This document shows, piece after piece, positions 1 through 64,000 of a stretch of DNA of 64,000 bases. How positions within the stretch are numbered: the stretch's first letter is position 1; each line of letters begins with the position of its first letter. The DNA lies in assembly GCA_030539395.1 (NCBI GenBank), contig JAUNSC010000015.1, forward strand, positions 1 through 64,000, in the 5' to 3' direction. This DNA comes from Eubacteriales bacterium. Its GTDB lineage: Bacteria > Bacillota > Clostridia > Lachnospirales > Lachnospiraceae. The position numbers and the translations under genes are program-made. Under the pieces are notes generated by a model. That model ran no database searches and was not told where the DNA came from. It saw only the letters and a list, made by a program, of their open reading frames with translations.

Positions 1-54
1 AATCGGAGCCATGACTGTTTCCTGTGCAATTTCAATGTCTGATTTGAATCCCAT
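1..54 (-). CDS. fhs: Formate-tetrahydrofolate ligase, N-terminal 18 codons only (cut by window edge)
   Basis: Only the first 18 codons are present; they translate to MGFKSDIEIAQETVMAPI, which fits the usual opening of formate-tetrahydrofolate ligase (a K-x-D-I-x-I-A-Q start). An AGGAGG ribosome binding site lies just upstream (complement of 64-69). The enzyme ligates formate to tetrahydrofolate using ATP, the entry step after formate in the methyl branch of the Wood-Ljungdahl pathway. Its position directly after the acs genes, in the same direction, supports the call and suggests co-transcription. The remaining ~540 residues lie outside the window, so intactness cannot be judged. Confidence 0.85.
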   Translation of the reverse strand, partial: MGFKSDIEIAQETVMAPI

Positions 55-96
55 AGTTTTTGTTCCTCCTTAAGAATTTTAAAACCCCATTTGTCC

Positions 97-738
97 CTAC
101 GCTAACTTTTTAAATGTATTAATGCTGATATCTCCGACAACAGCCATGTCATACGGCTCAAAGGCCAATACAAAATTATCGGAGAATAAAATCTGTGCAG
201 AAGGCGGAAATTCATCGTCACCCGCCCATAAAATGAACTGCACAAAATAATTATTGATAAATTCCAGTTCGTAAGACACGTCCCCAAATGTCAGCTTTTT
301 TGCTTTCATTTTTTCACAAACTGCTGACAACTTGTCCAGTTTAAAGCCAAAACCAAACGCAAGGCGTTTCAGACAGCGGCCATTAAAGGGCTGAAAATAA
401 AGTTCACCATTTGGAACTTCCCTGAATGTAAGGAATTTTCCCTGACTTTTAGACTCTATCCCGTGAAGAAGAAAACGAATCACAAAAATCCTGGCATCCG
501 TTTCATCCCGCACCGCTGAAAAACTTTCTGTATCTTCAGATACCACTTCAACATTAAATTCCGGCCAGGAAACACGATACTCCTTTTGGAGCATTCTGAC
601 AGTAAATTCCTGACTGACGCTATCATATGGAATACCCGTGCGCTTAGATGCCTCTAACGGATCCATTGCACGATATTCTTCCATGTATTGCGCAAAGGGT
701 ACTTCCTCAATATTGTTTTTTCCGTAATTCAGTTCCAT
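97..738 (-). CDS. DUF3786-like protein of the Wood-Ljungdahl operon
   Basis: This 213-residue soluble protein has no signal peptide or membrane segment. From memory it resembles the DUF3786 family, which recurs beside CODH/ACS and corrinoid genes in acetogens; I cannot confirm that without a search. The C-terminal half has conserved-looking patches (FNGRCLKRLAFGFGFKLD near residue 110, FPPSAQILFSDNF near 175). It starts 18 bases after acsV with a GGAG site and ends 42 bases before fhs, so it is almost certainly in the same transcript. No catalytic motif is recognisable. A role in corrinoid or one-carbon handling is suggested by location only. Confidence 0.65.
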   Translation of the reverse strand: MELNYGKNNIEEVPFAQYMEEYRAMDPLEASKRTGIPYDSVSQEFTVRMLQKEYRVSWPEFNVEVVSEDTESFSAVRDETDARIFVIRFLLHGIESKSQGKFLTFREVPNGELYFQPFNGRCLKRLAFGFGFKLDKLSAVCEKMKAKKLTFGDVSYELEFINNYFVQFILWAGDDEFPPSAQILFSDNFVLAFEPYDMAVVGDISINTFKKLA

Positions 739-756
739 ATCTTACTCCAGATTTTT

Positions 757-2685
757 TTATTCCTGCCCAATATTCGGGAATAATGCTGCATCTGTGTGCG
801 GCAGGAAACATGCCCCCACAAATTCATCCATATAGGATGGGATTGCACTCAGCTCAATATACGTCATGTTCTGGGCAATCTCATATACTTTCTGTTCTGA
901 CTGTCTGGAATACAGCATTGCATATGCACCAACAAGAGAAGAATTTCCGATATATTCATACAATTCCAGCGGAACGTCCGGGAACATACCAATGCGGATA
1001 GCATTCTTCATATTGATGCCGCTGCCGATACCGCCAGCTACATATACATGTTCAATCATGGAAATGTCAAAATCACAATATGACAGCATCGTGCGAATAG
1101 CTGAGAATATAGCGCCTTTTGCACGGATGAAATTGTCAATATCTACTTCATTGATCTCAACATCTTTCACAGAGCCTGCATCTTCCTCAAAGGCAATGAT
1201 ATAGGAACCCATTCCGTCTTTATCGTGACGAACTCTTTTTCCTTCCCGAATAAACTTGCCCTTCGGACTGATGATGCCGCAGCGGAACAACTCCGCAATC
1301 ACATCAATAATACCCGATCCACACAATCCCACCGGTTTTGTTCCCGGATCACCTACGACTGTGTATGTCGGCTCCATCGTTTCTTCATCAATAGTACATG
1401 CTTCAATAGCCCCATCTGTGGCACGCATACCACAGCTTATGTCACCGCCCTCAAAAGCAGGACCTGCCGAGCATGCACAACTAAACATAAAATCTGAATT
1501 TCCAAAAACAATCTCACCGTTTGTTCCAAGGTCGATGAACAGAGAAAACTCCGGCTTATTCCATACCATGCTTACAAATGCACCGGCCGTAATGTCACCG
1601 CCCACATAGCTTCCAATATTTGGAGCTACAATTATATGTGCGCATGGATTCACCTTAATCCCCAAGTCACCTGCAAAAACAGAATTTGTTTTAAAAAAAG
1701 TAGGAATATACGGTTCCATACGAACCGGATCAGCATATACACCCATCAGCAAATGGTTCATGGTAGTATTAGCTGCCACACTCATACGGTAAATCTGTTC
1801 ACTGCGCAATTTTGCCTGTTTGCACATAGTATCAATCAACGGGTTGATTGTCTCTTCTACAATAGCATTTTGCAGTTTTTCACTGCCGCCCTGCTTCAGC
1901 GATTCGATAATACGGTTGATGACATCCGCACCATATCGGATCTGACCGTTTCCTGCAGAGCCTTTTGCCAGAATTTCTCCTGACAGCATATCAATGATAA
2001 TTGCAGATACAGTCGTTGTTCCAATATCGATAGCCAGACCGCTCACTACTGCTTTCTCATCCTGTTTCAACACATCATAAACAAACACGTCCCTGTCATT
2101 CCTGCGCATCACCGCCTGAACCTTAAATCCGCTCTGGCGAAGCACATAAGACAGCTTCTTCAATACACAAAACGGTATACGCACTTTTTCCATACCCGTC
2201 TGTGCCTGAAGAACCCGGGTGAACCGTTCGTTATCCGGCATCGTATCATCCAGAGAAGGGATATCCATCTCAACAGATACTACTTCCATATCATTTTTTA
2301 ATTCAATTCCTGCTTCCAGGACCTGCTCTTTTAAGTCGTCAAAAATTTTGATTTCACCCGGGGAACTCAAGTCGGCTACTTTCATACGGCTTCTGTAGGC
2401 TGAAGCAATATCTGGAACAAGCACTTCCACATCATCGCAGACAGTGCTCACACATGCCAGTCTCCAGCCGGCTGCATATTCCTCATCAGAGATATGCAAT
2501 GTCTTTTTCGACTCGAGATTACCTCCGACAAGTTTTACTCTACATTTTCCGCATGCCGCATTACCAGAACACGGCGCATCGATAGCTACGTTTGTTTTTC
2601 TCGCTACCTCAAGAAGGTTTTCACCGAAAGCAGCGAAGACGTTGACATCTTCGCTGTTTTCAAACTTAAAAGTGACCTTATGCAT
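757..2685 (-). CDS. acsV: Corrinoid activation protein AcsV (RACo-type reductive activator)
   Basis: This 642-residue protein should return the corrinoid of the corrinoid iron-sulfur protein (AcsCD) from the inactive Co(II) to the active Co(I) state at the expense of ATP. The N-terminus is a plant-type [2Fe-2S] ferredoxin domain with C39, C45, C48 and C78. A linker follows, then from about residue 215 an ASKHA-like ATPase domain with a DIGTTTVSA phosphate-binding motif, a second DLGTNGEIV motif near 390 and a GLCGSGIID motif near 455. The length fits the RACo family. It begins two bases after acsE stops, with a GGAG site inside the acsE end, so the two are translationally linked. Confidence 0.9.
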   Translation of the reverse strand: MHKVTFKFENSEDVNVFAAFGENLLEVARKTNVAIDAPCSGNAACGKCRVKLVGGNLESKKTLHISDEEYAAGWRLACVSTVCDDVEVLVPDIASAYRSRMKVADLSSPGEIKIFDDLKEQVLEAGIELKNDMEVVSVEMDIPSLDDTMPDNERFTRVLQAQTGMEKVRIPFCVLKKLSYVLRQSGFKVQAVMRRNDRDVFVYDVLKQDEKAVVSGLAIDIGTTTVSAIIIDMLSGEILAKGSAGNGQIRYGADVINRIIESLKQGGSEKLQNAIVEETINPLIDTMCKQAKLRSEQIYRMSVAANTTMNHLLMGVYADPVRMEPYIPTFFKTNSVFAGDLGIKVNPCAHIIVAPNIGSYVGGDITAGAFVSMVWNKPEFSLFIDLGTNGEIVFGNSDFMFSCACSAGPAFEGGDISCGMRATDGAIEACTIDEETMEPTYTVVGDPGTKPVGLCGSGIIDVIAELFRCGIISPKGKFIREGKRVRHDKDGMGSYIIAFEEDAGSVKDVEINEVDIDNFIRAKGAIFSAIRTMLSYCDFDISMIEHVYVAGGIGSGINMKNAIRIGMFPDVPLELYEYIGNSSLVGAYAMLYSRQSEQKVYEIAQNMTYIELSAIPSYMDEFVGACFLPHTDAALFPNIGQE

Positions 2686-2687
2686 AT

Positions 2688-3473
2688 TTAAATCTCCAGG
2701 TAGGAGTCTGCATACAGAGTGTTGCCTTTGAATACATCACAGGATTTGATTGTCTCCATCAGGCGCAGGTCGTTCGGGTTAACAATTGCAGAAGTAAGAC
2801 CCTGCATCATTGCCATAGCTACCAGTGCAGAATCCATGATCGGACGGATGTGTTTCGGCATACCGTTACTGTTGTTGGACAGACCACCTGTAGAATTCAG
2901 TCCCATATCAGAGAACATTTTAATACATTCCAGAATATCCATCTGTTTGTCCTGCATTCCCTTTACAACCAGGAACAGCGGATCGAACCAGATATCTTCT
3001 GCTTCCATGCCATGCTCCAGACCTCTTTCCAGAAGTGTCTGGCAATATCCCATACGTTCATCATTATCTTTTGCAATACCCTCTGCATTACAAAGTGCAA
3101 TACAGATAGCATCATTTGCAGCTGCCAGATCAAGATACTCGATACGGCTTCCTGCATCAGCAGAGTTAACAATCGGTTTACCTTTCGCACGGTTATAAAC
3201 TGAAATACCAGCTTCAATTGCTGCCATATTTGCAGTATCAAGTGCCAACGGAACATTATCGAATTCACCCTGAAGCAGCTGTACTGCCCATTTCATCAGA
3301 TCCGGGCCATAACCTTCTGCCGGTCCAATATTAACATCAAGATAAACAGCGCCTGCGTCCAGCTGCTGTTTTGCTCTTTTCAGGATCGGTTCCGGATCTC
3401 TCTCCAGGAAAGCCTTGTTTACTGCAGGAGCAGTTGTGGAAAGTCTCTCACCAATTGTTACAAATTTTGCCAT
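2688..3473 (-). CDS. acsE: Methyltetrahydrofolate:corrinoid iron-sulfur protein methyltransferase
   Basis: AcsE moves the methyl group of 5-methyltetrahydrofolate to the cobalt of the corrinoid iron-sulfur protein, joining the methyl and carbonyl branches. The 261-residue sequence has the pterin-binding TIM-barrel hallmarks: a YLDVNIGPAEG motif near residue 44, LALDTANM near 76, GKPIVNSAD near 99 and GLSNNSNGMP near 198, matching the family in order and length. A strong site (AAGGAGG) precedes ATG at 3473. It lies between acsC and acsV, the usual acetogen neighbourhood. Confidence 0.93.
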   Translation of the reverse strand: MAKFVTIGERLSTTAPAVNKAFLERDPEPILKRAKQQLDAGAVYLDVNIGPAEGYGPDLMKWAVQLLQGEFDNVPLALDTANMAAIEAGISVYNRAKGKPIVNSADAGSRIEYLDLAAANDAICIALCNAEGIAKDNDERMGYCQTLLERGLEHGMEAEDIWFDPLFLVVKGMQDKQMDILECIKMFSDMGLNSTGGLSNNSNGMPKHIRPIMDSALVAMAMMQGLTSAIVNPNDLRLMETIKSCDVFKGNTLYADSYLEI

Positions 3474-3499
3474 GTTTGTATCCTCCTTAAATTATAATA

Positions 3500-4858
3500 T
3501 TATGCTTCGCCGTTTGCCTGCATATCCTTTAAGAATTTTACAAGCTGTACTGCTTCTTTCGGAGCAATGATAACTTCCCAACCCGGAAGTTTTGCTTCGA
3601 TTTCACCCTTAAGAACAGCTACCTTACCAGGAATAATCAGCTTACGGTTTTTCACTTTACCTTCGATATCCTGTTCTTTCCAGAATTTCTCGATAGATGA
3701 AGAAGAAAGTTTTCCTGCAGCCCATGCTGTCAGTACGGAAAGTCCGCCAGCATCACTGATGATCAGGTTAACCGGCACGCCAGAGCGTTCAAGTTCTCCG
3801 GATACCAGGAAGTATGTAAGTGCAAAGTCTACTGTTGTAAGACAGATAGAATTTTCATCAGCACCATTTAACGGATAGATGCCCGGTTCTACACGCATCG
3901 GCTTCTGCGGGTCTGTAAAGATGTTCTGACGCAGTCCGTACAGCGGAAGTGCTTCTGCATAAGTCATTTCCTGCATAACAACGATAGAGCCGTATTTGAT
4001 TGTCAGAACAGCTGCCAGAGCAGCCTGAAGATGCATATCATCTTTTGCAACTTTTACAAGGTTCACGATGGACGGATAACCACAGGATCTGTCATTATCT
4101 TTGATAGCAGCTTTACGAAGCTGAACCGTATTTGCAAATGTTTCTTTCACAGTTGCACCTGTTGTATCTACTACCAAGTTCTTGTTTCCAAGGCCTTCCA
4201 GTGCTTTTACTGTATCGTAGATTTCATTCATATCAGCACCGCTTACGCCAAGAACAACGCCCGCTTCAGTTGCAACCGCATTCATATCAGCATAGTTTGC
4301 TGCTGTAGCACCATTAAGAACCGGCTTACAGTCTTTGCACACTGCCAGAGCTGCTTTTGCAACGGATGCGTCAGTACATCCAAGAATAAGAACACGGTTT
4401 AAAGCTGCTGCTTTTTTAACCAGCTCCACATAATCAGACTGACCGTCTGCTGCATAATTTACATAAATTGCTTCTACAAACATTCTTTCACCGATACGTT
4501 CGTAGTCAACCTTTGGAATCTCAGCAATCTTTGCGTCGATTGTTGCATCATCCATACAATTGCAAAGTGCAACGGCATATCTTGTCTTGCTGACATATGT
4601 TTTTTCGTGACGATCCATAACAGTCTCACCGCCAAGTGTCAGCTCAGCATCTCCCGCTCCAACTTTAACAGTCTTCATTGGCGGTGCAGTAGCCTCAGAA
4701 AGCTGAGCTTTTGCATCTTCCGAGAAGTACGGGCATGCGCTGATATCAACCGCACCCTGAGCAACTTTCATACAGAAAGCCATACATGTCGGGCTGCCGC
4801 ACTCTTTACAGTTTTTCTTCGGTGATAATTTAAATATATCCAAACCTTTCAGTGCCAT
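3500..4858 (-). CDS. acsC: Corrinoid iron-sulfur protein large subunit (gamma)
   Basis: AcsC binds, with AcsD, the cobamide that carries the methyl group from AcsE to acetyl-CoA synthase. The N-terminus has the [4Fe-4S] cluster motif C17, C20, C25, C42 (NCKECGSPTC then ACPYFSEDAK), which relays the electron for cobalt reduction. The rest is the TIM-barrel and cobalamin-binding part, ending at 452 residues, about the family length. It has a canonical AAGGAGG site, 26 bases after acsD stops. The order acsD-acsC-acsE-acsV is one tight block. Confidence 0.93.
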   Translation of the reverse strand: MALKGLDIFKLSPKKNCKECGSPTCMAFCMKVAQGAVDISACPYFSEDAKAQLSEATAPPMKTVKVGAGDAELTLGGETVMDRHEKTYVSKTRYAVALCNCMDDATIDAKIAEIPKVDYERIGERMFVEAIYVNYAADGQSDYVELVKKAAALNRVLILGCTDASVAKAALAVCKDCKPVLNGATAANYADMNAVATEAGVVLGVSGADMNEIYDTVKALEGLGNKNLVVDTTGATVKETFANTVQLRKAAIKDNDRSCGYPSIVNLVKVAKDDMHLQAALAAVLTIKYGSIVVMQEMTYAEALPLYGLRQNIFTDPQKPMRVEPGIYPLNGADENSICLTTVDFALTYFLVSGELERSGVPVNLIISDAGGLSVLTAWAAGKLSSSSIEKFWKEQDIEGKVKNRKLIIPGKVAVLKGEIEAKLPGWEVIIAPKEAVQLVKFLKDMQANGEA

Positions 4859-4884
4859 AATCTTTTATCCTCCTTAAACAGCAA

Positions 4885-5826
4885 TTATACTAATTCTTTA
4901 ATCAGTTTTGAAATAGTTGCGACTGATACAGGATGTTTTAAGATAACGGCATTAGATCCGCAAGCCAGGTCTGCAGCTGCAGTCTCAACTTCCATATCAA
5001 TACCACGTTTTTCCTGATCGCCCCATTCCGGTGTGTCTGCTTCTGCCTGTGTAGCTTCTTTTGTTCCCCATACTTCAGAAGCTACCGGTGTGATGATCGG
5101 CATCTGAAGCTGAGCATCGTTCTGAGAAAGAGCTGCGGCTTTGATACGCTGCATAGTAGATGCAACATATTCATAACCATAACCTGCAGCTGCCGTACCT
5201 ACGTTCATAACAACAGAACCCGCATTAACACCAAGCTGAGTCATTAATACATTCAACTGTTTTGCAAGGTTGATATCAACAGAAGATTCTGCTCCAACGA
5301 CCTGATTATAAGCCAGACCTGCAGCAGCGCCTACTGCTTTATAGTTTTCTTCTTTTGCAGCAAGAATAAGCGCATTTTTGCCCTGAACTGCCTCTGCTGC
5401 TTTTACAAGAAGTTCTGAATCTTTTTCAACATTTTTGGAACCGCATACAACCAACGGAAGATCTGTAGCTTCTGCAACTTCCTTTAACATTGCTACCAGC
5501 TCTTCTGTGGATTTATTGGCACCGTTCGGATCGCCGCCTTCCATACGGAAGCTAATGAAATCAACACCTTCAAATGTAGCTGCTTTTTTAACCATATCTG
5601 CTACTGTAGTGCATCCTTCATAGTATTTCTTTACACACTCCGGCTCATTTTCCATACCAAAGTCTGTAATCTCAATACCAACCTTCGGTGCATTTTCAAT
5701 TGCTGCATCAAAGGAATATAACGGCAGTACGTTTTCACCGCCGATTTTGATTGCCTTATCACCTGTACCAACTGTTACAGTATTGATGCTGGCATTAAAT
5801 TTTCCTGATTTTGCTGTAAACGGCAT
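4885..5826 (-). CDS. acsD: Corrinoid iron-sulfur protein small subunit (delta)
   Basis: AcsD is the second subunit of the methyl-carrying corrinoid protein; its TIM barrel packs on AcsC and helps hold the cobamide. The 313-residue length and motifs such as FISFRMEGGDPNG (near 95) and VVMNVGTAAAGYGYEY (near 205) fit the family. The start ATG at 5826 has a GGAGG site. Upstream is a 306-base non-coding gap rather than the short spacer seen elsewhere in the operon, with a hairpin about 40 bases before the start, so expression of acsD and downstream genes may be adjusted separately from acsB. Confidence 0.92.
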   Translation of the reverse strand: MPFTAKSGKFNASINTVTVGTGDKAIKIGGENVLPLYSFDAAIENAPKVGIEITDFGMENEPECVKKYYEGCTTVADMVKKAATFEGVDFISFRMEGGDPNGANKSTEELVAMLKEVAEATDLPLVVCGSKNVEKDSELLVKAAEAVQGKNALILAAKEENYKAVGAAAGLAYNQVVGAESSVDINLAKQLNVLMTQLGVNAGSVVMNVGTAAAGYGYEYVASTMQRIKAAALSQNDAQLQMPIITPVASEVWGTKEATQAEADTPEWGDQEKRGIDMEVETAAADLACGSNAVILKHPVSVATISKLIKELV

Positions 5827-6132
5827 TTCGTTTATCCTCCTTCGATTGATGTTTCTTAAATATCCTTCACCACCCGGCCGGGTGAAACCAGGTGGTGGGG
5901 ATCATTTTTTATTATATTTCACTTTAGACTCAGAAAAACGCTATGCATTTTTCTTCGTTAAAGAATCGCGCTGTGCTTCGCGCATCGCACGGCTGCTCAC
6001 TTTCTCACAGCCACTCCGGAATCCAAACGCATATTTATGCGTTTGCGCTGCTTCACAGCTACTGATTCCGTCGTTATTCACTCGGGTGAAAACAAATGCC
6101 GGCTGCGCCGTCGCTTGTTTTCCTTCCTCGCT
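5827..6132. other. 306-base non-coding gap in the acs operon with several inverted repeats
   Basis: I see no gene here. It holds a perfect 12-base palindrome (ACCCGGCCGGGT, 5872-5883) nested in a CACCACC/GGTGGTG pair (5868-5874 with 5891-5897), an AAACGCA/TGCGTTT hairpin around 6024-6043, and a GAAAACAA/TTGTTTTC pair at about 6088-6122. A TATAAT-like box (complement of 5911-5916) has no convincing -35 partner. The base texture (GC-rich, many TTCGC words) differs from the flanking coding sequence. It may be an mRNA processing or stability element, or a mobile repeat remnant. Confidence 0.6.
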
Positions 6133-8256
6133 TTACATCATTGGTTCCATGGAAAGTGCCGGATGGCCTTTTTCTTCCAGGAATGCCAGCAATGTTTCCG
6201 GATCTTCTGCTACTGTCTCGTCACCGATCATATCGCAGAAATTATCAATTCCGTAAAGTTCTTTTGCTGTTGCGTTCAGTCTGTCTCTTACCTGATCTTT
6301 CAGATCCTTCGGCATCCATACGATACGTTCAATACCGCCTTCTGCCTTCATAAACTTCTTGGAAGCGATGAAATGTTTACCATGTCCCATGAAACCTGGT
6401 GTCTGAACACCGCCGCCTGTCATAGATGCAAGTTCCGGGAATGTCATACCGATCGGAGTCATTCCTGCGTACTCACGGTTTGCAATACATACACCGTTGG
6501 AAAGCGGCTCAATACCACAGATACACTCGAAACATCCACAGGATGTCATCGGTTTTTCAATGATAGAGTACAGGGATACATCTTCCAGTGCACCCTGGGA
6601 GAATTTACGAACTGCTTCGTTAACGTCTTCGTACTCACCGATTCTCTCATCGATTACTCTTTCTTTTGTGATGATCTGGCACGGTCCCTGCGGATCCAGC
6701 TCATTAGTTGCTTTTGCATCCAGCCATGAAACAGCACCGCAAAGTCCAAGTCTCTCCGGTGTTACCACGCATACGTGGCTCGGGGAGAATGCCTGACACA
6801 TGATACAACTGTAGTATACGTCTACACCTTCATCTGTCAGAGTTGTAAGACGCTCGTCACGCTTGTCATATGCCGGAATTGCCAGCTCATGACGAAGTTT
6901 TGTACACTCTGCAGCATCTGTATAGATCTTAACCTGGCATTTGTCAACAACAGCAGCAAATTCACTCTTAACTTTTGCGTAAAGAACTTCACCGATATGT
7001 TTTACTCTAAAGCCTGCATTGAATGTATCTTTGCTTACACGGATACGGATCATATCACGCTGCCCTGTATGCATCATGCCTTCCACACAGTTCAGATAGG
7101 AGTGGAATTTACGTTCAAATACTGATTCAAAATCGGACTGCATGCTCTTGCCTGCAACTTCAACAACATAAGCAATACTCTGCTTGCTGCCTTCCGGCAT
7201 CTCATCAATATCCGGTCCGATCACCTCAATCTTGTGGTCCTCGATTTCTGCTGCTTCTTTTGTCTGTACAAGCTCGAAACAGTCTACACGTGAGCCATCA
7301 AACTCTACCTGCATATCACCGCGGCGGATAATTTCTCCTTCGAATGCGGATGCAAATGCAACCGGGATATCGATATGAGTAATCTTAATCTTGATATCTC
7401 TTGCTTCCAGAGATGTCGGATTGAATTTGCTTACATCCGGCTGTACGATCAGACTCTTCGGTACTTTGAAAGTATCTTCGTTTGTGATTACCGGGAAGCC
7501 AAGTGCAATTGCACCTGCACCGCAGGCAACGATTACTTCATTCAGAGGAGCAAATGCATTTACAAATGCCGGTACACGTTCCATTGTATACTTCATCAGA
7601 CCTGCAGCATCGCCCGGCTGAATATTACCAAAGATCAGAGCAGCACGTACCGCTACAGATACAACATGGATTACGCTTGTCACATCTTTGCCCAGCGGAA
7701 TGACACGAACATTTGCACCTGTCTTATATCCCAGTTCTTCACACTGATCAATGATTCCGCCAACCAGTGTTACCAGAATACCCTGTGCCTGATAAGATTT
7801 TACCAGATCTACGCCTTCCTGTGCAGTCGGCGCGGAGCCAAGGATAACTGCTACACCCGGAATATCGCCTGTTACAAGAGGTACGCCAAGTTCACGAATG
7901 ATTGCATCTCCCAGATGTCCGTAACACGGAGCTTCATAAGGTGCCGCACCATCCATATATTTCAGAACTTCAATGAACTCTGCACAAAGAGCCGTTGCAA
8001 CACCGCTCATGAATGCATCGTTCAGCTTCTGTTCTCTTGTCATAAGACTCTTTACAACGCCCAGAGCTGTTTTAAGATCTCCAAGATTCGCAATTTTTGT
8101 TCCGGTTACTGCATAATAGCACGGAAGGCTATAAGCGGTGTCCGGAAAAGCGATTGCCTTGTCTGCGCCATTTGCTGCAATAGCATCATCAATAGCTTTC
8201 TCTGTCAGGCCATAGACAGCATCATTTCCACTAAATACAACATCAAATAATGTCAC
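6133..8256 (-). CDS. acsB: Acetyl-CoA synthase catalytic subunit (CO-methylating)
   Basis: AcsB condenses CO, the methyl group from AcsCD and coenzyme A into acetyl-CoA at the Ni-Ni-[4Fe-4S] A-cluster. All expected A-cluster cysteines are visible: C484, C487, C496, C506, C573 and C575, with the same spacing as in the well-studied Moorella enzyme. The 707 residues span the CODH-contact N-terminal domain, the middle domain and the A-cluster domain with the TPGFMGHGKHF motif near 670. The start is GTG at 8256 after AGGAGG. A cooC-type ATPase sits 33 bases upstream, fitting nickel loading of AcsB. Confidence 0.95.
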   Translation of the reverse strand: MTLFDVVFSGNDAVYGLTEKAIDDAIAANGADKAIAFPDTAYSLPCYYAVTGTKIANLGDLKTALGVVKSLMTREQKLNDAFMSGVATALCAEFIEVLKYMDGAAPYEAPCYGHLGDAIIRELGVPLVTGDIPGVAVILGSAPTAQEGVDLVKSYQAQGILVTLVGGIIDQCEELGYKTGANVRVIPLGKDVTSVIHVVSVAVRAALIFGNIQPGDAAGLMKYTMERVPAFVNAFAPLNEVIVACGAGAIALGFPVITNEDTFKVPKSLIVQPDVSKFNPTSLEARDIKIKITHIDIPVAFASAFEGEIIRRGDMQVEFDGSRVDCFELVQTKEAAEIEDHKIEVIGPDIDEMPEGSKQSIAYVVEVAGKSMQSDFESVFERKFHSYLNCVEGMMHTGQRDMIRIRVSKDTFNAGFRVKHIGEVLYAKVKSEFAAVVDKCQVKIYTDAAECTKLRHELAIPAYDKRDERLTTLTDEGVDVYYSCIMCQAFSPSHVCVVTPERLGLCGAVSWLDAKATNELDPQGPCQIITKERVIDERIGEYEDVNEAVRKFSQGALEDVSLYSIIEKPMTSCGCFECICGIEPLSNGVCIANREYAGMTPIGMTFPELASMTGGGVQTPGFMGHGKHFIASKKFMKAEGGIERIVWMPKDLKDQVRDRLNATAKELYGIDNFCDMIGDETVAEDPETLLAFLEEKGHPALSMEPMM

Positions 8257-8289
8257 TTTTTTTTCCTCCTAATTTCTTTTTAAAATGGA

Positions 8290-9048
8290 TTACTCCATTT
8301 TATTCTTAATTGCTTTGATTTCCTCCACTGCTTCAGGGCTGAAATCATATGGGGAGCATCCCCTGCGGTCAGCATCTATTACCTCTTTGTTATAGTGAAC
8401 AAACCCAAGCAGATCTTCCTGCGGTATCTCGCTTCTAATGAAGGCTTCATCTTCCTCGTCTCTGACCTTATTTGCCACCACACGCACCTGCTTTACGCCC
8501 AGACCTTCTGCCAGACGTTTTACATTACGGTAGGTCTGGATGCTTCTTGCCCCCGGTTCGATTACAACAACAAACTGATCCATTCCTTCTGTGGTTCCGC
8601 GTCCCAAATGTTCCAATCCCGCTTCCATGTCAAGAATCACCACATCATTGCTGCGAAGCACAAGATGATTGATAATACGCTTTAATATAACATGTTCCGG
8701 GCACACACAGCCGCTGTTTGCAGTGTCCACAGTCCCAAGTGTTAACAGTTTTACACCATTTTTCACTTTTGAATAGGTATCCGGTATATCATCTACCTTG
8801 GGATTCAGTTTATAAAATTTATTGTCATCGCTGGCACCGGTACGCTCCTGCACCAGTTTACGCATTTTGGTAATGGGTACGATTTCATCAAGTTCTTCCT
8901 GCGAAAACCCCAGGGCAAGTCCAAGATTTGCATCCGGATCCACATCGGCTGCAAGAACCGTCTTTCCTTCCTCTGCATAAAGTCTTGCCAGGGTAGCGGC
9001 AAATGTTGTTTTCCCCACTCCGCCTTTTCCAGTTACTGCTATTTTCAT
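8290..9048 (-). CDS. cooC: CooC/AcsF-type nickel-insertion ATPase (copy next to acsB)
   Basis: This MinD-family P-loop ATPase of 252 residues has the deviant Walker A GKGGVGKTT at the N-terminus and the C-x-C motif (SGCVCPEH, near residue 115) that binds metal at the dimer interface in CooC proteins. It should deliver or lock in nickel during maturation of CODH or ACS; between acsA and acsB it could serve AcsB (AcsF role) or both. I chose ATG 9048, ten bases after GAGGTG, giving the usual MKIAVTGKGG start; ATG 9057 is an alternative. A second, divergent paralogue lies at 11068-11838. Confidence 0.88.
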   Translation of the reverse strand: MKIAVTGKGGVGKTTFAATLARLYAEEGKTVLAADVDPDANLGLALGFSQEELDEIVPITKMRKLVQERTGASDDNKFYKLNPKVDDIPDTYSKVKNGVKLLTLGTVDTANSGCVCPEHVILKRIINHLVLRSNDVVILDMEAGLEHLGRGTTEGMDQFVVVIEPGARSIQTYRNVKRLAEGLGVKQVRVVANKVRDEEDEAFIRSEIPQEDLLGFVHYNKEVIDADRRGCSPYDFSPEAVEEIKAIKNKME

Positions 9049-9144
9049 ACGTTCCATTCACCTCAAATTATAATAGATTCATAATACCATACAGCCTGCG
9101 CGGCAATTTTAATCATTTTCTGCCGCCCAGGCATAAAATATGTA

Positions 9145-11037
9145 TTAGATACCGATTGCTTTACGTTTCTCTTCGATTCTTTCAATCATAAGATCAACCA
9201 GTTTCTCGATATCTGTTTCTACTGTATAAGCTGCTTCTACCCAGTCTCTGATACCGTCTGTCAACAGAGCTGCCACCTGATCAGAACCAGATACGTACGG
9301 ATCTACGCCAAGGAATGTATCCAGACCTGTTGCAACTACGTAATTTCCAATAGAAACTGCCTTTTCAGACATCCATTCAGGAGCACATCCTACAACCGGG
9401 AGCTGTGAAATGTTCAAACCGGAATCTTTAGCCAATTCTGCTACCAGAACCATCATACGGCTGATGTCTACACATGAACCCATGTGAAGTACCGGCGGGA
9501 TATCTGCCAGTTCACATACTCTCTTAAGACCAGCGCCGCAGAGATCTTTTGCTGCCTTGTCCATCAAACCGGCTTTTGCAGCAGCCTGAGCAGAACATCC
9601 TGATGCAACAACAATAATATCATTTGCAATCAGTTTCTTCATAAGCTCAATATGTGCATAGTCCGGACGGATCTTCGGATTGTTACATCCTACCATAGCA
9701 ACCGCCCCGCGCAGAACACCTGATGTGATACACTCGATAAGCGGTTTTGTAGTTCCCATTTCATCTACGTAAGAGTTTGCAACACCATCAAGTGTTTTAA
9801 CAATTGCTTCAACAGAATAACCAACAGTAGCTTTCTGTTTCATATCCGGAATATATACAAGATCCGGCTTTCTGTTTTCAAAGTTATCAATTGCAGTTTT
9901 TACGATTTCTTTTGCTTTTTCTGCTGCTGTTCCAACATCAAAACGGATATAGTCAGAATCCGGCATCTGTGCGATCGGTGATGTTGTGATGAATTTTGTA
10001 TGGAAGCATTTGCTAAGCGGACCAAGTGCCGGGAAAATACACTGAACGTCAACTACGATCGCTTCGCATGCGCCTGTCAATACCACATTTTCCTGCTGAA
10101 GGAAGTTACCTGCCATCGGAATACCACGGCGCATTGCAACTTCGTTAGATGTACAGCAGACACCTGATACAGTAATGCCCTTCGCACCTTTAGATTTAGC
10201 ATATGCGATCATTTCCGGATCATCTGCATATTCACAGATCATCTCGGAAAGGCTCGGGTCATGTCCATGAACAACGATATTGACATTTTCCGCAACCATA
10301 ACACCAAGGTTTGCCTCTGTATCAACAGGCTTTGGTGTTCCAAACAATACATCAGAAAATTCTGTACCTGCCATAGAACCGCCCCATCCATCAGAAAGGC
10401 CAGAACGAAGAGACTGTCTGATCAGCGCTTCCGGTTTAGAAGAACATCCCATATGGGTCATATGTAATGAACATGAAACTTCACGGTCAATTGCGCGCGG
10501 TGCAATTTCTTCTCTCTCCCAGATATCCTGTGTATGCTGCGGTGCTCTCTTTAAGAAGTTCTGATGTCCAAATACTTTTCCATATTCACCAAGAGCAAGG
10601 ACTGCCATCTCATGAGCCAGATCATAAATATCTTTTCCTTCTGTCTCAACGCCCCATTCTTTTGCAATACGGATCAATTTCTCCGGATCTTTTACCTTGT
10701 AAGCTCCGTCCGGTGCTGTATGATACAAAGTCTTACAGATTTCACGGCCATGATCTGAATGTGTTGCAGAACCGCCTGCAGTAAATTTCAGATAATTACG
10801 TGCTACGATACCATGTGCGTCACATCCGCAGATTCCTCTCGGAGCCTTCGGTGTAATACGGCAGGGACCCATTGAACAAATTCTGCAACAGATACCTGTC
10901 TCTCCAAATTTACAGTGCGGAGTCTGGTTTTTCACTCTGTACTGCCAGCCATCAGCGCCAACTTTTTTTCCTGTCTCCAGAAGCCGCGCGGTAGCCGCTT
11001 CCATTTCTTCGATTGGTGTTAACTTAAAGTCTCCCAT
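9145..11037 (-). CDS. acsA: Anaerobic carbon monoxide dehydrogenase catalytic subunit
   Basis: AcsA (CooS family) reduces CO2 to CO at the nickel-iron-sulfur C-cluster and passes CO through a tunnel to AcsB. The N-terminus has the cysteine set for the D and B clusters (HCKFGETGICCRICSMGPC, then GICGCDAHG). Further on are the C-cluster region motifs (VHGHDP near 255, GVCCTSNE near 295, GCNNPK near 445, SGCSAQAAAK near 475). At 630 residues it is of normal length. The start chosen is ATG 11037 (MGDFKL), five bases after GGAGG; a slightly longer reading begins at 11052 without a good site. Confidence 0.95.
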   Translation of the reverse strand: MGDFKLTPIEEMEAATARLLETGKKVGADGWQYRVKNQTPHCKFGETGICCRICSMGPCRITPKAPRGICGCDAHGIVARNYLKFTAGGSATHSDHGREICKTLYHTAPDGAYKVKDPEKLIRIAKEWGVETEGKDIYDLAHEMAVLALGEYGKVFGHQNFLKRAPQHTQDIWEREEIAPRAIDREVSCSLHMTHMGCSSKPEALIRQSLRSGLSDGWGGSMAGTEFSDVLFGTPKPVDTEANLGVMVAENVNIVVHGHDPSLSEMICEYADDPEMIAYAKSKGAKGITVSGVCCTSNEVAMRRGIPMAGNFLQQENVVLTGACEAIVVDVQCIFPALGPLSKCFHTKFITTSPIAQMPDSDYIRFDVGTAAEKAKEIVKTAIDNFENRKPDLVYIPDMKQKATVGYSVEAIVKTLDGVANSYVDEMGTTKPLIECITSGVLRGAVAMVGCNNPKIRPDYAHIELMKKLIANDIIVVASGCSAQAAAKAGLMDKAAKDLCGAGLKRVCELADIPPVLHMGSCVDISRMMVLVAELAKDSGLNISQLPVVGCAPEWMSEKAVSIGNYVVATGLDTFLGVDPYVSGSDQVAALLTDGIRDWVEAAYTVETDIEKLVDLMIERIEEKRKAIGI

Positions 11038-11067
11038 GTTATCCTCCTTCATTGGGTAAGCTTTATT

Positions 11068-11838
11068 TTATATTTCCAGTTTATCTATGATACTGTGAAG
11101 AGCCTGTTTAACCGGTGAACTTTCAGGGAGTTTCACCGTAGGCTTTCCGTCACAGTCATATTCAAATACCTCTGCATCATGCGGAACAACGCCAAGAAGA
11201 GTCAGTCCCTGTTTTTCAATTTCTTCTTTTGTTCCGTCATTCAGCTTTCCGTCCGGAGCGCGATTTACAATCAGCCCCATTGTCTTCGGATTTAAGCCGC
11301 ATTCTTTCACAAGCTCTGCGATCCTCCCAACCGCCTGTACTCCACGTCTGGAGCAGTCGCTTACCAGCAGAACCATATCAACCTTAGGTAATATGCCACG
11401 GCTGATATGCTCCATACCGGCCTCGTTATCTACAACCACATATGGATAATTCGGAGTCAGTTTCGCAAGCTGTGTCTGAAGCAGACCATTTACATAGCAG
11501 TAACATCCTTTTCCCTGAGTCCTTCCCATAACCAGCATATCAAAATCGTTGTCTTCCACAAGGCATCTGTTAAACATGATTTCCATGTAATCTGCTTTCG
11601 ACATACTGGCAGGTATGGGATTTTCCTTGCTGTTTTCTGCTTTTGCAACCTCCTCGCGAATCTCTCCAAGCGTCATATCAACTTCCACGCCAAGGACCTC
11701 ATTCAGATTAGAGTTTGCATCTGCGTCCACAGCAAGAACAGGGCGCTTCCCCTGTTCACAAAGATACTGGATCAGCAATCCGCATAATGTTGTTTTTCCT
11801 ACGCCGCCTTTGCCGGCAACCGCTATCGTAAATGACAT
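11068..11838 (-). CDS. cooC: CooC-type nickel-insertion ATPase (copy upstream of acsA)
   Basis: This second MinD/CooC ATPase has 256 residues, Walker A GKGGVGKTT and a C-x-C metal motif (GKGCYCYVN, near residue 112), embedded in a different surrounding from the copy at 8290-9048, so the two are diverged paralogues rather than a recent duplication. It immediately precedes acsA and follows cooT, which favours a role in maturation of the CODH C-cluster. It has a clear AAGGAG site before ATG 11838. Confidence 0.9.
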   Translation of the reverse strand: MSFTIAVAGKGGVGKTTLCGLLIQYLCEQGKRPVLAVDADANSNLNEVLGVEVDMTLGEIREEVAKAENSKENPIPASMSKADYMEIMFNRCLVEDNDFDMLVMGRTQGKGCYCYVNGLLQTQLAKLTPNYPYVVVDNEAGMEHISRGILPKVDMVLLVSDCSRRGVQAVGRIAELVKECGLNPKTMGLIVNRAPDGKLNDGTKEEIEKQGLTLLGVVPHDAEVFEYDCDGKPTVKLPESSPVKQALHSIIDKLEI

Positions 11839-11901
11839 ATGCCCATCTCCTTATTACATAACTTTCAATTTGTTTCCTACAGCACACTTCTTCGCTGCTG
11901 C

Positions 11902-12084
11902 CTAGCAGTTGATTTCAACTCTTCCCCCCGTAAGGTCCGCCATGGCTATGGTTCCCTCTATGGTTCTTTGTTCACCCATCACATCAGTAAGGGTGATCCG
12001 CTTACCATTCACTTCTATTTTGCTGACATACTCTAAAATAATACTGTCAGGCTGATTTACATTTACAACAGTTGCCAGACACAT
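11902..12084 (-). CDS. cooT: CooT-family small nickel-binding protein
   Basis: This 60-residue protein starts MCLATVV; Cys2 is the nickel ligand known for CooT, a small homodimeric all-beta protein used in CODH maturation. The pattern of short beta strands (SKIEVNGKRITLTDV, then RTIEGTIAMADL) fits the family. It has an AGGAGG site and sits between the His-rich gene and cooC, as expected for a nickel-handling set at the front of a CODH operon. Confidence 0.88.
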   Translation of the reverse strand: MCLATVVNVNQPDSIILEYVSKIEVNGKRITLTDVMGEQRTIEGTIAMADLTGGRVEINC

Positions 12085-12108
12085 TTAAACCGCCTCCTGC
12101 AATTTTAA

Positions 12109-12558
12109 TTATTCTTCCAACAGTGATAATGCAAGACCCAGATACAAATTCCCTTTCTGGAATTCATCAACAGCTTTGCGAATCTGCTGCGCTGCTTTTT
12201 CCTGTCCATCAGATATAAGCTTTTCCGCCATCTGATCCAGCTCCGCTGCATGATGAGTATTATGATCCAACATATACTTCAGAAGTGCTGCATTTTTGTT
12301 TCCCGGAGCCGTCTGCTCTTCGTGATTATGGCAATGTCCGCCAGCACAATGGGAATGCTCCCCGTGGTTATGACAATGCCCGTCACCTTCATGGCTATGA
12401 CAGCAATCTCCGGATTCTTCATGGCTGTGATCATGAACATCTTCATGTCCATGTTCATGGCTGTGTGCATGGCTGTGCTCATACGTATGGGTATGAGTAT
12501 GTTCATGCTCATGTGCATGGCTAAAAACATTGCCATTTTCATCCTTAATGATATGCAA
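12109..12558 (-). CDS. Histidine-rich metal-binding protein, first gene of the acs operon
   Basis: The 149-residue protein has about 26 histidines in its first ~80 residues, mostly as His-x-His alternation, plus Cys-rich bits (GDCCHSH, HSHCAGGHCHNH). The last ~65 residues form a predicted helical domain with HNTHH and repeated Ala/Glu/Gln helices. This looks like a nickel store or chaperone, analogous in role to CooJ but not evidently homologous. The start is TTG at 12558, eight bases after AGGAGG. It is the first gene after the promoter at 12632-12660, so nickel handling is made first. Metal choice is inferred from the neighbours. Confidence 0.8.
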   Translation of the reverse strand: MHIIKDENGNVFSHAHEHEHTHTHTYEHSHAHSHEHGHEDVHDHSHEESGDCCHSHEGDGHCHNHGEHSHCAGGHCHNHEEQTAPGNKNAALLKYMLDHNTHHAAELDQMAEKLISDGQEKAAQQIRKAVDEFQKGNLYLGLALSLLEE

Positions 12559-12601
12559 TAGGCCGACCTCCTTTCGGAAAGATATTGTTAATTTTTTGAC
12601 A

Positions 12602-12617
12602 GATACGTATACGTATC
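12602..12617. promoter_or_regulatory. Perfect 16-base palindrome, likely operator of the acs operon
   Basis: GATACGTATACGTATC is a perfect palindrome lying just downstream of the predicted transcription start (about +8 to +23) of the acs operon promoter and 44 bases before the first start codon. Its form fits a dimeric repressor site. No regulator gene is adjacent, so the protein is unknown. Confidence 0.6.
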
Positions 12618-12631
12618 CCCACTATAGGGAT

Positions 12632-12660
12632 ATTATAGCACAAGCAATTTCAAACCACAA
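12632..12660 (-). promoter_or_regulatory. Predicted sigma-A promoter of the acs operon
   Basis: On the minus strand TTGTGG (complement of 12655-12660), 17 bases, then TATAAT (complement of 12632-12637). It precedes the His-rich gene and is the only good promoter I see for the Wood-Ljungdahl genes down to fhs. Confidence 0.7.
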
Positions 12661-12688
12661 CAAAGAAATTGTACTTTCGGAAATACAA

Positions 12689-12726
12689 AAAAAGGCAAAA
12701 CTGTCTTACAACAATTCTGCCTTTTT
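12689..12726 (-). terminator. Terminator of the ABC transporter operon
   Basis: A nine-base stem, AAAAAGGCA (12689-12697) with TGCCTTTTT (12718-12726), followed on the minus strand by a T run. It lies 59 bases after the ATPase gene stops and just before the acs promoter, separating the two operons; the A/T tails would let it work in both directions. Confidence 0.75.
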
Positions 12727-12784
12727 ATCTGGTACTAAATGCTCAGCCAAAACATGTACCTGCTTTTTAAAAATATAATCATGC

Positions 12785-13579
12785 TCATGCCAACATCATT
12801 CTGTCATTCGCAAACTCGCCTCCGCTGGCCTGCTCAAATTTTGCGAGCAAATCAGACACCTTAAGGTTTTTCTTTTCCTCTCCCGCAACATCATATATAA
12901 TCCTGCCCTCATGCATCATGATCAGGCGATTTCCATGTGCAATGGCATCCTTCATGTTATGAGTGATCATAATCGCCGTCAGATTATCCCTCGCAATGAT
13001 CTTATCCGTTGCTTCCAGAACCTTCGCTGCAGTTTTGGGATCCAGTGCAGCTGTATGCTCATCCAGAAGAAGAAGTTTCGGTTTTTTCAGCGTTGCCATC
13101 AAAAGCGTTAACGCCTGACGCTGCCCGCCGGAAAGAAGCCCCACTTTTGCTGTCAGCCGGTCCTCAAGACCCAGATCAAGAATCTTTAATTTTTCTTTAT
13201 AGCGTTCACGTTCTGCCGAATTTATACCGCTTTTGAGTGTACGATGAAGTCCGCGTCTTGATGCTAAAGCCAGATTTTCTTCAATCTGCATACTTGCCGC
13301 TGTTCCTGTCATCGGATCCTGAAATACACGTCCAAGATATTTTGCACGTTTATACTCCGGTAAACGTGTAACATTAACTCCATCAATGATAATTTCTCCT
13401 TCATCAATAGGCCATACACCGGCAATCGCATTTAGAGTTGTTGATTTTCCAGCACCATTTCCGCCGATAACCGTTACAAAATCACCCTCATTTAATGACA
13501 GATCCACACCGTCCAATGCTTTTTTCTCATTAACTGTACCCGGATTAAATGTCTTTTTGATTCCAATCAGTTTAAGCAC
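12785..13579 (-). CDS. ABC transporter ATP-binding protein (importer, substrate unknown)
   Basis: This 264-residue ATPase has Walker A GGNGAGKST, the signature LLSGGQRQAL and Walker B LLLLDEHTAALD. It powers the importer formed with the permease and binding protein upstream. The best start is GTG 13579 (reading LKLIGIKKTF), with AGGAGG upstream and an 8-base overlap with the permease stop; a longer reading starts at 13660 but its extra residues look unrelated. The three-gene set resembles the TrpXYZ-like importers with an ABC_sub_bind (PF04392) protein, some of which take up aromatic amino acids; the substrate here is not shown. Confidence 0.85.
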   Translation of the reverse strand: MLKLIGIKKTFNPGTVNEKKALDGVDLSLNEGDFVTVIGGNGAGKSTTLNAIAGVWPIDEGEIIIDGVNVTRLPEYKRAKYLGRVFQDPMTGTAASMQIEENLALASRRGLHRTLKSGINSAERERYKEKLKILDLGLEDRLTAKVGLLSGGQRQALTLLMATLKKPKLLLLDEHTAALDPKTAAKVLEATDKIIARDNLTAIMITHNMKDAIAHGNRLIMMHEGRIIYDVAGEEKKNLKVSDLLAKFEQASGGEFANDRMMLA

Positions 13580-14501
13580 GTCCGGCACCTCCTTTTTTTG
13601 AAACCTTCGTAAAATATTTTCCCTTAAGATAAGGCACTGCCAGGAATACTGCCACCACAAGTGCCGACAGCAATTTTAAGTCGTTGGAATTTAATCCAAG
13701 CCAGAGCACAAACTGTAATACCAGATAATAAATGATGGCACCTAATGCAACCGCCAAAAGCTTTCCTGCAAAGTTACGTGTAAACTTGCCGAACAAAACC
13801 TGACCGATAATGACCGCAGCAAGTCCGATAACAATAGCTCCGCGTCCCATATTTACATCCGCAAATCCCTGATACTGTGCATAAAGTCCGCTTGCCAGTG
13901 CAACAATACCATTAGAGAGCATCAAACCTATTATTTTTCCCGTATTTGTGTTGATTCCCTGGGCTCTCGACATATTCGGATTAGATCCTGTCGCACGGAT
14001 CGCACAGCCCAGCTCTGTCCCAAAAAACCAGTACAGGGCCAAAACAATGACCAAAATAAAAATCGCAACCACAAAAATCGTATTTTTATAAACAGGCACT
14101 CCTTTAATATTACGCAGCGATACAATCAACGGATACTTATCCACACTGATTGCCTGATTTGCCTTGCCGCCCATAATACGGAGATTCACCGAATAGAGGC
14201 CAAGCTGTGTCAGGATTCCTGACAAAATTGCGGGGATCCCCATGGCAGTATGAAAAATACCGGTGACCAGTCCCGCCAGCATTCCAACTGCAAACGCGCA
14301 AAGCAGAGAAACCGGTGCAGAAAAGCCATTCAGCATCATAATAACGCAGACCGCTCCCCCTGTACACATCGTCCCATCTACCGTTAAATCCGCTAAATCC
14401 AGAATTTTGTAGGTAATATACACTCCGATTGCCATAATACCCCATATAAGTCCCTGAGCACAAGCGCCCGGAAGTGCATTAAAAAGTGTTCCTATATTCA
14501 C
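13572..14501 (-). CDS. ABC transporter permease
   Basis: This 309-residue membrane protein has about eight to nine hydrophobic segments and resembles the LivH/LivM-like permeases paired with ABC_sub_bind proteins (GSNPNMSRAQGIN is a typical cytoplasmic loop contacting the ATPase). The start is GTG at 14501 after AGGAGG. It overlaps the ATPase gene by eight bases, so translation is coupled, and is separated from the binding protein by a strong hairpin. Confidence 0.85.
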   Translation of the reverse strand: MNIGTLFNALPGACAQGLIWGIMAIGVYITYKILDLADLTVDGTMCTGGAVCVIMMLNGFSAPVSLLCAFAVGMLAGLVTGIFHTAMGIPAILSGILTQLGLYSVNLRIMGGKANQAISVDKYPLIVSLRNIKGVPVYKNTIFVVAIFILVIVLALYWFFGTELGCAIRATGSNPNMSRAQGINTNTGKIIGLMLSNGIVALASGLYAQYQGFADVNMGRGAIVIGLAAVIIGQVLFGKFTRNFAGKLLAVALGAIIYYLVLQFVLWLGLNSNDLKLLSALVVAVFLAVPYLKGKYFTKVSKKGGAGRA

Positions 14502-14522
14502 AGCTCTTTCCTCCTGAAAAAC

Positions 14523-14534
14523 GGGTAATTACCC
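14523..14534. repeat. 12-base palindrome before the permease gene
   Basis: GGGTAATTACCC is a perfect palindrome between the intercistronic hairpin and the permease start. It could be a protein site or chance; no function is evident. Confidence 0.35.
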
Positions 14535-14549
14535 AAGTAAATAAACAAA

Positions 14550-14604
14550 GGGCTGCCACAAGCCCACCAAAACAGTTTTACTGTTTTTGCACTTGTGGCA
14601 GTCC
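14550..14604 (-). terminator. Intercistronic hairpin between binding protein and permease genes
   Basis: Arms GGGCTGCCACAAG (14550-14562) and CTTGTGGCAGTCC (14592-14604) pair almost perfectly (one G-T), and an inner AAAACAG/CTGTTTT pair (14569-14575, 14581-14587) extends the structure. There is no long T run after it, so it may stop only part of transcription or protect the upstream mRNA, a common way to make more binding protein than membrane subunits. Confidence 0.65.
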
Positions 14605-14622
14605 ACATCAATATTTCTTTTC

Positions 14623-15660
14623 TTACGCTTCTGTCTCAGCTTCTGCTTCCTCTGCTGTTTCAGATTCTGCTGCTTCTGCTTCTTCTTCCTCAGCACCAAT
14701 TGCTTCATATTCTTCCGGAATTGTTACACCAAGCGCTTCTGCTCTTTCCGGAACATATTTTTTAACAAACTGCGGAGCAAACTCAACCGGCATTGTAGTA
14801 ATATCAGCACCGTTTACAAGAATTTCGTAAGCCATTTCACCGGTCTTGTAACCGATATCATAGTAGCTGATGGAAAGTGTTGCAATACCACATCCTTCAC
14901 AGATACCTTCTTCACCTGCAATGATCGGAATACCTGCCGGTTCACAGATATTGTTGATAATTTCTGTATTAGATGCCGCCGTATTGTCGGTCGGAACATA
15001 GATTGCATCACATTCACCCGCTGCTGTTGTTGTAATAGATGCAAGATCATTGGAATCTGCAAATGTATATACGTTGCATGTAACACCTGCTTCTTCAAGA
15101 GCGGCCTTTACTGTATCTGCCTGATATACAGAGTTTGGTTCTGCTGAACAGTACAGAAGACCTACCGTTTTTGCATCCGGAAGAAGTTCCGCAAACATTG
15201 CGGCCTGCTGATCAAGGGGAGCAAGGTCGGATGTACCGGAAATATTCTTTCCTGTAGTGCCTGTCCACTCTTCATCCGGAATATCAAGTGCAACATTATA
15301 TACAGAAATAGATGTACCCAGAATAGGAATATCTGCTGTAGCTGCTGCTGCAGCCTGCAGAGAAGCCGTTGCATTTGCCATGATCAGATCAACTTCATTA
15401 GAAACGAACTGATTTACGATCGTTGCACATGTTGCGGAATCGCCTGAAGCATTCTGTTCATCAATAACAACTTTGTCACCAAGCTTTTCTGTCAATGCAT
15501 CTTTAAATCCCTGTGTTGCAGCGTCAAGCGCCGGATGCTGTACCAGCTGGCAGATGCCTACATTATAGGTTTCTTCTTCTGCGTTTGCAGCAAAACCAAA
15601 TGAAGCAACCATAGAAAGTGTCATTCCTGCTGCAAGTACTTTTGAAAATACTTTTTTCAT
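14623..15660 (-). CDS. ABC transporter substrate-binding protein (ABC_sub_bind type)
   Basis: This 345-residue extracellular protein begins with a signal peptide (MKKVFSKVLAAGMTLSMVAS, with likely cleavage after ANA) and has a two-lobe periplasmic-binding-like fold with motifs such as QHPALDAATQGFKDAL and LGTSISVYN that fit the PF04392 family. No lipobox cysteine is seen, unusual for a Gram-positive binding protein that needs membrane attachment. The last ~25 residues are a Glu/Ala tail. It is the first gene of the operon, with a good promoter 65 bases upstream. The substrate is unknown. Confidence 0.85.
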   Translation of the reverse strand: MKKVFSKVLAAGMTLSMVASFGFAANAEEETYNVGICQLVQHPALDAATQGFKDALTEKLGDKVVIDEQNASGDSATCATIVNQFVSNEVDLIMANATASLQAAAAATADIPILGTSISVYNVALDIPDEEWTGTTGKNISGTSDLAPLDQQAAMFAELLPDAKTVGLLYCSAEPNSVYQADTVKAALEEAGVTCNVYTFADSNDLASITTTAAGECDAIYVPTDNTAASNTEIINNICEPAGIPIIAGEEGICEGCGIATLSISYYDIGYKTGEMAYEILVNGADITTMPVEFAPQFVKKYVPERAEALGVTIPEEYEAIGAEEEEAEAAESETAEEAEAETEA

Positions 15661-15695
15661 TACTAATCTCCTCTTTTCTTATAAAATGTTTTTCT

Positions 15696-15713
15696 GCTTT
15701 AACGTTTTAAAGC
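15696..15713. promoter_or_regulatory. Inverted repeat in the leader of the ABC transporter operon
   Basis: GCTTTAA-CGTT-TTAAAGC sits between the predicted transcription start and the ribosome binding site of the binding-protein gene. It could be an operator or a small RNA hairpin. Confidence 0.4.
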
Positions 15714-15724
15714 ACGTTAGTAAA

Positions 15725-15753
15725 AATATACACCAACTCACACAAATCGTCAA
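15725..15753 (-). promoter_or_regulatory. Predicted promoter of the ABC transporter operon
   Basis: Minus-strand TTGACG (15748-15753), 17 bases, TATATT (15725-15730). Confidence 0.65.
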
Positions 15754-15787
15754 GATAAATGTTCATTTTACCGAAAATAACTGCATC

Positions 15788-16795
15788 CTACCACTGGTAA
15801 TCTTCACTTTCGTCTTTTCTGTCGCGAAGCATCAATTCTTTCACCGCTTCATCCGCTTTCTTGCCCTGGAACAGAATTTCATTTACCTGCTCCACAATAG
15901 GCATCTCCACATGAAATTTACGCGATAATCCAAGTGCCGCCTTTGCAGAATAAACTCCCTCCACAATCATTTTGACTTCAGCCATAGCCTGTTCCATTGT
16001 ATAGCCTTTTCCAATAAGATATCCGGCTTTGCGGTTACGGCTGTGTACACTGGCACAGGTAACGATCAGGTCACCAATTCCTGTAAGACCGTAAAAAGTC
16101 TCCTGTCGGCCGCCCATCGCTGTTCCAAGTCTTGCAATCTCGGTAATTCCTCTCGTAATCAGTGCAGCTTTCGTATTATCCCCATAGCCAAGTCCGTCTG
16201 CCATGCCGGCTGCAAGAGCAATTACATTTTTCAAAGCGCCCCCCAGCTCAATTCCAAGCATATCCGAACTTGTGTATACACGGAAAACCGGACTGGTAAA
16301 TATATTCTGAAGATAATCTGCCGTCGCCTTATCTTTTGCTCCTGCAACACACGTTGTCGGCAGTCCGCGCCCGACTTCCTCCGCATGGCTGGGGCCGGAC
16401 AAAACTGCTGCATTTGCCTGCGGGATTTCTTCCTGCACAATATCTGTCAGTGTATCAAATGTATTGTCTTCCACACCCTTTGCCACATTTACGATCAGCT
16501 GTCCTTCTTTAACATATGGTTTCAGCATCCTGCAGGTACTTCTTGTATAGGGAGACGGTACTGCAAGTATCATGACATCTTTATCCTGCGCGATCTCCTC
16601 TATACTGTCTGTAAAAGTCATATCCTCCGGCAGTTTAACCCCAGGCAGTTTCGATTCATGTTCCCGTTTTTCTCTCAGCATTTCCACTTCTTCTTTGATA
16701 ATGGACCAGACAGCCACCTCATGATCATTGTTATGAAGAAGTACGGAAAGAGCGATTCCCCAGCTGCCGGCACCAACAATACCAATCTTTGCCAC
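15788..16795 (-). CDS. gpsA: NAD(P)-dependent glycerol-3-phosphate dehydrogenase
   Basis: GpsA reduces dihydroxyacetone phosphate to sn-glycerol-3-phosphate for phospholipid synthesis. The 335-residue protein has the N-terminal Rossmann motif GIVGAGSWG, the SGPSHAEEV motif near residue 138 and GGALKNVIALAAG near 185, which contains the catalytic lysine. The start is GTG 16795, eight bases after AGGAGG. It follows plsY by 16 bases, so the enzyme that makes glycerol-3-phosphate and the one that acylates it are co-expressed. Confidence 0.95.
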   Translation of the reverse strand: MAKIGIVGAGSWGIALSVLLHNNDHEVAVWSIIKEEVEMLREKREHESKLPGVKLPEDMTFTDSIEEIAQDKDVMILAVPSPYTRSTCRMLKPYVKEGQLIVNVAKGVEDNTFDTLTDIVQEEIPQANAAVLSGPSHAEEVGRGLPTTCVAGAKDKATADYLQNIFTSPVFRVYTSSDMLGIELGGALKNVIALAAGMADGLGYGDNTKAALITRGITEIARLGTAMGGRQETFYGLTGIGDLIVTCASVHSRNRKAGYLIGKGYTMEQAMAEVKMIVEGVYSAKAALGLSRKFHVEMPIVEQVNEILFQGKKADEAVKELMLRDRKDESEDYQW

Positions 16796-16811
16796 AATAA
16801 TTACCTCCTGA

Positions 16812-17462
16812 CTATTTTTTGTTTTTCTTTAGTAAATAGGTTTTTCTTTCTGTCCCAGAAAGCAGTCGTTTTATATTTTCCCGATGTTTCCAAAATGCCA
16901 TAAGCGCCAGAAACAACGCCACGACATACATTTCAGTCAAATGCCCCTGTTCCATATGGAAATATCCCATCTGTCCTAAAATCGGCAGTTCTATCAAGAT
17001 TCCCACATACACAAGCAGGGAACCCAGTGATACGTAATGCGTAGTCAAAAATATGGAGAAAAATATGATGATTCCGCAAATTGCCATAATCGGGTTAAAA
17101 GAAAGCACAAGCCCTGCCGTTGCGGCAATTCCTTTTCCGCCCCGGAAACCCAGATAAAACGGAAAATTGTGGCCAAGAATTACACCTGCCGCACCATATA
17201 ATGACAAGAGCGGCAGAATATCTTCATGGCTTTTTGCAAACACAACACGCACAATCGCAACTGCAAGAACACATTTCAGGCAGTCTCCCGCAAATGTCAT
17301 CAGCCCCGCCTTTGTTCCCATAGTCCGCAGCATATTTGTCGTGCCTGCATTTCCGCTTCCGTAATCCCGAATATCAATTCCATGCATTCTTCCGATAATG
17401 TAGCTTGTCTGGAACAGTCCCAGAATATAACCAATTAAAATACATATAAGGCGAACTGTCAT
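16812..17462 (-). CDS. plsY: Acyl-phosphate:glycerol-3-phosphate acyltransferase
   Basis: PlsY transfers the acyl group from acyl-phosphate (made by PlsX, at 35559-36575 here) to glycerol-3-phosphate, giving lysophosphatidate. It is a 216-residue membrane protein with about five helices and the family motifs SGNAGTTNMLR, GHNFPFYLGFRGGKGIA and a SLGSLLVY segment. The start chosen is ATG 17462, one base after the der stop codon and preceded by GGAG; an upstream ATG at 17489 would overlap der and lacks a site. Confidence 0.93.
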   Translation of the reverse strand: MTVRLICILIGYILGLFQTSYIIGRMHGIDIRDYGSGNAGTTNMLRTMGTKAGLMTFAGDCLKCVLAVAIVRVVFAKSHEDILPLLSLYGAAGVILGHNFPFYLGFRGGKGIAATAGLVLSFNPIMAICGIIIFFSIFLTTHYVSLGSLLVYVGILIELPILGQMGYFHMEQGHLTEMYVVALFLALMAFWKHRENIKRLLSGTERKTYLLKKNKK

Positions 17463-17463
17463 T

Positions 17464-18792
17464 TTATTGCTCCTTTTCTTTTCGTTCACGGATAATAAAT
17501 TTCAGAGAAGTGCCCCTGAATCCGAAAGTATCACGAATTTTATTTTCCAGATATCGCGTATATGAAAAATGCATCAGTTCCTTGTCATTGACAAAAATAA
17601 CGAATGTAGGCGGTTTTACTGAAACCTGAGTAATATAATACAGTTTCAGACGGCGGCCTTTATCAGACGGCGGCTGCTGAAGCGCTACTGCCTCTGACAT
17701 GATCTCATTCAATACACCTGTCGAAATTCGCATAGATTGATTTTCAATCACCATATCTATCATCTCAAAAAGCTTTGGCAGACGTTGCCCCGTCTCTGCT
17801 GAGACAAACATAATCTCTGCATACGGCATAAAAGACAGTGTCTCCCTGATTTTACTCGTGTATTTGTATATTGTCTTATCATCCTTTTCCACGGCATCCC
17901 ACTTATTTACAGCAATAAGGATTCCTTTTCCTCTGTCATGGGCAATACCTGCAATTTTAGCATCCTGCTCCGTAACGCCCTCCGTTGCATCAATTACAAC
18001 CACAACAACATCTGCTCTGTCTACCGCTGTCACAGTACGTATAATGCTGTAACGCTCCAGTTCTTCTTTAATCTTGCTCTTTCTGCGAAGTCCGGCCGTA
18101 TCAATAAAAACATACTCTCTGCCATTCCAGTTTATGGCTGTGTCAATGGCATCTCTCGTTGTACCGGCGATATCAGACACAATCACACGGTTCTCACCCA
18201 GGAGTTTATTGATAATGGAAGATTTTCCTACATTTGGCTTACCTACAACCGCAATGCGGGGCCGTTCATCTTCTTCCGCATTTGTGCTTTCTTCCGGAAA
18301 ATAACTTACCACAACATCAAGCATGTCCCCAATCCCCTGCTTTGATGCAGCAGAGATCGGCACCGGATCCCCAATACCCAGATTATAAAATTCATATACA
18401 TCCGCAATCGATTTTTCGTAATGATCCGCTTTATTTACAGTAAGAACCACCGGTTTATGTGATCTTCTGAGCATGTCCGCTACCTTTGAATCAGAATCCA
18501 CAAGCCCCTGTTTTACATCTACTATAAATATGATCACATCTGCCGTGTCAATGGCAATCTGTGCCTGTTCTCTCATCTGTGAGAGAATGATATCACTGGA
18601 ATCCGGCTCTATTCCGCCGGTATCAATAAGCGTGAAATTGTAATTCAGCCACTCAACATCCGCATATATACGGTCTCTGGTCACCCCCGGAGTATCTTTA
18701 ACGATTGATATATTCTCACCGGCCAGTGCATTAAACAACGTTGATTTTCCCACATTCGGCCTTCCTACAATCGCTACTATCGGTTTACTCAA
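17464..18792 (-). CDS. der: Ribosome biogenesis GTPase Der (EngA)
   Basis: Der is an essential GTPase for late 50S subunit assembly. Two GTPase domains are visible in tandem: GRPNVGKST and DTPGVTRD near the N-terminus, then [13 protein letters not shown] and NKWD in the second, followed by the C-terminal KH-like domain, for 442 residues in all. The best start is TTG 18792 with an AGAGGTG site. It is the first gene of a der-plsY-gpsA operon, a common arrangement in Clostridia. Confidence 0.95.
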
Positions 18793-18834
18793 TTTTATCA
18801 CCTCTTTTTTTATAAAACACAACTAATCCTAAAA

Positions 18835-18863
18835 ATAATACCATATCAGCCGCCATCTCACAA
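18835..18863 (-). promoter_or_regulatory. Predicted promoter of der-plsY-gpsA
   Basis: Minus-strand TTGTGA (18858-18863), 17 bases, TATTAT (18835-18840) with an extended TG before the -10. It is divergent from the prs promoter 42 bases away. Confidence 0.55.
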
Positions 18864-18904
18864 CAAATTTTTATTTTTTAAGAGGAAATATTGCGACAAA
18901 TTTC

Positions 18905-18933
18905 TTGACTCAGAAAGTCCGAACCACTATACT
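18905..18933 (+). promoter_or_regulatory. Predicted promoter of prs
   Basis: TTGACT (18905-18910), 17 bases, TATACT (18928-18933). A 10-base palindrome TTACATGTAA (18935-18944) covers the expected start point and may be an operator. Confidence 0.65.
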
Positions 18934-18990
18934 GTTACATGTAAATGTTTGTAAAATATATTTTAAATTCGAAATCTTTCGGAGGTTCTT

Positions 18991-20163
18991 ATGGCAAATA
19001 ATCTTGATCCGCTTCGTCATTCTATTCCTATTGCACCGCTTAAGATTGCTGCACTGGAAGGCTGCCGTGATTTTGCTGCAAAAGTAGACGGACATCTTGT
19101 CGAATACAGACATAACAGTCCGACTATGTCACCGGATAATATCGCTTATTCCGAATATGCGGCAGACTCCTATCTTGTGGACTGTGCCTGCCCCAGATTT
19201 GGTACGGGCGAAGGAAAAGGTATCATAAATTCTTCCGTACGCGGAAGTGATTTATTTATTCTTGCAGATATCACAAATTACAGTCTGACCTATTCTGTAT
19301 GCGGCTATACAAATCATATGTCACCGGATAATCATTATCAGGACATTAAACGCATTATTTCTGCAAGTGACGGCAAGGCAAAGCGTATCAACGTTGTAAT
19401 GCCGTTCCTTTATGAAGGAAGACAGCACAAACGTTCCGGACGTGAATCCCTCGACTGCGCTCTTGCTCTTCAGGAGCTTGCGGACATGGGCGTAAGTAAT
19501 ATTCTCACTTTCGATGCACATGATCCACGTGTTCAGAACGCAGTTCCCCTGATCGGTTTTGACACTTTTATGCCGACATACCAGTTTTTGAAAGCAATCC
19601 TTTTATCTACGCCCGATTTTAAAATTGACAGCAACCATTTAATGATCATCAGCCCGGATGAAGGGGCCATGAGCCGTGCAGTTTATTTTTCAACAATCCT
19701 CGGTGTAGACATGGGGATGTTCTATAAGCGCCGCGACTATTCCACCATAATAAACGGAAAAAATCCCATTGTGGCCCATGAATTTCTCGGTGACTCTGTT
19801 GCCGGAAAAGATGTCGTGATCGTAGACGACATGATTTCTTCCGGTGAAAGTATGCTGGACGTTGCAAAACAATTGAAAGACCGGAATGCCAAACGGGTTT
19901 TTGTCTGCACAACTTTTGGTTTGTTCACAGACGGATTCGACAAATTCGATGAATTTTATGAAAAAGAATATATACATAAAATTATCACTACAAACCTGAA
20001 TTACCGCAATCCGGAACTTTTCACCAAACCATATTATCAGGAAGCTGATATGACAGGATTTCTCGCAAGCATCATTGATTCTCTGAATCACGATGTATCT
20101 ATTGAGCATGTCATCTCTCCCACTGATAAAATCAACAAACTGCTTTCTTCCATCAACGGATAG
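18991..20163 (+). CDS. prs: Ribose-phosphate pyrophosphokinase (long variant)
   Basis: PRPP synthetase makes 5-phosphoribosyl diphosphate from ribose-5-phosphate and ATP for nucleotide, His and Trp synthesis. The PRPP-binding loop VVIVDDMISSGESM lies near residue 277 and a FDAHDPR motif near 177. At 390 residues it is longer than the classic ~315-residue enzyme, with an extended N-terminus and inserts, a form I recall from Lachnospiraceae. The RBS is GGAGG. It is one of two plus-strand genes here, monocistronic, and its end overlaps convergent pgeF by 11 bases. Confidence 0.9.
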   Translation: MANNLDPLRHSIPIAPLKIAALEGCRDFAAKVDGHLVEYRHNSPTMSPDNIAYSEYAADSYLVDCACPRFGTGEGKGIINSSVRGSDLFILADITNYSLTYSVCGYTNHMSPDNHYQDIKRIISASDGKAKRINVVMPFLYEGRQHKRSGRESLDCALALQELADMGVSNILTFDAHDPRVQNAVPLIGFDTFMPTYQFLKAILLSTPDFKIDSNHLMIISPDEGAMSRAVYFSTILGVDMGMFYKRRDYSTIINGKNPIVAHEFLGDSVAGKDVVIVDDMISSGESMLDVAKQLKDRNAKRVFVCTTFGLFTDGFDKFDEFYEKEYIHKIITTNLNYRNPELFTKPYYQEADMTGFLASIIDSLNHDVSIEHVISPTDKINKLLSSING

Positions 20164-21004
20164 AGAGAAATGCCGCAAGGTTTCCGCGCATACCTTTTGA
20201 TGCACGGTGCGAATATAAAATTTCAGGATTACAGCAGGTACAGATGTCGGTTACAGAAATGTTTTCCGGCAGAATACCTGCTTCTTTCATGATAATTTCA
20301 TTTGCTTTCCACAGATTTAACTGATATTTTCCATTTTCTTTCCTGTAAAAAAGCATCTCATACTCTTCCTGATGAAAGCTTTGACGAAACTCATCTATTA
20401 CGTCTTCACTCACTTCATAACAGTCCATACAGATTGATGGACCAATTGCAGCAACAATATCTTCCGGACAGCTTCCAAATTCCTGTTCCATAGCCCTTAC
20501 AGTTTCCCTGCCGATCTTCCCCACTGTCCCTCGCCATCCTGAATGAGACAGACCGATTACTTTATGTACAGGGTCAACAAAGTACAGCGGAACACAGTCT
20601 GCATAAAATGTAGCCAGCACAAGCCCTGGAACATCCGTGATCAACCCATCCACATCTGTATAATCCCGCGGAAACAGAATTCCTTTTCCCCGGTCTTTTT
20701 CTGTTATTCTTCTTATATTTGTAGTATGAGTCTGATCCGAAAAGACCAGATTTTCCTGTGAAAAACCGATGGCATTCCCAATCCTTCTAAAGTTCTCCAT
20801 CACATTTTCCCTGTCATCTCCTCTGGAAAAACTAAGATTCATGCTCCAGAGATGGTCCCGGCTCACGCCTCCAAGGCGCGTAGAAAACCCATGAAGAATT
20901 CCTTTGCATTCATCCAGCTTTGGAAAAGAGAGCCACATGACCGCACCATCATTATGGACAGTCAAAACCGGCCCATCTGCTCTTTCTTTTCTGAAAATAT
21001 CCAT
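20153..21004 (-). CDS. pgeF: Peptidoglycan editing factor PgeF / laccase-domain protein
   Basis: This 283-residue protein of the YfiH/PgeF family (purine nucleoside and multicopper-oxidase-like domain) has the family metal motifs: H near SDQTHTTN (around residue 96), the ADCVPL motif with its cysteine near 137 and the SHSGWRG histidine near 154. Members trim misincorporated residues from peptidoglycan precursors or cleave purine nucleosides; the choice is open. ATG 21004 follows CGGAGG by seven bases. It sits last in the rnhB-yraN group. Confidence 0.85.
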   Translation of the reverse strand: MDIFRKERADGPVLTVHNDGAVMWLSFPKLDECKGILHGFSTRLGGVSRDHLWSMNLSFSRGDDRENVMENFRRIGNAIGFSQENLVFSDQTHTTNIRRITEKDRGKGILFPRDYTDVDGLITDVPGLVLATFYADCVPLYFVDPVHKVIGLSHSGWRGTVGKIGRETVRAMEQEFGSCPEDIVAAIGPSICMDCYEVSEDVIDEFRQSFHQEEYEMLFYRKENGKYQLNLWKANEIIMKEAGILPENISVTDICTCCNPEILYSHRASKGMRGNLAAFLSIR

Positions 21005-21031
21005 CTTTTTTCCTCCGTTCATTTCTTTGCA

Positions 21032-21379
21032 CTAACACCAGAACGCGTTTTTTATGTATTGAATCTGATCCCCCAAAATGCCAATCACATCAAACCTGCA
21101 GGGTGTGTCTGTATGATATCCATACTTCATCATAAAATGCCGCGCAGTTCTGACGATCACTTTTTGCTTGCTTACATTTACAGCCTCAAGCGGTGTTCCC
21201 CTGCGTTCACTGGCACGATACTTTACTTCTATAAAAACAAGGTATGCCCCATCTTTCGCAATCAAATCTATCTCTCCGGAACGGATCCGGTAATTGCGAG
21301 CGATAATCTGCATACCCTGCTTTTCAAGAAATTCTGCTGCTTTTTGCTCATTTGTACTACCGATTGTACGTCTATTCAA
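21032..21379 (-). CDS. yraN: YraN/UPF0102 family endonuclease-like protein
   Basis: This 115-residue protein has a Holliday-junction-resolvase-like fold: E near GEIDLIA, then FIEVKYR (the catalytic-like E-x-K). The cellular role is not settled. The start chosen is TTG 21379, six bases after AAGGAG and reading NRRTIGSTNEQKAAE; a longer frame to 21439 overlaps rnhB without a site. yraN directly after rnhB is a widespread pairing. Confidence 0.85.
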   Translation of the reverse strand: MNRRTIGSTNEQKAAEFLEKQGMQIIARNYRIRSGEIDLIAKDGAYLVFIEVKYRASERRGTPLEAVNVSKQKVIVRTARHFMMKYGYHTDTPCRFDVIGILGDQIQYIKNAFWC

Positions 21380-21389
21380 GAAATTCTCC

Positions 21390-22151
21390 TTATACAAAAT
21401 TCTTAATAAATGTTTTTCTGTGAATCGGAGAGGCACCATATTTCTTTATAGCTTCAATATGTGCTGACGATCCATAACCTTTATGCCCTGCAAATCCATA
21501 TTCCGGCATAATTTTATCATATTCCGCCATCAGCCGGTCTCTGGTCACTTTTGCGACCACACTGGCGGCTGCAATAGACAGACTTTTTGCATCACCTTTA
21601 ATAATAGGCACCTGTCTGATTTCTATTCCCGGAATCGTAACGGCATCATTTAACAAAATATCCGGTTTTACTCCAAGTTTATCAATCGCCTGACGCATTG
21701 CTTCATATGTAGCCTGAAGGATATTGATCTCATCAATCCTGGCCGGCGAAGCCATACCAATACCTGCCGCCACAGCTTTTTCCATAATTTCATCAAAGAG
21801 CTCTTCTCTTTTCTTTTCAGATAACTGTTTTGAATCGTTCAGATAACGAATCGTACATCCTTTCGGCAAAACTACAGCACCTGCCACCACCGGACCTGCA
21901 AGAGGCCCTCTGCCCGCTTCATCAATACCGCAGATATATGAATATTCCGCATATGCTCTCTCATAGCTCAGCATATGGTGCAATCGTTCATCTTCCAGCT
22001 TTTCTTTCTTCACCTTTTTACGAAATCTCTCTGTCAGACTTCGCACACCGGCACGTTCATCATCTTCATAATAGCAGAGCAGTTTCTCAATCTCCTCCCT
22101 GGAAGCTGTCTCAAATTCTGATTTTATCTGTGAAATACTTTTTGATGTCAT
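21390..22151 (-). CDS. rnhB: Ribonuclease HII
   Basis: RNase HII removes ribonucleotides from RNA-DNA hybrids. The catalytic motif GIDEAGRGPLAGPVVAGAV lies near residue 73, LNDSKQLS near 102, and the later aspartates follow. The protein has an N-terminal ~70-residue helical extension typical of Gram-positive RnhB, 253 residues in all. I chose ATG 22151, which overlaps the lepB stop as ATGA; ATG 22166 is the alternative. Confidence 0.92.
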   Translation of the reverse strand: MTSKSISQIKSEFETASREEIEKLLCYYEDDERAGVRSLTERFRKKVKKEKLEDERLHHMLSYERAYAEYSYICGIDEAGRGPLAGPVVAGAVVLPKGCTIRYLNDSKQLSEKKREELFDEIMEKAVAAGIGMASPARIDEINILQATYEAMRQAIDKLGVKPDILLNDAVTIPGIEIRQVPIIKGDAKSLSIAAASVVAKVTRDRLMAEYDKIMPEYGFAGHKGYGSSAHIEAIKKYGASPIHRKTFIKNFV

Positions 22152-22675
22152 TGAAATGTACCCCATCTCTCAAACGGCCAGATACAGGCCCACGCTTTTC
22201 CAACAATATCGCCTTCTTTTATATTTGCGACCTCCGGATCCCGGCTGTCCGTGCTGTCATTACGATTATCCCCCAGCACAAAATATTCATCTTCGGCCAA
22301 AATGATCTCCTTCGACGCAAGTCCACCGTCCATAATAGCCGCATTTCCGTAATGCTCGATCAATATATTTCCATTTACATAAATAATACCGTCTTCATTA
22401 ATCCTGATCCGCTCCCCCGGCAGACCAATCACACGCTTAATATAATATGTGTCAGATTTGTACTGATATGGAAATATTACGATATCAAATCTTTCCGGCT
22501 TTCCATTCAGATAACTTAATCTATTAATTATCAGGTGATCTCCATCTTCCATAGTCGGCTGCATCGAATTTCCATATACCGTAGTATGGGTAATAACCAG
22601 CGATGTCCTCGCCAATATTGCCAGCGCAATAACTAAGGCAAATATACCACCTGGAATCCGTTTCCGTCTTTTCAT
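22148..22675 (-). CDS. lepB: Signal peptidase I (first copy)
   Basis: A 175-residue membrane-anchored type I signal peptidase that cleaves signal peptides of exported proteins. One N-terminal transmembrane helix follows a basic start; the catalytic serine is in GNSMQPT (near 37) and the lysine in YYIKRVIGLPGE (near 79). FVLGDNRNDSTDSR is the conserved box E. It overlaps rnhB by four bases. A second lepB lies at 23566-24150 on the other side of rbgA. Confidence 0.92.
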   Translation of the reverse strand: MKRRKRIPGGIFALVIALAILARTSLVITHTTVYGNSMQPTMEDGDHLIINRLSYLNGKPERFDIVIFPYQYKSDTYYIKRVIGLPGERIRINEDGIIYVNGNILIEHYGNAAIMDGGLASKEIILAEDEYFVLGDNRNDSTDSRDPEVANIKEGDIVGKAWACIWPFERWGTFQ

Positions 22676-22711
22676 TTTTGTCTCCAGTTTTTTCTCCCTG
22701 ATAAGCCCCTT

Positions 22712-23554
22712 TTATTCCGGAAATTCTAATGTCAGTCTTCCCAGTTTTCCGCTTCTGAAATCATCAAGCAAAATTGAAGCAGCTTTTCCATAATCGAGTT
22801 CTTCTCCTTTTAAAAGACACCCTCTGTTTCTGGCGATCTGCTCCAGTATTTCTACCGCTTTTTGTTCTTCCTGGCACCGGTATCGTTCCGTCAAAGTCCC
22901 CGGATAGTTCTGCTGCAAAAATGAGATCAACTCAAGCGACAATTCCTCCGTATTCAGAATTTCATCCTTGATGGAACCGATCATCGCAAGTCTGGTACCT
23001 GCCGTCTGATCCTCAAATTTAGGCCACAGGATCCCCGGCGTATCAAGTAATTCCACATTTCTATTTAAACGGATCCATTGTTTTCCTTTTGTCACTCCCG
23101 GCTTATTTCCGGTTTTTGCACAGGCCTTCCCTGCATAAGAATTAATAAAAGTAGACTTTCCCACATTAGGGATTCCTGCAACCATGGCCCGCACCGGTCT
23201 GTTTTTAATTCCCCGCCTGCGGTCTCTTTCAATCTTTTCCCTGCACACTTCCTGGATTACTTTATTAAGTCCCGAAAACCCGGAACTGTTTTTGGAATTC
23301 ATGGTTACGACAGCCATTCCTTTTTCTGTAAAATACTTTGCCCATCTGTCATTCATCTTATCTTCTGCCAGATCAGCTTTATTTAATATGATTATTCGTA
23401 ATTTATTTTTTCCAAGCTCATCAATATCCGGATTTCTGCTGGATTTAGGAACTCTCGCATCTACCAGTTCAATAATCACATCTATCAACTTTATATCTTC
23501 CTGCATCATACGGCGAGCCTTCGTCATATGACCAGGATACCATTGAACATTCAT
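22712..23554 (-). CDS. rbgA: Ribosome biogenesis GTPase YlqF/RbgA
   Basis: RbgA is a circularly permuted GTPase for late 50S assembly. The motif order is permuted as expected: NKADL (G4, near 58) before GIPNVGKST (G1, near 128) and DTPG (G3, near 172). The N-terminal WYPGHMTKA motif is diagnostic. At 280 residues it is of normal length. It lies between two signal peptidase genes, in the region after rplS, as in many Firmicutes. Confidence 0.93.
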   Translation of the reverse strand: MNVQWYPGHMTKARRMMQEDIKLIDVIIELVDARVPKSSRNPDIDELGKNKLRIIILNKADLAEDKMNDRWAKYFTEKGMAVVTMNSKNSSGFSGLNKVIQEVCREKIERDRRRGIKNRPVRAMVAGIPNVGKSTFINSYAGKACAKTGNKPGVTKGKQWIRLNRNVELLDTPGILWPKFEDQTAGTRLAMIGSIKDEILNTEELSLELISFLQQNYPGTLTERYRCQEEQKAVEILEQIARNRGCLLKGEELDYGKAASILLDDFRSGKLGRLTLEFPE

Positions 23555-23565
23555 TTTTTGCCCCT

Positions 23566-24150
23566 TTAATTAACAAATCCGACCGTTTTGGACGGAGAAA
23601 TTCTATAATAAACTTTTCCTTCAATATAATCGGAATTAACCAGTCCAATGTCGGCATACCGGCTGTCTTCACTGTCGTTACGGTTATCTCCCAGCACAAA
23701 ATATTCTTTTACTCCCAGCGTAATTGGTTCACTGGCAATACCTGCATTATTCATTGCCGGATAATCTGTTTTTTCCAGAAAAATCTTGTCATTAATATAG
23801 ATCATCCCGTCTTTTATCTGCACTGTTTCTCCCGGCAGTCCGATCACACGCTTAATATGTGTATAGCTGGCCTCACTTCCATTTGGTTTAAAAGCAATAA
23901 TATCCCCTCTTTTAGGGCTTCCCACACGATAGTTAAATGTGTTGAGCAAAACCCGGTCTCCATCCGCCAGCGTCAATTCCATGGACTGACCAATGTTGGA
24001 ACGGGTCTGTCCAAAGAAAAAGACAAGCACAAAAGCGAATAGAACAACAACTATAATTTCAAATATCCATAATAATAAAGCACTCAGCTTCTGCCTTATT
24101 GTCAATTTTTCTTTCTGACGCCTTCTGACCCCTCGTCTGCTTTTTCTCAT
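23566..24150 (-). CDS. lepB: Signal peptidase I (second copy)
   Basis: A 194-residue paralogue of the 22148-22675 gene with a longer basic N-terminal tail before the single transmembrane helix. The catalytic serine is in the modified motif IGQSMELTL (near 76) instead of GNSMxPT, and the lysine in THIKRVIGLPGE; FVLGDNRNDSEDSR is conserved. Two signal peptidases may differ in substrate preference. It is the first gene after the rplS terminator. Confidence 0.92.
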   Translation of the reverse strand: MRKSRRGVRRRQKEKLTIRQKLSALLLWIFEIIVVVLFAFVLVFFFGQTRSNIGQSMELTLADGDRVLLNTFNYRVGSPKRGDIIAFKPNGSEASYTHIKRVIGLPGETVQIKDGMIYINDKIFLEKTDYPAMNNAGIASEPITLGVKEYFVLGDNRNDSEDSRYADIGLVNSDYIEGKVYYRISPSKTVGFVN

Positions 24151-24186
24151 GGTGTCCTCCCATTCGTATCCCCTGCTTCAAATAGG

Positions 24187-24210
24187 AAAAAAGGCTGTCA
24201 TATGACAGCC
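24187..24210 (-). terminator. Terminator after rplS
   Basis: GGCTGTCATATGACAGCC (24193-24210) is a perfect self-complementary stem followed on the minus strand by six T. It lies 12 bases after the rplS stop. Confidence 0.9.
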
Positions 24211-24221
24211 CTTCTCATTGA

Positions 24222-24569
24222 TTATTTTACTAATTCTTTTACCTTTGCGCTCTTTCCGGAACGTTCTCTTAAGTAATTCAGTTTTGCACGTCTTACTTTA
24301 CCATGTCTGATTACTTCAACCTTTTCAACGTTCGGGGAATGTAACGGCCATGTCTTCTCAACACCGATTCCGTTTGAGCTCTTTCTTACTGTAAAAGTTT
24401 CACGGCTGCTTCCACCCTGTTTCTTAAGAACAGTTCCTTCAAACACCTGAATACGTTCACGGTTACCCTCTTTAATCTTACCGTATACTCTTACGGTATC
24501 TCCCACATTAAACTGCGGAACTTCAGTTTTCAGCTGAGCTGATTCAATGTTTTTAATAATCTCCTGCAT
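24222..24569 (-). CDS. rplS: 50S ribosomal protein L19
   Basis: L19 is a 115-residue large-subunit protein at the subunit interface. Motifs include [26 protein letters not shown] and the basic C-terminus [17 protein letters not shown] canonical AAGGAGG site precedes ATG 24569. It is followed by a strong terminator and preceded by a 138-base spacer after the Ala/Glu-rich gene; I see no gene in that spacer. Confidence 0.97.
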
Positions 24570-24707
24570 TGTGTGCCTCCTTATTCTTTTGGATGTTCTT
24601 AATACGATCTGTAACAGAGGACCATCTCATTTTCTCACAACGTAGATAATTCTACCATGCTGTACCTGAAAATGCAAGCAGAAAATTTAAGCCGACACAA
24701 ATTTTAT

Positions 24708-25208
24708 CTATTGCTCTTCCTGAACCTTTTCTTCTGCATTTTCAACAGCTTCTGCTGCAGGCTCCTGCGCTTCCTCTTCAGTTTCAACCGCATCAGCAAC
24801 AGCCTCTGCCGTATCTTCAACAGCTTCAGCCACTTCTTCTGCCGCATCAGCAACAGCTTCAGCCACTTCTTCTGCTTCCTCAGCCATATCAGCAGCATCA
24901 TTTTCCATAGCGTCTACTGTTTTCTTATCTTCTTCGGACATTTTTTCTTTAAGAGCTTTTATTTCTTCTTCCAATGCCGCAATCTCACTATAGATTCCAC
25001 TAATAGCTGATATCTTCTCCGCAAAATCTGCCGGATCATCCTTATGTGCTTCATAATAAGCTTTTCCAAGTGCAAGCAGCTCATCTTCCGCTTTTTTCTT
25101 TTTTGCCAGCACTTTTGTATGCAGGCTTGCCACCTCAGCTACTTCACCAGTCTTTTTTACCATGCTCTGAGCAAAATCCCCAAGTTTTTTACCCCAATCT
25201 TCAAACAT
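24708..25208 (-). CDS. Ala/Glu-rich coiled-coil protein of unknown function between trmD and rplS
   Basis: I do not recognise a family. The 166-residue protein has an N-terminal ~90 residues of amphipathic helix (FEDWGKKLGDFAQSMVKK; then LHTKVLAKKKKAEDELLAL), a heptad-like coiled-coil segment (EIAALEEEIKALKEKM) and a tail made almost wholly of Ala, Glu, Val and Asp with an EEVAEAV-type short repeat. No signal peptide is present. Its start overlaps the trmD stop by eight bases with a GGAG site in trmD, so it is translated with trmD. The low-complexity tail is the distinctive part. Confidence 0.75.
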   Translation of the reverse strand: MFEDWGKKLGDFAQSMVKKTGEVAEVASLHTKVLAKKKKAEDELLALGKAYYEAHKDDPADFAEKISAISGIYSEIAALEEEIKALKEKMSEEDKKTVDAMENDAADMAEEAEEVAEAVADAAEEVAEAVEDTAEAVADAVETEEEAQEPAAEAVENAEEKVQEEQ

Positions 25209-25935
25209 TTTTGTCTTCTCCTTTCAGCATCTCTTTTTCTTTTTTTGTCAAATCAGCTTTCTCCAGCAAATCAGGCCGCCACCGTGCTGTGCGAAGCACC
25301 GATTGCTCTCTTCTCCACTTCTCCACATTTGCATGATGTCCCGACAATAATACAGGCGGCACGGCCTTTTCACGCCAGATTTCCGGTCTGCTGTATTGTG
25401 GATATTCCAGGAGAGAATCATGAAATGATTCAAATTCAGCCGAATTTTCATTATTTAATACCCCTTCCACCAATCTGGAAATGGTATCAATCATAACCAT
25501 AGCAGGCAATTCTCCTCCGGTAAGTACGTAATCACCGATAGATACATGATCTGTAACGATTTCCTCCAGAACACGCTCATCAACCCCTTCATAATGTCCG
25601 CAAAGAAAAACCAGTTCTTCTTCTTTTGCCAGTTCTTTCGCCATATCCTGATTAAAAGTTTTTCCCTGTGGTGTCAGATAAACAGTCCTCAGGGGATGGC
25701 CCGCCTGGTTTTCCAGCATTTTATGCGCCTGATATATCGGTTCCGCCTGCATTACCATTCCGGCTCCTCCCCCATAAGGGTAATCATCTACTTTTCCGTG
25801 TTTATTTCCTGCAAAATCTCTGATATTTACCGTATTCAAAGAAATAAGTTCTTTTTCCATAGCCCGTCCCGTAATACTGGTATGGAGTCCATTATTCACC
25901 ATCTCCGGGAAAAGTGTCAGCACATGAAATTTCAC
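25201..25935 (-). CDS. trmD: tRNA (guanine-37-N1)-methyltransferase
   Basis: TrmD methylates G37 next to the anticodon using S-adenosylmethionine, preventing frameshifts. The SPOUT knot motifs are visible: GHYEGVDERVLE (near 113) and GDYVLTGGELPAM (near 133). Reading from GTG 25935 gives KFHVLTLFPEM, the standard start, and 244 residues; GTGA overlaps the rimM stop and GGAGG lies upstream. A longer frame to 25998 is less likely. Confidence 0.95.
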   Translation of the reverse strand: MKFHVLTLFPEMVNNGLHTSITGRAMEKELISLNTVNIRDFAGNKHGKVDDYPYGGGAGMVMQAEPIYQAHKMLENQAGHPLRTVYLTPQGKTFNQDMAKELAKEEELVFLCGHYEGVDERVLEEIVTDHVSIGDYVLTGGELPAMVMIDTISRLVEGVLNNENSAEFESFHDSLLEYPQYSRPEIWREKAVPPVLLSGHHANVEKWRREQSVLRTARWRPDLLEKADLTKKEKEMLKGEDKNV

Positions 25936-26438
25936 AGCAGCCCCTCCAACAAATGAACCGTCATGGTATTCTTTTCTAAATTCACTTCTATAATACAATC
26001 TTTTATGTTCGGTATCAAGACCTCTTTTTCATTTTTTGCCCGAATAACATATACATCATTCGCCCCCGTTCTGATTACTTCTGTCAATGTCCCCAAATAT
26101 TCGCCCTCATCTGTAGACACTTCCAGGCCAATCAGATCACAAAGAAAATACTCTCCGGGTTCAAGTTTTACCGCTTTATCCCTGGGTACAAGAAGCGGAA
26201 TATTCCTGTATTTCCCGGCCTCATCTATGGAATTAATTTCCTTAAATTTTAAAATCACCATATTTTTAAAGAACTTTACCTGTTCAATATTCAGCGTTTC
26301 GTTCTGTCTCTTTCCTTCTGCGATCACCTGTTTCAGTTTTTTGAAGCGACCCATATCATCTGTTGTGGGATAAACCTTTACTTCACCCCTCACTCCATGT
26401 GTAGATGAGATGATTCCCACCTGCAAAAAGTCTTCCAT
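25932..26438 (-). CDS. rimM: Ribosome maturation factor RimM
   Basis: RimM helps mature the 30S head region by binding S19. The 168-residue protein has the N-terminal VGIISSTHGVRGEVKV motif and a C-terminal PRC-barrel part (YFLCDLIGLEV, then VLIPNIKDCI). It has a GGAGG site and overlaps trmD by four bases. Upstream is a terminator-like hairpin that could separate it from khpA. Confidence 0.94.
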   Translation of the reverse strand: MEDFLQVGIISSTHGVRGEVKVYPTTDDMGRFKKLKQVIAEGKRQNETLNIEQVKFFKNMVILKFKEINSIDEAGKYRNIPLLVPRDKAVKLEPGEYFLCDLIGLEVSTDEGEYLGTLTEVIRTGANDVYVIRAKNEKEVLIPNIKDCIIEVNLEKNTMTVHLLEGLL

Positions 26439-26479
26439 ATGATCCTCCTTTTGTAAAACAAAATTTCCGGTCTATTTTG

Positions 26480-26513
26480 AAAAAAAGCCGTTCCGCCTGT
26501 ACGGAACAGCTTT
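26480..26513 (-). terminator. Hairpin with T run between khpA and rimM
   Basis: Arms 26484-26495 (AAAGCCGTTCCG) and 26502-26513 (CGGAACAGCTTT) form a 12-base stem with one G-T pair; on the minus strand it is followed by seven T. It should end, at least partly, transcripts from ylxM-ffh-rpsP-khpA. Confidence 0.75.
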
Positions 26514-26534
26514 CTCTGGCATATATTATCGAAT

Positions 26535-26762
26535 TTAAACGATATCCACAATCACTTTTTTATCACTCTTGGATGCCGCCGCTTTCACAACGGACCGGAT
26601 GGCCTTCGCAATCCTCCCCTGTTTGCCGATAACTTTTCCCATGTCCGACTGAGCTACTTTCAACTCAATCACCGTAGCCTTGCCGGTCTCTTTTTCCGAT
26701 ACAACAACTTCTTCCGGATGTTCTACAAGAGATTTGGCAATTACCTCTACCAGTTCTTTCAT
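26535..26762 (-). CDS. khpA: KH-domain RNA-binding protein KhpA (YlqC)
   Basis: This 75-residue single-KH-domain protein has the GKQGRIAK form of the GxxG loop near residue 47. KhpA acts with KhpB in RNA binding and cell-size control in Gram-positives. I chose ATG 26762 (MKELVEVIAKSL), seven bases after AGGTG; a GTG at 26771 is the alternative. It sits between rpsP and rimM, the standard location. Confidence 0.93.
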   Translation of the reverse strand: MKELVEVIAKSLVEHPEEVVVSEKETGKATVIELKVAQSDMGKVIGKQGRIAKAIRSVVKAAASKSDKKVIVDIV

Positions 26763-26778
26763 TACCGTCACCTCAATT

Positions 26779-27024
26779 CTACTTCTCGATGCCAGCCATC
26801 TTAAAGATCTTACCTACGACCTCAGTCGGCTGAGCGCCGTTAGCCAGCCATTTCTTAGCCAGTTCTTCGTCAACCTTGAATTCACTCGGGTCAGTGTTCG
26901 GATTGTAAGTACCAATCTCCTCGATACATCTTCCATCTCTCGGAGATCTGGAATCTGCAACTACAATTCTATAAAAAGGAGCTTTTTTCTGTCCCATTCT
27001 TCTTAATCTGATTTTTACTGCCAT
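26779..27024 (-). CDS. rpsP: 30S ribosomal protein S16
   Basis: This 81-residue protein has the standard start [20 protein letters not shown] and the DSRSPRDG and EEIGTYNP motifs. An AAGGAGGTG site precedes ATG 27024. It lies between ffh and khpA. Confidence 0.97.
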
Positions 27025-27059
27025 TTCATTTCACCTCCTTAAAATTCTTCTGTTTTTAT

Positions 27060-28409
27060 TTAAAAGGGAAATTTGAATTTTCCTCTTTTACCACCTCTGC
27101 CTCCCATCATGCCCGGGAGCTGTTTCATCATTTTTCTTGTCTGCTCAAACTGTTTTACCAGTTTATTCACTTCAGAAATATCCACACCGCAGCCTTTTGC
27201 AATACGGTTCTTCCTGGAAGGGTTCAAAATATCCGGATTTGCCCGTTCCGCCGGTGTCATGGAGAGGATCATTGCCTCATTTCTGGCAAGAGCTTTCTCA
27301 TCAATCATCCCTTCAATATCTTTCATTTTGCTGCCGCCAAATCCCGGCATCATCGAAAGTACACTGGACAGTCCACCCATGTTGCGCATCTGATTCATGC
27401 TCTCCAGATAATCATCAAAACCAAACTGGGCTTTTTTGAATTTCTGCTCCATCTCCCTGGCTTTTGTCTCATCCAGATTCGCCTGAGCCTTTTCAATCAG
27501 GCTCATAACATCCCCCATTCCCAGAATACGGGAAGCCATACGGTCCGGATAAAACTGCTCCAGATCAGAAAGTTTTTCACCCATACCCACATAAAGAATC
27601 GGTTTTCCACAGGTTGCCCGGATAGATAAAGCTGCGCCGCCTCTGGAATCGCCGTCAAGTTTTGTCAGGATAACACCGTCAATACCGATCTTATTATTAA
27701 ACATCTCTGCAACATTTACTGCGTCCTGACCCGTCATGGCATCCACTACAAGAATTGTCTGATCTACCTGAACAGCTTCTTTTATTTCAACCAGCTCGTT
27801 CATCATGTCTTCATCAATATGAAGTCGTCCGGCCGTATCCAGGATTACCACGTTCATATTACGGCTTCTGGCATATTCAACTGCCGCTTTTGCTATATTG
27901 ACAGGCTTTTGTTTATCACCCATGGAAAATACTTCCACACCCTGTTTATCACCGTTAATCTGCAGCTGCGAAATAGCCGCAGGCCGGTAAATATCACACG
28001 CCACAAGAAGAGGTACACGGCCCTTTGATTTCAGCTTTCCTGCAATCTTAGCTGTTGTTGTGGTCTTACCTGCGCCCTGCAGTCCTGCCATCATGATAAC
28101 TGTAATATCACTCCCGGGTTTTAAGGCAATCTCTGTTGTCTCTGATCCCATAAGAGAAACAAGTTCTTCATTAACGATCTTGATAACCATCTGTCCCGGA
28201 TTAAGACCTGTCATTACATCTGCGCCTACAGCTCTCTCCTGAACAGCTTTCATAAACTGCTTGACAACTTTAAAGCTGACATCCGCCTCCAGCAAAGCCA
28301 TCTTAACTTCCTTCAACGCCGTTTTTACATCAGCCTCTGTCAGACGTCCCTTGCTTCTCAGGTTCTTAAATACATTCTGAAGTTTTTCGGAAAGGCTTTC
28401 AAATGCCAT
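27060..28409 (-). CDS. ffh: Signal recognition particle protein (Ffh/SRP54)
   Basis: Ffh binds signal sequences of nascent membrane proteins and, with 4.5S RNA, docks on FtsY. The 449-residue protein has the NG GTPase domain (GLQGAGKTTT near 107, DTAGRLHID near 189, TKLDGDSRGG near 247) and a Met-rich M domain (MNQMRNMGGL, PGMMGGRGGKRGKF at the end). Its partner ftsY lies about 1.6 kb upstream. It starts two bases after ylxM stops. Confidence 0.96.
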   Translation of the reverse strand: MAFESLSEKLQNVFKNLRSKGRLTEADVKTALKEVKMALLEADVSFKVVKQFMKAVQERAVGADVMTGLNPGQMVIKIVNEELVSLMGSETTEIALKPGSDITVIMMAGLQGAGKTTTTAKIAGKLKSKGRVPLLVACDIYRPAAISQLQINGDKQGVEVFSMGDKQKPVNIAKAAVEYARSRNMNVVILDTAGRLHIDEDMMNELVEIKEAVQVDQTILVVDAMTGQDAVNVAEMFNNKIGIDGVILTKLDGDSRGGAALSIRATCGKPILYVGMGEKLSDLEQFYPDRMASRILGMGDVMSLIEKAQANLDETKAREMEQKFKKAQFGFDDYLESMNQMRNMGGLSSVLSMMPGFGGSKMKDIEGMIDEKALARNEAMILSMTPAERANPDILNPSRKNRIAKGCGVDISEVNKLVKQFEQTRKMMKQLPGMMGGRGGKRGKFKFPF

Positions 28410-28411
28410 AC

Positions 28412-28729
28412 TTATAATTCCTCCAAAATTTCATTGGAAATTTTCTGAATTTCCGGTTTACCCTCAGCCAGAATATGAATTCTTTCAATCTTCTCACGAA
28501 TGGATAAAAATTTTTCAACAAGATGAAGTTTTGCTTCATACTCTTCAAGAGCACGGTTGCATCTTTTCACAAGATCATGCACTCCCTGCCGGCTTATTTG
28601 ATATTCCTCCGCCGCTTCGGAGTAAGAACAATCATTCAATACCACATCTTCATATACTCTCTGCTGATGCTGCGTAAGCAGTTCACCATAAAAATCAAAT
28701 AAAAGCGTCTGCTTCACAATTTGTTCCAT
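28412..28729 (-). CDS. ylxM: YlxM/UPF0122 helix-turn-helix protein
   Basis: This 105-residue protein has a sigma-region-4-like helix-turn-helix ([19 protein letters not shown]). YlxM commonly precedes ffh and is thought to modulate SRP function. The start ATG 28729 follows AAGGTG by seven bases and fits better than TTG 28735. It is the first gene of ylxM-ffh-rpsP-khpA. Confidence 0.9.
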
Positions 28730-28746
28730 TTCCAATCACCTTGCCT

Positions 28747-28775
28747 ATCATAATACAAAAAAAGAAGAGTGTCAA
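28747..28775 (-). promoter_or_regulatory. Promoter of ylxM-ffh operon, embedded in the ilvA terminator
   Basis: Minus-strand TTGACA (28770-28775), 17 bases, TATGAT (28747-28752). The -35 box is part of the terminator stem of the upstream gene. Confidence 0.75.
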
Positions 28776-28796
28776 GCTTTTTTTCTTGACACTCTT
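28765..28796 (-). terminator. Terminator after ilvA
   Basis: AAGAGTGTCAAG (28765-28776) pairs with CTTGACACTCTT (28785-28796), a perfect 12-base stem flanked by A and T runs on both sides, so it can act in both directions. It lies 33 bases after the ilvA stop. Confidence 0.9.
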
Positions 28797-28829
28797 TTTT
28801 TTGACAAAGAAGACAATCGCCGTATGATC

Positions 28830-30041
28830 CTACAGACTGGTACGGATAACCCTGGGCTTCAATCCGTTTTCTTCCAGGGCCTTTACAATCTGATTTTTAT
28901 GCTCTGTACCAAATGCTTCCATCGTAATCTTCAGCTCTACTGCTTTGTTTCGGTTGGTGCTCACAAACTGATTATGATCCAGTTTAATAACATTTCCCTG
29001 CATTTCGGCAACAATTGATGCCACACGTACCAATTCACCCGGTGTATCCGGCAAAAGAACCGATACGGTAAAAATACGGTCTCTCTGAATCAATCCGAAC
29101 TGCACTACAGAGGACATCGTGATCACATCCATATTTCCGCCGCTTAAAATTGTAACAATTTTCTTATTTTTTACATTCATATGTTTCAGCGCTGCAATTG
29201 TAAGAAGTCCCGAATTTTCAACAATCATCTTATGATTTTCAACCATATCCAGAAATGCCACGATCAGTTCATCATCCTGGATAGTAATAATATCATCCAG
29301 ATTTTTCTGGAGATACGGGAAAATTTTTTCTCCGGGGCGCTTTACTGCCGTACCATCCGCGATCGTATTAACTCCCGGAAGTGTGACCACTTCCCCCGCT
29401 TCCAGCGATGCCTGAAGACAATTTGCACCTGCCGGCTCTACTCCGATCACTTTTATATTCGGATTTAACATTTTTGCCAATGTGGAAACTCCCGTTGCAA
29501 GGCCGCCTCCGCCTACCGGCACGAGAATATAATCGACAAGGGGCAGTTCTTTGACAATTTCCATCGCAATCGTTCCCTGTCCGGTAGCAACTCCCAGATC
29601 ATCAAAAGGATGGATAAACGTATATCCGTTTTCTTCGGCAAGTTTAAGCGCATATTCACATGCTTCATCATATACTTCTCCGTAGAGAACCACTTCCGCG
29701 CCATAACCTTTAGTCCGGTTCACCTTCATAAGCGGTGTCGTCACCGGCATCACAACCACTGCCCTGACTCCCAGTTCTTTTGCTGCATAGGCAACACCCT
29801 GAGCATGATTTCCCGCAGATGCCGTGATCAGCCCCTTCTCCTGTTCTTCTTTGGAAAGAGTCGAGATACGGTAATACGCCCCTCTTATTTTGTATGCCCC
29901 CGTGATCTGCATATTCTCCGGTTTCAGATATACACGGTTGCCTGTCTGGTCACTGAAATATTTACTGTATACCAGCTTCGTCTCAAGTGTAACTTTTTTT
30001 ACCAGCTCTGATGCTTCTTCAAATTTTTCTAATGTCAGCAT
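28830..30041 (-). CDS. ilvA: Threonine ammonia-lyase with C-terminal ACT domain
   Basis: This PLP enzyme deaminates threonine to 2-oxobutyrate, the first step to isoleucine or to propionate. The PLP lysine is in TGAYKIRGAYYR (near 51); the glycine-rich phosphate loop VPVGGGGLATG lies near 180. A C-terminal ACT domain (VLLPDTPGELVRVASIVAE, near 332) suggests amino-acid control. The 403-residue form is usual in Clostridia. It begins 11 bases after ftsY stops, yet functionally has no tie to the smc-ftsY genes. Confidence 0.92.
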   Translation of the reverse strand: MLTLEKFEEASELVKKVTLETKLVYSKYFSDQTGNRVYLKPENMQITGAYKIRGAYYRISTLSKEEQEKGLITASAGNHAQGVAYAAKELGVRAVVVMPVTTPLMKVNRTKGYGAEVVLYGEVYDEACEYALKLAEENGYTFIHPFDDLGVATGQGTIAMEIVKELPLVDYILVPVGGGGLATGVSTLAKMLNPNIKVIGVEPAGANCLQASLEAGEVVTLPGVNTIADGTAVKRPGEKIFPYLQKNLDDIITIQDDELIVAFLDMVENHKMIVENSGLLTIAALKHMNVKNKKIVTILSGGNMDVITMSSVVQFGLIQRDRIFTVSVLLPDTPGELVRVASIVAEMQGNVIKLDHNQFVSTNRNKAVELKITMEAFGTEHKNQIVKALEENGLKPRVIRTSL

Positions 30042-30052
30042 TTTCCTGTCCC

Positions 30053-30988
30053 CTATTCATTTTCACCTGCTAAAAACAGTGCATTTACAAATTGCTCTGC
30101 GTCAAACTTCTGCAGATCGTCAATTCTCTCACCGACTCCGATATATTTAACCGGGATACCAAGTTCAGAATGGATTGCTACAGCAATTCCTCCTTTCGCT
30201 GTCCCGTCCAGTTTTGTCAGAATAATTCCGGTAATATCGGCTACTTCCGAAAATTCTCTTGCCTGTACAAGCGCATTTTGTCCCGTAGTTCCATCGAGCA
30301 CTACCAGTGTTTCACGGTATGCTTCCGGATATTCTTTCTCAAGAATACGGTTTATTTTGCCAAGTTCATTCATAAGATTCTTCTTATTATGAAGTCTTCC
30401 CGCGGTATCACACAGGAGAACATCAGCGTGCCTTGCCTTTGCGGCAGCCACAGCATCATAAACAACCGATGCCGGATCGCTGCCTTCCTGACCGGAAATA
30501 ATATCTACGCCGGCTCTGTTGGCCCACTCTGTAAGCTGTTCACCCGCAGCCGCGCGGAAAGTATCTGCAGCCGCAAGCACCACTTTCTTCCCCTGATCTT
30601 TCAGTTTTCCGGCGAGTTTACCCACACTGGTAGTCTTTCCTACACCATTCACACCGATCACAAGCACAACAGATGTGCGATTTTCAAATTCATATGCCGT
30701 TTCTCCCACATCCATCTGCTGGCGAATGCTGTCTATAAGATATTTCTTACACTCAGCAGGTTCCTTTATGTGATTTTCTTTTACTTTTTCTTTTAAATCT
30801 TCAATGATAGATGTAGTTGCATTAATGCCCAGATCCCCCATAATCAGAGTTTCTTCTATCTCTTCATAGAAATCATCATCAATGCTGGAAAATCCGCCAA
30901 ATATACTGTCTATACCAGATACGATATTTGCTCTTGTTTTAGAAAGTCCTTCCGCAAGTCGTTTAAAAAAGCCCTTTTTTTCTTCCAT
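30053..30988 (-). CDS. ftsY: Signal recognition particle receptor FtsY
   Basis: FtsY is the membrane-associated SRP receptor GTPase. The 311-residue protein has a short charged N-terminus and an NG domain with GVNGVGKTTS (near 113), DTAGRLHNK (near 195) and TKLDGTAKGG (near 254). It starts nine bases after smc, the common smc-ftsY pairing. Confidence 0.95.
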   Translation of the reverse strand: MEEKKGFFKRLAEGLSKTRANIVSGIDSIFGGFSSIDDDFYEEIEETLIMGDLGINATTSIIEDLKEKVKENHIKEPAECKKYLIDSIRQQMDVGETAYEFENRTSVVLVIGVNGVGKTTSVGKLAGKLKDQGKKVVLAAADTFRAAAGEQLTEWANRAGVDIISGQEGSDPASVVYDAVAAAKARHADVLLCDTAGRLHNKKNLMNELGKINRILEKEYPEAYRETLVVLDGTTGQNALVQAREFSEVADITGIILTKLDGTAKGGIAVAIHSELGIPVKYIGVGERIDDLQKFDAEQFVNALFLAGENE

Positions 30989-30997
30989 AAAACCCTC

Positions 30998-33900
30998 CTA
31001 TTGATCCAATTCCTCTTCTACCATATTTACAGAAACCTGCGTGGAAACACCTTTCTCCTGCATGGTAATACCATAAAGCCTGTCTGCCGCAGCCATCGTT
31101 CCACGTCTATGTGTAATAATAATAAACTGCGTATTTTTTGTCAACTTTTTCAGATAGCCGGCATATCTGACAACATTGTTTTCATCAAGTGCCGCTTCAA
31201 TCTCGTCCAGAAGACAAAACGGTGACGGTTTCATGTTCTGAATGGCAAATAAAAGTGCTATTGCAGTCAAAGCCTTTTCTCCGCCGGACATCTGCATCAT
31301 ATTTTGCAGCTTCTTTCCGGGCGGCTGTGCAATAATGCGTATTCCCGCTTCCAGAATGTCTTCATCCTCAACCAGTTCCAGTGTTCCGCGTCCGCCTCCG
31401 AACAATTCCTTAAACGCTTTAGAAAATTCTTTCTGCATTATGGCAAACTGCTGAGAAAACTGTTTTCGCATTCCGCTGTCAAGTTCTGAAATAATGCCTT
31501 TAAGCGCCTCTCCTGCCTTTACCAGATCAGCATGCTGGGCAGAAAGGAATTCATAGCGCTGCGAAACTTCCCTGTATTCTTCAATCGCATTTACATTTAC
31601 AGAACCCAATCCCTTTATTTCTGATTTCAGCTCACTGATCTTCTTTTTCAGGCTCTCCCCGCTTACGTGCTCCTCATTTTTGTAAGCAGACGCCTCGCTC
31701 GGCGTAAGGCCATATTCCTCCCACATATAATTTATCTGACGCTCCTGAAAATCCTGAAGGCGTTCCTTCTTATTATCCAGTCTGAACCGTTCTTTATCCA
31801 AAGCGCTCATCTGCTGTACCATTTCTTCACGCTTTCGGAAAAAATCTTTATGCACATCAGAAACCTGCTGTTTGCACAACTGAAGCTCATTTACAGCATC
31901 CTCCATCTCCTTCGCATCTGTCTGTGCCTGAAGAATACTGCTTCTGATCTGTTCAATCCGCTCTTCCTTTTCTGCCACTTCACCAACGGACTCATGACGG
32001 CTGTCTTCTGTTTCCTTCCGCTGTACAAGAAGCTGCTCTATTTCTATTTCTATTCGTTTTAAATTGTCACCGGAAAACTCTGTTCTCTGACGGATACCTG
32101 CCGTCCTGGTTCTGCAAAGCGCCAGTTCCTCCTGGTAAGTTTCAAGAAGAACCTTCTTTTCTTCCAAAATTTTTTGATTCCGTACAATCCGCTCTTCCAG
32201 CTCTTTCCCGTGATTTCCTGACTCCTCCAGTTCCTGCCGGATTTCAGTCTGTGCCTGTCCGATTTCACTGAGCTGCGCCTCCATTTCCTGCGCTTCCTGT
32301 TGTAACTGGCCGTGGCCCGATGCAGTTTTACCTTTCTGCTGTTCTATTTCATCCAGCTTCAATTTCGCTGTATTCTGCCGCAAATATTCATTTTGGAGCA
32401 CCTGAGTCTGATTTTCCAGATCGCCCCTGTATTTTCCCCGCGTCTGGCGCAGTTCATCTATCTGTCGCCTGATTTCCTCTACACGCTCTCTTTGCTTTTG
32501 AACGTTCTTCTCCAAATCATCCGCTTCTCTGCGCCGCCCCAGAAGATTACTTGAATTTTTAAATGCACCGCCGGACATAGATCCGCCCGGGCTCAAAAGT
32601 TCTCCGTCAAGTGTTACAATTCTGATAGAATGCTTATATTTCCTGGCAATAGCAATAGCATGGTCGATATTATCCGTTACAAGTGTCTGTCCAAGCAGAT
32701 ACTCAACAAGCTGATCATATATATCATCCGCCTCTACAAGTGTGCTTGCCACCCCAAGAGCTCCCGGCTCATACAGCGCCTGTTCTCTTGCTAGTCCCTG
32801 CCGTCTTCTTATTGCTGTAAGAGGAAGAAAGGTAGCGCGGCCATAACGGTTTTTCTTCAGAAAATCAATCATATTCTTTGCTGTGTTCTCATTATCCGTA
32901 ACGATATTCTGGATACTTCCGCCAAGAGCCGTCTCAATAGCCGTCTCATATTTTTTCTCTGTCTTTATCAGATCCGCTACAACACCATGCAATCCAGGCT
33001 GAAGATTTTTCTGTTCCATCACCTTGCGGATACTGATGCCATATCCGTCATATCTCTCCGTCATATTCCGCAGAGATTCCAGTCTGAACATTTCACGATG
33101 ATATTCTGCCTGCGCCTCTTCCAGCTGACGGCTCTTTAAAGCCAGTTCTTTTTGAACATCCTGAATCTTCTCCTCTATAGACGCATTATCTTTAATAATA
33201 CTTTCAATACCCGCTACAATATCAGCATATTCTTCCCGCAGAACGCTTTCCGTCTGAGCCAGCTCACTTTCCTCGCTTTTCGCCATCAGGAGTCTTTTGG
33301 TAAGCTCTGCATTACGAATCTGGATCTGCTCCTTCATCGTATCATAGCGTTGAAGTTTCGTCTTTGTATTGGCACGCTCATTCAGCAATTCAATAAGCTC
33401 CGCCTGCCCGCGGGATATTTCCTGCTCAAGCTCTGACACGACTGCCGTCATTTCTTCCACAAGACGTAATGCTTCCGATTCCCCTTCATCTGCGCTTTTC
33501 AATTCCGCATCCAGCTGTGCTTTTTGTTTCTCTTCACCCTCTATCTGCTCTTTTTTAACAGCAATTTCATGGTTGATTGTCTCCAAACGGCTGATATAAA
33601 GATTGTCGTTTTGCTTTGCTGAACGAATCTGCTCCTGCAAAAGTTCTATCTGACTCTCCAGCTGTTGTTTTATAATAAGTCCCTGATTCAGCTGATTTTT
33701 CTTTTCATCAATCTGCTGATTCAGCTCCTCCAAATGTTTTTCACTTGTCTCATATTCTGCTTTCGCATTTTCAAGTTGTTCTTTCGCCTGTGAAATATCG
33801 TTATCTGAAATGGAAATGTCTTTTTCCACTTCTTTTAACTGTCCTGTAATCCGCGTCATTTCAAGAAGAAACATATTTATGTCATAATTTTTTAACTCTT

Positions 33901-34558
33901 CTTTTTTTTGAAGATAAATCTTCGCTTTTTCAGACTGCCGTTCCAAAGGTCCTATCTGCCTGGTAAGTTCAGACAAAATATCATTCACTCGCGTCAGATT
34001 ATTATTTTCACTCTCCAGCTTTTTCTGAGCCGTCAGCTTTCTTCTTTTAAATTTAACGATACCGGCAGCCTCATCAAAAAGTTCCCTTCGTTCTTCCGGC
34101 TTACCGCTTAAAATTTTGTCAATCTGCCCCTGCCCGATAATGGAATACCCTTCCTTACCAATACCGGTATCATAAAACATTTCATTGATATCTTTCAAAC
34201 GACAGGCTGTACCGTTGATCAGATACTCGCTCTCTCCCGAACGGTATAAGCGCCTCGTCACCGTCACTTCTTCATAATCCGTGGGAAGCTTGTGATCGCT
34301 GTTATCCAGGGTAATCGCAACTGACGCAAATCCAAGTGGTTTTCTGCTTTCCGTTCCGGAAAAAATAACATCCTGCATATTAGATCCCCGAAGCTGCCTG
34401 GCGCTCTGCTCACCAAGTACCCAGCGAACTGCATCACCAACATTACTCTTGCCGCTCCCATTTGGTCCTACAATACCGGTTATACCATTATGAAATTGAA
34501 ACTTCATCTTATTAGCGAAGGATTTAAAACCCTGCACCTCGATGCTCTTTAAATACAT
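30998..34558 (-). CDS. smc: Chromosome segregation protein SMC
   Basis: SMC forms a ring-like ATPase with ScpA/ScpB that compacts and separates chromosomes. The 1186-residue protein shows the Walker [10 protein letters not shown] near 33, a long coiled coil, a hinge around 500-680 (GVVADLI, then GGSMSGGAF), a second coiled coil and the C-terminal signature [16 protein letters not shown] with Walker [13 protein letters not shown]. It is intact. It begins one base after rnc stops, and its ATG is preceded by rnc coding sequence. Confidence 0.96.
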
Positions 34559-34559
34559 A

Positions 34560-35255
34560 TTATTCAGGTTGTCCTTTCAAAGTCATGATCGTTTTGTATG
34601 CAGCTTCCTGTTCGGCAGCTTTTTTTGTTCTGCCCCATCCGTCTTCAAAACCTTTTTCGCCGATAAAAAGCTTCATAACAAACTTTTTATCATGGTCAGG
34701 TCCCTCTTCCCTTATCAATTTGTATGATATCTGCTCTCCCTTAAAAGAACTCTGTACGATTTCCTGCAAGATAGTCTTGCTATCATAAAAGAGTTTCTTT
34801 TTTTCAACATCGTTCAAAATAAAACGTTCAACAAACTCTTTTGCACTAGTAAAACCACCGTCCAGATAAACAGCCCCTATCAGTGCTTCCATTGCATCCG
34901 AAACTACTGAGTCGCGATTTCTTCCGCCGGTCTGCTCTTCTCCCTTACCAAGCCTGAGAAAACTTCCCAATTCTATCACCGAAGCACACTGAGCAAGCGT
35001 GGGTTCACATACAATGCTGGCACGGAGTTTTGTCATATCGCCCTCACGCATATTCGGATAATGCCGGTAAAGATAATCACTGCTTGACAGTTCCAAAACT
35101 GCATCCCCAAGGAATTCAAGCCTTTCATTGTCTTTCATTCCTTTCTGCTTATGTTCATTTGCATAAGAACTATGTCTCATGGCATTTTCCAGAAGTTTTT
35201 TATTCCGAAAAACGTAGCCTATTTTTTCTTCCAATTCAATCAAATCTCTAATCAT
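34560..35255 (-). CDS. rnc: Ribonuclease III
   Basis: RNase III cuts double-stranded RNA in rRNA and mRNA maturation. The catalytic signature ERLEFLGDAVLEL is near residue 42, and a C-terminal double-stranded RNA-binding domain ends at 231 residues (WGRTKKAAEQEAAYKT). I chose ATG 35255, eight bases after AAGGG; a GTG at 35261 is possible. It follows acpP and precedes smc, a standard order. Confidence 0.94.
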   Translation of the reverse strand: MIRDLIELEEKIGYVFRNKKLLENAMRHSSYANEHKQKGMKDNERLEFLGDAVLELSSSDYLYRHYPNMREGDMTKLRASIVCEPTLAQCASVIELGSFLRLGKGEEQTGGRNRDSVVSDAMEALIGAVYLDGGFTSAKEFVERFILNDVEKKKLFYDSKTILQEIVQSSFKGEQISYKLIREEGPDHDKKFVMKLFIGEKGFEDGWGRTKKAAEQEAAYKTIMTLKGQPE

Positions 35256-35277
35256 AACCACATCCCTTATGGAAAGA

Positions 35278-35305
35278 AAAGGGGTGCATCCTACGGCACC
35301 CCTTT
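35278..35305 (-). terminator. Hairpin between acpP and rnc
   Basis: AAAGGGGTGC (35278-35287) with GCACCCCTTT (35296-35305) is a perfect 10-base stem located after the acpP stop; the T run after it on the minus strand is short and broken by a C. It may reduce read-through from the highly expressed acpP into rnc-smc-ftsY. Confidence 0.7.
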
Positions 35306-35318
35306 CCGTAACACATTT

Positions 35319-35546
35319 TTAATTAATTTTGTTCTTTATTGCTTCCACTGCATCTCCAACAGAAACAATGTTCTCTGCTTCATTTAAAATCTCAATATCA
35401 AATTCCTGTTCGATTCCCATGATAATCTGAGCAACATCCAGTGAATCTGTTCCAAGATCATCTGCAAATGTGGTGTCCATTGTAATCTCGTCCTCATCGA
35501 CATTCATTACATCCACAATAATTTTTTTTAATTTTTCCAATTCCAT
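35319..35546 (-). CDS. acpP: Acyl carrier protein
   Basis: This 75-residue acidic protein has the phosphopantetheine attachment serine in GTDSLDVA (near residue 36). It carries acyl chains in fatty-acid synthesis and supplies PlsX. The RBS is GGAGG. It lies 12 bases after plsX. Confidence 0.95.
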   Translation of the reverse strand: MELEKLKKIIVDVMNVDEDEITMDTTFADDLGTDSLDVAQIIMGIEQEFDIEILNEAENIVSVGDAVEAIKNKIN

Positions 35547-35558
35547 GAAAATCTCCTC

Positions 35559-36575
35559 CTACTTCTCCGGGCTCACGTTAAAAATACTGCCCATGATTTC
35601 ATTAATGTGCTGTTGTTTGTATTCCACACACTGAATGACTGCATTCTGTATCTCCGTACTTTTTGCACTTCCATGTGCCTTAACAACAAGTCCTTTCAAC
35701 CCAAGCATTGGTGCCCCGCCATATTGTGTTGCATCAAATGTCTTCACTGTCTCTTTCAGTGCCGGTTTGATCAATAACGCTCCTATCCTGGAACGGAGGC
35801 TTGACATAAGTCCTGCTTTAATTTTTTTGATCATTGTTGCCCCTACACCTTCATAGAGTTTCAGTATAACATTTCCCACAAACGCCTCACAGACAACGAC
35901 ATCACACACGCCGGCAGGTATATCTCTGGCTTCTACATTTCCAATGAAATTGATATTTTTACATTCCTTCAATAAAGGATATGTCTCTTTAACAAGGACA
36001 TTTCCCTTTTCCTCCTCCGCACCGATATTTACAATACCGACACGCGGATTCTTTATTCCCACCACACGTTCCATATACACAGAACCCATCTGTGCAAACT
36101 GAACCAGGTGAGAAGGCCTTGCATCCACATTCGCGCCGCAGTCAATCAGCAGCGCCACTCCATTCTCCGTAGGAATCAGCGGTGCCAGAGGGGGTCTCTG
36201 CACACCTTTCATTCTGCCGACCAGCAATTGTCCTCCTGCCAGAACTGCACCTGTGCTGCCCGATGAGACAAAAGCATCTGCCTCTCCGTTTTTCACAAGC
36301 ATCTCACCTGTCACGATGGAAGAGTTCTTTTTCTTTCGAATTGCTTCGACCGGTGATTCTCCCGTTTCGATCACTTCATCTGCATGGATAATCTTCACAC
36401 GTTCCTGGGGGTAAGTATATTTCTCTAATTGAGAAGTAATTACCTCCTGACGGCCTGTAAAAATTATTTCAATATCATCTCTGGAATTAACAGCCTGAAT
36501 TGCACCTTTTATCTGTTCATCCGGCGCATTGTCGCCACCCATGGCATCGACAACAACCCGTACGATTTCCTGCAT
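35559..36575 (-). CDS. plsX: Phosphate acyltransferase PlsX
   Basis: PlsX converts acyl-ACP to acyl-phosphate for PlsY. The 338-residue protein starts at ATG 36575 (QEIVRVVVDAMGGDNAP), seven bases after AGGAGG; the frame remains open further upstream to 36632 but without a site. Motifs DAMGGDNAP and SGSTGAVLAGG fit the family. It heads the plsX-acpP-rnc-smc-ftsY unit with its own promoter. Confidence 0.95.
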   Translation of the reverse strand: MQEIVRVVVDAMGGDNAPDEQIKGAIQAVNSRDDIEIIFTGRQEVITSQLEKYTYPQERVKIIHADEVIETGESPVEAIRKKKNSSIVTGEMLVKNGEADAFVSSGSTGAVLAGGQLLVGRMKGVQRPPLAPLIPTENGVALLIDCGANVDARPSHLVQFAQMGSVYMERVVGIKNPRVGIVNIGAEEEKGNVLVKETYPLLKECKNINFIGNVEARDIPAGVCDVVVCEAFVGNVILKLYEGVGATMIKKIKAGLMSSLRSRIGALLIKPALKETVKTFDATQYGGAPMLGLKGLVVKAHGSAKSTEIQNAVIQCVEYKQQHINEIMGSIFNVSPEK

Positions 36576-36603
36576 TTTCGTACCTCCTTGGTTTCTAACC
36601 ATT

Positions 36604-36632
36604 ATCATACAAGACATCAATATAAAAATCAA
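36604..36632 (-). promoter_or_regulatory. Predicted promoter of plsX-acpP-rnc-smc-ftsY
   Basis: Minus-strand TTGATT (36627-36632), 17 bases, TATGAT (36604-36609). I looked for a FapR-type operator nearby and did not see one. Confidence 0.6.
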
Positions 36633-36682
36633 TATTTAAATGTTTTTATATAACAGGAAATCCAATGGACTCTCCTGCGAAA

Positions 36683-36723
36683 TAAAAAACAAGGCCACTG
36701 CGTTTTCTGCAGAGACCCTGTTT
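36683..36723 (-). terminator. Terminator after rpmF
   Basis: A 15-base stem between 36687-36701 and 36709-36723 with two G-T pairs and one mismatch, followed on the minus strand by a T-rich run. It closes the yceD-rpmF unit. Confidence 0.8.
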
Positions 36724-36737
36724 TCCAACGTTTCTCA

Positions 36738-36917
36738 CTAATCCTGAGCAACAATCTCTTTTTTATTGTAAGTACCACAATTCTTGCAGACTCTGTGAGA
36801 CATCATCAGTTCTCCGCATTTGCTGCACTTAACCAAGTTCGGAGCAGTCATTTTCCAGTTTGCTCTTCTCTTGTCTCTTCTTCCTTTGGAAGATTTATTC
36901 TTCGGGCAGATTGACAT
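36738..36917 (-). CDS. rpmF: 50S ribosomal protein L32
   Basis: A 59-residue protein reading MSICPKNKSSKGRRDKRRAN at the start, with a zinc-ribbon pair C31-x-x-C34 and C44-x-x-C47 (CSKCGELM, CKNCGTYN). This is the zinc-binding type of L32. An AGGAGG site precedes ATG 36917, and the gene begins three bases after the yceD stop codon. Confidence 0.95.
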   Translation of the reverse strand: MSICPKNKSSKGRRDKRRANWKMTAPNLVKCSKCGELMMSHRVCKNCGTYNKKEIVAQD

Positions 36918-36920
36918 GGT

Positions 36921-37448
36921 TTACACCTCCTTAAATTTGGTAAAGATTTCCTGGATTTTTGCCATCCTGGGATCCAAATCTGTTGGCTCGCAGTCACAAG
37001 TCCCCAGATTCAAATTGGTCCCGCAGGTCGGACAGATCCCTTTGCAGTCTTCTGCACACAAAACCTTCGACGGCCAACTCACCAGTATCTCTGAACAGAC
37101 AAGCTTATCCACATCCAGATTGTATCCATCAATATAATACTGTTCTTCCGATTCCTGCTTCTGCACTCCTTCACTCTGTTTAAGATCTGCTTCTCTTTCA
37201 AACTGCAGTTTCAGAGGAACTTCCACATCTTCAAGACATCGGTCACAGGGAACCAGAAAAACAAGCTCCGTCATCCCTGTAATAAAGAGCTCCCTGTTTC
37301 CTTTGTTCTGAATATGTAAGGAAACCGGCTCTTTGCGAATGATAGGGAACTCGCCCTGGACAGACGTATACGATTTCATATCGAGAACCGCATTCATCTG
37401 CAATACTTTCCCGTCGTTTTTTAAAACTTCGTTTAAGTCAACAAGCAT
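36921..37448 (-). CDS. yceD: YceD/DUF177 family protein
   Basis: This 175-residue protein of the YceD family has a conserved C-terminal CxxC pair set (CAEDCKGICPTCGTNLN, then CDCEP) that may bind zinc. YceD is implicated in 23S rRNA accumulation and is nearly always next to rpmF, as here. It has AGGAGGG before ATG 37448 and an excellent promoter. Confidence 0.9.
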   Translation of the reverse strand: MLVDLNEVLKNDGKVLQMNAVLDMKSYTSVQGEFPIIRKEPVSLHIQNKGNRELFITGMTELVFLVPCDRCLEDVEVPLKLQFEREADLKQSEGVQKQESEEQYYIDGYNLDVDKLVCSEILVSWPSKVLCAEDCKGICPTCGTNLNLGTCDCEPTDLDPRMAKIQEIFTKFKEV

Positions 37449-37473
37449 AATGCCCTCCTATCCATACTTGTTT

Positions 37474-37502
37474 ATTATAACTAGGCGTTTAGCGTTTGTC
37501 AA
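37474..37502 (-). promoter_or_regulatory. Consensus sigma-A promoter of yceD-rpmF
   Basis: Minus-strand TTGACA (37497-37502), exactly 17 bases, TATAAT (37474-37479): a full consensus match, in line with strong ribosomal-protein expression. Confidence 0.9.
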
Positions 37503-37533
37503 CCTGATTTTTTACATTTTCTTTCAATAAACA

Positions 37534-38919
37534 TCAAAGGAAGATATATTTTAGGATAAATAGAATACACAGCACATACATTACCACACTGATCTTCTTT
37601 TCTTTCGCTTTTCCGGAAAACAGATTGATCAGTACATATGAAATGACACCCATGGAAATACCTTCCGAAATACTGTAAAACATCGGCATTGCTGCTATGC
37701 AGATAAATGCCGGAATTCCTTCACAGGCATCATCAAAACTGATTTCTCCCACACTCCCCATCATGTAAAAACCTACAATAATGAGAGCAGGTGCCGTGGC
37801 AAATGACGGTATTGCCAGGAAAATCGGGCTGAGAAGCAGAGAAAGTCCAAAAAGTATAGCCGTAACAACTGCCGTCAGACCTGTTCTTCCCCCTTCTGCC
37901 ACACCAGAAGCGCTTTCTACAAATGTGGTTACTGTAGAAGTACCAAGAACCGCACCTGCTGTTGTTGCACAGGCGTCCGCCATCAGTGCACCTTTAATAT
38001 TCGGAAGTTTTCCATCTTTATCTAACATTCCGGCTTTTGTGGAAACACCTATCAGTGTTCCCAGAGTATCAAACAAATCCACAAACAGAAATGCAAATAC
38101 GATCACTACCATTTGAAGGAACGGAACACCTGTGAAAGACAGCTTGCAGAAAACCGGGGCCAGGGACGGAACAGAAATTCCTGCCGAAAAATCCGGCAGC
38201 AGTGAATACATGCCGATTTCAGGATTTGGAACATAAATACCGATCATCTGGCAGACAATACCGAGAACCCATGTAATCAAAATTCCCCATAAAATATTTC
38301 CTTTTATTTTTCGGACAACAAGTATTCCCGTCACCAGTACACCAATGATTGCCAAAAGTACCGTTATTCCCACATCATTCATAGATCCGGCACCGTCATT
38401 AAGGCCTTTAAAACTCTCTACCGAAAACAATCCAACCAATGTACTGCCATTGCTCAGTACGATCTTAGCATTCTGCAAACCGATAAATGCAATAAAAAGA
38501 CCAATTCCAACACTGACAGCCTGCTTAAGACTCATGGGAATAGCATTAAAAATCGCCTCACGCACATTACATGCTGATAATAAAATAAAAATAATACCCT
38601 CAATAAATACTGCTGCCAAAGCCGCCTGCCAGGTATACCCCATCTGGAGCACAACGGTATAGGCAAGATAAGCATTGAGGCCCATTCCGGGGGCCAGTGC
38701 AAAAGGATAATTTGCAAACAGAGCCATCAGAAGTGTTCCCAAGAATGACGATATGGCGGTTGCTGTAAATACTGCTCCTCTGTCCATACCTGCAGCAGAC
38801 AGAATGTTAGGATTCACTGCCAGAATATATGCCATCGTCATAAAAGTAGTAATACCCGCAATAATCTCCGTCTTTACATTTGTATGATTCTCTTTCAATT
38901 TAAAAAATTTCTCAAGCAT
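37534..38919 (-). CDS. NCS2/AzgA-type purine base permease
   Basis: A 461-residue membrane protein with about 12-14 hydrophobic segments. The opening (NVKTEIIAGITTFMTMAYIL) and ALAPGMGLNAYLAYTVV are typical of the AzgA/PbuG-type adenine-guanine-hypoxanthine transporters. GTSTVTTFVESASGVAEGGRTGLTA carries the substrate-site region. I looked for a purine riboswitch upstream and found only the ackA terminator hairpin in the 91-base spacer, so regulation is not evident. Confidence 0.9.
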   Translation of the reverse strand: MLEKFFKLKENHTNVKTEIIAGITTFMTMAYILAVNPNILSAAGMDRGAVFTATAISSFLGTLLMALFANYPFALAPGMGLNAYLAYTVVLQMGYTWQAALAAVFIEGIIFILLSACNVREAIFNAIPMSLKQAVSVGIGLFIAFIGLQNAKIVLSNGSTLVGLFSVESFKGLNDGAGSMNDVGITVLLAIIGVLVTGILVVRKIKGNILWGILITWVLGIVCQMIGIYVPNPEIGMYSLLPDFSAGISVPSLAPVFCKLSFTGVPFLQMVVIVFAFLFVDLFDTLGTLIGVSTKAGMLDKDGKLPNIKGALMADACATTAGAVLGTSTVTTFVESASGVAEGGRTGLTAVVTAILFGLSLLLSPIFLAIPSFATAPALIIVGFYMMGSVGEISFDDACEGIPAFICIAAMPMFYSISEGISMGVISYVLINLFSGKAKEKKISVVMYVLCILFILKYIFL

Positions 38920-38954
38920 TTTCTCTCTCCTTAAATTTGTATCTCCGCAAAAGC

Positions 38955-38992
38955 AAACCGACCCAATGATATTGTCACCATTGAGTCGATTT
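38955..38992 (-). terminator. Terminator after ackA
   Basis: Arms 38955-38968 and 38979-38992 form a stem built on CGACCCAATG/CATTGAGTCG with a ten-base loop and a T-rich 3' side on the minus strand. It lies between ackA and the purine permease. Confidence 0.7.
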
Positions 38993-39010
38993 GATTATCC
39001 TGTCTGAATA

Positions 39011-40201
39011 TTAAACAAGTGCTACTGTCTCACGGCAAATAGCCAATTCTTCATTTGTAGGGATAACAGCAACTTTAACTTTGGAATCCGGTGTAGAAAT
39101 CATCATATCTTCTCCACGGCCCTTATTTGCTTCTTTATCCAGTTCAATTCCAAGGTATCCCAGATATTCCATAACCTTTTCACGTACAATACCTGCATTT
39201 TCACCGATACCTGCTGTAAATGCAATAGCATCCACACCATTCATTGCTGCAACATAGGAACCGATATATTTTGCAACACGGTAGCAGAATACTTCCATAG
39301 CCGCTGCTGCATATTTATTTCCACTGTTCATGCCCTCTTCCAGATCACGGAAATCACTGGACAGATTCCTGGAAATACCAAACACACCGGATTTCTTATT
39401 CAATACATTCATAACACCTGCAATATCCAGGTTTTCTTTCTTTGCGATATATTCCATAATAGCCGGATCCATATCACCTGAACGTGTACCCATCACAAGA
39501 CCTTCCAACGGAGTAAGACCCATGGAAGTATCTACACATTTTCCGTTCAGGACTGCACTGATGGAAGCACCGTTTCCAAGATGCGCAACAATGATCCTGG
39601 AGTTTTCCAAATCAAGTCCCATAAATTCTGCAGCATGTTTAGATACAAAGCTGTGGCTTGTACCATGGAAACCATAGCGTCTTACTGCATATTTTTCATA
39701 ATATTCATACGGAAGTCCGTACAGATACGCCTTCTCCGGCATTGTCTGATGGAAGGCCGTATCAAATACCGCTACCATCGGCACGCCCGGCATCAGCTCT
39801 TTGCAGGCATTGATACCGATCAGGTTTGCCGGATTGTGAAGCGGTGCAAGATCATTACACTCTTCGATGGCCTTCAATACTTCATCATTGATAACAACAG
39901 AGCTTGCGAATTTCTCTCCGCCGTGTACGACTCTGTGTCCAACAGCATTTACATCTGCAAGACTTGCAATCGCACCTGTTTTTTCGTTTACCAGTGCATC
40001 CAGAACCATCTGAATCGCTTCTTTATGTGTAGGCATCGGCGCATCGGTGATTTCTTTGTCAAGACCGGTTTTCTGATATACCAGTCTTCCATCAATACCG
40101 ATTCTCTCGCAGAGACCCTTTGCCAGAACTTCTTCTGTATCAGAATTGATCAGCTGATATTTCAGAGAAGAACTTCCGCAGTTAATTACCAATACATTCA
40201 T
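39011..40201 (-). CDS. ackA: Acetate kinase
   Basis: AckA converts acetyl-phosphate and ADP to acetate and ATP, the substrate-level ATP step of acetogenesis. The 396-residue protein has the first family signature VINCGSSSLKYQLI, HRVVHGGEKF near 88, and the GFHGTSHSFV motif near 176. The GGAGG site precedes ATG 40201. It lies 27 bases after pta. Confidence 0.97.
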   Translation of the reverse strand: MNVLVINCGSSSLKYQLINSDTEEVLAKGLCERIGIDGRLVYQKTGLDKEITDAPMPTHKEAIQMVLDALVNEKTGAIASLADVNAVGHRVVHGGEKFASSVVINDEVLKAIEECNDLAPLHNPANLIGINACKELMPGVPMVAVFDTAFHQTMPEKAYLYGLPYEYYEKYAVRRYGFHGTSHSFVSKHAAEFMGLDLENSRIIVAHLGNGASISAVLNGKCVDTSMGLTPLEGLVMGTRSGDMDPAIMEYIAKKENLDIAGVMNVLNKKSGVFGISRNLSSDFRDLEEGMNSGNKYAAAAMEVFCYRVAKYIGSYVAAMNGVDAIAFTAGIGENAGIVREKVMEYLGYLGIELDKEANKGRGEDMMISTPDSKVKVAVIPTNEELAICRETVALV

Positions 40202-40228
40202 CTTTTAATACCTCCAACTATGTAATTC

Positions 40229-41230
40229 TTATTTATCCTCAGCCTGGCACTGAACAGCAGTGATAGCTACAACACCTACAATATCTTCAGCAGAGCATCC
40301 GCGTGACAGGTCATTAACCGGTTTTGCAATACCCTGTGTTACAGGTCCGTAAGCCTCTGCCTTTGCAAGTCTCTGTGTCAGTTTATATCCAATGTTGCCT
40401 GCATCCAGGTTCGGGAATACAAGAACATTTGCTTTTCCTGCAACATCGCTGTTCGGAGCTTTAGAAGCGCCTACAGACGGAACGATTGCCGCGTCAAGCT
40501 GCAGTTCACCGTCCAGTTTCAGATCCGGATACTGTTCTTTAGCGATTTTTGTAGCTTCTACTACCTTGTCTACCAGAGCATGTTTTGCACTTCCCATTGT
40601 GGAATGTGAAAGCATTGCAACTTTTGCTTCTTCTCCAACCAGAAGTTCAAAGGATTCTGCTGAGGAAGCTGCGATAGCTGCCAGTTCTTCCGGATTCGGA
40701 TCCTGGCAAAGGCCGGAATCAGCAAATACAAATGCTCCGTTTGCACCGTATTCGCAGTTCGGAACTACCATAAGGAAGAATGCGGATACCAGTTTTGTAC
40801 CCGGCTTTGTCTTAAGTATCTGCAGACACGGTCTGAGTGTATCTGCTGTAGAATGGCATGCACCGGATACCATACCATCTGCATCACCCATTTTTACCAT
40901 CATTACACCATAATACAGATACTGGTTAAGAAGGATTTCCTTTGCCTGTTCCGGTGTCATTCCTTTTTTACTTCTCAGTTCAACAAGCTTATCGATGTAG
41001 CCCTGTGTCTTTTCGGAGGTGGCCGGATCTACAACTACAGCGCCTGTAAGATCAAGACCTTCTCCGCCTTTTTTAACTGCCTCTTCGCTTCCTACCAGAA
41101 CAATATTTGCAATATCTTCTTTCAGAATCTGAGCAGCAGCTTCATACGTTCTGCGGTCTTCTGTCTCCGGAAGCACGATTGTTTTTTTGTTGTTTCTCGC
41201 TCTCTCTTTGATAACGTCAATAAATCCCAT
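40229..41230 (-). CDS. pta: Phosphate acetyltransferase
   Basis: Pta converts acetyl-CoA and phosphate to acetyl-phosphate. The short, single-domain form (333 residues) starts at ATG 41230 (GFIDVIKERARNNKKTIVLPE); the frame stays open to 41314 but without a site. Motifs include GMVSGACHSTADTLRP near 134 and LVFPNLDAGNIGYKL near 280. It links the acetyl-CoA from the acs operon to acetate with ackA. Confidence 0.96.
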   Translation of the reverse strand: MGFIDVIKERARNNKKTIVLPETEDRRTYEAAAQILKEDIANIVLVGSEEAVKKGGEGLDLTGAVVVDPATSEKTQGYIDKLVELRSKKGMTPEQAKEILLNQYLYYGVMMVKMGDADGMVSGACHSTADTLRPCLQILKTKPGTKLVSAFFLMVVPNCEYGANGAFVFADSGLCQDPNPEELAAIAASSAESFELLVGEEAKVAMLSHSTMGSAKHALVDKVVEATKIAKEQYPDLKLDGELQLDAAIVPSVGASKAPNSDVAGKANVLVFPNLDAGNIGYKLTQRLAKAEAYGPVTQGIAKPVNDLSRGCSAEDIVGVVAITAVQCQAEDK

Positions 41231-41282
41231 GATTCTTTGACTCCTTTCGTGATATATACGCCTTATGCGCCTTATAAAAAAT

Positions 41283-41311
41283 ATTATAATATTTTCACTG
41301 TCATTTTTCAA
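41283..41311 (-). promoter_or_regulatory. Predicted promoter of pta-ackA
   Basis: Minus-strand TTGAAA (41306-41311), 17 bases, TATAAT (41283-41288). A direct repeat AAGGCGCAT/AAGGCGTAT follows in the leader (about 41254-41272, minus strand). Confidence 0.75.
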
Positions 41312-41352
41312 CACAGAATCTGACCGTAAATGTATTTTTTTCCATTCACAGC

Positions 41353-42729
41353 CTATTTCTGTATCATTTTCAGAAGTTTTAGAGAAAGTCTGCGATACGG
41401 TGCATATCTAAGGGGAATATCCGGCCACAGAGCTTTTTTCATGATGCTCTTTTTATGAGTAAAAGTCTCAAAGCTTTCTTTTCCATGATAACAGCCCATT
41501 CCACTGCTTCCCACACCGCCGAAGGGCATATATGGTGTTGCCAGATGTACAACCGTATCATTGATACAGCCGCCGCCATATGAAGTCTGTTCCAGAACAA
41601 GCTTTTCACTATAGGCATTTTTTGTAAAAAGATACAGCGCCAGCGGCTTTTCCCGTCTGTTCACAAAAGCAACCGCATCTTCTATTCTGTCAAACATAAG
41701 TACAGGTAAAACCGGTCCGAAAATCTCTTCCTGCATCACAGGACTTTCACCGTGAACCCCGGCCAGAATTGTGGGAGCAATTTTCAGGCTCTCTTCAGAA
41801 CATGTCCCGCCTTCCAGAATATTAGTGTCCTTCATCAGTCCCTGCAGCCGCTCAAAATGTTTCTGATTAATGATCCTTGGATAATCATTATTTTTCAAAG
41901 GTTCTTTTCCAAACTGACGTCGAATTTCTTTTTTCATGGCTTTGATCAAATCATCCCTGACGCTGCTCTGCACCAAAACATAATCGGGTGCCACACAGGT
42001 CTGTCCTGCATTTAAATATTTGCCCCAGACAAGGCGCCTGGCCGTCATCTTTATATCCGCAGTCTCATCTACGATACATGGACTTTTTCCTCCAAGCTCA
42101 AGTGTGACAGGTGTCAGATGTTTCGCGGCAGATTCCATCACCAATTTTCCGACTGTTACACCTCCGGTAAAAAATATATAATCGAATCTCTGTGCCAGCA
42201 GCTGCGCATTTTCTTCCCTGCCTCCTTCAATCACTGTGATAAACTGATCCGAAAAATTTTCTCTCAGAATTTTCGAAAGCACGGCTGAGGTATACGGCGC
42301 ATAAGCGGACGGCTTTAATATCACACAGTTACCCGCCGCCACTGCTCCCACCAGAGGTGCAAGGGAAAGCTGGAAGGGATAATTCCACGGGGCCATAACC
42401 AATACCACCCCATACGGTTCGCTGACCCGAAAGCACTTTGACGGGAACTGGGTAACAGGTGTCCTGACCCTCTGCGGTCTGGACCAGCGATCCAGATGTT
42501 TCAACATAAAATTAATTTCATCCAGAACGATGCCCATTTCCGTTGCATAACATTCAAAAGGCGCTTTATTTAAATCCCGGTATAATGCATCGTAAATTTC
42601 TTTTTCATATTTGTGAATACATTCCTGCAGTTTTTTCAGCTGCTCCTTCCGAAATTCCGTCTTTTTTGTCGCACCGGAAGCAAAAAATGCCCGCTGTCTC
42701 TCAATTATTTCTTCAATCCTGCTGCTCAT
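41353..42729 (-). CDS. Class 3-type aldehyde dehydrogenase
   Basis: A 458-residue NAD(P)-dependent aldehyde dehydrogenase. The catalytic cysteine is in NAGQTCVAPDYVLV (near 240), the general-base glutamate in TLELGGKSPC (near 207), and the cofactor loop FTGGVTVGK near 184. The C-terminal hydrophobic-basic tail resembles fatty or medium-chain aldehyde dehydrogenases. It overlaps the deleted alcohol dehydrogenase by 17 bases, so the pair once formed an alcohol/aldehyde unit. Substrate unknown. Confidence 0.9.
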   Translation of the reverse strand: MSSRIEEIIERQRAFFASGATKKTEFRKEQLKKLQECIHKYEKEIYDALYRDLNKAPFECYATEMGIVLDEINFMLKHLDRWSRPQRVRTPVTQFPSKCFRVSEPYGVVLVMAPWNYPFQLSLAPLVGAVAAGNCVILKPSAYAPYTSAVLSKILRENFSDQFITVIEGGREENAQLLAQRFDYIFFTGGVTVGKLVMESAAKHLTPVTLELGGKSPCIVDETADIKMTARRLVWGKYLNAGQTCVAPDYVLVQSSVRDDLIKAMKKEIRRQFGKEPLKNNDYPRIINQKHFERLQGLMKDTNILEGGTCSEESLKIAPTILAGVHGESPVMQEEIFGPVLPVLMFDRIEDAVAFVNRREKPLALYLFTKNAYSEKLVLEQTSYGGGCINDTVVHLATPYMPFGGVGSSGMGCYHGKESFETFTHKKSIMKKALWPDIPLRYAPYRRLSLKLLKMIQK

Positions 42730-43094
42730 TTTCTTCCTCCATGATCATCTTATATAATGTTCTGAAATCTTTCCGTCCAAAAATAACCGGAACCGGGTAA
42801 AGCGGATTTTCCTCCTGAGATGCCCACACAGCAAGGACAGGGATATCTTTTTTCCTGATACCTCTCAGTTTTTCCGGAATATTCATTCTCCTGTTCATGG
42901 CGCGGATTTCTTCTATAAACTTTATCTGTCACTACCAGTACACACTGATGTCCTTCATCTTTTAACCTTTGAGCCAGTTGTCCAAGACAGCCCTCCCCTT
43001 CCATTCGTACAGGAGTTCTCCAGGGCATCGCATACATCCCATATTTCATACAGACCTGAAACACTCTGCATCCGCCTTTTACCAGGAAATTCAT
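42713..43094 (-). pseudogene. Iron-containing alcohol dehydrogenase with large internal deletion and frameshift
   Basis: The first ~58 codons from ATG 43094 (MNFLVKGGCRVFQVCMKYGM, then LVVTDKVY) match the start of Clostridial iron-containing alcohol dehydrogenases, and the last ~60 (MNIPEKLRGIRKKDIP, then NPLYPVPVIFGRKDF) match their C-terminus. The whole middle, including the metal- and NAD-binding parts (~250 residues of a ~390-residue family), is missing, and the two remnants are in different frames. Promoter and ribosome binding site remain intact. It can no longer be an active dehydrogenase; the leader may now serve the aldehyde dehydrogenase. Confidence 0.8.
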
Positions 43095-43138
43095 AATTGT
43101 TGTCCTCCACTTCAAGTTATCTATCAGAATTCGTTTGA

Positions 43139-43167
43139 AATATAAATCTTTTTACAGATAATGTCAA
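43139..43167 (-). promoter_or_regulatory. Promoter of the alcohol dehydrogenase remnant and aldehyde dehydrogenase
   Basis: Minus-strand TTGACA (43162-43167), 17 bases, TATATT (43139-43144). It is a strong match despite the broken first gene. Confidence 0.75.
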
Positions 43168-43186
43168 ATCCTATTTCTCCCTTTAC

Positions 43187-43215
43187 TTGAAAAAAAAAAT
43201 GAATAATGCTACACT
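43187..43215 (+). promoter_or_regulatory. Predicted promoter of tmcAL
   Basis: TTGAAA (43187-43192), 17 bases, TACACT (43210-43215), 58 bases before the tmcAL start and divergent from the dehydrogenase promoter. Confidence 0.6.
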
Positions 43216-43273
43216 GAGTTCGTTCAAACTGATGCTAAAAAGTAATCACCCGTTACGAAAGGAGTGCCGGTCC

Positions 43274-44572
43274 ATGTCCATCACAGCCATCATTGCAGAA
43301 TATAATCCATTCCACAACGGTCATCTTTATCAGATTCAGGAAGCCAAAAAGCTTACGGGATGTGATCACATTATCGCTGTGATGAGCGGAAATTTTGTCC
43401 AGCGCGGTGAACCTGCTGTTATGGACAAATTCCAGCGCTCTTTCTGCGCTCTTTCTGCCGGTCTTGACGCAGTATTTGAACTCCCCGTCGGTTTTTCAAC
43501 TGCAAGTGCCGAAGCTTTTGCTGCAGGGGCTATTTCTCTGTTAAACGGTCTGGGATGCGTGGATTTTCTCTGTTTCGGAAGCGAATACGGCAGTCTTGAT
43601 CTTCTTAAAATGATTGCAGATATTCTTGTTTCTGAACCTGATTCCTATCTGGATGGCCTCAGACAGTCCCTGAAAAATGGCTTATCTTTTCCTGCTTCAC
43701 GGGAAAATTCTCTTTGGAATTATCTAAAAAATATTTCCGACAGCAATATTTCGTCTTTACCCATTTTATCTGACCGGAATTCTTTTTCCGCATTTCTTTC
43801 CATGCCAAATAACATTCTGGGCATAGAATATTTAAAGTCACTTAAAAAAAGCGGCAGTTCCATTACGCCTGTCACCATCCGCAGGAAGGGCAATGATTAT
43901 CATGATCTTTCCCTTTCCGGACTTTGCTCAGCTTCTGCCATAAGAAATGTTCTGAATACAGAAAACCTTCCGGCTGATATAAAAATTTCAGTCCCGGAAA
44001 GTACTGCGTCCGTCATACAGGATCAGTATCATATTTCTCTACCTGTTTATATACAGGATTTTTCAATGATGCTTCGCTACCGGCTGCTTAATCTTACCTG
44101 TCCGGAAGAATTGCTCGCTTATGCAGATGTTTCAGAGGATCTTGCGAGAAGGATATTTTCTTTTAAATCTGATTACAGAGACTATTCTTCGTTTATTTCA
44201 TTAGTAAAAACGAAAAACGTTACCGAAAGCAATGTCCGCCGTGCCCTGATTCATATCCTGCTTGGCATACGTAAGACAGATATGCCGCAAGGCAACGAGC
44301 AGGTGTTTTTTGCCCGTCTTCTCGGCATGCGAAAAAACACGAATGTTCTTTCCATAATAAAAAAGAACAGCCGCCTGCCGATTTTAACAAAACCGGCAGA
44401 TGCCTGTTCTTTCCTCATCAAACATTATTCAGATGATAATTTTTTACTTTCAGAATCACGCAGACAGCTTTCCGACAGCATACGAAGCAGCGAAATCTTC
44501 CACGGAGCAATCTGCGAAAAATATCATTCAGATCCATATAATGAATTTCGCCAGAGTCCCGTCATCCTCTAA
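43274..44572 (+). CDS. tmcAL: tRNA(Met) cytidine acetate ligase
   Basis: TmcAL makes N4-acetylcytidine at position 34 of elongator tRNA-Met, using acetate and ATP rather than acetyl-CoA. The nucleotidyltransferase motif EYNPFHNGH (HxGH type) is near residue 9 and [12 protein letters not shown] near 37. I chose ATG 43274 ([11 protein letters not shown]), nine bases after GGAG, giving 432 residues; a longer frame to 43187 overlaps the promoter. It sits beside genes that make acetate. It ends in a four-base overlap with convergent DUF711. Confidence 0.9.
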
Positions 44573-45933
44573 TTTTTAAAACTATGAACAGGTGCCGGGA
44601 TTCTTCCGCCTCTGTTTACAAAGTCAGCACAGGAATACTGATTGACCGGCATGATCGGAGCATAACCCAGAAGACCACCGAATTCTACAGTCTCTCCTAC
44701 CGTCTTTCCCCTTACCGGGATCACACGTACTGCAGTTGTTTTCTGGTTTACCATTCCGATTGCCATTTCATCTGCAATAATCCCTGAAATTGTCGTGGCC
44801 GGCGTATCTCCCGGTATCGCGATCATATCAAGTCCAACTGAGCAGACACATGTCATGGCTTCCAGTTTTTCCAGAGTCAAAGCTCCTGCTGTGACAGCGT
44901 CAATCATTCCCTGATCCTCACTTACCGGAATAAACGCGCCGCTTAAACCACCTACATAAGATGATGCCATCACACCGCCTTTTTTTACCTGATCATTCAA
45001 AAGTGCCAGCGCCGCCGTTGTCCCCGGTGCTCCTGCATATTCCAGACCAATTTCGCACAGGATATCGGCCACACTGTCTCCGATAGCCGGTGTAGGTGCA
45101 AGAGAAAGGTCAATAATGCCAAAAGGAATATTCAGTCTCCTTGATGCTTCCTGCGCTACCAGCTGGCCCACACGCGTTACTTTAAATGCTGTTTTCTTGA
45201 TCGTCTCACAAAGTTCTTCAAAATTCCTGCCGCGTACCTTTTCCAGGGCACGTTTAACAACACCCGGACCGCTGACTCCCACATTAATCACAGCATCCCC
45301 CTCAGTAACCCCGTGAAAAGCTCCCGCCATAAAGGGATTATCATCCGGCGCATTACAAAATACCACCAGCTTTGCACAGCCTAAAGAGTCACTTTCTTTT
45401 GTCTTTTCAGCCGTATCAAGAATCACATCTCCCAAAATCCGTACAGCATCCATATCGATGCCGCATTTTGTGGAGCCCACATTTACAGAGCTGCAGACAC
45501 GCTCCGTGCATGCCAGCGCTTCCGGAATAGAACGAATGAGCATCTCGTCGCTAACAGTCATCCCTTTGCTCACTAAAGCTGAATAGCCTCCGATAAAGTT
45601 CACACCTACAGTATGGGCTGCTCTGTCCAGCGTCCTGGCAATCGTCACATAATCTTCCGGTGTCTTGCATGCCCCTGCTCCCACAAGTGCTATGGGAGTA
45701 ACCGAAATACGTTTATTCACAATCGGAATACCGTATTCCTGCTCAATTTCTTCACCCGTAGAGACAAGGTTCTCTGCCAGCCTCGTTATCTTATCATATA
45801 TTTTCTGGTTCAAAACAGCCAGATCTGAATCGACACAATCTAAAAGACTGATTCCCAGTGTAATGGTTCGCACATCCAGATTTTCCTGCTGTATCATTTT
45901 ATTTGTCTCGTTTACCTCAAAAATGTTGATCAT
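44569..45933 (-). CDS. DUF711/UPF0210 family protein
   Basis: This 454-residue protein belongs to the DUF711 family, sometimes annotated PFL family, but it has no glycyl radical motif and should not be confused with pyruvate formate-lyase. Motifs include [10 protein letters not shown] (near 58), [12 protein letters not shown] (near 104) and [17 protein letters not shown] (near 223). The function is unknown; it is habitually paired with a small ACT protein, here 46227-46499, and the two may form one regulatory or enzymatic unit. The spacer between them holds a tandem repeat and a large hairpin. Confidence 0.88.
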
Positions 45934-45962
45934 GGTGTTTTCCTTTCTTCAAAATAAAAATT

Positions 45963-46146
45963 GCCATGCCACCTCGATTCCGCTTCGCTCCTTCTCGGTG
46001 CGGCTATTCGCCGTTGCTCTTAGGCTCCGCCATGCCACCTCGATTCCGCTTCGCTCCTTCTCGGTGCGGCTATTCGCCGTCGCTCTTAGGCTCCGCCATG
46101 CCACCTCGATTCCGCTTCGCTCCTTCTCGGTGCGGCTATTCGCCGT
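45963..46146. repeat. 66-base tandem repeat, about 2.8 copies
   Basis: Copies start at 45963, 46029 and 46095, each beginning GCCATGCCACCTCGATTCCG; the third stops after 52 bases. The two full copies differ by one visible base (T or C at the GCCGTnGCTC position). 66 is a multiple of three, which keeps reading frames open on both strands by chance. There are no unique spacers, so it is not a CRISPR. It is GC-rich compared with its surroundings. Confidence 0.9.
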
Positions 46147-46148
46147 AT

Positions 46149-46209
46149 ACCCGCGTACATCAGCACACCTGCACAAGCAAGCTTGCACGGGCTGCTGATG
46201 TACGCGGGT
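46149..46209 (-). repeat. Large perfect inverted repeat between ACT and DUF711 genes
   Basis: ACCCGCGTACATCAGCA (46149-46165) pairs perfectly with TGCTGATGTACGCGGGT (46193-46209), a 17-base stem with a 27-base loop containing the palindrome GCAAGCTTGC. No T run follows, so it is not a classic terminator; mRNA stabiliser or mobile-repeat end are both possible. Confidence 0.85.
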
Positions 46210-46226
46210 GCATGGCTCAAAAAGGA

Positions 46227-46499
46227 TCAAATTCGATGCATTTTGTTGAAGATGTCTTCGTGCTGGCACATGATCGTTACGCCAATTTCTTCCCCGAGCT
46301 GCTTCAGCTGTACAGAAAGTTCACCTATGTTTTTTTCTGTTCCGGATGTATCTGTAACCATCATCATATTAAAAAATCCATCTACGATTGTCTGGGAAAT
46401 ATCCAGAATATTAATATTATTTTCCGCCAGATATGTACAAACTCTTGCGATGATCCCCACGGTATCTTTTCCAACCACTGTTATAATTGTCTTTTTCAT
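46227..46499 (-). CDS. ACT-domain protein (UPF0237 type)
   Basis: This 90-residue single ACT domain (KKTIITVVGKDTVGIIARV at the start; NINILDISQTIVDGFFNM after it) resembles small-ligand-binding regulatory domains of the GcvR/UPF0237 kind. It is paired with DUF711 downstream, as in many Firmicutes. Ligand unknown. It has a GGAAGGA site before ATG 46499. Confidence 0.9.
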   Translation of the reverse strand: MKKTIITVVGKDTVGIIARVCTYLAENNINILDISQTIVDGFFNMMMVTDTSGTEKNIGELSVQLKQLGEEIGVTIMCQHEDIFNKMHRI

Positions 46500-46540
46500 A
46501 ATATTCCTTCCTTTCTCTCCTCCGGCATATATAATATTCT

Positions 46541-47338
46541 TTATACTACCGCCATCTCTGATGCCTGATTGCGGAGCGCAACCTCTATCTTAAAATCTCC
46601 TGCTCTGTATGGATTGTCTCCAAGCGTTACTTCTGTGCAGACAGTCTCATAAGCAAGCGCATCATAATTATTTTCTTTGCTCAAATGCCCCAGAAAAATA
46701 TTTTTCAAATTGTCATGAAGAATTGAGCACAGAAGCCTTCCTGCATTTTCGTTTGACAAATGTCCCCGTTCTCCAAGAATACGCTGTTTGAGATAATATG
46801 GATAAATCCCTGCCTGGAGCATTCTCACATCATGATTTGCTTCCAGCAGGACCGCATCCAACCCCTTAAGATTTGATATCGTATAATCATTATAAACGCC
46901 CAGATCCGTTACCACAGCCACCGATTTATCTCCTGAATTTACCCGGTATGCAACCGGCTCTGCGGCATCATGAGATATCCGAAACGGATGAATTTCCATG
47001 TCTTTTATTGCAAAAGATTTATCCGCCTGAACAGGCCTGAACAATCCTTCATCTATTTTTCCCAGTGATTTACACTTTTTAACAGCCTCAATTGTTCCGG
47101 CTGTTCCATATATGGGAATCCCATATTTTCTCGACATGACGCCTATCCCTGAAATATGATCTGAATGCTCATGCGTAATCAATATTCCATCAATCTCTCT
47201 GGGAGAACGGTCTATTGTCTCAAGTCCGATCTGTACCTGTTTTGCACTGATTCCCACATCAATCAGCAGGCTTCCCTCTTCCGTACCTGCATAAATACAA
47301 TTGCCGCTGCTTCCGCTGGCTATACTACACAAATTCAT
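46541..47338 (-). CDS. MBL-fold metallohydrolase (YycJ/WalJ type)
   Basis: This 265-residue metallo-beta-lactamase-fold protein has the metal motif THEHSDHISG near residue 54 and further histidines at SHDAAEP and GHLSKENN. It resembles YycJ/WalJ, a hydrolase linked with DNA repair or cell-wall control. It overlaps coaE by 14 bases. Confidence 0.85.
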   Translation of the reverse strand: MNLCSIASGSSGNCIYAGTEEGSLLIDVGISAKQVQIGLETIDRSPREIDGILITHEHSDHISGIGVMSRKYGIPIYGTAGTIEAVKKCKSLGKIDEGLFRPVQADKSFAIKDMEIHPFRISHDAAEPVAYRVNSGDKSVAVVTDLGVYNDYTISNLKGLDAVLLEANHDVRMLQAGIYPYYLKQRILGERGHLSNENAGRLLCSILHDNLKNIFLGHLSKENNYDALAYETVCTEVTLGDNPYRAGDFKIEVALRNQASEMAVV

Positions 47339-47930
47339 GCTCTTTCAGTCCTTTGTCAATTTGTCCATAAGTATTTTCTATAATATTGCTGCTATTGTCA
47401 ACCACAAATTGACAGAATATCCGAAATTCTCTGTCCGATTTCTGATTTTCCAAAATGGAACGGATTTTTTCCTCTGAATAGCCCCGGGATTTTTTCAATC
47501 TCTCCCGACGGACATCATTTTCCACATAAATATACCAGATTTCATCACAAATTGCATCATAATGGTCCTCCAGAAGAAGCGCCGCTTCCAAAACCACAAA
47601 GGCAGCCGTTCTTTTCTTCCGCTCCTGCTCAATTTTCCTGCAAACCTCTTTTTTTACCAGCGGATGTACAATACTGTTTAACTCTTCCACTCTCTGTCTG
47701 TCAGAAAATGCTTTTTGATAGAGCATTCCCCGATCAATACTTCCATCCGGAGCCAGAATATCCTCACCAAATTTTTCTATAATTTTCTGATAACCTTCCT
47801 GCCCGGGCTCCATCAGTTCATGTGCCACCTTATCAAGTTCAATCACACGGGCCTGATACACCCGTTCCAGATATGCCAGTACCGTACTCTTTCCTGCACC
47901 TACTCCGCCGGTGATTCCAAGAACCTTCAT
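47325..47930 (-). CDS. coaE: Dephospho-CoA kinase
   Basis: CoaE phosphorylates dephospho-CoA in the last step of coenzyme A synthesis. The 201-residue protein has the P-loop GITGGVGAGKST at the N-terminus and a VLEAALLLE motif near 112. It lies directly after polA, a common pairing. Confidence 0.94.
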   Translation of the reverse strand: MKVLGITGGVGAGKSTVLAYLERVYQARVIELDKVAHELMEPGQEGYQKIIEKFGEDILAPDGSIDRGMLYQKAFSDRQRVEELNSIVHPLVKKEVCRKIEQERKKRTAAFVVLEAALLLEDHYDAICDEIWYIYVENDVRRERLKKSRGYSEEKIRSILENQKSDREFRIFCQFVVDNSSNIIENTYGQIDKGLKEHEFV

Positions 47931-47947
47931 ATATATATCACCTGCCC

Positions 47948-50590
47948 TTAATGTGCTTCGTACCAGTTATTCCCAACATTCATGTCAATTTCCATGCTGA
48001 CTTTCATTGAAACAGCATTTAACATCTCCTCTTTCAAAACTTCTTTTACCCGCTCAACTTCCCCGCAAAATGTCTCTACCAGGAGTTCATCATGCACCTG
48101 CAGAATCAGCCTTGATTTAAATTTCTCTTTCTGCAGTCTCTCGTTGACGCGGATCATTGCTATTTTTATAATATCTGCGGCAGTTCCCTGAATCGGAGAA
48201 TTCATGGCAACCCGCTCGCCGAAAGATCTCTGCATGAAATTACTGGATTTCAACTCCGGCACCGGTCTTCTTCGCCCAAACAGAGTCGTTACATATCCCT
48301 CATCTTTTGCTCCCTGAACTGCTTTATCAAGAAATTCTTTAATACGGGGATATGTTTTAAAGTACCTCTCAATATATTCTCCCGCTTCTTTCACACTGAT
48401 ATGGAGATCTTCGCTCAATCCGAAAGCACTGATTCCATAGACAATCCCAAAATTGACCGCCTTGGCATTCCTTCTTTGAAGAGGAGTCACTTCATCAAAA
48501 GGAATATGGAAAACCTGTGACGCTGTAGTTCTGTGAATATCTGCATGCTGGGCAAACGCCTGGATCAATGTCTCATCACCTGACATAGCCGCAAGGACTC
48601 TCAGTTCAATCTGAGAATAATCTGCATCAATCAGCACGCAATCCTCCTGTGGAATAAAAACTTTCCTGAGCAGCCGTCCCAATTCCGTTCTGATCGGAAT
48701 ATTCTGAAGGTTCGGATCTGTGCTGCTGATTCTCCCTGTAGCCGTGATCGTCTGGTTAAAGGTTCCATGAATCCGGCCGTCATCCAGAATAAAATTCGCA
48801 AGACCGTCCGCATAAGTAGATTTCAGTTTTGCAAGCTGTCGGTATTCCAGAATCTTAGATACAAGCGGGTATTCCGGAGCCAGTTTTTCCAGAACATCTG
48901 CGGCTGTAGAAAATCCGCTCTTTGTCTTTTTTGCACCCGGAAGCTGAAGTTTTTCAAACAAAATCACTCCCAGCTGTTTCGGTGAATTAATGTTAAATTC
49001 TTCGCCCGCATCCTGATAAATCTCTCTTTCCAGTTCAATAATCCGCACATAAAGTTCTTCTCCATAACTTTTCAGAGACTCTCCATCCACGCGGACTCCG
49101 GCCTTTTCCATATCTGACAAAGTATATACCAATGGCATTTCAATCGTTCTGTACAGTTCTGTCATACCGGTTTTTTCCAGGCTCTCCCGGATTGCTTCAA
49201 AAGAAGAGAAAGCCGTATATGCCTGATAACATGCATACTCGAGAAACTTCTTCCCATTTGATTCAGATGACTGAATAAGTGTCTGCTTTCCAAAAAGCTC
49301 TGACCTTGACGGAATCATTATTTCAGCAAAATCTTTTGCAATATCCTCACCTGGATACTGGCCTTTCAGCGGGTTAAGAAGGTAAGCTCCTATCATCACA
49401 TCATACAGCCCGTCTCTGATATCAAAAGGCATTTCAAATGCTGCAAGCTGAGTTTTCAAATCTATTGTAACAATCGTCTCAACCTTTTCGCACAATTCCA
49501 TATATTTCCCGATCAAATACTGCTCTGTCACAAATCCCTGAACCGGAAAATAGAAAATCTCTTCTTTGCTTACTGCCATGCTGAGCCCCAGAACTTGATC
49601 TTTTTCTACGATCAATACAAGGCCAACTGTTTTTGCCTGAAACGCTCCGGCAAAAGCTTTTTCTATCTCACCCAGATCAATCATTTCGCGGAAATAACTG
49701 CTTACTTCATTTTCCGGGCCATCGCATGAAAAACGTGCAAGAATATTCTTAAACTCCAGTCTCCGACAGATTTCAAAAGCCTCCTGTGTAAATAAATCCC
49801 CCATTTTTGCCTGTTCCATGTCAAGTGAAAATGGGCTTTCCGTATTGATAGCCGCCAGCTTTTTGCTGAGCTGTGCAAGATCATAATGCTCCCTGAGAGA
49901 TTCTTTTGCCTTATTCGGTTTGATATCCTCCACATGGGCATATGCATTTTCAATGGAACCATATGCAGAAATTATTTTTCCCGCTGTCTTCTCACCAACT
50001 CCCGGGATTCCGGGAATATTATCTGAAGTATCTCCCATAAGAGCCTTTAAGTCCACGATCTGGGGCGGTGTCACCATATACTTTTCCACTACATCAGCCG
50101 TATAATAATTTTCAATCTCTGTACCGCCCTTTTTTGTTTTCGGTATTCTGATCTGTATATTATCAGTCGCCAGCTGGAGCAGGTCACGGTCCCCCGATAT
50201 AACAGATACCACCAGGCCATCCCTCTCTGCCTTTTTTGCAACGGTTCCCAACAGATCATCTGCCTCATAACCTTCCAGCATCATGAGAGGAACTTTCATA
50301 GCAGTCAAAAGTTCTTTTATTACCGGAACCTGCTGCCGAAGTTCTTCCTGCATTGGTTTGCGGGTTCCCTTATATCCTTCATACATCTTATGACGAAAAG
50401 TCGGTGCTTTTAAATCAAAGGCCACCGCAAAATAATCCGGTTTTTCCTCATCCAGTATCTTAAACATAATATTCAGGAACCCATAAACAGCATTCGTATG
50501 AAGCCCCTCGGAATTTGTCAGATCAGGGACTCCGTAATACGCCCTGTTCAATATACTGTGTCCATCTATCAAAACTAACTTTTCCCGCAT
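47948..50590 (-). CDS. polA: DNA polymerase I (proofreading domain degenerate)
   Basis: PolA fills gaps and replaces RNA primers. The 880-residue protein has an N-terminal 5'-3' nuclease domain (LIDGHSILNRAYYG; GDTSDNIPGIPGVGEKTA near 187), a middle domain in which the D-x-E metal residues of 3'-5' exonucleases are not seen (GLVLIVEKDQ at the first motif place), and the polymerase domain (DADYSQIELRVLA near 638, AKAVNFGIVYG near 696, QVHDELLVE near 845). ATG 50590 follows GGAGG closely; ATG 50605 lacks a site. Confidence 0.95.
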   Translation of the reverse strand: MREKLVLIDGHSILNRAYYGVPDLTNSEGLHTNAVYGFLNIMFKILDEEKPDYFAVAFDLKAPTFRHKMYEGYKGTRKPMQEELRQQVPVIKELLTAMKVPLMMLEGYEADDLLGTVAKKAERDGLVVSVISGDRDLLQLATDNIQIRIPKTKKGGTEIENYYTADVVEKYMVTPPQIVDLKALMGDTSDNIPGIPGVGEKTAGKIISAYGSIENAYAHVEDIKPNKAKESLREHYDLAQLSKKLAAINTESPFSLDMEQAKMGDLFTQEAFEICRRLEFKNILARFSCDGPENEVSSYFREMIDLGEIEKAFAGAFQAKTVGLVLIVEKDQVLGLSMAVSKEEIFYFPVQGFVTEQYLIGKYMELCEKVETIVTIDLKTQLAAFEMPFDIRDGLYDVMIGAYLLNPLKGQYPGEDIAKDFAEIMIPSRSELFGKQTLIQSSESNGKKFLEYACYQAYTAFSSFEAIRESLEKTGMTELYRTIEMPLVYTLSDMEKAGVRVDGESLKSYGEELYVRIIELEREIYQDAGEEFNINSPKQLGVILFEKLQLPGAKKTKSGFSTAADVLEKLAPEYPLVSKILEYRQLAKLKSTYADGLANFILDDGRIHGTFNQTITATGRISSTDPNLQNIPIRTELGRLLRKVFIPQEDCVLIDADYSQIELRVLAAMSGDETLIQAFAQHADIHRTTASQVFHIPFDEVTPLQRRNAKAVNFGIVYGISAFGLSEDLHISVKEAGEYIERYFKTYPRIKEFLDKAVQGAKDEGYVTTLFGRRRPVPELKSSNFMQRSFGERVAMNSPIQGTAADIIKIAMIRVNERLQKEKFKSRLILQVHDELLVETFCGEVERVKEVLKEEMLNAVSMKVSMEIDMNVGNNWYEAH

Positions 50591-50636
50591 AATTCCTCCT
50601 GCCATATCACGCTATTCTATCTGTTCAAACTCTCGA

Positions 50637-51170
50637 TTACTCCATATCAAGCGTTTCTCGAATCCATTTCTCCGTCTCAGGCGTCGTAACGATCACCTGA
50701 TTCTTTCTATTCGTTTCCTGCTGGCGTTTTTCCTCTGTTTCAGATTGTTCTGTCTCTTTTTCAGGTACCGTCAAATACTCTTCCTCACTCTGATTACTGA
50801 ACAGATTATAGAGCGTTGTATCTTCAAATGATCCCCGCAGAGCTATCTGTATTCCGGTAAAAACAATCACCGACATAAGTATTGCCATGAGAGCAATAAA
50901 TAATCTTTGATAAAATTTCAAGATATATCTGTTAGAAATTTTATGTTCCGCCCTTTCCAGATCCTTTTCCAGCAATTCCTTCATATCAAAAGAATCCTGC
51001 CCTTTATCATCCAATTTTTCAATTGCATAATAGATTGTAAAATAGACTTCCAGTTCCTCACTGCAAGTCTCACATTCTCTGATATGCTCAATAAACGCTT
51101 CCATCTCACGGTCATTTAGTTTCCGTTCAATGTACGGCATTATTTTTTGCTGTGCTGTTCTGCAATCCAT
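50637..51170 (-). CDS. Membrane protein with zf-HC2 (anti-sigma-like) N-terminus
   Basis: This 177-residue protein starts at ATG 51170 with a putative zinc-finger region (H29-x3-C33-x2-C36: HIRECETCSEEL), typical of anti-sigma factors. One transmembrane helix lies around residues 96-118 (LFIALMAILMSVIVFTGI), followed by a Glu/Gln/Thr-rich external tail. No sigma factor gene is adjacent, so its partner is unknown. The frame remains open further upstream to 51332 but those residues have no site and look non-coding. Confidence 0.75.
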   Translation of the reverse strand: MDCRTAQQKIMPYIERKLNDREMEAFIEHIRECETCSEELEVYFTIYYAIEKLDDKGQDSFDMKELLEKDLERAEHKISNRYILKFYQRLFIALMAILMSVIVFTGIQIALRGSFEDTTLYNLFSNQSEEEYLTVPEKETEQSETEEKRQQETNRKNQVIVTTPETEKWIRETLDME

Positions 51171-51319
51171 ACCCGTGCCCCCAGTCAAAAAACGCCAGTT
51201 CCTTTCGATATAGTGTACCACAAAACTCCGTTTAAAAAAAGAGAAAAAATAAGTCTGGCGGGCACCGAATCCATGACAGGCCAAATCAATATTCATATAC
51301 CGAGACAAGATAAATACAC

Positions 51320-51385
51320 AAAAACATCCCACAGGAATCCTCGAACAGGCTTATACCTGCTAAATTCCTATTGGGATGCTTTTTA
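51320..51385 (-). terminator. Terminator at the end of the GRE / two-component locus
   Basis: CATCCCA (51325-51331) pairs with TGGGATG (51372-51378), with further inner pairings AGGAAT/ATTCCT and CAGG/CCTG, and A/T runs on both sides. It overlaps the histidine kinase stop codon region. Confidence 0.8.
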
Positions 51386-53025
51386 ATTTCGAAGTTCTGC
51401 CGGAATTGTAATCAATATTTTTGTCCCATGCCCCAAAGCACTTTCAATCGTAACTCCATATTGTTCCCCATAAAATATTTTAATCCTCTGATTTACATTC
51501 CATATTCCATAACCACGTATTTCTTTCTCTTCACGGATTTTATCGTTCATTCTTTTGTTTAATTGTTCCAAAGTAACCGCATTCATTCCTTTCCCATTAT
51601 CTTCCACGATAATTTCCAGATTATCACCCCTCCTGGTACATGTGATTCTTATAAAACCATGTTCATTTTTAGATTTGATTCCATGATATATCGCATTTTC
51701 TACAATTGGCTGCATAATAAATTTTATAATCCTGCATTCTAGTATTTCATCAGAAACCTCTACTATCCAATCCAGTTGTTCTTCAAATCGGAATTTCTGT
51801 ATTTTAAGATAGTATGTAACATGCGCGACCTCTTCTTTTACAGAAATAATGTTCATTCCACGATTTAAACTAAGCCTGAATAGTCTTGACAAATTTGTTA
51901 CCATTGCTGCAACCTGCAAATCATCATTTTTTCTTGCAAGCATATTAATAGAATCTAATGTATTATACAAAAAATGTGGATTTATTTGATATATCAACGT
52001 CTGCAGCTCAAGATATTTACTCTGCCTCTCTTTCTCCGTGACACTTTTAATCAGGCCAGTAATTTGCATTGCCATAACATTCAATACACTCCCAAGCTCT
52101 GTGATTTCATCTTTCCCACTCAAATGTATTTTAATATCAAAATTTCCTTTGCTGTACTGCTTTACAACTTCCTCCATCTGCTTAATAGGCTTTGTTATCT
52201 GCCGGGAAATTACCGTACTTAAAAAAAAGCACTAAAGAGAATTATGCAGAATACTACTGCCAGCCGGGAAAACAGCTCTGCTGATATACTCGACGCTACC
52301 GTATCTTCTGTCCATGTTCTTAAATACCAGTCTCCAATATCAATTTTTGTATGCAACAGATTATCATAATTATCATAATAATTATAAAAAAAACCCTGTT
52401 CTGTCACTTCAAAACCATTGGTTATTCCTTTCAACGAAAAGCGCTGATTGTTTTGCAATCTGAAGCGGTTAAAATATGCCTGTATATTTTCATTCTTTAC
52501 CTGCATAAACAAATATATATTTTTATCGTAACCTTCAACCTTAAAACAGCGGAACAGCATAATACTGTTTGTTGCATAACCGGAGTCCCATACACAGGTA
52601 TCTCCAAAACGTTCTGCCGTACTTATCCGATCAACCATATATGTTGAAATATCCTGCAATTCTTCTGTACCCACATAATCATAGGACGGTTTTATTACAA
52701 ACATATTATTAATAAACTCCAGCCTAGCCGCTGTCTCATTCAGATACATCAATAATTTTTGGCTATTTTCTGATAAGACCCAATCTGCGGCTGCAGCATC
52801 AAAATTCTCATCATCCTGTATTTCATTAAGTGCATTCTCGCATCTTTCCCTGAAATATTCTATAGATGTGCAAAGGGCTGCGGCCAGCATATCCTGGTTC
52901 TTTTGCTGCGTATGAATCATAAAATTAGTCAGAATCCCATATGATAACATACCTGTTGCCAAAGAAAAAAAGATAGCTATTCCACAAAAAGATACTGTAA
53001 GTTTCGTTTTAATTGATCTGAACAT
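51383..53025 (-). pseudogene. YesM/LytS-type sensor histidine kinase, split by a one-base frameshift
   Basis: Two reading frames together make one ~547-residue sensor kinase. The first (52219-53025) has an N-terminal membrane helix, a ~200-residue extracellular sensor and the start of the second helix. The second (from within the HAMP region; first ATG 52177) has HAMP, the phosphoacceptor motif QINPHFLYNTLDS and the ATP-binding VEDNGKGM and GYGIWNVNQRI motifs. The frame breaks in a run of eight A at 52222-52229 (T on the coding strand); one more base restores it. It could be a true mutation, a phase-variable or slippage site, or a sequence error. It overlaps the regulator gene by 17 bases. 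Confidence 0.88.
52222..52229 (-). other. Eight-base homopolymer at the kinase frameshift
   Basis: A run of eight A (plus strand) at the end of the first kinase frame, where adding one base rejoins the helix and HAMP region (reading on as STVISRQITKPIKQ). Confidence 0.9.
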
Positions 53026-54211
53026 CGTTACGCTGCCTTTTCCTTCTATAATATCCCGGTGTTTCCCCAGTTATTTTTTTAAACTGCTGATTAAAATAGT
53101 AAACGCTCGTATATCCTGTCTTCTCCGCAATCTCCTGATTGCTTAAATTTGTAAACTCTAATAACTCTTTTGCCAGATCAACTCTATAATTCTGAATAAA
53201 TTCTATACACGTGACTCCCATCCTTTTCTTAAATATTCGTGAAAAATATGCCGGTGTTACATGAAGCGAACGTGCAATTGTATTTATATTAAAATCTTTG
53301 TGCTGTATTTCTTCCCTAATTATCCTGATCGACTTTAATACAATATGATCCATCTCTTCGCTGATATTTGGACAGCCTTCTCTTATTTTATAACAGGCCG
53401 CCTCTATAGAAGATGGCAACTCTAACAGATTTGTCACATAACTGCCTACCGCTACACTGATTATTTCATCTGTAAGTTCACTTACTCTATCCTGAAGAGT
53501 AAATAATTCTGCCTGTAACGGTTCATTTTTTAACAGTACCACCATATGCTCATTGATAAGAATTGTATTCAAATAATCTGCGAAACACAATGACGCTATT
53601 TCCTCTGCCTTCTCTGATATTCGAAGCAGCCTTGAAAAGTTACCAGCCTCTATAACAACACAGCAGACTCCGGAATTTTTAACAGACAGTCTTAGTTGTC
53701 TGCTTCTTGATTCAATATCCGACTCATCTCGTATATTTCCATAAGCAATATCTTTCCACAAATTTTTTTCCATCTGTATTTTGTAAACATTTATTATCTC
53801 CTCTGTTTTTAATACTTTATTTTCAAATTCAATATTGCTCTTTACCTGGCTTAGCGCATCTTTCACTGCATCTTCAAGTTCTTCGGGAATTACCGGTTTC
53901 AGCAAATATTTGAATACCCCCGCTTCAATTGCCTCTTTTGCATACTCAAAATCCTCATAAGCTGACAAAAGTATTACTTTCGTGGCCGGCCATCTGTCCT
54001 TTATTTGTTTTGCCAGTTCTATTCCGTTAATATCCTGCATATAAATATCTGTAATTACAATCTCGTAACGCTCTTGTTCAAGATATTTTAAGGCAACACC
54101 TGCATTTTCTGCCAGCTTAAGTTCTTCACCGGACAAATATTTCCAATCAATCAGATCAGCTATTCCCTCCCGAATCAATCGTTCATCATCCACAAATAAT
54201 ATCTTTCCCAT
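53009..54211 (-). CDS. YesN-type response regulator with AraC DNA-binding domain
   Basis: This 400-residue regulator has an N-terminal receiver domain (phosphoacceptor D55 in VITDIYM; VDDE at 8-10; LKPVIPEEL with the conserved lysine) and a C-terminal AraC helix-turn-helix pair (NINTIARSLHVTPAYFSRIF and LSNQEIAEKTGYTSVYYFNQ). Regulators of this type control carbohydrate uptake operons with YesM-like kinases. I chose ATG 54211 (GKILFVDDERLIREG). It probably controls the adjacent transporter and glycyl radical enzyme genes. Confidence 0.92.
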   Translation of the reverse strand: MGKILFVDDERLIREGIADLIDWKYLSGEELKLAENAGVALKYLEQERYEIVITDIYMQDINGIELAKQIKDRWPATKVILLSAYEDFEYAKEAIEAGVFKYLLKPVIPEELEDAVKDALSQVKSNIEFENKVLKTEEIINVYKIQMEKNLWKDIAYGNIRDESDIESRSRQLRLSVKNSGVCCVVIEAGNFSRLLRISEKAEEIASLCFADYLNTILINEHMVVLLKNEPLQAELFTLQDRVSELTDEIISVAVGSYVTNLLELPSSIEAACYKIREGCPNISEEMDHIVLKSIRIIREEIQHKDFNINTIARSLHVTPAYFSRIFKKRMGVTCIEFIQNYRVDLAKELLEFTNLSNQEIAEKTGYTSVYYFNQQFKKITGETPGYYRRKRQRNDVQIN

Positions 54212-54279
54212 ATTTCCATCCTTTATAAAACAGAAGCCATTCTTTACCACAACCGGAGCATATCACATTATAACAAATA

Positions 54280-55284
54280 TCACTGCTTATTACATTCTGC
54301 ACGTTTTTGAAAAAAAATATCAATATATACTGCAAATACCAGAATTGCTCCCTTAATCAGGTATTGATAAAATGAAGGAATATTGATCATGTCCAGTCCG
54401 TTATTCATCACAGCCAAAAAGGCTGTTCCAATTAGCGTGCCAACGACACCTCCATTTCCTCCCGACATACTGGTACCTCCCAAAGCTACCGCTGTAATAA
54501 AATCCAGTTCATATCCCTGAGCAGCTACCGTGGATGCCGACGAAAGTTTTCCAACCAGGATCAATCCGCTTAATCCGGCTAAAGCGCCACACAATGTGTA
54601 GCATAACAGGATAATATTATCAGATTGCATTCCGGCCAGTCTGGCAACCTCCCTGTTTCCACCTACTGTATATACAGCTCTTCCAACCCTGGTATGCTTC
54701 AGCATCACATAAAGCAATACAAAAGTAAAAATAAAAATAAGCAGCTGAATGGGTATTTTCCAAACATTTCCCAATCCGATCATATAGTATCCATTATTCA
54801 TAAAAGTAATCGGCGATCCTGAAACACCACGGACAACAAAATCTGCCACAACATACACAAATCCTCTGGATATTGACATCGTTGCAAGTGTAGATACAAA
54901 CGGTGCAATATGCAATTTTGCTATGCATAATCCATTGAGGCATCCTATACCTCCACATACCGCCAATGCAATAACAACCGTTAAAATGAACGGAAGTTTT
55001 ATTGGATTCGCAGCGCCAATAGCATTTCCCAGAAGCCCTGCACCCACAACACCAGCCAACGCCATATTAGATCCTGCCGACAGATCAGTCCCTCCTGTTA
55101 AGATTACCAAAGTCATACCCATAGATGCAATACCATACATGGAAAATGTCCGCAAAATATTGTCTACGCTTCTGGCGTTGATAAACTCCGGTTTTATCAA
55201 GGTAAAACTCACAATCATTACCAGCATCAAAAACAACACTAATTTCTGCTGATTAAAACTTAATATCTGCCTTCTTTTATACAT
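54280..55284 (-). CDS. CUT2-type sugar ABC transporter permease (second)
   Basis: A 334-residue RbsC-like permease with about ten membrane segments and the family motifs GMTLVILTGGTDLSAGSNMA and GGTSMSGGNGGVVGTLIG. The start ATG 55284 follows GGAGG and overlaps the other permease by eight bases. It forms the channel with the permease at 55277-56293. Confidence 0.92.
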   Translation of the reverse strand: MYKRRQILSFNQQKLVLFLMLVMIVSFTLIKPEFINARSVDNILRTFSMYGIASMGMTLVILTGGTDLSAGSNMALAGVVGAGLLGNAIGAANPIKLPFILTVVIALAVCGGIGCLNGLCIAKLHIAPFVSTLATMSISRGFVYVVADFVVRGVSGSPITFMNNGYYMIGLGNVWKIPIQLLIFIFTFVLLYVMLKHTRVGRAVYTVGGNREVARLAGMQSDNIILLCYTLCGALAGLSGLILVGKLSSASTVAAQGYELDFITAVALGGTSMSGGNGGVVGTLIGTAFLAVMNNGLDMINIPSFYQYLIKGAILVFAVYIDIFFQKRAECNKQ

Positions 55285-56293
55285 CTGTGTTACCTCCAGC
55301 TTCTCCTGCTTTTTTCTGAGGCAGAATAAAATGACCACCCAGTGCAAGTATAATCACAATTCCCTTTATTAACAGTTTAAAATATGTTGGCATCCCCAAA
55401 ATATTAAGACCATTTTCGATAATTCCAAATATAAATACACCAATAACAGTTCCGGTAATCGAACCTGCTCCTCCGGATTGAACCGTTCCTCCCAAAACAA
55501 CACTGGCAATTATATCCATTTCATAAGATTCACCGGCAACCGCCGAAGCAGATGCCACTCTGGATGTCATAATAATACCTGCAATACCTGCAAATACAGC
55601 CATGATAATATATGTCAGACATACATTTCTTTCCACTGGAATGCCGGACAGTTCAGCCGCCTCTTTGTTTCCTCCTATCGCAAACAATGATCTGCCGTAT
55701 TGCGTGTATTTTAGCAGATATCCCCCTAAACAGATCACCAGAATAAATATCAATGCCGGCACAGGTAAAATTCCAAAATATCCTTTTCCAAACCAGGCGA
55801 AATCATCTGGAATAGGCTTAAAATTAATTGGATACCCGCCCGTGTATAAGTATGTAATACCCCTGGCAAATGTCATCATTGCCAGAGTTGCAATAAATGG
55901 TTCTACCTTCAGTTTTACAATAATCAGTCCGTTTACAAGTCCTATAGCCGCAGCAGCGGCAAGACCGATAAGAATTGCGACAAATGTATTGCATTTAAAC
56001 AAATTACTCGTAATATAATCACTGTAGCTGCCCGATACAAAGGATGCCGTTACAGCTCCGGCAACAGCAAACGTAGATCCTACCGAAAGATCAATTCCGC
56101 CCGTCAGCAAAACACAGGTCATGCCCACCGACATAATTCCCTTAATAGAATTAACCCGAATGATATCAATCATATTTCCCACCGTCATAAAATTAGGTGC
56201 TATTATACTCATACCTGTGATAAGAACCAATAGGGTAATCAAGATAACCGCATGTGGTTTTAGCGCTTTTTCCACTCTTAAACTTTTCCGCAC
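55277..56293 (-). CDS. CUT2-type sugar ABC transporter permease (first)
   Basis: A 338-residue RbsC-like permease (GMTCVLLTGGIDLSVGSTFA; YTQYGRSLFAIGGNKEAAEL; LGGTVQSGGAGSITGTVIG). Two different permease genes in tandem suggest a heterodimeric channel. It lies 14 bases after the ATPase gene. Confidence 0.92.
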   Translation of the reverse strand: MRKSLRVEKALKPHAVILITLLVLITGMSIIAPNFMTVGNMIDIIRVNSIKGIMSVGMTCVLLTGGIDLSVGSTFAVAGAVTASFVSGSYSDYITSNLFKCNTFVAILIGLAAAAAIGLVNGLIIVKLKVEPFIATLAMMTFARGITYLYTGGYPINFKPIPDDFAWFGKGYFGILPVPALIFILVICLGGYLLKYTQYGRSLFAIGGNKEAAELSGIPVERNVCLTYIIMAVFAGIAGIIMTSRVASASAVAGESYEMDIIASVVLGGTVQSGGAGSITGTVIGVFIFGIIENGLNILGMPTYFKLLIKGIVIILALGGHFILPQKKAGEAGGNTDV

Positions 56294-56307
56294 AATACAT
56301 CCCCCTT

Positions 56308-57804
56308 TTATAAAGTCTGCCCGGTCGCATATGCCATAATCTTCTCCTCAGAAAACTCAGGTCGTTTTAATTCACCGGAAATTTTTCCCTCATGCATTAC
56401 CAAAATACGGTCGCATACTCCAATCAGTTCCTGCAACTCGGAAGAAATCATCAAAATTCCCATCCCTTTCTCTACCAGTTCATTCATTAATTCATAAATT
56501 TCAACCTTTGCCCCTACATCTATTCCCCTTGTCGGTTCATCGATAATCAAAACTCTGCAATCTGCACTGAGCCATTTACTGAGTACCACCTTTTGCTGAT
56601 TTCCTCCTGAAAGATTATTCACTATTGTCCACACATCAGGAGTTACGATTCTCAGTCTCTCCACATAATTTTCCGTGTCACGTATTTCAGTTCTTAAATT
56701 AAGCTTACCTAATTTTGAAAATTTATTTAAGCTTGCCAATGTAGTGTTTTTAATCAAATTCATAATCAAAACCAATCCCTGCCTTTTACGATCCTCTGGA
56801 ACAAGTCCGATTTTTTTTGAAATAGCATCTCTGGTGTTCTTTATATGTATTTCTTTTCCCTCAATTCTGATTTTTCCCGAATATATAGAATCCGCCCCAA
56901 ATATGGCTCTTGCCAGTTCGGTCCTTCCTGCTCCGACCAGTCCGGCCAGTCCCAGGATTTCCCCTTTATGAAGTACCAGATTTATATTATCCAACTTGTC
57001 GGCCGTACTCAGATTCTTTACTTCAAGCACAGGGGAACCTGTTACTGCACGAGACCGCGGATACATATCAGTAAGTTCTCTTCCAACCATCATCCGAATC
57101 ATATCACTTATTTCGATATCTTTTACCTGTGCATTCCCAACATAGCATCCGTCCCTTAAAAACGTAATACGGTCACATATTTCTTTGATTTCTATTAATC
57201 TGTGTGAAACGTAAATAACAGCTACATTATTTGCTTTTAATTCGCGGACCACCTGAAACAGATTATCAATCTCTATTTGCGTCAGCGGTGCGGTAGGCTC
57301 ATCCATGACAATAATTTTTGCATTCTGGGACAACGCTTTTGCTATCTCAACCATCTGCTGCTGTGCCACTTTTAGTCCTGAAACAGCTGTTCTCGGATCA
57401 ATATCAAGTCCTACTTTATTAAGGAGCTTTCTACTGTCCTCATAACATTTTTTCCAATCGATTAATCCATTTTTCTTAACAGGCTGACGCCCAAGAAATA
57501 TATTCTCTGCAATACTTAAATGAGGCAGATTATTGAATTCCTGATATATAACAGATATTCCCAATTCTTCTGCCAGCTGTGGTGTCATTTGATCTATTTT
57601 TTTTCCATTAACAACAATTTCACCTTCATCTTTTGAGTATGCACCGGAAAGTATCTTCAATAATGTTGATTTTCCGGCACCGTTTTCTCCCAAAAGTGCA
57701 TGGACCTCTCCACATCTTACTTCCAAATTAACTTTTGTAAGAGCTTTTACTCCCGGAAAGGATTTACTAATATTACGCATACATAAATAGCTGCTTTCGC
57801 TCAT
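56308..57804 (-). CDS. CUT2-type sugar ABC transporter ATPase with two nucleotide-binding domains
   Basis: This 498-residue RbsA-like protein has two ABC domains. The first has Walker A GENGAGKST and Walker B IIVMDEPTAPLT; the second has the usual degenerate Walker A (GLVGAGRTEL), signature LSGGNQQKVVLSKWL and LIIDEPTRGIDVGAK. ATG 57804 follows AAGGAG. It follows the activase gene, so the transporter and the radical enzyme are one transcription unit. Confidence 0.93.
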   Translation of the reverse strand: MSESSYLCMRNISKSFPGVKALTKVNLEVRCGEVHALLGENGAGKSTLLKILSGAYSKDEGEIVVNGKKIDQMTPQLAEELGISVIYQEFNNLPHLSIAENIFLGRQPVKKNGLIDWKKCYEDSRKLLNKVGLDIDPRTAVSGLKVAQQQMVEIAKALSQNAKIIVMDEPTAPLTQIEIDNLFQVVRELKANNVAVIYVSHRLIEIKEICDRITFLRDGCYVGNAQVKDIEISDMIRMMVGRELTDMYPRSRAVTGSPVLEVKNLSTADKLDNINLVLHKGEILGLAGLVGAGRTELARAIFGADSIYSGKIRIEGKEIHIKNTRDAISKKIGLVPEDRKRQGLVLIMNLIKNTTLASLNKFSKLGKLNLRTEIRDTENYVERLRIVTPDVWTIVNNLSGGNQQKVVLSKWLSADCRVLIIDEPTRGIDVGAKVEIYELMNELVEKGMGILMISSELQELIGVCDRILVMHEGKISGELKRPEFSEEKIMAYATGQTL

Positions 57805-57821
57805 ATTTATTCTCCTTGTCC

Positions 57822-58760
57822 TCAATATCTTGCTATCGTTAACCCGAAATCTTCCGCTCTCTTCTCTAATTGAACCATTAAATCCTTCGCAGGGGATTCC
57901 AGATCAGAAAGTTCATACTCTTTCCCTATGTTTCCATATTTTCCTCTGCCAAGCCTGTGATACGCGATTAGCTGATAATAATTAACTCCCGGCAGGTTTT
58001 CACGAATCCATTCGGCCATACTTCCAATCGTGTCTATATCATCATTAACTCCCGGTATGACAGGTGTCCTTATAACCGTCTCCAGTTCATGGCTTTTCTT
58101 ATATTCGGATACTTTTTTCATATTTTCCAGAATAATCCTGTTGCAGACACCAGTATATTTATCATGCTTTGCAGAATCCAATATCTTGAAATCCATGAAC
58201 AGAAAATCTAAATATGGGAGACACTGTTCCACAATCTCCCAGACGGCAAACAAACTGGTTTCCATAGCTGTGTGAATCCCCTTTTCCTTTGCCGATTTAA
58301 GCAGTTCGAGTAAAAAATCCGGCTGTGCCAGAGGTTCACCTCCGGTAACCGTAATTCCTCCCCCACTTTTTGCATATATTTCCTGATCCCTCATGACCTC
58401 ATCTAAAATTTCTGATACGGTTGTCTCTTTTCCCATAACCTTCAATGCTTCCGAATAGCATTCCCTTGTACATGCAAATCCTTTCTCAGTCCCAGAGTAA
58501 CATTTATTTCTGCACTTACCATAATCAATCGTTCTGCCGCTTTTATTCTGCCTTATAGCATCATGCGGACAATTTTTGATGCAGCTTAAGCAGCCAATAC
58601 ATTTATCAGCAAAAAATGCCAGTTCACTGCATTTTTCTTGAGATTCCGGGTTACTGCACCATTTACACGAAAGAGGACAGCCTTTAAAAAATACATTCGT
58701 TCTTATTCCGGGTCCGTCATGCAGACTCCATCTTTGTATGTCAAAAATTACGCCTTTCAA
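57822..58760 (-). CDS. Glycyl radical enzyme activase (radical SAM)
   Basis: This 312-residue enzyme uses S-adenosylmethionine and a [4Fe-4S] cluster to abstract hydrogen from the glycine of its GRE partner. The CxxxCxxC motif is C28, C32, C35 (GCPLSCKWC); an inserted ferredoxin-like domain follows (CIGCLSCIKNCPHDA and a second Cys-rich stretch CRNKCYSG...CTREC). GGITVTGGEPL is the SAM-binding motif. I chose TTG 58760 after AGAGGTG, giving the family-typical start KGVIFDIQRWSLHDGPGIRT; GTG 58769 is possible. The two extra cluster motifs resemble activases of non-PFL GREs. Confidence 0.93.
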   Translation of the reverse strand: MKGVIFDIQRWSLHDGPGIRTNVFFKGCPLSCKWCSNPESQEKCSELAFFADKCIGCLSCIKNCPHDAIRQNKSGRTIDYGKCRNKCYSGTEKGFACTRECYSEALKVMGKETTVSEILDEVMRDQEIYAKSGGGITVTGGEPLAQPDFLLELLKSAKEKGIHTAMETSLFAVWEIVEQCLPYLDFLFMDFKILDSAKHDKYTGVCNRIILENMKKVSEYKKSHELETVIRTPVIPGVNDDIDTIGSMAEWIRENLPGVNYYQLIAYHRLGRGKYGNIGKEYELSDLESPAKDLMVQLEKRAEDFGLTIARY

Positions 58761-58785
58761 ATCATGCACCTCTCATCTTATTATA

Positions 58786-58834
58786 CAAAAAATACCGGCG
58801 CTGCACCTTTCTAGTTTTGAGCAGCACCGGCATT
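58786..58834 (-). terminator. Terminator-like hairpin between GRE small subunit and activase
   Basis: AATACCGGCGCTGC (58791-58804) pairs with GCAGCACCGGCATT (58821-58834) with two G-T pairs, a 14-base stem, followed on the minus strand by six T. It lies just after the small subunit stop codon and before the activase gene, so most transcripts may end here. Confidence 0.8.
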
Positions 58835-58846
58835 GTAACTCATTCA

Positions 58847-59092
58847 TTAAATTCTTTCTTCAGTTCTTTCGATAATATCCTGCTGCACTTTTTTTTCAAG
58901 ATTTACAAAATATGCAGAGTATCCAGCCACACGCACAATAAGATTCTGATATTTGGCTGGATCATTTTGAGCTCTCAGCAATGTCTCACGGCTCACGACA
59001 TTAAACTGCATCTGCATACCGCCTAAAGAAAAATAGTAATCAATCAGATTTATCAGCCGGTTAAGCCCAACGCTTTGGATAGTCTGATCCAT
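58847..59092 (-). CDS. Stand-alone glycyl radical domain (GRE small subunit)
   Basis: This 81-residue protein is the C-terminal radical domain of a glycyl radical enzyme encoded as a separate gene. It carries FSLGGMQMQFNVVS (21-34) and the radical motif RVAGYSAYF with Gly57, ending VQQDIIERTEERI. It starts at ATG 59092, seven bases after a strong AGGAGG site, in the 48-base spacer after the large subunit. The large protein lacks this domain, so this looks like an obligate subunit rather than a YfiD/GrcA-type spare part. It happens to be in the same frame as the large gene, with TAG and TAA stops between. Confidence 0.9.
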   Translation of the reverse strand: MDQTIQSVGLNRLINLIDYYFSLGGMQMQFNVVSRETLLRAQNDPAKYQNLIVRVAGYSAYFVNLEKKVQQDIIERTEERI

Positions 59093-59140
59093 AATAATTC
59101 CTCCTGTTTTACATAAGTAATTCATCGATTCACATTACCG

Positions 59141-61408
59141 CTAATCGCGCAAATCCTGAGGCAGCAATTTCATATTATACAATGATCCTTCTGAAAGGAT
59201 TAAGTTATTGCATCTTGCTACAGATCTCACTGCAGCCGTCGGTCCTTTTCCATCGGTTCCTCTCATAGGAGACTGCCCATCCGATAATGGCATTCCATTT
59301 GTTCTTCCGTCAGGAAGTGAACCTGTCAATAAGCCAAATGGCGTATTTGAAGAAACGGTTGTTGTGGACGCCTGAAAGATACCGCCAATAGGCCCTCTTC
59401 CATTTCTCGTGTTTTCATACCGGGGTAATTCTTCACATACACTTTCCAGTACTCGACGAACCAACATATCCACTTCCTCAATATCATTTCCATATTTTGG
59501 TACATGCAGGCAAATCTGCTGTATCTGCGGTCCGGTAGGAGATGTATTCATATCTTTAAAATCAGTACTCAGTGCATGCATAAGCTGTGCTCCTGTAAGT
59601 ATCTTATCATCAAAAACCAGTTTCTTCACTGCATAGAGACTATTGCCTGTATTTGCTGTGCCAATCGTTTCGTTACCGGTAAAGTCATATTTTGCTCCGC
59701 CTTTGAAGATTGATTTTCCTCTCTCCAGCGTTGTTTGTGTACATCCAAGAACAGAAAACAACGGTTCTTCCATGTATTCTTCCCAAAGATAATCTGTTGT
59801 GTTATCCATGATGGCATGAATCTTTGCATAATACTTCATCTGATCAATAAATGCATCCCAAACCTCATCAAAATTTTCAAATGTTGATAAATCTTTATCA
59901 TTGCAGTTCTTGTGAAGTGTTATACCGCTCCTTGGATCTTTCCCATTGTATAGTGAAACTTCCAGAATTTTTGCCAGACAAAACCACGCTGCACCGGTTC
60001 TTCCACCGCGCAGACCGGCAACACCGGGCTCTGCACAGCCAACAATGCAGTAGTCAGAAGCATCTTTCCTGCTATAACCACGATTCATCATTGCCGGAAT
60101 ATACAAATCGTCATTTGCAATTGCCGGGAATCCTGTTCCAAGCCGAATTGTTTCTGCAATTTTCAGTTTAAATGCTTTCGGTGTATTCTTATGCCATCTG
60201 ACATAATGTGACGGCTGCAGTGTTCGGGCATTTGCAATACAGTCCATTATAATGTAGGACAGCTCATTCGTTGCATCCTCACCAGTCTTAGAATCAATCC
60301 CTCCCGTTGTAAGATTCTGGAAAATCGGCTTTCCTCTAAAATATGCCGTATCATCCCATGAACGCATTCTCTCAACAGTGGAAAGCAGAACAAAAAAGTT
60401 TTCAATCAGCTCCTCCGCCGATTCATCAGTTAAAATGCCCTCTTCCTTATCTTTACGATAAAACGGAATCATAACCTGATCAAATCTTCCCGGACTAATC
60501 CCCTGGCCATTATCCTCAATCTGGAGCCCAAACTGGACAAAAGTCATAAATTGCAAAGCTTCATAGAATGACTCCGCCGGATTCTCCGGCACTTTTCCGC
60601 AGACTTGTGCCAATTTTGCGAGTTCTTTTTTTCTATTTAAATCTGTTTCTGTTTCCGCCATGCTTTCTGCAAGTTTCTGATATCTGTGAGCATAATCAAT
60701 CATTGCCTCACAAACAATTTTTGCAGCCTGATAAAATCGGTTTTTATTAATCCCTTCAACTGTCCACAATTCCAGTTTTGACAACTCCTCATCGCAGATT
60801 CTGATGATTTCTTTTAATCCATTTGTAAAAAGCCATGTCCAGGGAGGCGTTAAATGCCCGCTTCCGCCATGCATAAAATTCACTATATTTACCGCTCCGA
60901 TATCATCCTGAGCCAAAACAGCTTCCTGAGGAAGATTTGCATAAAGCCGGTCTTTATGGGTATTTCCCTTCCAATAATCAATTATCTTTTTTAGCTCAGG
61001 CACATCAGCGCGATTATATTCAATCTTATCTGCCGGTCTCTCATCCGGAAAATAGGGTTTTCCGTGAATAAATTCTTCTTCGAGAAAATCAACTGCATAT
61101 TCAGGAAAAAGTGGAGCATAGTTTGGTTTGCTTGCCTGATTTCCTGCCAGTAAACTTCCTGGCAGGATATAAATTGACATCTTGTTTAAAATATTTTTCA
61201 AAGATAATGCACGTAACATTATAGGTGGTATAGACTGATTATTTTGATATACCTCAGTAATAATCCGTCCTCTTTCCATGCACATTCCAACCTTGGAAGC
61301 TCCCACATAATCATATAACTTCTCTATTCTCTCTGATCTCTTTGGTGCCTGATGAATCTGAAAATGAAATGGTTCCCGCTCCAATTCCTTTTTTTCATCC
61401 CTGTGCAT
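59141..61408 (-). CDS. Glycyl radical enzyme large subunit lacking the radical domain (PFL2/dehydratase-like)
   Basis: This 755-residue protein has the barrel part of a GRE: C458 and E460 in IVGCAEPG, the Cys-x-Glu arrangement of eliminating GREs (glycerol/diol dehydratase, choline lyase type), rather than the Cys-Cys of pyruvate formate-lyase. It ends LYNMKLLPQDLRD with a TAG codon, exactly where a fused enzyme would go on into the radical domain. With the 81-residue partner the total is 836 residues, the normal GRE length. ATG 61408 follows GGAGG by five bases. Substrate unknown; location with a sugar-type importer suggests a polyol or similar compound. Confidence 0.9.
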   Translation of the reverse strand: MHRDEKKELEREPFHFQIHQAPKRSERIEKLYDYVGASKVGMCMERGRIITEVYQNNQSIPPIMLRALSLKNILNKMSIYILPGSLLAGNQASKPNYAPLFPEYAVDFLEEEFIHGKPYFPDERPADKIEYNRADVPELKKIIDYWKGNTHKDRLYANLPQEAVLAQDDIGAVNIVNFMHGGSGHLTPPWTWLFTNGLKEIIRICDEELSKLELWTVEGINKNRFYQAAKIVCEAMIDYAHRYQKLAESMAETETDLNRKKELAKLAQVCGKVPENPAESFYEALQFMTFVQFGLQIEDNGQGISPGRFDQVMIPFYRKDKEEGILTDESAEELIENFFVLLSTVERMRSWDDTAYFRGKPIFQNLTTGGIDSKTGEDATNELSYIIMDCIANARTLQPSHYVRWHKNTPKAFKLKIAETIRLGTGFPAIANDDLYIPAMMNRGYSRKDASDYCIVGCAEPGVAGLRGGRTGAAWFCLAKILEVSLYNGKDPRSGITLHKNCNDKDLSTFENFDEVWDAFIDQMKYYAKIHAIMDNTTDYLWEEYMEEPLFSVLGCTQTTLERGKSIFKGGAKYDFTGNETIGTANTGNSLYAVKKLVFDDKILTGAQLMHALSTDFKDMNTSPTGPQIQQICLHVPKYGNDIEEVDMLVRRVLESVCEELPRYENTRNGRGPIGGIFQASTTTVSSNTPFGLLTGSLPDGRTNGMPLSDGQSPMRGTDGKGPTAAVRSVARCNNLILSEGSLYNMKLLPQDLRD

Positions 61409-61418
61409 TTCATCCTCC

Positions 61419-62462
61419 TTACCAGCCCGCATATTCCGGCTCATTGCAATTGGTACTGTCAACTTTATAACATGTAGGGCGGACCCATGTAAAACCATCA
61501 TCTGTTTCTGTAACTTCAATCGGAGTTCCTTTATACTCAATATTACTGTAATCCACTTCTTCTCCTTTAGCCAGCTTATATGCAATCTCTACGGCAACTG
61601 CCTGCTCATCCGGCATGAACATTACTTCATAGTTAATCTTGCCCTCTCTTACAGCATCCAGAGCTTCTTTTTCTCCGTCCACACTGATAACTGTAAATTC
61701 ACCTAATCGTCCTGCTGCTTCAATTGCCTGAAGTCCTCCAAGAGCCATCTCATCATTCATATAATAAATCACATCGAAGTCGCCTTTGTCAGGATATCTC
61801 TGCAAAATTGTTTCAGTAACTTCCATTCCTTTGGTTCTGTCAAAATCGCCGTCCACTTTGTAAATAACCTCTACCCCCGGTTCTTCTTCCAGTTTAGAGT
61901 AATATGCACCGCCTCTGTCAATTGTCGAACCTGATCCCGCAGTTCCTTCAACAACAACTACTTTTCCTTCCGCCTTTCCTGCACCACCAAGAGCCTCGAT
62001 TGTCTGTTCTGCTCCCTGAGCACCTGACAAAACCATATCCCAGGTTACATAGCAGTCCCAGGTTACATCCTGTCCCTGCTTCAAAAGTCTCCTGTCTACT
62101 ACAATAAACGGAATTCCTGCATCATTTATTTTCTTAACCGACGGAAGCATCGGATCAGAAACCGCGGCAGTCAATATAATCGCGTCCATGTCCTGTGCAA
62201 TAAAATTATCAATCTGAGATGCCTGTGTAGTGGCGTCATTTTTTCCATCCGCAAAAATCAGTTCACAATTCTCAAGGCCGTCCGCAACTTCTTCGGCGCC
62301 CTGCATCAGCAACTGATAAACCGGATGATCAAAATAGGCCATTGCCCATCCGATAGTAACTTTTTCATCAGCACTTTCTGCCATTACTCCAGAGCATCCT
62401 GTTCCTAATACCAGTACGCTTGCCACCATGCTAACCATTATTTTTGTTATTCGTCGTTTCAT
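61419..62462 (-). CDS. CUT2-type substrate-binding lipoprotein
   Basis: This 347-residue extracellular binding protein has a lipobox (VLGTGC, C23) and a Peripla_BP_4 two-lobe fold: GWAMAYFDHPVYQLLMQGA, DAIILTAAVSDPMLP, IPFIVVDRR and the hinge-region motif YYMNDEMALGGLQAIEAAG. It should capture a sugar-like ligand for the transporter encoded downstream. It is the first gene of the locus and ends 10 bases before the GRE start, so uptake and enzyme are made together. Confidence 0.92.
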   Translation of the reverse strand: MKRRITKIMVSMVASVLVLGTGCSGVMAESADEKVTIGWAMAYFDHPVYQLLMQGAEEVADGLENCELIFADGKNDATTQASQIDNFIAQDMDAIILTAAVSDPMLPSVKKINDAGIPFIVVDRRLLKQGQDVTWDCYVTWDMVLSGAQGAEQTIEALGGAGKAEGKVVVVEGTAGSGSTIDRGGAYYSKLEEEPGVEVIYKVDGDFDRTKGMEVTETILQRYPDKGDFDVIYYMNDEMALGGLQAIEAAGRLGEFTVISVDGEKEALDAVREGKINYEVMFMPDEQAVAVEIAYKLAKGEEVDYSNIEYKGTPIEVTETDDGFTWVRPTCYKVDSTNCNEPEYAGW

Positions 62463-62476
62463 AAAAAACCTCCTTT

Positions 62477-62507
62477 TTTAGATAATTTACCCCATATTTC
62501 ATCTAAA
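62477..62507 (-). promoter_or_regulatory. Inverted repeat next to the binding-protein ribosome binding site
   Basis: TTTAGAT (62477-62483) and ATCTAAA (62501-62507) are perfect inverted arms separated by 17 bases, directly upstream of the AGGAGG site of the first gene of the GRE locus. It could be a regulator site or a leader hairpin affecting translation. Confidence 0.45.
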
Positions 62508-62551
62508 GAAATTGTGCACCATCTCTCCAGACGCTTTATTGTTGTAATATA

Positions 62552-62580
62552 ATTTTAGCAAAACCAATTTGTCGCGTAAA
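62552..62580 (-). promoter_or_regulatory. Predicted promoter of the GRE locus
   Basis: Minus-strand TTTACG (62575-62580), 17 bases, TAAAAT (62552-62557). The match is modest, as expected for an activator-dependent promoter. The 380 bases between the binding protein and the tRNA hold only this, the leader repeat and the tRNA terminator; I see no gene. Confidence 0.45.
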
Positions 62581-62689
62581 TTCACTTTTTTGCTTAAAGT
62601 TTTATAATAATTTGTCCTCATTAGAACATATAACTATCGACAACCTGCCGGAACGTAACAGAAAAATACACCATAAAGATTTCAACTGC

Positions 62690-62718
62690 AAAAAAAGCGG
62701 TATCATTTGTGATACCGC
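62690..62718 (-). terminator. Terminator after tRNA-Leu
   Basis: GCGGTATCA (62697-62705) with TGATACCGC (62710-62718), a perfect nine-base stem with a four-base loop, followed on the minus strand by seven T. It lies about 125 bases downstream of the tRNA. Confidence 0.85.
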
Positions 62719-62843
62719 CGTCTCCGCTCAAAAACTATAAAAATCTGTACTCCAGACTGGAACCAGATTTGGATTTATCATTATCTACTATGCAAAACAG
62801 CGCGAAAACAGACACTTATTGTATTCTGCTTCACGCTGTATAC

Positions 62844-62926
62844 TGCCGGCAGTGGGACTTGAACCCACACGTGGTTGCCCACAACAGATTTTGAGTCTGC
62901 CTCGTCTGCCATTCCGACATGCCGGC
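62844..62926 (-). tRNA. tRNA-Leu (anticodon CAA)
   Basis: The 83-base sequence folds with acceptor arms GCCGGCA and TGCCGGC plus an A discriminator, an anticodon loop CTCAAAA (anticodon CAA), the long variable arm of a leucine tRNA (TTGTGGGCAACCAC region) and the T arm GTGGGTTCAAGTCCCAC. No CCA is encoded. It reads UUG codons. Confidence 0.93.
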
Positions 62927-62933
62927 ACATTTA

Positions 62934-62973
62934 TTAGAATATTTTCCGATTTACCAACCGGAAAATATTCTAA
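62934..62973. terminator. Perfect 15-base hairpin between the sulfhydrylase gene and tRNA-Leu
   Basis: TTAGAATATTTTCCG (62934-62948) pairs with CGGAAAATATTCTAA (62959-62973) around a ten-base loop. It sits 50 bases after the sulfhydrylase stop and 8 bases upstream of the tRNA. There is no long T run, so it may be a weak terminator or a tRNA leader-processing structure. Confidence 0.65.
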
Positions 62974-62995
62974 CACATAGTGTTCTGTTTTGCAA
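62967..62995 (-). promoter_or_regulatory. Possible promoter of tRNA-Leu
   Basis: Minus-strand TTGCAA (62990-62995), 17 bases, TAGAAT (62967-62972). The -10 box lies in one arm of the hairpin at 62934-62973. Confidence 0.45.
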
Positions 62996-63022
62996 GCATT
63001 TTTTACTAATATTCGCTGAAAA

Positions 63023-64000
63023 CTATGCCTTATCAAGAGCCTGAGCCAAATCTTCCAGCAAATCTTCTACATTTTCAATTCCCACAGAATAGCGGATCAG
63101 TCCTGCCGACACTCCTGCTTCCTTTAACTGCTGGTCATTCATCTGGCGATGAGTATGACTTGCAGGATGGAGCACTCCGGTCCTCGCATCAGCAACATGT
63201 GTAACAATTGCAGCCAGCTTAAGACTGTCCATAAAGCGCACAGCCGCCTCTCTTCCGCCTTTTAACTCAAAAGATATTACACCGCAGGTTCTTCCTTCCG
63301 TCATATATTTCTGTGCCAGCGGATAGTATTTGTCTGTGGGAAGACCGGCATAATTTACATGACTCACTTTCTCATGCCGGTTAAGATATTCTGCAATCCG
63401 TCCCGCATTGTAACAGTGTCGCTCTACTCTAAGTGCCAGTGACTCCAGACCGACATTCAAAAGGAAACAATTCAGAGGTGAGGGAACAGCGCCGAGATCG
63501 CGCATCAGTTGAACCGTTGCTTTAGTAATATATGCCTTCTTTCCAAATTTCTTTGTATATATGATCCCATGATAGGATTCATCCGGCTGCGTCAGCCCAT
63601 GATATTTGTCACCGCACGCCTCCCATTCAAAATTACCGCTGTCGACAATTGCTCCGCCTATCTGCATGGCATGTCCATCCATATATTTCGTAGTAGAATG
63701 TACTACAATATCTGCTCCCCACGCAAAAGGACGGCAATTAATCGGAGTTGCAAAGGTGTTGTCCACGATCAGCGGAACCTGATGAGCATGAGCAATCTTT
63801 GCAAATTTCTCAATGTCCAGCACTACAAGAGCAGGATTTGCGATTGTCTCTGCAAACATAACCTTAGTGTTAGATTTAAAAGCCGCAGCTATTGTTTCTT
63901 CATCCGCATCTGCATCCACAAAAGTACAGTCTATACCAAATTTTTTAAGCGTCACTCCAAAAAGATTATATGTCCCGCCATAAATTGTTGAAGCTGCAAC
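63023..64000 (-). CDS. O-acetylhomoserine sulfhydrylase-type Cys/Met metabolism PLP enzyme (N-terminus outside window)
   Basis: The C-terminal ~325 residues of a PLP enzyme of the cystathionine gamma-synthase family are visible; the frame stays open through the right edge (VAASTIYGGTYNLFG). The PLP lysine is in HSTTKYMDGH. The sequence (CRPFAWGADIVVHSTTKYMD; HPASHTHRQMNDQQL; IRYSVGIENVEDLLEDL) is closest to O-acetylhomoserine aminocarboxypropyltransferase (MetY), which makes homocysteine from O-acetylhomoserine and sulfide. No terminator with a good T run follows. Confidence 0.88.
   Translation of the reverse strand, partial: VAASTIYGGTYNLFGVTLKKFGIDCTFVDADADEETIAAAFKSNTKVMFAETIANPALVVLDIEKFAKIAHAHQVPLIVDNTFATPINCRPFAWGADIVVHSTTKYMDGHAMQIGGAIVDSGNFEWEACGDKYHGLTQPDESYHGIIYTKKFGKKAYITKATVQLMRDLGAVPSPLNCFLLNVGLESLALRVERHCYNAGRIAEYLNRHEKVSHVNYAGLPTDKYYPLAQKYMTEGRTCGVISFELKGGREAAVRFMDSLKLAAIVTHVADARTGVLHPASHTHRQMNDQQLKEAGVSAGLIRYSVGIENVEDLLEDLAQALDKA

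Follow-up and report, generated by a model that had tools for sequence, protein, structure and literature searches.

A probable two-subunit glycyl radical enzyme with its radical domain encoded by a separate gene

Introduction

To our knowledge, the catalytic cysteine and the radical glycine of glycyl radical enzymes (GREs) have been taken as parts of one chain, and the swing of the glycyl domain toward the activase is hard to study because the domain cannot be removed. Benzylsuccinate synthase and 4-hydroxyphenylacetate decarboxylase have more than one kind of subunit, as does the system described here, but in both the large subunit carries the cysteine as well as the radical glycine, and the small subunits bear no radical.

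A separate glycyl domain that gives its radical to a barrel without a working one is known from YfiD/GrcA. As described in the parts of PMC8683613 consulted, YfiD rescues oxygen-cleaved PFL in trans and cPFL:YfiD is active, which provides a precedent for a cut PFL working with a separate glycyl domain. These parts also present YfiD as a repair add-on for a full PFL, with a disordered N-terminal half and a repeat of a partner strand, so that it duplicates part of the C-terminus of its partner; YfiD residues 1-60 and cPFL residues 696-733 mattered for binding. Its authors regard only YfiD and Y06I as validated there, and add that further such proteins could work with different GREs. PMC11528403 deals with relatives whose radical sits on Ala, Ser or Thr, and split chains are not mentioned in the parts of that paper examined. 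More generally, no report of a natural split GRE was among the matches listed in the literature searched, a weak absence given that most subscription papers lie outside its scope. The two-gene GRE proposed here would thus be a variant not found in that literature, rescue by a separate domain (YfiD) being already known.

Results

The window, that is, the whole stretch of 64,000 nucleotides analysed, carries the two genes side by side (Table 1). The large protein matches the PFL-like family at residues 25-692 (PF02901, 644.3 bits) and has a Cys458-Ala-Glu460 motif and a His185 that aligns with GRE relatives. Its end matches positions 2-46 of the Gly_radical model (22.1 bits, just missing the cut-off of 22.2), and the small protein matches positions 50-106 (76.9 bits); the two matches are complementary, with zero overlap. 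Judged from sequence, the cut is in the linker that joins barrel and glycyl domain. An earlier note on this DNA had described a large protein with the cysteine motif that ends at TAG, a next gene of 81 residues with RVAGYSA (Gly57) and its own AGGAGG, and a spacer in the same frame with TAG, then TAA, plus a ribosome site. All of this was borne out by reading the sequence, and the coordinates of the large protein were confirmed.

Table 1. The two genes, their junction and the surrounding gene cluster in the window.
Feature	Position	Strand	Description
Sugar-type periplasmic binding protein	61419..62462	(-)	Peripla_BP_4; best NCBIfam match RbsB, under cut-off
Putative large subunit, PFL-like barrel	61408..59141	(-)	755 aa; ORF reading, family searches and homologues
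Thiyl Cys458 codon	60037-60035	(-)	
Stop codon of large gene	59143-59141	(-)	TAG
Spacer	59093..59140	(-)	48 nt; CGG, in-frame TAA, Shine-Dalgarno; sequence reading
Second in-frame stop, after TAG and CGG	59137-59135	(-)	TAA
Shine-Dalgarno	59105-59100	(-)	AGGAGG, 7 nt upstream of small-gene ATG
Putative small subunit, stand-alone glycyl radical domain	59092..58847	(-)	81 aa; ORF reading and Pfam
Gly57 codon	58924-58922	(-)	In RVAGYSA
Terminator-like hairpin	58786..58833	(-)	13-bp stem, then T run; between small-subunit gene and activase
Radical SAM glycyl-radical-enzyme activase	57822..58769	(-)	315 aa, 4Fe-4S motifs; TIGR02494 339.8 bits (cut-off 174.35)
Sugar ABC transporter ATPase, double-ABC, RbsA-like	56308..57825	(-)	By reading; cluster c2
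ABC permease, RbsC-like	55277..56293	(-)	By reading; cluster c1
Second ABC permease, RbsC-like	54280..55347	(-)	By reading; cluster c1
Response regulator, AraC-type output domain	53009..54250	(-)	By reading; cluster c5
Sensor histidine kinase in two frames	51383..53025 (52219-53025 + 51383-52177)	(-)	By reading; cluster c6

Among solved GREs, glycerol dehydratase and YbiW/PflD-type chains (PDB 1r8w, 8id7/8yjn, 8yjo) match the large protein best (phmmer E 1e-138 to 1e-101). They have the same PFL-like barrel, the Cys-X-Glu motif and the aligned His185, and plasmid ybiW genes are about 36% identical to the large protein over 95%; their glycyl domain, however, lies in the same chain, whereas here it is a separate one. 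Of the marks of a PFL/glycerol dehydratase family GRE, the locus has the PFL-like barrel with the thiyl Cys and neighbouring Glu, and the cognate radical SAM activase, which is the next gene and belongs to the same cluster in relatives. It does not have the glycyl radical domain in the same chain, since two genes share the Gly_radical match, and the large protein scores 582.6 bits against TIGR01774, below the cut-off of 678.2. Glycerol dehydratase has a His-Asp after the Cys loop where the window enzyme has Thr471-Gly472, and the YbiW chain has Thr-Gly at the same position, like the window enzyme. The His and Asp of glycerol dehydratase are presumably substrate residues. A glycerol dehydratase proper would have both; here the His is aligned at 185 and the Asp position is Gly472.

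A large gene with a separate small gene next door was found at 15 loci in 14 genomes, window included (the window, L035, L037, L038, L039, L040, L092, L087, L088, L089, L090, L094, L098, L101 and L091; L038 and L094 both come from genome G807, L056 duplicates L035 and is not counted again, and L061 was left out because its gene is cut by the contig end). Sixteen split-type large genes are whole, and 15 of them adjoin a small gene, the exception being L025, which lacks a small gene of its own. Used as query against named genomes, the large protein recovered 21 loci: six near ones (65-83% identity), five split and one fused, and 15 far ones (34-36%), all fused. The remaining loci came from searches of further genomes, in overlapping samples (counter 1588 genomes). 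The split occurs in Bacillus canaveralius, Candidatus Mediterraneibacter surreyensis and gut clostridia, among others. Few genomes carry the pair: among 397 sampled from the same family, 6 (window genome and L061 included) match at E 1e-220 or better. The 24 matches in plasmid records are all below 60% identity, as are the 1528 phage records matched in a scan with the small protein, and the viral contigs searched gave zero matches. Since related bacteria have the same two-gene arrangement, the split looks, as far as gene comparison goes, like a real, long-kept enzyme design and not a broken gene. Genome G807 holds both a clade A pair (L038) and a clade B pair (L072/L094; the clades are defined below), with a small gene for each.

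In ten pairs drawn from five clade A loci, the small gene (64 codons) has a dN of 0.017-0.080, with a dS of 0.73-2.33 in five pairs and saturated in the other five; the small gene is under strong purifying selection. For the large gene, also in clade A loci, dN is 0.069-0.146 and dS is saturated in 9/10 pairs. Neither gene has the look of decay. The proposal of the earlier note that this is a two-subunit GRE gains support from the recurrence and from the strong purifying selection on the small gene.

We then considered whether the large protein is tied to its own radical domain at all, or whether the small chain is shared or another GRE lends a domain in trans. Such a loose arrangement is suggested by genome G022 (L087, G022:C118:58000-77000), in which two neighbouring large genes, one without its own small gene, are 92% identical (676/732 residues; dN 0.040, dS 0.329) and both intact, with a single small gene within the 19 kb read. 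Against it, the small gene is a constant neighbour at nearly all the whole split-kind large genes counted above, and the window genome, 94% complete, yielded no further PFL-type domain. We therefore regard it as unlikely.

It is also very unlikely that the small protein acts as a YfiD/GrcA-like repair cofactor beside an incidental or inactive large protein. Its length is that of a glycyl domain and it gives weak matches to GrcA models, but it misses all three cut-offs: NF038360 with 69.1 bits (cut-off 158), NF008341 with 48.8 (145) and TIGR04365 with 42.8 (170). The four Gly_radical matches in the window genome are the two parts described here and two NRDD proteins (anaerobic ribonucleotide reductase, NrdD-like), and no PFL for a spare part to mend was found in that 94% complete genome; the spare-part reading fails because the other two Gly_radical proteins are NrdD-like. 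The large protein next door lacks exactly this domain, and the parts of PMC8683613 cited above describe a YfiD that repeats part of the C-terminus of its partner, where the two chains here have no Pfam position in common. The small chain would be the enzyme's only radical site and is encoded beside its own barrel. Against the two-subunit reading, it is without an N-terminal arm like YfiD 1-60. NF038360 is GrcA3, a described stand-alone family of 78 positions that resembles the small protein; its members may include additional two-gene enzymes, or spare parts that serve GREs other than PFL.

The junction itself varies among the 15 split loci. With the window counted in, the large gene ends with TAA at eight loci, TGA at four and TAG at three; spacers measure 6-153 nt; at ten loci both genes share a frame, and at five the small gene is shifted by 2. 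Upstream of the small gene, a Shine-Dalgarno match reaches at least 4 nt at 14/15 loci and at least 5 nt at 12/15, compared with 15% and 4.5%, respectively, of 12,768 ATG/GTG codons in the same loci. At L090 there is no match at the GTG used, and the start is unsure. The expectation of the earlier note for homologues held in that the split recurs with its ribosome site, although L036, L099 and L078 are fused; the contrary outcome, all close homologues fused and a split in the window genome alone, was not what we found.

Readthrough of the stop codon or frameshifting, by which one fused protein would still be made, is highly improbable. Both genes of the window share a frame, and the small domain retains the sequence of a fused C-terminus, but translation would have to pass two stops and a start with AGGAGG across a spacer in which folding revealed nothing notable (z 0.19), and elsewhere all three stop codons are used and a third of the loci are out of frame. 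A recent break or sequence error in a gene meant to be fused, to which the in-frame spacer, the fused close relative L036 and the two-frame sensor kinase of the same operon might point, is scarcely credible given a split that recurs in 14 genomes with differing stops, spacers and frames, the Shine-Dalgarno of at least 5 nt at most of these loci and the purifying selection on the small gene.

The same two parts are joined by a 4-residue linker in L036 ([Clostridium] symbiosum ATCC 14940), as in the other fused near relatives, L099 and L078, which are deeper than L036. In a tree of 27 large chains, all split rows together with fused L036 and L099 form a group of 18, and the next branch out is fused L078 (support 87/86). 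Clade A (the window, Bacillus canaveralius, G938 and kin; support 100/100) has L036 nested inside it, and clade B is likewise supported at 100/100. The fewest changes on this tree are three, one split and two fusions (L036 and L099), compared with four for a history of three splits and one fusion. A topology with L099 outside and the split rows plus L036 as one clade is not rejected by the AU test (p-AU 0.161), and one split and one fusion are then enough. One clade of split rows without L036 is rejected (p 2.9e-6), which places L036 inside the split clade. Taking L036 as the ancestral state, a reading prompted by the linker it shares with L099 and L078, needs clade A to have split four or five times in parallel at one identical residue (tail DL[RK]D plus stop), so we prefer to see it as probably a natural re-fusion of the pair. 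Since L036, L099 and L078 manage with one chain, the chemistry does not need the split. Large genes of clade A stop 2 residues past the linker Asp-Leu (tail DL[RK]D), and those of clade B 1 residue past Asp-Leu or Glu-Leu; L077 stops 19 residues past. With stops at such different places, the split may have arisen more than once.

The gene cluster is shared as well. All eight clade A loci have genes for the binding protein, activase and ABC ATPase next to the GRE; permeases are present there at 7/8 (the L036 contig ends) and the cluster c5 regulator at 5/8. At five clade B loci (L087, L088, L089, L094 and L098) the gene after the small one encodes the binding protein, and the activase lies beyond the transporter; the activase comes after the small gene in L101 and upstream in L091, and L090 is cut. 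Neighbours at G938 and G1196 comprise a DeoR regulator, a ROK kinase, a class II aldolase, a phosphoglucose-isomerase-type SIS protein and a PfkB kinase (assigned by family search for G938 and by cluster for G1196), and fused L093 neighbours a fucose-isomerase-like protein and an aldolase.

In the window, the whole 77-nt gap between the small gene and the activase folds with -24.9 kcal/mol (z -4.06), and a hairpin is found at the same place in 8/8 clade A loci. The best 60-nt segment within the 150 nt that follow the GRE gene scores z -3.0 to -5.6 at all ten loci with the activase after a gap (the eight of clade A, L102 and L101, fused or split, with hairpin sequences unlike one another), z +1.7 to -2.7 at six loci with the binding protein next and z -1.5 at L093, where the activase abuts; these values are inflated because the best of 18 segments was taken, and the loci were grouped after the z values were known. 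The hairpin is probably an attenuator that would hold the activase below both enzyme subunits, which precede it.

The sensor kinase, a likely partner of the response regulator, lies in two frames of 268 and 264 aa that are 41 nt apart, and in relative L097 it is in one frame of at least 532 aa (the sequence compared ends there); the two frames may reflect a frameshift, a break or a sequence error. Just upstream of the binding-protein gene are a tRNA gene (62844-62926, (-)) and a terminator-like hairpin (62719-62696).

Discussion

Taken together, these results make it highly probable that the two genes encode a two-subunit GRE, probably of the eliminase type. In this two-subunit enzyme the 755-residue chain would form the barrel and hold thiyl Cys458 with the Glu and His residues, and the 81-residue chain would make up the whole glycyl radical domain. 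The radical SAM activase encoded next door would take a hydrogen from Gly57, and the small chain would dock in the barrel where the C-terminus sits in fused enzymes, presumably in that order; the radical would then be handed to Cys458 in each turnover. Both genes lie in one putative operon with their own ribosome sites and would share one mRNA, and the hairpin past the small gene probably lowers activase output. We infer that the two chains are active and that their pairing is obligate.

A sugar or polyol substrate might enter through the ABC transporter. Motifs and neighbours suggest that the enzyme is probably an eliminase acting on such an imported, sugar-like substrate; C-O or a similar elimination on that compound is our guess at the reaction. 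Glycerol dehydratase is listed among the GRE eliminases in the part of PMC7077986 consulted.

The small chain might further be a diffusible, exchangeable radical carrier that is charged off the barrel, serves more than one catalytic chain and is replaceable after oxygen damage without remaking the 755-residue barrel. The second of these properties is suggested by G022, where the stretch read holds two large genes and a single small one; we consider the idea as a whole speculative and rather doubtful.

A natural two-chain GRE would allow activation, docking and catalysis to be measured apart, affinity and exchange rates to be obtained, and radical subunits and barrels to be mixed. The split also suggests an answer to oxygen damage, namely the replacement of just the 81-residue chain. 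The natural fused and split relatives form a ready control pair. The fused outgroup enzyme L093:8324-10945 (G947) reads RVAGYVAYF at the radical motif, compared with RVAGYSA in the other rows examined, Val replacing Ser two residues past the radical Gly.
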